Assembly: GCA_012514225.1 (NCBI GenBank)
Contig: JAAZAQ010000176.1
Location: forward strand, 1-11,318
Length of the DNA stretch: 11,318 nucleotides
Direction: 5' to 3'
Source: Clostridiales bacterium
Lineage (GTDB): Bacteria; Bacillota; Clostridia; Christensenellales; Aristaeellaceae
Shown: piece after piece, positions 1-11,318 of the stretch
How the letters are laid out: each line of letters begins with the position of its first letter
Numbering within the stretch: position 1 is the first letter of the stretch
Program-made: the position numbers and the translations under genes
The notes under the pieces: model-generated
What the model was told of the DNA's origin: nothing
The model's input: the letters and a program-made list of their open reading frames with translations, nothing else
Database searches by the model: none

Positions 1-418
1 CCGCGTGCAGGATTTTCGCCGGCAGCTGGTCCAGCTTCACGTCCTCCACGTCGAACTCCGCGCCCACGCCGCGGCCGACGAAAAAGGTGCGCTCCCGGGT
101 CTCCTGGCAGTTGAGGACCAGGGTGTAGGAGGTCTGGCCGCGCAGGCCGATGAAGCGGGTGTCAATGTTCTTGAATTTCCCGAAATGGGACAGGACCATC
201 TGCCCCTCCGGGTCGTTACCGATGAGGCCGGACACGTAGACGGGCAGGTTGCGGTCCAGCTGGGCCAGGCTCAGGGAGGTGTTGCAGGCCAGGCCGCCCA
301 CGGCCATCTCCCTTTCACCCAGGATGGTGGTCAGTTCCCCGCGCCCGGGGTAGCGCGCGATGCGGTAGATGACGTCGGCGATGAGGTTGCCCGCCGTGCA
401 GATACCCTGTCTGTCCAT
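1..418 (-). CDS. PfkB-family carbohydrate kinase, N-terminal part (cut by window edge)
   Basis: The reading frame opens at an ATG whose first base is 418, preceded by a GGAGG ribosome site four bases upstream, and runs off the left edge after about 139 codons. It begins MDRQGICTAGNLIADVIYRI. The ribokinase/PfkB features visible are the N-terminal strand with G10-N11 and D15, the GG-x3-N motif (G41, G42, N46) that lines the sugar site, and GLIGNDPEG at 64-72. The C-terminal DTxGAGD motif with the catalytic base would lie outside the window, so activity cannot be judged. The family phosphorylates sugars or nucleosides with ATP in the cytoplasm; the substrate is not readable here. The gene starts 31 bp after the UroD-family gene upstream and probably shares its transcript. 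Family assignment is firm, substrate unknown. Confidence 0.88.
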   Translation of the reverse strand, partial: MDRQGICTAGNLIADVIYRIARYPGRGELTTILGEREMAVGGLACNTSLSLAQLDRNLPVYVSGLIGNDPEGQMVLSHFGKFKNIDTRFIGLRGQTSYTLVLNCQETRERTFFVGRGVGAEFDVEDVKLDQLPAKILHA

Positions 419-449
419 GCCGCCTCCAGAAAGATGTGATGAACCGGGC

Positions 450-1463
450 TCAGCCCGCGAAGTCCCGCGCCGCGCGCTGCATGGCGAACAGCGAGCGGGG
501 CGGCAGGTAGTCCGGCACGCTGTTGCCGGTCCCCACCGCCCAGCCGCCGCGGCCGGACGCGCGGCGCAGCATGGCCGTCGTCCGCTCGTACACGGCCTGC
601 TCGTCGGCGTTGCACAGGTAGTTCATGTCCAGGCCGCCCAGCAGCGCGATGCGCCCGTGGTAGCGCTCGTAGGCCTGCTCAATGGGCAGGATGTTGTCCT
701 CGAAGGAATGCTTGGCGTCGTAGCCCATGCCGATGATGTCGTCCATGACCGCGCCCAGCTGCCCGCAGGAGTGCAAAAACACCGGCCGGCCGGCCGCGTG
801 GGCGGTCTCCACGATTTTCCGGTGCCAGGGGAAGACGTAGCGGCGCATCATCTCCGGGGACAGGAAGGTCTGGGAGTTGAAGCCCCAGTCGTCGTTGGAG
901 GAAACCAGGCCGACGGACGCGTACTGCAGCGCGGCCTGGTAATAGCGGACGAGCCGCTCGCCCACGTTGTCGAAGATGAGGCCTGCCAGTTCCGGCTCGT
1001 CGTAGAGCATCATGCACAGGTTTTCGTACCCGCACAGCGACACGACGTTTTCCAGCACGCCGCCGGGCCCCATGACCATCAGCTTCATGCCCTCCGGCAT
1101 CGAGCGGTCCATCTCCTTCAGGGCGTGGTCGTCAAACTGCTCCGGCTCCGGCCAGGAAAAGGCCTCGAAGCTTTTCCAGTCCGTGATTTCCGCGCCGTCG
1201 TTCAGGGAACGGGTGTGCAGGGAGGCCACGTCCTTGCTGAAATGGAAGCCGGAGGCGTAGATGGTGGAGAAGTCGTAGCCCATCTTCCGGTAGGCCTTCG
1301 CGGCGAAGCGCGCGAGGGACAGCCGGTCGTCCCCCGGCAGTTTTTCCCCGTTGACCAGTTCATACAGCGGGACGTTCATGAACAGCTCGAACAACACGGG
1401 GCGTTCCGGCTCCTCGTTGCGCAGCACGGTGAGCAGCTGGTTGAAATCGGGCGAACGGGCCAT
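450..1463 (-). CDS. Uroporphyrinogen decarboxylase-family (MtaA/CmuA-like) protein
   Basis: This encodes 337 residues in the UroD TIM-barrel superfamily, which includes haem-pathway decarboxylases and corrinoid-dependent methyltransferases. The HSCG motif (H231, C233) matches the His-x-Cys zinc ligands of MtaA/MtbA-type enzymes. The stretches FSWPEP, MGPGG, KHSFED and GTGNSVPDY fit the anaerobic UroD-like group. It lacks the RQAGR-like N-terminal motif of true haem-pathway UroD. At about the place where MtaA carries its third zinc ligand (Cys) the sequence reads GTGN, so metal binding may differ. The start is set at 1463 because GGAAGGAAC lies just upstream; the next ATG upstream, at 1511, falls inside the -10 box of the promoter and cannot be the start. 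It is followed 31 bp later by the PfkB kinase gene. Methyl transfer or demethylation of a small substrate is an inference; haem synthesis is unlikely. Confidence 0.85.
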   Translation of the reverse strand: MARSPDFNQLLTVLRNEEPERPVLFELFMNVPLYELVNGEKLPGDDRLSLARFAAKAYRKMGYDFSTIYASGFHFSKDVASLHTRSLNDGAEITDWKSFEAFSWPEPEQFDDHALKEMDRSMPEGMKLMVMGPGGVLENVVSLCGYENLCMMLYDEPELAGLIFDNVGERLVRYYQAALQYASVGLVSSNDDWGFNSQTFLSPEMMRRYVFPWHRKIVETAHAAGRPVFLHSCGQLGAVMDDIIGMGYDAKHSFEDNILPIEQAYERYHGRIALLGGLDMNYLCNADEQAVYERTTAMLRRASGRGGWAVGTGNSVPDYLPPRSLFAMQRAARDFAG

Positions 1464-1509
1464 TTTTTCTGTTCCTTCCATGGGATGCTTATTTCGCTTC
1501 AGCCCCGCC

Positions 1510-1539
1510 ATTATAGGGGCTCGCGGCTTTTCCTGTCAA
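1510..1539 (-). promoter_or_regulatory. Consensus sigma-70/A promoter for the leftward UroD-PfkB pair
   Basis: On the minus strand TTGACA (1539-1534) and TATAAT (1515-1510) are both perfect, with an 18-bp spacer. A transcript would start near 1503, leaving a leader of about 40 bases before the ATG at 1463. Such a complete consensus suggests strong expression or an overlapping repressor site. Confidence 0.8.
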
Positions 1540-1548
1540 ACCTCGCCG

Positions 1549-1578
1549 TTGACGGGAAACGCACTGAAAAGGTATCCT
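1549..1578 (+). promoter_or_regulatory. Probable promoter for the acetate-kinase-family gene
   Basis: TTGACG (1549-1554, five of six consensus) and TATCCT (1573-1578, four of six) are separated by 18 bp. A start near 1585 would give a leader of about 23 bases containing the ribosome site at 1594-1600. Its -35 box lies only 9 bp from the -35 box of the opposing promoter, so the two could be co-regulated. Confidence 0.5.
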
Positions 1579-1607
1579 GCCGGAAAAAGGAGCGGGAGGG
1601 CAAGGAC

Positions 1608-2792
1608 GTGCTGGTACTGAGTTGCAACGTGGGCAGCACCTCGCTGAAATACCGCCTCTACCGGCTGGCGGGGGCGGAGGAGGAGCTGGCTTCCGGACAT
1701 TTCGAGGGCATCGGCCGCGCGGCCGGCAAGGCGCGCCAGCAGGCGGGGGACCGCGGGGCGCGGGAGGACGCGCCGCGGCCGACCTACGCGGAGGCCATCG
1801 GCGCAATGCTGGACTTCCTGACGGACGCAGGGGCGCTGCCGGGCGGCAGGCCGGACTGCGTCGCCTTCAAGGTGGTGGCCGCGCTTCGCGTCAGCGGCGT
1901 GCAGGAGCTCACCGAGGAGGTGCTGGGCGCGATGGAGGCCTTCAACACCCTGCTGCCGGCGCACAACCCGCCCTATATCGCGGCCGTGCGGCAGTTTCGC
2001 CAGACGATGCCGGGCGTGCCGCTCGTCGGCAGCTTCGAGACCGGCTTCTTCCAGCGGATGCCGCCGGAGGCCTTCCTGTATGCGCTGCCCACGGAGCTGC
2101 TGGAACAGGGCGTGCGCAAAAACGGCGCGCACGGCGCCTCGCACGAGTACGTGAGCGGCTGGGTCGCGGACGCGGAGGGCCGGGACGACCTGCGCCTGGT
2201 CACCTGCCACCTGGGCGGCTCCTCCTCCATCGCGGCCGTTCAGGCCGGGCGCTGCGTGGACACCACCCTGGGCCTGTCGCTGCAGTCCGGGCTGCCGCAC
2301 AACAACCGCGTCGGGGACGCGGACCCCTACCTGTCCATCTACCTGCAGGAAAGCCTGGGCTACACCCGGGAGCAGGTCAAGGAGCTGTACAGCAAAAAGG
2401 GAGGCCTGCTGGGGCTGTCCGGGTTCTCCGGGGAGCTGTGGGAAATCGAGCAGGCCGCGGACCGGGGCGACGCCCGCGCACGGACGGCGCTGGACGTCTA
2501 TTGCTACAGCATCAGGAAATACGTCGGCTCCTTCGCCGCCGCCCTGGGCGGGCTGGACGCCGTGGCCTTCGCCGGGGGCATCGGGCAAAACAGCGCCAGG
2601 GTGCGCGCGCAGTCCCTCGCCGGCCTGGAGTTCCTCGGCGTCCGCCTGGACGCGGACAAAAACGCGAAAGCCAAGCCCGGCGACAAGGTGTCCGCGGAGG
2701 GCTCCCGGGTGTCCGTCTGGGTGGTCGCGACCAACGAGGAAATCGTCATCGCGCGCAAGGCGCGGCAATACCTGGAGGGGAAAGGCGCCTGA
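1608..2792 (+). CDS. Acetate kinase-family protein with altered active-site residues
   Basis: This encodes 394 residues, close to the usual AckA length of about 400. The GTG start at 1608 follows GGGAGGG (1594-1600) by seven bases; the frame stays open far upstream, but that part overlaps the UroD gene and has no homology-like character. ASKHA-fold motifs are clear: the phosphate-1 loop NVGSTSLKY, LLPAHNPP, HGASHEYVS, CHLGGSSSI, an NNRVGDADP arginine, FAGGIGQNSA and TNEE. Compared from memory with Methanosarcina thermophila AckA, HRVVHGG reads FKVVAAL (R91 to Lys), FDTAF reads FETGF (D148 to Glu), CHLGNG reads CHLGGS (N211 to Gly) and GIGEN reads GIGQN, while the His180, Arg241 and Glu384 equivalents are kept. 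It may be a paralogue with another acyl substrate or a non-kinase role. AckA normally converts acetyl phosphate and ADP to acetate and ATP; no pta gene lies nearby. Family certain, activity uncertain. Confidence 0.87.
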   Translation: MLVLSCNVGSTSLKYRLYRLAGAEEELASGHFEGIGRAAGKARQQAGDRGAREDAPRPTYAEAIGAMLDFLTDAGALPGGRPDCVAFKVVAALRVSGVQELTEEVLGAMEAFNTLLPAHNPPYIAAVRQFRQTMPGVPLVGSFETGFFQRMPPEAFLYALPTELLEQGVRKNGAHGASHEYVSGWVADAEGRDDLRLVTCHLGGSSSIAAVQAGRCVDTTLGLSLQSGLPHNNRVGDADPYLSIYLQESLGYTREQVKELYSKKGGLLGLSGFSGELWEIEQAADRGDARARTALDVYCYSIRKYVGSFAAALGGLDAVAFAGGIGQNSARVRAQSLAGLEFLGVRLDADKNAKAKPGDKVSAEGSRVSVWVVATNEEIVIARKARQYLEGKGA

Positions 2793-2810
2793 GCCGTCAT
2801 AAACGGCGTG

Positions 2811-2854
2811 AAAGCCCCCGGACGGCCTGGGCCGCCCGGGGGCTTGTTTTGTTT
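2811..2854 (+). terminator. Rho-independent terminator after the kinase gene
   Basis: AAGCCCCCGG (2812-2821) pairs with CCGGGGGCTT (2836-2845) in a 10-bp stem, with more pairing (GGCC/GGCC) inside, followed by a T-rich run at 2844-2853. It sits 19 bp after the kinase stop codon. It also lies beyond the 3' end of the opposing gene, but lacks a good T run in that direction, so it mainly serves the plus strand. Confidence 0.88.
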
Positions 2855-2862
2855 CGTCCGGC

Positions 2863-3624
2863 TTATTCCACTGTGAAGGTCGTTTTCCCGCCCAGCCAGC
2901 CGTTGAAATACAGCTCCACCGCGTAGCGGCCCGGCGCGAAGGCGTCGTTGTAGCTCAGGTAGGTCTGGAAGATGTGGTTGATGTTGTAGGCGGAGCGCAC
3001 GCCGGTCCAGTCCCCGGGGACGGAGGTGGTTTCGGAGTAGAGGTAGCGGTCGGCGGAATTGGGGGGATACAGCACGACGACCGCCTGGAGGTTCTTGTCC
3101 GTCTTGGCGCGCGACAGGGTGTACTCCACGGCAATGAAGAAGTTGCGCAGTTCCCCGGCGCTGGCCAGCATGGCGCCCTGCACCCGCTCCACCCGGGTCC
3201 GGGAGGCGTCGTCCCAGAAATCGGTGTTGGAGTCGGCGTTGGTGTAAAACAGGGAGAAGTTCCGGTACTTGTAGTTGTATTCCCGCTGGCTGTTCAGGCG
3301 GGGCGTCGTGGCGTAGGCGAGGTCGGACTGCGCGCCTTCTTCCCCCTGGCTGACGGAAATCTTGTAATTGGTTTCCGGCGCGACCTGGAGCAGGGCGGAG
3401 TTCTCGTAAACCTCGTCATAGTAGGTGAACACGCCCTTCACCGGCCCGTAGTGGACGCGGAAGGGGGGCGAGCCGCCCTGCCAGGAGACCTTGATCTGGG
3501 TGGCGGAGAAGGGGGTCGCCTTCAGGCCGGTGATGCCGCTGTCCTCCGCGGCGAAGGCGGAAAGGGGGAGGGCGGCAAACAGCAGCAGGGCGGACAGTAC
3601 GGCGGCCAGCGTGCGTTTCATCAT
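2863..3624 (-). CDS. Secreted protein with fibronectin type III-like domain, function unknown
   Basis: This encodes 253 residues. The N-terminus is a classic Sec signal peptide: MMKR, a hydrophobic core rich in Ala and Leu, and an AFA|AE cleavage site after residue 25. Residues about 30-108 resemble a fibronectin type III beta-sandwich (GITGLKATPFSATQIKVSW, then APETNYKISVS). The remaining 145 residues are rich in Tyr, Asn and Ser, contain no cysteine, and end in PGRYAVELYFNGWLGGKTTF, which looks like another beta-rich domain. There is no lipobox, LPxTG or transmembrane anchor, so it is probably released or loosely wall-bound. AAGGAG stands ahead of two adjacent ATG codons (3624 and 3621); either could start. 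I do not recognise the C-terminal family. Confidence 0.8.
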   Translation of the reverse strand: MMKRTLAAVLSALLLFAALPLSAFAAEDSGITGLKATPFSATQIKVSWQGGSPPFRVHYGPVKGVFTYYDEVYENSALLQVAPETNYKISVSQGEEGAQSDLAYATTPRLNSQREYNYKYRNFSLFYTNADSNTDFWDDASRTRVERVQGAMLASAGELRNFFIAVEYTLSRAKTDKNLQAVVVLYPPNSADRYLYSETTSVPGDWTGVRSAYNINHIFQTYLSYNDAFAPGRYAVELYFNGWLGGKTTFTVE

Positions 3625-3675
3625 TACATCTCCTTATGGTCGGCGTTTTCCCGCGGCGGAACCGGATGTCCGGGG

Positions 3676-3681
3676 ATTATA
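3676..3681 (-). promoter_or_regulatory. -10 box for the secreted protein gene
   Basis: A perfect TATAAT on the minus strand lies about 52 bp ahead of the start codon, in the 81-bp gap after the LysE-family gene. I see no convincing -35 box at 16-18 bp, so an activator or a weak promoter is possible. Confidence 0.45.
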
Positions 3682-3705
3682 CCCGGCCCGCCCCGGAATA
3701 CGCCC

Positions 3706-4287
3706 CTAGCCCAGCAGCATCGCGACCGCGCAGTAGACCAGCAGCGCCGCCATCGCGGCGTTGACCGCGAGGGCGTGCCGGGAAAACAGGAGGCGGAAGG
3801 TGGAGCCGAAGGCGGACCACAGAAGGGTGCAAAGGAAACCGGCCGTGGACAGCATCAGGGCGAAGGCCGCGAGCTGCAGCGGCTGCCCCTGGTACGCCGG
3901 CAGGATGAAGGCTTCGAGGGAAACCATGCAGTATACGTAGGCCTTGGCGTTGACGAACTGCAGCGCCACGCCGCGGAGGAAGGACGCGTCGCTCCCCTGT
4001 TCCTCCGGCGCGTCCGCCGCGTACAGGGAATGGCGGGCCAGCACCAGCAGGTAGGCGGCGCCCACGGCCGTCAGGGGCAGCTTGAGGAAGGGCAGCAGGC
4101 GGGAGAGGGCGCTCAAAAAGAAGGCGCTGGCCAGGGAAATGGCGGAAAAACCCGCCATCACGCCCAGGTTGAAGGGCAAGGCGCGGACAAAGCCCTTCCG
4201 GCGCCCGTTCTCCATGGACAGGATGTTGTTGGGCCCCGGGGTCACGGCTGTGGTGAACATGTAGATCAGAAAGGGCGCCCACTGCAT
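3706..4287 (-). CDS. LysE/RhtB-family amino-acid exporter
   Basis: This encodes 193 residues, the normal length for LysE-type exporters. The family signature TPGPNN is at residues 16-21, followed by ILSMENGRRKGF, and about six hydrophobic segments span the protein (for example the stretches beginning FLIYMF, LGVMAGFSAI, LPLTAVGAAYLLVL, LQLAAFALML and VNAAMAALLVY). Members export amino acids or related metabolites across the cytoplasmic membrane using the proton gradient; the substrate cannot be deduced. The ATG at 4287 is chosen because GGGAGG lies nine bases upstream and the protein begins directly with its first membrane helix; the open frame extends further upstream but that segment is low-complexity basic sequence. 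It lies downstream of the radical SAM gene on the same strand, but a hairpin separates them. Confidence 0.9.
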   Translation of the reverse strand: MQWAPFLIYMFTTAVTPGPNNILSMENGRRKGFVRALPFNLGVMAGFSAISLASAFFLSALSRLLPFLKLPLTAVGAAYLLVLARHSLYAADAPEEQGSDASFLRGVALQFVNAKAYVYCMVSLEAFILPAYQGQPLQLAAFALMLSTAGFLCTLLWSAFGSTFRLLFSRHALAVNAAMAALLVYCAVAMLLG

Positions 4288-4327
4288 GCTAGCCCGCCTC
4301 CCGCTTCCTTGTGCCTTTGACTGCACC

Positions 4328-4372
4328 AAAATACCCCCGCCGCCGCGCCTGCGGAAGTGGGGGGCTTGTTTC
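4328..4372 (-). terminator. Probable terminator after the radical SAM gene
   Basis: On the minus strand a run of six C (4364-4359) faces a run of five G (4338-4334), with CCGC/GCGG pairing inside, followed by TATTTT. The stem is imperfect. A T-rich run also lies on the other side (4366-4381), so a bidirectional role is possible, although no rightward gene ends here. Confidence 0.5.
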
Positions 4373-4409
4373 TTTTCTGTTTGCGTTCCGGGGCCTTGCG
4401 GCGGCCGGC

Positions 4410-5828
4410 TCAGGCGACGGGCGCCTTGTCCGTCTCCGCCCGGGCCTCCTTTTTGAAGAAGCGGCGGCCGCGGTTCTTCCCGCGCGGCTCCTCCTTCCAC
4501 AGGCGCTCGGCCGTCACGGCCCACTTTTCGGAAGCCTGTTCGCACTTGGCGCACAGCGCCGCCACGTCCTCCGGGTCCTTCGCCTCGGTGGAGCGCGCGC
4601 CGGCCTGGCTCACCATCTCCCGCAGCTGGCGAGGGTTATCCAGCAGCGGGCAGGGCTGGAGCATGTTGTCGTTGAAGGGCTGCCGGTGGTGGTACTGCAT
4701 GAACAGCGGTCGCCGGAGCGCTTCCAGCAGGGTGTGCTCCCGGATGTTGCTGTCGGCGTAGTGGATGAAGGCGCAGGGCTCCACGTCGCCTGCTGCGTTG
4801 ATATGCAGGTAGGAGCGCCCGCCCGCGATGCAGCCGCCGGCGTACTCCCCGTCATTCCAGAAGTCCATGGTGAAAATCGGCTTGGTGTTTCGCCAGGCGC
4901 GCACGGCGCGGTACATGTGCTCCCGCTGCTCCGGGCTCACCATCAGTTCCGGCGCGGCGTCCCGGCCCACGGGCATGTAGGTGAAGAACCAGGCGAACTT
5001 GGCGCCCAGGCCAATCATATGGTCGATGTAGTCGTCGCTGCCGATAACCTCGGTGTTCCGGCTCGTGTAGCACAGGGAAATGCCGAAGGGCAGCCGCTTT
5101 TCCTTCAGCAGCTCCATCGCCCGGATGACCCGGCGGTAGGTACCCCTGCCGCGCCGCGCGTCCGTGGCCTCCTCGAAGCCCTCGATGCTGATGGCCGGCA
5201 CGAAGTTCTTGACCCGCAGCATCTCCCCGGCGAAGGCGTCGTCGATCAGCGTGCCGTTGGTGAAGGCCAGGAAGGCGCAATCCGGGTGCTTTTCGCACAG
5301 CCGGACGATGTCTGCCTTGCGCATCAGGGGCTCGCCGCCTGAAAAGATGTACAGGTAGGTGCCCAGCTTCTTGCCCTGGCGGATGATGCCATCCAGCTCC
5401 TGAAGCGACAGGCTGAGCTTGCCGCCGTATTCGCTGGCCCAGCAGCCCTGGCAATCCAGGTTGCAGGCGCTGGTCGGGTCCATCAGGATGGCCCAGGGCA
5501 CGTTGCAGCCGTGTTTGAGGGCCGTCTTCCGCTGGCGCGGGGTGCCGATCATGCTGGCGTTGATGACAAAGTTCTCAAACAGCCGTTTGCGTACCCCGTC
5601 GTCGACGTCCGTGTACAGGCTCTTGAGCAGCTTGTACCAGTTGCCCTGCGGGTTTAGGACCGCGTTCCTGGCGGTCTGCGCCTGGGAGCCGACGGCCAGC
5701 TGCTCCGGGTCGCGCCGGATGAGCCAGTCTGCGATTCTGACGGCGTTGCGGTCAAAATCGCGGTCCACATACGACAGCACGCGCTTGAGCCCTGCGGATT
5801 TGAGGTGTTCAACAAGGGTTTTTGCCAT
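4410..5828 (-). CDS. Radical SAM enzyme with SPASM-like C-terminal cysteines
   Basis: This encodes 472 residues. The CX3CX2C motif (C122, C126, C129) binds the SAM-cleaving [4Fe-4S] cluster, and FSGGEP (162-167) is the SAM-contacting motif. An N-terminal region of about 110 residues precedes the barrel. The C-terminal part has C333 and C352 (GGC...AAGDVEPC), C393 (QPCP) and CAKC (C426, C429), consistent with one or more auxiliary clusters of the SPASM/twitch type. The last 30 residues are basic and probably disordered. AAGGAGGAG lies seven bases before the ATG. The gene diverges from the reductase/ligase-synthase operon across 147 bp, which suggests a shared pathway. SPASM enzymes often modify peptides or small molecules, and no precursor-peptide gene is seen nearby. 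Alternatives are an HpnH-like or lipid-modifying enzyme. Class certain, substrate unknown. Confidence 0.88.
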   Translation of the reverse strand: MAKTLVEHLKSAGLKRVLSYVDRDFDRNAVRIADWLIRRDPEQLAVGSQAQTARNAVLNPQGNWYKLLKSLYTDVDDGVRKRLFENFVINASMIGTPRQRKTALKHGCNVPWAILMDPTSACNLDCQGCWASEYGGKLSLSLQELDGIIRQGKKLGTYLYIFSGGEPLMRKADIVRLCEKHPDCAFLAFTNGTLIDDAFAGEMLRVKNFVPAISIEGFEEATDARRGRGTYRRVIRAMELLKEKRLPFGISLCYTSRNTEVIGSDDYIDHMIGLGAKFAWFFTYMPVGRDAAPELMVSPEQREHMYRAVRAWRNTKPIFTMDFWNDGEYAGGCIAGGRSYLHINAAGDVEPCAFIHYADSNIREHTLLEALRRPLFMQYHHRQPFNDNMLQPCPLLDNPRQLREMVSQAGARSTEAKDPEDVAALCAKCEQASEKWAVTAERLWKEEPRGKNRGRRFFKKEARAETDKAPVA

Positions 5829-5861
5829 GGCGCCGCTCCTCCTTATTCAGTTCATAAACCC

Positions 5862-5890
5862 ATACTAAACCGCCCGGCGCAAAAGGGCAA
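5862..5890 (-). promoter_or_regulatory. Possible promoter for the radical SAM gene
   Basis: On the minus strand TTGCCC (5890-5885) and TAGTAT (5867-5862) are each four of six consensus matches, with a 17-bp spacer. The A+T-rich leader then runs into AAGGAGGAG before the ATG at 5828. Confidence 0.4.
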
Positions 5891-5918
5891 GCCTGCGGGG
5901 AGGCGGCCGGCCCCTTGC

Positions 5919-5947
5919 TTGTGCAATTGGACAGAATGGGATAAACT
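5919..5947 (+). promoter_or_regulatory. Possible promoter for the reductase/ligase-synthase operon
   Basis: TTGTGC (5919-5924, three of six) and TAAACT (5942-5947, four of six) have a 17-bp spacer, 28 bp before the ATG at 5976. The match is weak, but this is the only A+T-richer patch ahead of the operon. Confidence 0.3.
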
Positions 5948-5975
5948 GTGCGGGACTTCTGAGCCGGAGGGGAGC

Positions 5976-6785
5976 ATGGCAAACAGGGTGGCCTGGGTCA
6001 GCGGAGCGTCCAGCGGATTGGGCGCGGCGGCGGCCCGGGCGCTTGTGGAAAACGGCTGGAAGGTGGTCGCCGGCGCGCGCTCCTTCTCCGGGCAGGAAGG
6101 CGAGACGGACCTGGGCGCCCGGCTGCCGCTGGACGTGCGGAACGAAGCCTCGGTGAAAAGCTTTGCCGGGCGTGCGGAGGCCCTGTACGGCTTGCCGGAC
6201 GCCCTGGTCAACGCCGCGGGCATCCTGACCCTGGGCCCAGCCGAGGACACCACGCCCGAGGAAGTGCTGCAGGTCATGGACACCATCCTGCTGGGCACCC
6301 TGCGGGTGACCCGCGCCGCCCTGCCACTGATGCGGGAAAAGGGCGGGGGAAAGGTGGTCATGCTGTCCTCCGTCAACGGCCTGATGCCCACGCCCTTCCA
6401 GGGCGCCTACGTGGCGGCCAAGCACGCGCTGGAGGGGATTTCGGAGTGCCTGGCGCTGGAGACGAAAGGCCAGGGCATCCAGGTGATGCTGGTGGAGCCG
6501 GGCGACCACCGGGGCGGCAGCGACCGGTACCGCGGCCATGCCGGGCGGGTTTCCCCGCTGTACGCCGAGCGCTTCCGCCGCGCGGCGGACGTCATCCGGG
6601 AGGACGAGGCGCGGGGCCGGGAGCCCGCGCGCTTCGGCCAAAGGCTGGCCTGCGTGCTGGGCAGGAAAAGGCTGCCCCTGCGGCTGAAGGTGACCACGCT
6701 GAAGGAAGATTTCGCCATCGTCATGCACGACGTGCTGCCCGGGCGCCTGTTCCTGCGCTTCCTGGCAGACTATTACAAGGTGTGA
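5976..6785 (+). CDS. Short-chain dehydrogenase/reductase (SDR), putative ketone reductase
   Basis: This encodes 269 residues, typical for a classical SDR. The nucleotide-binding SGASSGLG is at 9-16, NAAG at 79-82, and the catalytic Ser132, Tyr145 and Lys149 (YVAAK) have normal spacing. The Asn of the usual catalytic tetrad (N-x-x-G) is replaced by Ile104 (ILLG). After the active site the PG motif reads VEPGDHRGG instead of the common PGxxxT. The C-terminal end (FLRFLADYYKV) is hydrophobic and aromatic, which may help it meet a lipid. GGAGGGGAG (5966-5974) precedes the ATG; the frame is open further upstream but without a better start. The next gene begins 29 bp after its stop, so the two are an operon. 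By context it probably reduces the amino ketone made by the neighbour, as 3-ketodihydrosphingosine reductase does. That role is inferred. Confidence 0.9.
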   Translation: MANRVAWVSGASSGLGAAAARALVENGWKVVAGARSFSGQEGETDLGARLPLDVRNEASVKSFAGRAEALYGLPDALVNAAGILTLGPAEDTTPEEVLQVMDTILLGTLRVTRAALPLMREKGGGKVVMLSSVNGLMPTPFQGAYVAAKHALEGISECLALETKGQGIQVMLVEPGDHRGGSDRYRGHAGRVSPLYAERFRRAADVIREDEARGREPARFGQRLACVLGRKRLPLRLKVTTLKEDFAIVMHDVLPGRLFLRFLADYYKV

Positions 6786-6814
6786 CCGCGCCCCGCGGCA
6801 GGGAGGAGCCCCTG

Positions 6815-9800
6815 ATGGAATTGAAAACCGACATCAGCGCGCGCTGCGAGGCGCTGCGCCAGGACATGACCCTGCGCAGGATTTTTGAGCTGACCTGCGA
6901 AAACGGGGAGCGCGTCGCGGCACATTGGCTGGAAGGCGACCAGGAGCGCAGCGCCACCTTCGGCGAACTGGCGCAAAAGGCGGCCGACTACGCGCAGTTC
7001 CTGAAAAAAGCCCTGAAGGACAAGCCCGCCGGGCAGTTCTTCGCCATCCAGGTGGACACCTGCCGGGAGTGGTTCTCCATGTTCTGGGGGCTGCTGCAGG
7101 CGGGGTACAACCCCCTGCTGCTCAACGCCGCCCTGTCCGACGAGATGACCGCGTACATGCTCAGGGAAGCCGGCGCGGCCGGCGTCATCTGCCGGGAGCG
7201 GCGCAAACTGCCGGAAGAATACGTGCAAATCCAGGCGGAGCAGCTGTTTTCCGCCCCGGAAGCGAAGAACTTCTCGCCCAATTGGGCGGACCGGATTGCG
7301 CTGTGCACCTCCGGCAGCACGGCGACCAGCCGCATCTTCGTGTACGACGAGGCCGCCGTATGCGAGCAGGTGCTCAACTCCGACCTGCTGCACAAGGCCA
7401 ACCCGCGCATCGTCAACGACACCATGCAGCGCAACCTGGCTTTCCTGCCCTTCCACCATATCTTCGGCTTCATGGTCTGCGTGATGTGGTGCAACTTCGT
7501 GGGCTACGAGTCCGTCTTCCTCAAGGACCGGGCGCCCGACACCATCCTGGGCACCATGCGCAGGTTCAGGGTCAACTTCCTCTGCGCGGTGCCGGTGCTG
7601 GCCAACAGCCTCTCCGCCGGGCTCAACAAGAAGGTCGCCCTGCAAAAGCCCCTGAAGCGCGCCGCCTTCAAGGTGATGAAGGGCGTCAGCCTGGGGCTGC
7701 AGAACGTGGTCCCGCGCTTCGGCATGGACTTCGCGCGCACGGTGCTGTTCAAGTCCGTCAACGCGCAGCTGCTGGGCCCGGACGTCAACTGCGTCATCCT
7801 GGGCGGCAGCCATACGCCAAGGGAGCACATGCGCAACATCGCAGCCCTGGGCTACTACACGATTTCCGGCTTCGGCATGACGGAGACCGCCGTCACCTCC
7901 TGCGAAACAAGCATGAACCTGCACACCCGCACCTCCGGCTCCGTCGGGCGCCCGCTGGCCTCGGTGGAATACAAGGTCGAGTCCGACGGCAAGCGCTCCA
8001 ACACCGGGGAGATGCTCATCAGGGGCAGCAGCGTGCACACCGGGCAGCTGAAGGACGGCGTCCTCATCCCCCCGGACCTGGACGAGTTCGGCTGGTACCG
8101 CACCGGGGACATCGTCCGGCTGGAAAAGGGCATGCGGATGTACGTGGAAGGCCGCAGCAAGGACGTCATCATCAACGAGTCGGGCGAGAACGTCTACCCC
8201 GACGAAATCGAGGACTATTTCGGCAACCTCGAGGGCGTGGAGCAATACTGCGTGCTGGGCCTCCGGAACACCGGCGCCAGCCGCGTCAACCGCCTGAAGC
8301 GGCGGCGGCACATCCGGCCCGACTACGAGGACATCACCCTGGTCCTGAACGTCGGCGAGCGCTACCGCGACGACGCCTTCCTGACCCAGCTCATGCGCCA
8401 GGTCGCCCAGAGCAACCGCCGGCTGCCGGTGTTGAAGCAGATCACCCGCGTGCTGGCCACCCGCGAGCCCTTCGAGCTGGCCAACGGCATCAAGGTCAAG
8501 CGCATGGCGTTGAAAAAGGCGCTGGAAGAGACCCGGATCGCCTACCGCGACCTGGACCTCAAGTCCGGCGCCCTGCCCCTGACCGACACCACCCCCATCG
8601 AGGTGGAGGAGGCGGTGCCGGCGGCCGCCGGCAGCCAGGATGAAATCAAGGAGCGCGTGCGGCGCGTGTACGCCGAGGCGCTGGACATGGCGCCGGAAAA
8701 CATCCCGGACACCGCCCATTTCATCAACGACCTGGGCGGCGACTCCCTGCAGGTGCTGGGCGTGTCGCTGAAGGTGGAGGAGCTCTTCGACGTGCTCATC
8801 CCCACCGAGGAGTACGGCCAGTGCACCACCGTCAACGACCTGACCCAGGTCATCCTGACCCGGCTGTCGGGCGGGGAGCAGAAGCAGGCGGAGCCGCGGG
8901 GCGCGGTCACGCCGGTCACGCGCTTCGAGGACTCCGAGGAGTTCCAGGCCTTCGCCCTGCGCGAGGCCGCCCTCCTGGGCTCGGGGATGGAAAACCCCTA
9001 CTTTGTCCCGCACGACAGCGTGCTGAGGGACGTGAGCCTGATGGAGGGGCACGAGGTGCTCAACTTCGGCTCCTACAACTACGTCGCGATGTCCGGGCGG
9101 CCGGAAGTCGCCGCCGCGGCCAAGGCCGCCATCGACCGCTACGGCACCTCCGCCTCCGGCTCCCGCCTGCTGGCGGGTGAAAAAACCCTTTACCAGGAGC
9201 TGGAGAGGGAAATCGCCGAGTGGAAGAACGCCGAGGCCGCGCTGGTGCTGGTCTCCGGCCACGCGACCAACGTGACCCTGGTGGGCAATTTCTGCGGCAA
9301 GGACGACCTGATCCTCTACGACGCCCTGGCGCACAACTCCGTCGATCAGGGCACCCGGCTGAGCCAGGCGGTCAGCAAGCCCTTCCCGCACAACGACCAC
9401 GTGGCGCTGGAGAGCATCCTCAAAACCCAGCGCGACAAGTTCAAGAAGTGCCTCATCGTCATCGAGGGCGCCTACAGCATGGACGGCGACATCTCCAACG
9501 TCCCCGCCTTCGTGGAGCTCAAGAAGAAATACGGCTGCTTCCTGCTGGTGGACGAGGCGCACTCCGCCTGCGTCATCGGGAGGACCGGCGGCGGCGTGGA
9601 CGAGTATTTCGGCCTCGCCCACGACGATATCGACATCAAGATGGGCACGCTGTCCAAGGGCCTGGGCACCTGCGGGGGGTACCTGGCCGGGAAGCGCAGC
9701 CTCATCGAGTACCTGCGCTACAACCTGCCGGGTTTCGTCTTCTCCGTGGGCATCTCCCCGCCCCTGGCCGCGGGCACGCTGGAGGCGGTTCGGCTGCTGC

Positions 9801-10129
9801 GCCGCGACCCCTCCATCATCCAGTCCCTGGAAAACAACATCAACACCTTCGTCCGAGAGGCGCACAAGCGCCGCCTGAACACCTGCCTGGCCGGGCACAC
9901 CGCCATCATCCCCATCCTGGTGGGTTCGGACGAGAACGCCTTCCTGTTGTCCAACATGCTGCGCCACAAGGGCGTGTTCGTGCCGCCCGCCGTGTTCCCC
10001 GCCGTGCCCAAGGGCAAGGCCCGCCTGCGCTTCTGCGTCATCAGCGAGCACAAGGAAGCGCAGATTGTGAAAGCCCTGGACACCCTGATGGAGACCGCGC
10101 AGGAGGCCGGCATCCAGCTGCCGGCGTAA
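6815..10129 (+). CDS. Trifunctional acyl-AMP ligase - acyl carrier - alpha-oxoamine synthase fusion
   Basis: This encodes 1104 residues with three domains. Residues about 1-570 form an ANL-superfamily acyl-adenylating domain: the phosphate loop LCTSGSTATS (about 162-171), SGFGMTETAV (351-360), YRTGD (about 427), YVEGRSKDVI (about 442), and the terminal NGIKVKR with the adenylation lysine (about 560). Residues about 609-685 are an acyl carrier domain, with DLGGDSLQ giving Ser644 for the phosphopantetheine arm. Residues about 703-1104 are a PLP-dependent alpha-oxoamine synthase: GSRLLAG, SGHATN, stacking His840 (LAHNS), DEAHS (913-917) and Lys948 in GTLSKGLG for the internal aldimine. Expected chemistry is acyl-AMP formation, loading of the carrier, then decarboxylative condensation with an amino acid to an alpha-amino ketone. 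The ATG at 6815 follows GGGAGGAG by six bases. It is in an operon with the upstream SDR. The phosphate loop lacks the usual Pro-Lys-Gly. The acid and amino acid used are unknown; a sphingoid-like product is inferred. Confidence 0.93.
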   Translation: MELKTDISARCEALRQDMTLRRIFELTCENGERVAAHWLEGDQERSATFGELAQKAADYAQFLKKALKDKPAGQFFAIQVDTCREWFSMFWGLLQAGYNPLLLNAALSDEMTAYMLREAGAAGVICRERRKLPEEYVQIQAEQLFSAPEAKNFSPNWADRIALCTSGSTATSRIFVYDEAAVCEQVLNSDLLHKANPRIVNDTMQRNLAFLPFHHIFGFMVCVMWCNFVGYESVFLKDRAPDTILGTMRRFRVNFLCAVPVLANSLSAGLNKKVALQKPLKRAAFKVMKGVSLGLQNVVPRFGMDFARTVLFKSVNAQLLGPDVNCVILGGSHTPREHMRNIAALGYYTISGFGMTETAVTSCETSMNLHTRTSGSVGRPLASVEYKVESDGKRSNTGEMLIRGSSVHTGQLKDGVLIPPDLDEFGWYRTGDIVRLEKGMRMYVEGRSKDVIINESGENVYPDEIEDYFGNLEGVEQYCVLGLRNTGASRVNRLKRRRHIRPDYEDITLVLNVGERYRDDAFLTQLMRQVAQSNRRLPVLKQITRVLATREPFELANGIKVKRMALKKALEETRIAYRDLDLKSGALPLTDTTPIEVEEAVPAAAGSQDEIKERVRRVYAEALDMAPENIPDTAHFINDLGGDSLQVLGVSLKVEELFDVLIPTEEYGQCTTVNDLTQVILTRLSGGEQKQAEPRGAVTPVTRFEDSEEFQAFALREAALLGSGMENPYFVPHDSVLRDVSLMEGHEVLNFGSYNYVAMSGRPEVAAAAKAAIDRYGTSASGSRLLAGEKTLYQELEREIAEWKNAEAALVLVSGHATNVTLVGNFCGKDDLILYDALAHNSVDQGTRLSQAVSKPFPHNDHVALESILKTQRDKFKKCLIVIEGAYSMDGDISNVPAFVELKKKYGCFLLVDEAHSACVIGRTGGGVDEYFGLAHDDIDIKMGTLSKGLGTCGGYLAGKRSLIEYLRYNLPGFVFSVGISPPLAAGTLEAVRLLRRDPSIIQSLENNINTFVREAHKRRLNTCLAGHTAIIPILVGSDENAFLLSNMLRHKGVFVPPAVFPAVPKGKARLRFCVISEHKEAQIVKALDTLMETAQEAGIQLPA

Positions 10130-10148
10130 ACAGGGAACTCGTTTCCCG

Positions 10149-10168
10149 GATTGACGGACCCGTCAATC
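10149..10168. repeat. Inverted repeat between the fusion gene and the C39-like gene
   Basis: GATTGACGG (10149-10157) and CCGTCAATC (10160-10168) are perfect inverted copies separated by two bases. No T run follows, so it is a poor terminator. Its position about 46 bp ahead of the -10 box at 10205 suits a binding site for a dimeric regulator. A small GGGAA/TTCCC stem (10133-10147) lies just before it. Confidence 0.5.
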
Positions 10169-10204
10169 AGATACGCGCATTCTTCGCTCCCCTTTTCCAG
10201 GGGG

Positions 10205-10210
10205 TATAAT
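10205..10210 (+). promoter_or_regulatory. -10 box for the C39-like gene
   Basis: A perfect TATAAT lies 80 bp before the ATG at 10291, but the -35 region (about 10182-10188) matches consensus poorly. A start near 10217 would leave a leader of roughly 74 bases that contains the hairpin at 10261-10278. The inverted repeat upstream could recruit an activator that makes up for the weak -35. Confidence 0.5.
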
Positions 10211-10260
10211 CCGCATACCGGCGTTCTGTCCGACCGGCTGGAGCGCCCATTACCGAAGGC

Positions 10261-10278
10261 GCGCGCCGAGGGGCGCGC
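10261..10278 (+). promoter_or_regulatory. Leader hairpin next to the C39-like start codon
   Basis: GCGCGCC (10261-10267) pairs perfectly with GGCGCGC (10272-10278) around a GAGG tetraloop, and ATATTT follows. The start codon is 13 bases after the stem. No ordinary ribosome site lies between stem and ATG; the only purine-rich candidate (GAGGGG, 10268-10273) is in the loop and 3' arm. The hairpin may therefore control translation. Transcription attenuation is less likely because the T run is short. Confidence 0.4.
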
Positions 10279-10290
10279 ATATTTGACGCC

Positions 10291-10908
10291 ATGACCACCA
10301 CCATCGCCTTCCCCGAGTACCTGCAGCTGCCCTTCAAGGGCGGCGCCCCGCACTACGGGTGCGACCAGGACTGGTTCCGCGGCTTCTGGCAACGCAAGGC
10401 AGGCTGCGGGCCCTGCACCGGCGCCAACATCCTTTATTACCTCGCCCGCGGCGGGCGCCTGCGCCTGCCCGTGGCGGTCGACAGCCAGGACGGCTTCCTC
10501 TCCCTGATGGAGCACAGCTGGGCCTACCTGACGCCCACGATGATGGGCCTCAACTCGCCCGCCCTGATGCAAAAGGGGCTGGACGCCCTGCTCTCCCTGC
10601 AGGGCAGCGGGATGAAAAGCCAGGCGCTGGAGGTGCCCGCGGAGCCGGAGCGCCGCCCCTCCGCGGGGACCGCCGAGGCCTTCATCCGCTCCGGCCTCGC
10701 GGCGGACTCGCCCGTCGCCTTCCTCAACCTCTCCAACGGCGAGGTTCCGCAATTGGAAAACTGGCATTGGGTCACCGTCGTCGGTCTTTCCGGCGCCGGG
10801 GAGGACGCCCTGATGGAAATCTACGACAACGGCCGGCGCCTGTCCGTGCCCCTGGGGCTGTGGCTGAGGACCACCAAACGCGGCGGCGGGTTTGTGTATG
10901 TGGCGTGA
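10291..10908 (+). CDS. Papain-like (C39-type) cysteine protein, function unknown
   Basis: This encodes 205 residues with no signal peptide or membrane segment, so probably cytoplasmic. AGCGPC (C39, C42) followed by a helix (TGANILYYLA) resembles the nucleophile motif of peptidase family C39 and other papain-fold enzymes; ENWHWVTVVG supplies His159, and IYDNG supplies Asp179, giving a plausible Cys-His-Asp triad with Gln34 as a possible oxyanion residue. The fold is used by peptidases, transglutaminase-like enzymes and phytochelatin-synthase-type acyl transferases. Because it follows an acyl-carrier/amino-ketone synthase operon, N-acylation or amide hydrolysis of the product is conceivable, but this rests on position alone. 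It appears to have its own promoter and no clear ribosome site. Start chosen as the only ATG ahead of the Cys motif; moderately sure. Confidence 0.8.
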   Translation: MTTTIAFPEYLQLPFKGGAPHYGCDQDWFRGFWQRKAGCGPCTGANILYYLARGGRLRLPVAVDSQDGFLSLMEHSWAYLTPTMMGLNSPALMQKGLDALLSLQGSGMKSQALEVPAEPERRPSAGTAEAFIRSGLAADSPVAFLNLSNGEVPQLENWHWVTVVGLSGAGEDALMEIYDNGRRLSVPLGLWLRTTKRGGGFVYVA

Positions 10909-10918
10909 GGGGACGAAT

Positions 10919-10944
10919 CGGGAGCCTTTTGAAAAAGGCCCCCG
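10919..10944. repeat. Strong hairpin downstream of the C39-like gene
   Basis: CGGGAGCCTTTT pairs with AAAAGGCCCCCG with one A-C mismatch and a very short loop, 10 bp after the stop codon. It is followed by a C-rich stretch rather than a T run, so it is not a standard terminator on either strand. It may protect the 3' end of the message, or be one copy of a dispersed palindromic element. Confidence 0.5.
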
Positions 10945-11030
10945 AACCCCCGAAAACTTGAATGGGGAATCATGCGGTTTGATGTTTTCAACCATTTCAG
11001 GTTATCACGCAATTCATAAAATATCGGGTT

Positions 11031-11088
11031 GAGGGGCCGGACGGCCCCTCATGGGGCCCGGGGCGAAGCCCCGGGCTTCGTCTCTTTT
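11031..11088. terminator. Tandem palindromes between convergent genes, likely bidirectional terminator
   Basis: Two perfect hairpins lie 5 bp apart: GAGGGGCCG/CGGCCCCTC (11031-11039 and 11042-11050) and GCCCGGGGC/GCCCCGGGC (11056-11064 and 11068-11076). The second is followed on the plus strand by a T-rich stretch ending TCTCTTTT; the first is followed on the minus strand, after a few bases, by ATATTTTAT. The layout suits termination of both the C39-like transcript and the leftward aldolase transcript. The spacer at 10945-11030 is A+T-richer and I see no gene in it. Confidence 0.6.
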
Positions 11089-11098
11089 CATCCCTTCC

Positions 11099-11318
11099 TC
11101 ACGCCCCCGTCAGGTACTTCCGCTCCGCCTCCCGGATGAGCTTCTCGCACAGGTCGGCCTGCTTCGCGTCCGCGGGGTCCAGGGGCGCCAACGGGGCGCG
11201 CACGCCGCCGCAGTCTACGCCCTTGCGGCGCAGCGTTTCCTTGATGAGGGCGTACATGCTGCCCTTCCCGCCGCACAGGGCGGCGATGATGCGGCAGGCC
11301 TCGTCCTGCACCGCGAGG
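11099..11318 (-). CDS. Dihydrodipicolinate synthase/N-acetylneuraminate lyase family protein, C-terminal end
   Basis: The frame enters from the right edge and stops at the TGA at 11101-11099, giving the last 72 residues. The text ALIKETLRRKGVDCGGVRAP and the following APLDPADAKQADL match the C-terminal helices of the DapA/NanA class I aldolase superfamily, where a G-x-R-x-P segment precedes the last helices. The catalytic Lys and Tyr lie outside the window, so the substrate (pyruvate plus an aldehyde) cannot be chosen between lysine synthesis and sugar-acid or sialic-acid breakdown. The start is beyond the edge. Confidence 0.85.
   Translation of the reverse strand, partial: LAVQDEACRIIAALCGGKGSMYALIKETLRRKGVDCGGVRAPLAPLDPADAKQADLCEKLIREAERKYLTGA

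Follow-up and report, generated by a model that had tools for sequence, protein, structure and literature searches.

Among bacteria, sphingolipids have been described mostly in Bacteroidetes and Proteobacteria, with smaller Gram-positive groups also suggested (PMC11087976). In Rhodobacteria such as Caulobacter, AasR, AcpR and serine palmitoyltransferase (SPT) are described as separate proteins acting in series, without acyl-CoA (PMC9386255), and in Pseudomonas fluorescens MYb115 the pair SgaA/SgaB combines a polyketide synthase (PKS) with an alpha-oxoamine synthase (AOS), joined by the reductase SgaC (PMC12134224). Single polypeptides with the A-CP-AOS layout were tabulated in 2013 for Microscilla (A1ZVW4) and Blastopirellula (A3ZWL3) (PMC3870968, Table 2). 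They are catalogued there among NRPS/PKS proteins, next to PigH, in which a carrier domain is fused to an AOS, and Firmicutes appear in the list of phyla in which embedded PLP domains, of four kinds taken together, occur (PMC3870968). Additional sources are PMC11211663, PMC11324152, PMC11334938 and PMC10191378.

The window analyzed here, 11,318 nucleotides, is an entire contig (C109) of an assembly of 1.93 Mb (401 contigs, 89% complete). It encodes a fusion of acyl-AMP ligase, carrier protein (ACP) and AOS domains, preceded by a short-chain dehydrogenase/reductase (SDR) gene (Table 1). The original prediction had placed the SDR 29 bp ahead of a ligase/carrier (Ser644)/synthase (Lys948) fusion, and coordinates, motifs and Pfam domains all agree with it. 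The three fusion domains exceed the Pfam cut-offs and PF00106 is found in the SDR, and GGDS and GTLSKGLG mark Ser644 and Lys948, respectively. Four further stretches of the ligase, TSGST (165-169), GFGMTET (352-358), YRTGD (428-432) and NGIKVKR (557-563), are presumably adenylation motifs, and their core residues are unchanged throughout 45 aligned homologues, chosen by hand. Ser644 is likewise invariant (45/45), as are Lys948, His840, Asp913, His916 and Arg1072, so that the PF00155 fold, PLP lysine and His/Asp/His/Arg set characteristic of the AOS superfamily are all present. The fusion is neither a chance product nor a frameshift artefact and, with three domains and intact motifs, looks like a working enzyme for activation, tethering and condensation. 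Its domain order (PF00501-PF00550-PF00155) is the one that defines the A-CP-AOS layout in PMC3870968. The structure predicted for the whole fusion (pLDDT 77.7) has a pTM of 0.51, and domain packing was therefore left out of the argument; its fold matches (SPT, Thermus synthase, KBL, BioF and ALAS) again point to the superfamily. In the gap between the two genes, GGGAGGAG was taken, on visual inspection, for a ribosome site, and nothing in a promoter and terminator scan exceeded shuffled sequence. The SDR is flanked by a divergent radical SAM/SPASM gene, a relative of which was found by gene clustering in one other compared locus only (L045). The gene downstream of the fusion encodes a 205-aa protein that contains a CGPC motif and matches no Pfam family; relatives of it also lie downstream of the fusion in five other loci compared.

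Table 1. Coordinates of the genes, domains and related loci discussed in the text
Feature	Position	Strand	Remarks
Window: radical SAM/SPASM gene	4410-5828		Next to SDR
Window: SDR, KdsR-like ketone reductase, 269 aa	5976..6785	+	ATG at 5976, stop ends 6785; PF00106 match
Window: acyl-AMP ligase / carrier protein / alpha-oxoamine synthase fusion, 1104 aa	6815..10129	+	ATG at 6815, stop ends 10129
Acyl-AMP ligase region, residues 1-590	6815..8584	+	Pfam AMP-binding PF00501 at 30-409
Carrier protein domain, residues 613-679 (PF00550)	8651..8851	+	Ser644 phosphopantetheine site at 8744-8746
Alpha-oxoamine synthase domain, residues 702-1104 (PF00155 at 747-1090)	8918..10126	+	PLP lysine Lys948 at 9656-9658; His840, Asp913, His916, Arg1072
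Window: 205-aa protein	10291-10908		Downstream of fusion
L009: full fusion	3773-7060		MAG labelled Bacteroidales
L083: PKS followed by AOS	2072-10050		Genome G744
L094: SPT-like gene	1900-3093
L097: SPT-like gene	2474-3697
L108: ACP-AOS after CDP-alcohol phosphatidyltransferase-type gene	7959-10207		Pfam run on this locus only
L109: ACP-AOS after CDP-alcohol phosphatidyltransferase-type gene	7991-10222
L012: ligase-ACP relative	8502-13457		PlsC-type acyltransferase and MFS transporter genes
L072: ligase-ACP relative	8130-12675		As L012, by gene clustering only

The fusion consists of the same parts as the AasR/AcpR/SPT system, namely an acyl-ACP synthetase, a dedicated ACP and an SPT-type synthase, but on a single chain instead of three. 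AasR, AcpR and SPT of Escherichia coli BL21 align along it in this order, with identities of 39% over 70 aa, 31% over 54 aa and 32% over 351 aa, whereas the BL21 reductase is of the epimerase type and gives no match to the SDR of the window. Because of the fusion, the ligase is predicted likely to load only its own ACP. SxtA, in which a carrier domain is fused to an AOS, differs from the fusion, as does PigH, by the absence of a ligase domain and by its product. In the SgaAB system, compared here by its description alone, the chain is built by an iterative PKS (PMC12134224), whereas the fusion would activate a free acid. A similar difference holds for a plasmid-encoded PKS-ACP-AOS protein of Planktothrix agardhii (WP_042158693; L085), in which a synthase domain 46.8% identical to that of the fusion also follows a carrier domain but a 2532-aa polyketide synthase takes the place of the ligase. 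A genome of the same class as the window (G744) encodes a 2180-aa PKS and, after 83 bp, an AOS 41% identical to that of the fusion, a pair resembling SgaAB. An origin of the ligase domain from AasR was rejected, because AasR matches the fusion (70 aa) and the ligase's relatives weakly and over short stretches.

The three-domain layout itself is not new, since Microscilla and Blastopirellula proteins have the same domain order; these are not clostridial, are listed without function and are likened to the fusion by layout alone (PMC3870968, Table 2). Activation without free acyl-CoA fits the parts of the fusion, but, as described in PMC9386255, Rhodobacteria already achieve it with separate proteins. 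Among the literature matches listed, with preprints and most subscription journals outside the scope, no paper on the fusion in Clostridia was found, and the clostridial, Omp85-lacking setting and the linkage to the SDR look new.

The fusion is a conserved family. We found 659 homologues, and the best 120 of 659, including the protein of the window, share all three Pfam domains and are 59-100% identical. The search for the three-domain architecture and its neighbourhoods that the original prediction had proposed recovered full-length fusions in 27 of the 396 sampled genomes of the order, with variable neighbours: 20 in the family of the window, three in family f21 and four in family f31, two of the latter at 37% identity. 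Two further genomes (G048 and G006) carry fusion fragments ending at contig edges, and two members of the window's family (G079 and G311) carry the synthase domain alone, without ligase or carrier. Beyond the order, 391 sampled genomes of the class and 398 sampled genomes of the phylum, for which E was limited to 1e-90 and 1e-80, yielded one- or two-domain matches and no full-length fusion. With the synthase domain as query, 7854 proteins were matched, the best 120 of 7854 at 63-88% identity; these 120 include ACP-AOS proteins of ~500 aa and AOS-only proteins of ~414 aa, some marked partial. The assemblies of relatives are labelled Clostridiales, Eubacteriales, Bacillota, Christensenella and Avichristensenella, with one ligase-ACP match in an Oscillospiraceae assembly, which supports the Firmicute-like, clostridial host originally proposed. 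One relative, a full fusion, comes from a MAG labelled Bacteroidales; its codon usage is like that of its neighbours and it is preceded by TATATTTGC, which we take to be Bacteroidetes-promoter-like; either transfer or misbinning may account for it. A phage origin was rejected, because 80% coverage of the fusion was reached by none of the 43 matching records of a phage collection; for plasmids, the query was the synthase domain alone.

To place the synthase domain, we compared it with curated models and reference enzymes. None of the curated cut-offs for SPT, KBL, BioF or KdsR was reached by the fusion or the SDR. Against the three NCBIfam SPT equivalogs the fusion scored 294.5, 254.4 and 215.7 bits (cut-offs of 640, 500 and 670), whereas the SPTs of BL21 and Roseomonas each pass one of these cut-offs. 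The top model was BioF (TIGR00858), at 335.9 bits for the whole fusion and 339.5 for the domain alone, below its cut-off of 426.45; the SPT-CFB model gave the domain 298.4 bits. By sequence, the closest solved relative is SPT of S. multivorum (220 bits), but the Thermus enzyme (216) and KBL (209) are close behind; CqsA structures score far lower (82). In an unrooted, midpoint-drawn tree of 30 rows, which like its predecessor excluded human SPT, CqsA and SgaB, the fusion, the PKS-linked synthases and the SPTs were split from KBL, BioF, ALAS and the Thermus enzyme with support of 95/95. The fusion rows, the PKS-fused domain of Planktothrix and the PKS-following domain of G744 formed one group (100/99), which in this unrooted tree lies adjacent to the SPT clade rather than within it. 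A preceding tree, also of 30 rows and including four long branches, agrees, with a weaker placement of BioF. An unassigned synthase from genome G1060 also falls on the SPT/fusion side and scores 408 bits with the SPT-CFB model and 401 with BioF, both below cut-off. Assignment of the domain to KBL, BioF or ALAS was rejected on these grounds, the cut-offs being unreached and the tree placing it apart. Individual residues point in both directions: Tyr754-Asn755-Tyr756 is as in SPT of S. paucimobilis (the other three reference SPTs have Asn-Asn-Tyr or Asn-Ser-Tyr), and Ser783 and Ser947 are SPT-like and also present in some other enzymes, whereas Arg1070 is shared by 28/28 fusion rows with the KBL, BioF, ALAS and Thermus references but replaced by Leu in 4/4 reference SPTs.

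The SDR carries a GASSGLG nucleotide motif, Ser131/132, Tyr145 and Lys149, and thus the Ser-Tyr-Lys triad and GxxxGxG by which KdsR is recognized in PMC9278070; its structure model (pLDDT 89.8) matches SDRs in the PDB. Reduction of a ketosphinganine-like ketone, as originally proposed, agrees with the best of 208 NCBIfam models being 3-ketodihydrosphingosine reductase (169.5 bits), but this is barely above a generic SDR model (168.4) and under the 400-bit cut-off of the KdsR model NF049977, which is passed in none of 58 profiled genomes nor in the control genomes. These 58 comprise all 34 sampled members of the window's family and 24 hand-picked others of the order. Close orthologues of the SDR, defined by at least 200 bits with the window's SDR as query (the next best score being 113 bits), are present in all 20 fusion genomes of the family and both AOS-alone genomes, but in only one of the 12 others (G003). 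More generally, a KdsR-like SDR (full-length match to the KdsR model of at least 165 bits) occurs in 38 of the 39 profiled genomes that carry a fusion, AOS-alone or SPT gene and in 4 of the 19 that carry none, the co-occurrence with an SPT-type synthase that is also expected of KdsR. Fisher tests, which ignore relatedness, gave p = 4e-8 and 2e-9 for the two associations; by genus, the family divides into seven with fusion or AOS, two with SPT and five with neither. The co-occurrence of the SDR orthologue with the fusion or its synthase in the window's family is the strongest evidence in the case. The compact two-gene route originally proposed thus stands as regards co-inheritance (22/22 versus 1/12) but not as a fixed operon: among the 20 fusion genomes of the family, the SDR orthologue adjoins the fusion in 10, lies at a distance of 6.3 kb in one and is located elsewhere in nine, and it is absent from 7/7 fusion genomes of f21 and f31, which contain other KdsR-like SDRs. 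Across the full-fusion loci compared, the SDR stands immediately upstream in 15 of 34 (17 of 36 before removal of two duplicates); L061 and L067 are near-copies from two genomes, and L058 has only ~0.25 kb of upstream sequence. A biosynthetic gene cluster around the fusion was rejected, because neighbours vary and none of 29 scanned neighbouring proteins of relatives points to one, those with Pfam assignments being ordinary (RecG, GidA, amylase, homoserine succinyltransferase, AraC regulator, HAD hydrolase, etc.).

Stand-alone SPT-like genes provide a second line of comparison. The SPT model NF047600 matched 95 of 396 genomes of the order at 496-565 bits, below its cut-off of 640, and at the same limit one of 14 control genomes, a Bacteroides, was positive. 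The three SPT-like rows placed in the tree fall inside the SPT clade (100/97); unlike the fusion, they are stand-alone proteins of ~400 aa, 33-38% identical to its synthase domain, and the gene adjoins a KdsR-like SDR in three of 13 profiled carriers (G201, G010 and G139). The 34 genomes of the window's family comprise 20 with the fusion, two with AOS alone, four with the SPT-like gene, eight with none and none with both, and each of the four SPT-like genomes has another KdsR-like SDR. All three fusion genomes of f21, by contrast, also carry the SPT-like gene, and the fusion is thus not a replacement of SPT everywhere.

Collectively, these results make an SPT-like sphingoid-base synthase on a single chain the probable identity of the fusion. 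The argument combines its domains and motifs, the 95/95 split, the order of the BL21 matches, the SDR co-occurrence, the complementarity with SPT in the family, ACP-AOS relatives that follow a CDP-alcohol phosphatidyltransferase-type gene (see below) and the precedents of AasR/AcpR/SPT (PMC9386255) and SgaAB (PMC12134224). We counted against it the unreached cut-offs, BioF as top model, Arg1070, the presence of both genes in f21, a CerS-like gene in only 9/26 genomes (see below), the two family genomes with a KdsR-like SDR and neither synthase (G003 and G274) and the neglect of relatedness in the associations. Given the SDR co-occurrence, the SPT-like gene and KdsR-like SDR of fusion-less family members and the AasR/AcpR/SPT analogue, the fusion probably does the job of SPT with an ACP-bound chain. 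The ligase domain would adenylate a free fatty acid, and the acyl group, to judge from the motifs, would be loaded onto the phosphopantetheine arm at Ser644. At the PLP domain an amino acid, L-serine being the likeliest (L-alanine or glycine otherwise), would be bound as an aldimine and, as the clade and residues of the domain suggest, condensed with the ACP-bound acyl group. This step would lose CO2 and free a 3-keto-sphinganine-like amino ketone, which the SDR would reduce to the amino alcohol. Condensation of this kind is likely, the two proteins are best read as making a sphingoid product, and together they should yield the backbone of a sphingolipid-like fat. Within the family, gene content shows the fusion and SDR in place of the SPT and KdsR-like set of sister genera, a replacement that may extend to function.

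The same mechanism might instead use alanine, glycine, cysteate or another non-serine amino acid, giving 1-deoxysphingoid, aminoketone or capnine-like lipids. We consider this unlikely, but it is the most serious alternative: S. multivorum SPT has other residues in place of Tyr754 and Arg1070, it also takes Ala, Gly and homoserine (PMC10196870), and a cysteate acyltransferase is found among the fold matches of the fusion, at rank 39. However, Ser783, present in 28/28 fusion rows, corresponds to Ser81, which makes a water-mediated contact to the serine carboxylate (PMC10196870), although BioF has Ser too, and the fusion clade is nearest to SPT. Even less probable is a CqsA- or PigH-like signalling or secondary-metabolite amino ketone made from a short or unusual acid, with the SDR as a tailoring enzyme; the nearest synthase domains outside the family belong to PKS systems (Planktothrix and G744) and A-CP-AOS proteins are catalogued with NRPS/PKS (PMC3870968), but the lack of a cluster among the 29 scanned proteins, the co-inherited KdsR-like SDR, the complementarity to SPT and the low score of CqsA structures argue against it. 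A KBL- or BioF-like role in primary metabolism, with the N-terminal domains merely supplying the acyl group, is hardly credible. BioF is the top NCBIfam model, but its cut-off is unreached, BL21 SPT also falls below it at 333 bits, so that the model does not separate SPT from BioF, and the fusion lies apart from KBL, BioF and ALAS in the tree; moreover, the window's genome contains a further synthase-model match (C125, 329.5 bits), close to a KBL reference (331.9).

The SPT-like reading of the fusion can be extended to the organisms. Omp85 was not found in 36/36 genomes of the order searched but was found in G802 and G1096, and the order of this anaerobic bacterium looks single-membraned, as judged from this one marker in incomplete assemblies. 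It is an evenly balanced proposition that Omp85-lacking Christensenellales-type Clostridia make sphingoid lipids and that one family swapped SPT for a one-polypeptide acyl-ACP-synthetase/ACP/SPT-like machine that converts free fatty acids directly to sphingoid bases and is accompanied by a co-travelling SDR. If true, this would mean a further bacterial origin of sphingoid lipids, next to the SPT-like genes that roughly one in four sampled genomes of the order carries, and a compact one-protein enzyme leading from free acids to amino ketones. In the genome of the window, a YghO/CerS relative of that of E. coli BL21 (25% identity over 276 residues, E 2e-19; the ORF overruns the contig end) might act as an N-acyltransferase and give a ceramide-like amide. 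CerS-like genes (E 1e-8, a limit at which distant ones may be missed) occur in 12/13 SPT genomes, 9/26 with fusion or AOS alone and no SPT, and 1/19 with neither; a ceramide synthase as fixed partner of the fusion was rejected on the count of 9/26. The ACP-AOS genes of G802 and G1096, which belong to one genus of the phylum, follow a gene of 189 or 195 aa by 74 and 84 bp; in G1096, the one genome of the two on which Pfam was run, this gene is a CDP-alcohol phosphatidyltransferase. Finally, ligase-ACP relatives at two loci lie by PlsC-type acyltransferase and MFS transporter genes (at L072 by gene clustering only). The setting at L012, where the synthase is absent, is a hint that the ligase type of the fusion handles long-chain acids, and the gene sets at both loci resemble a split version of the Aas/LplT lysolipid repair set.
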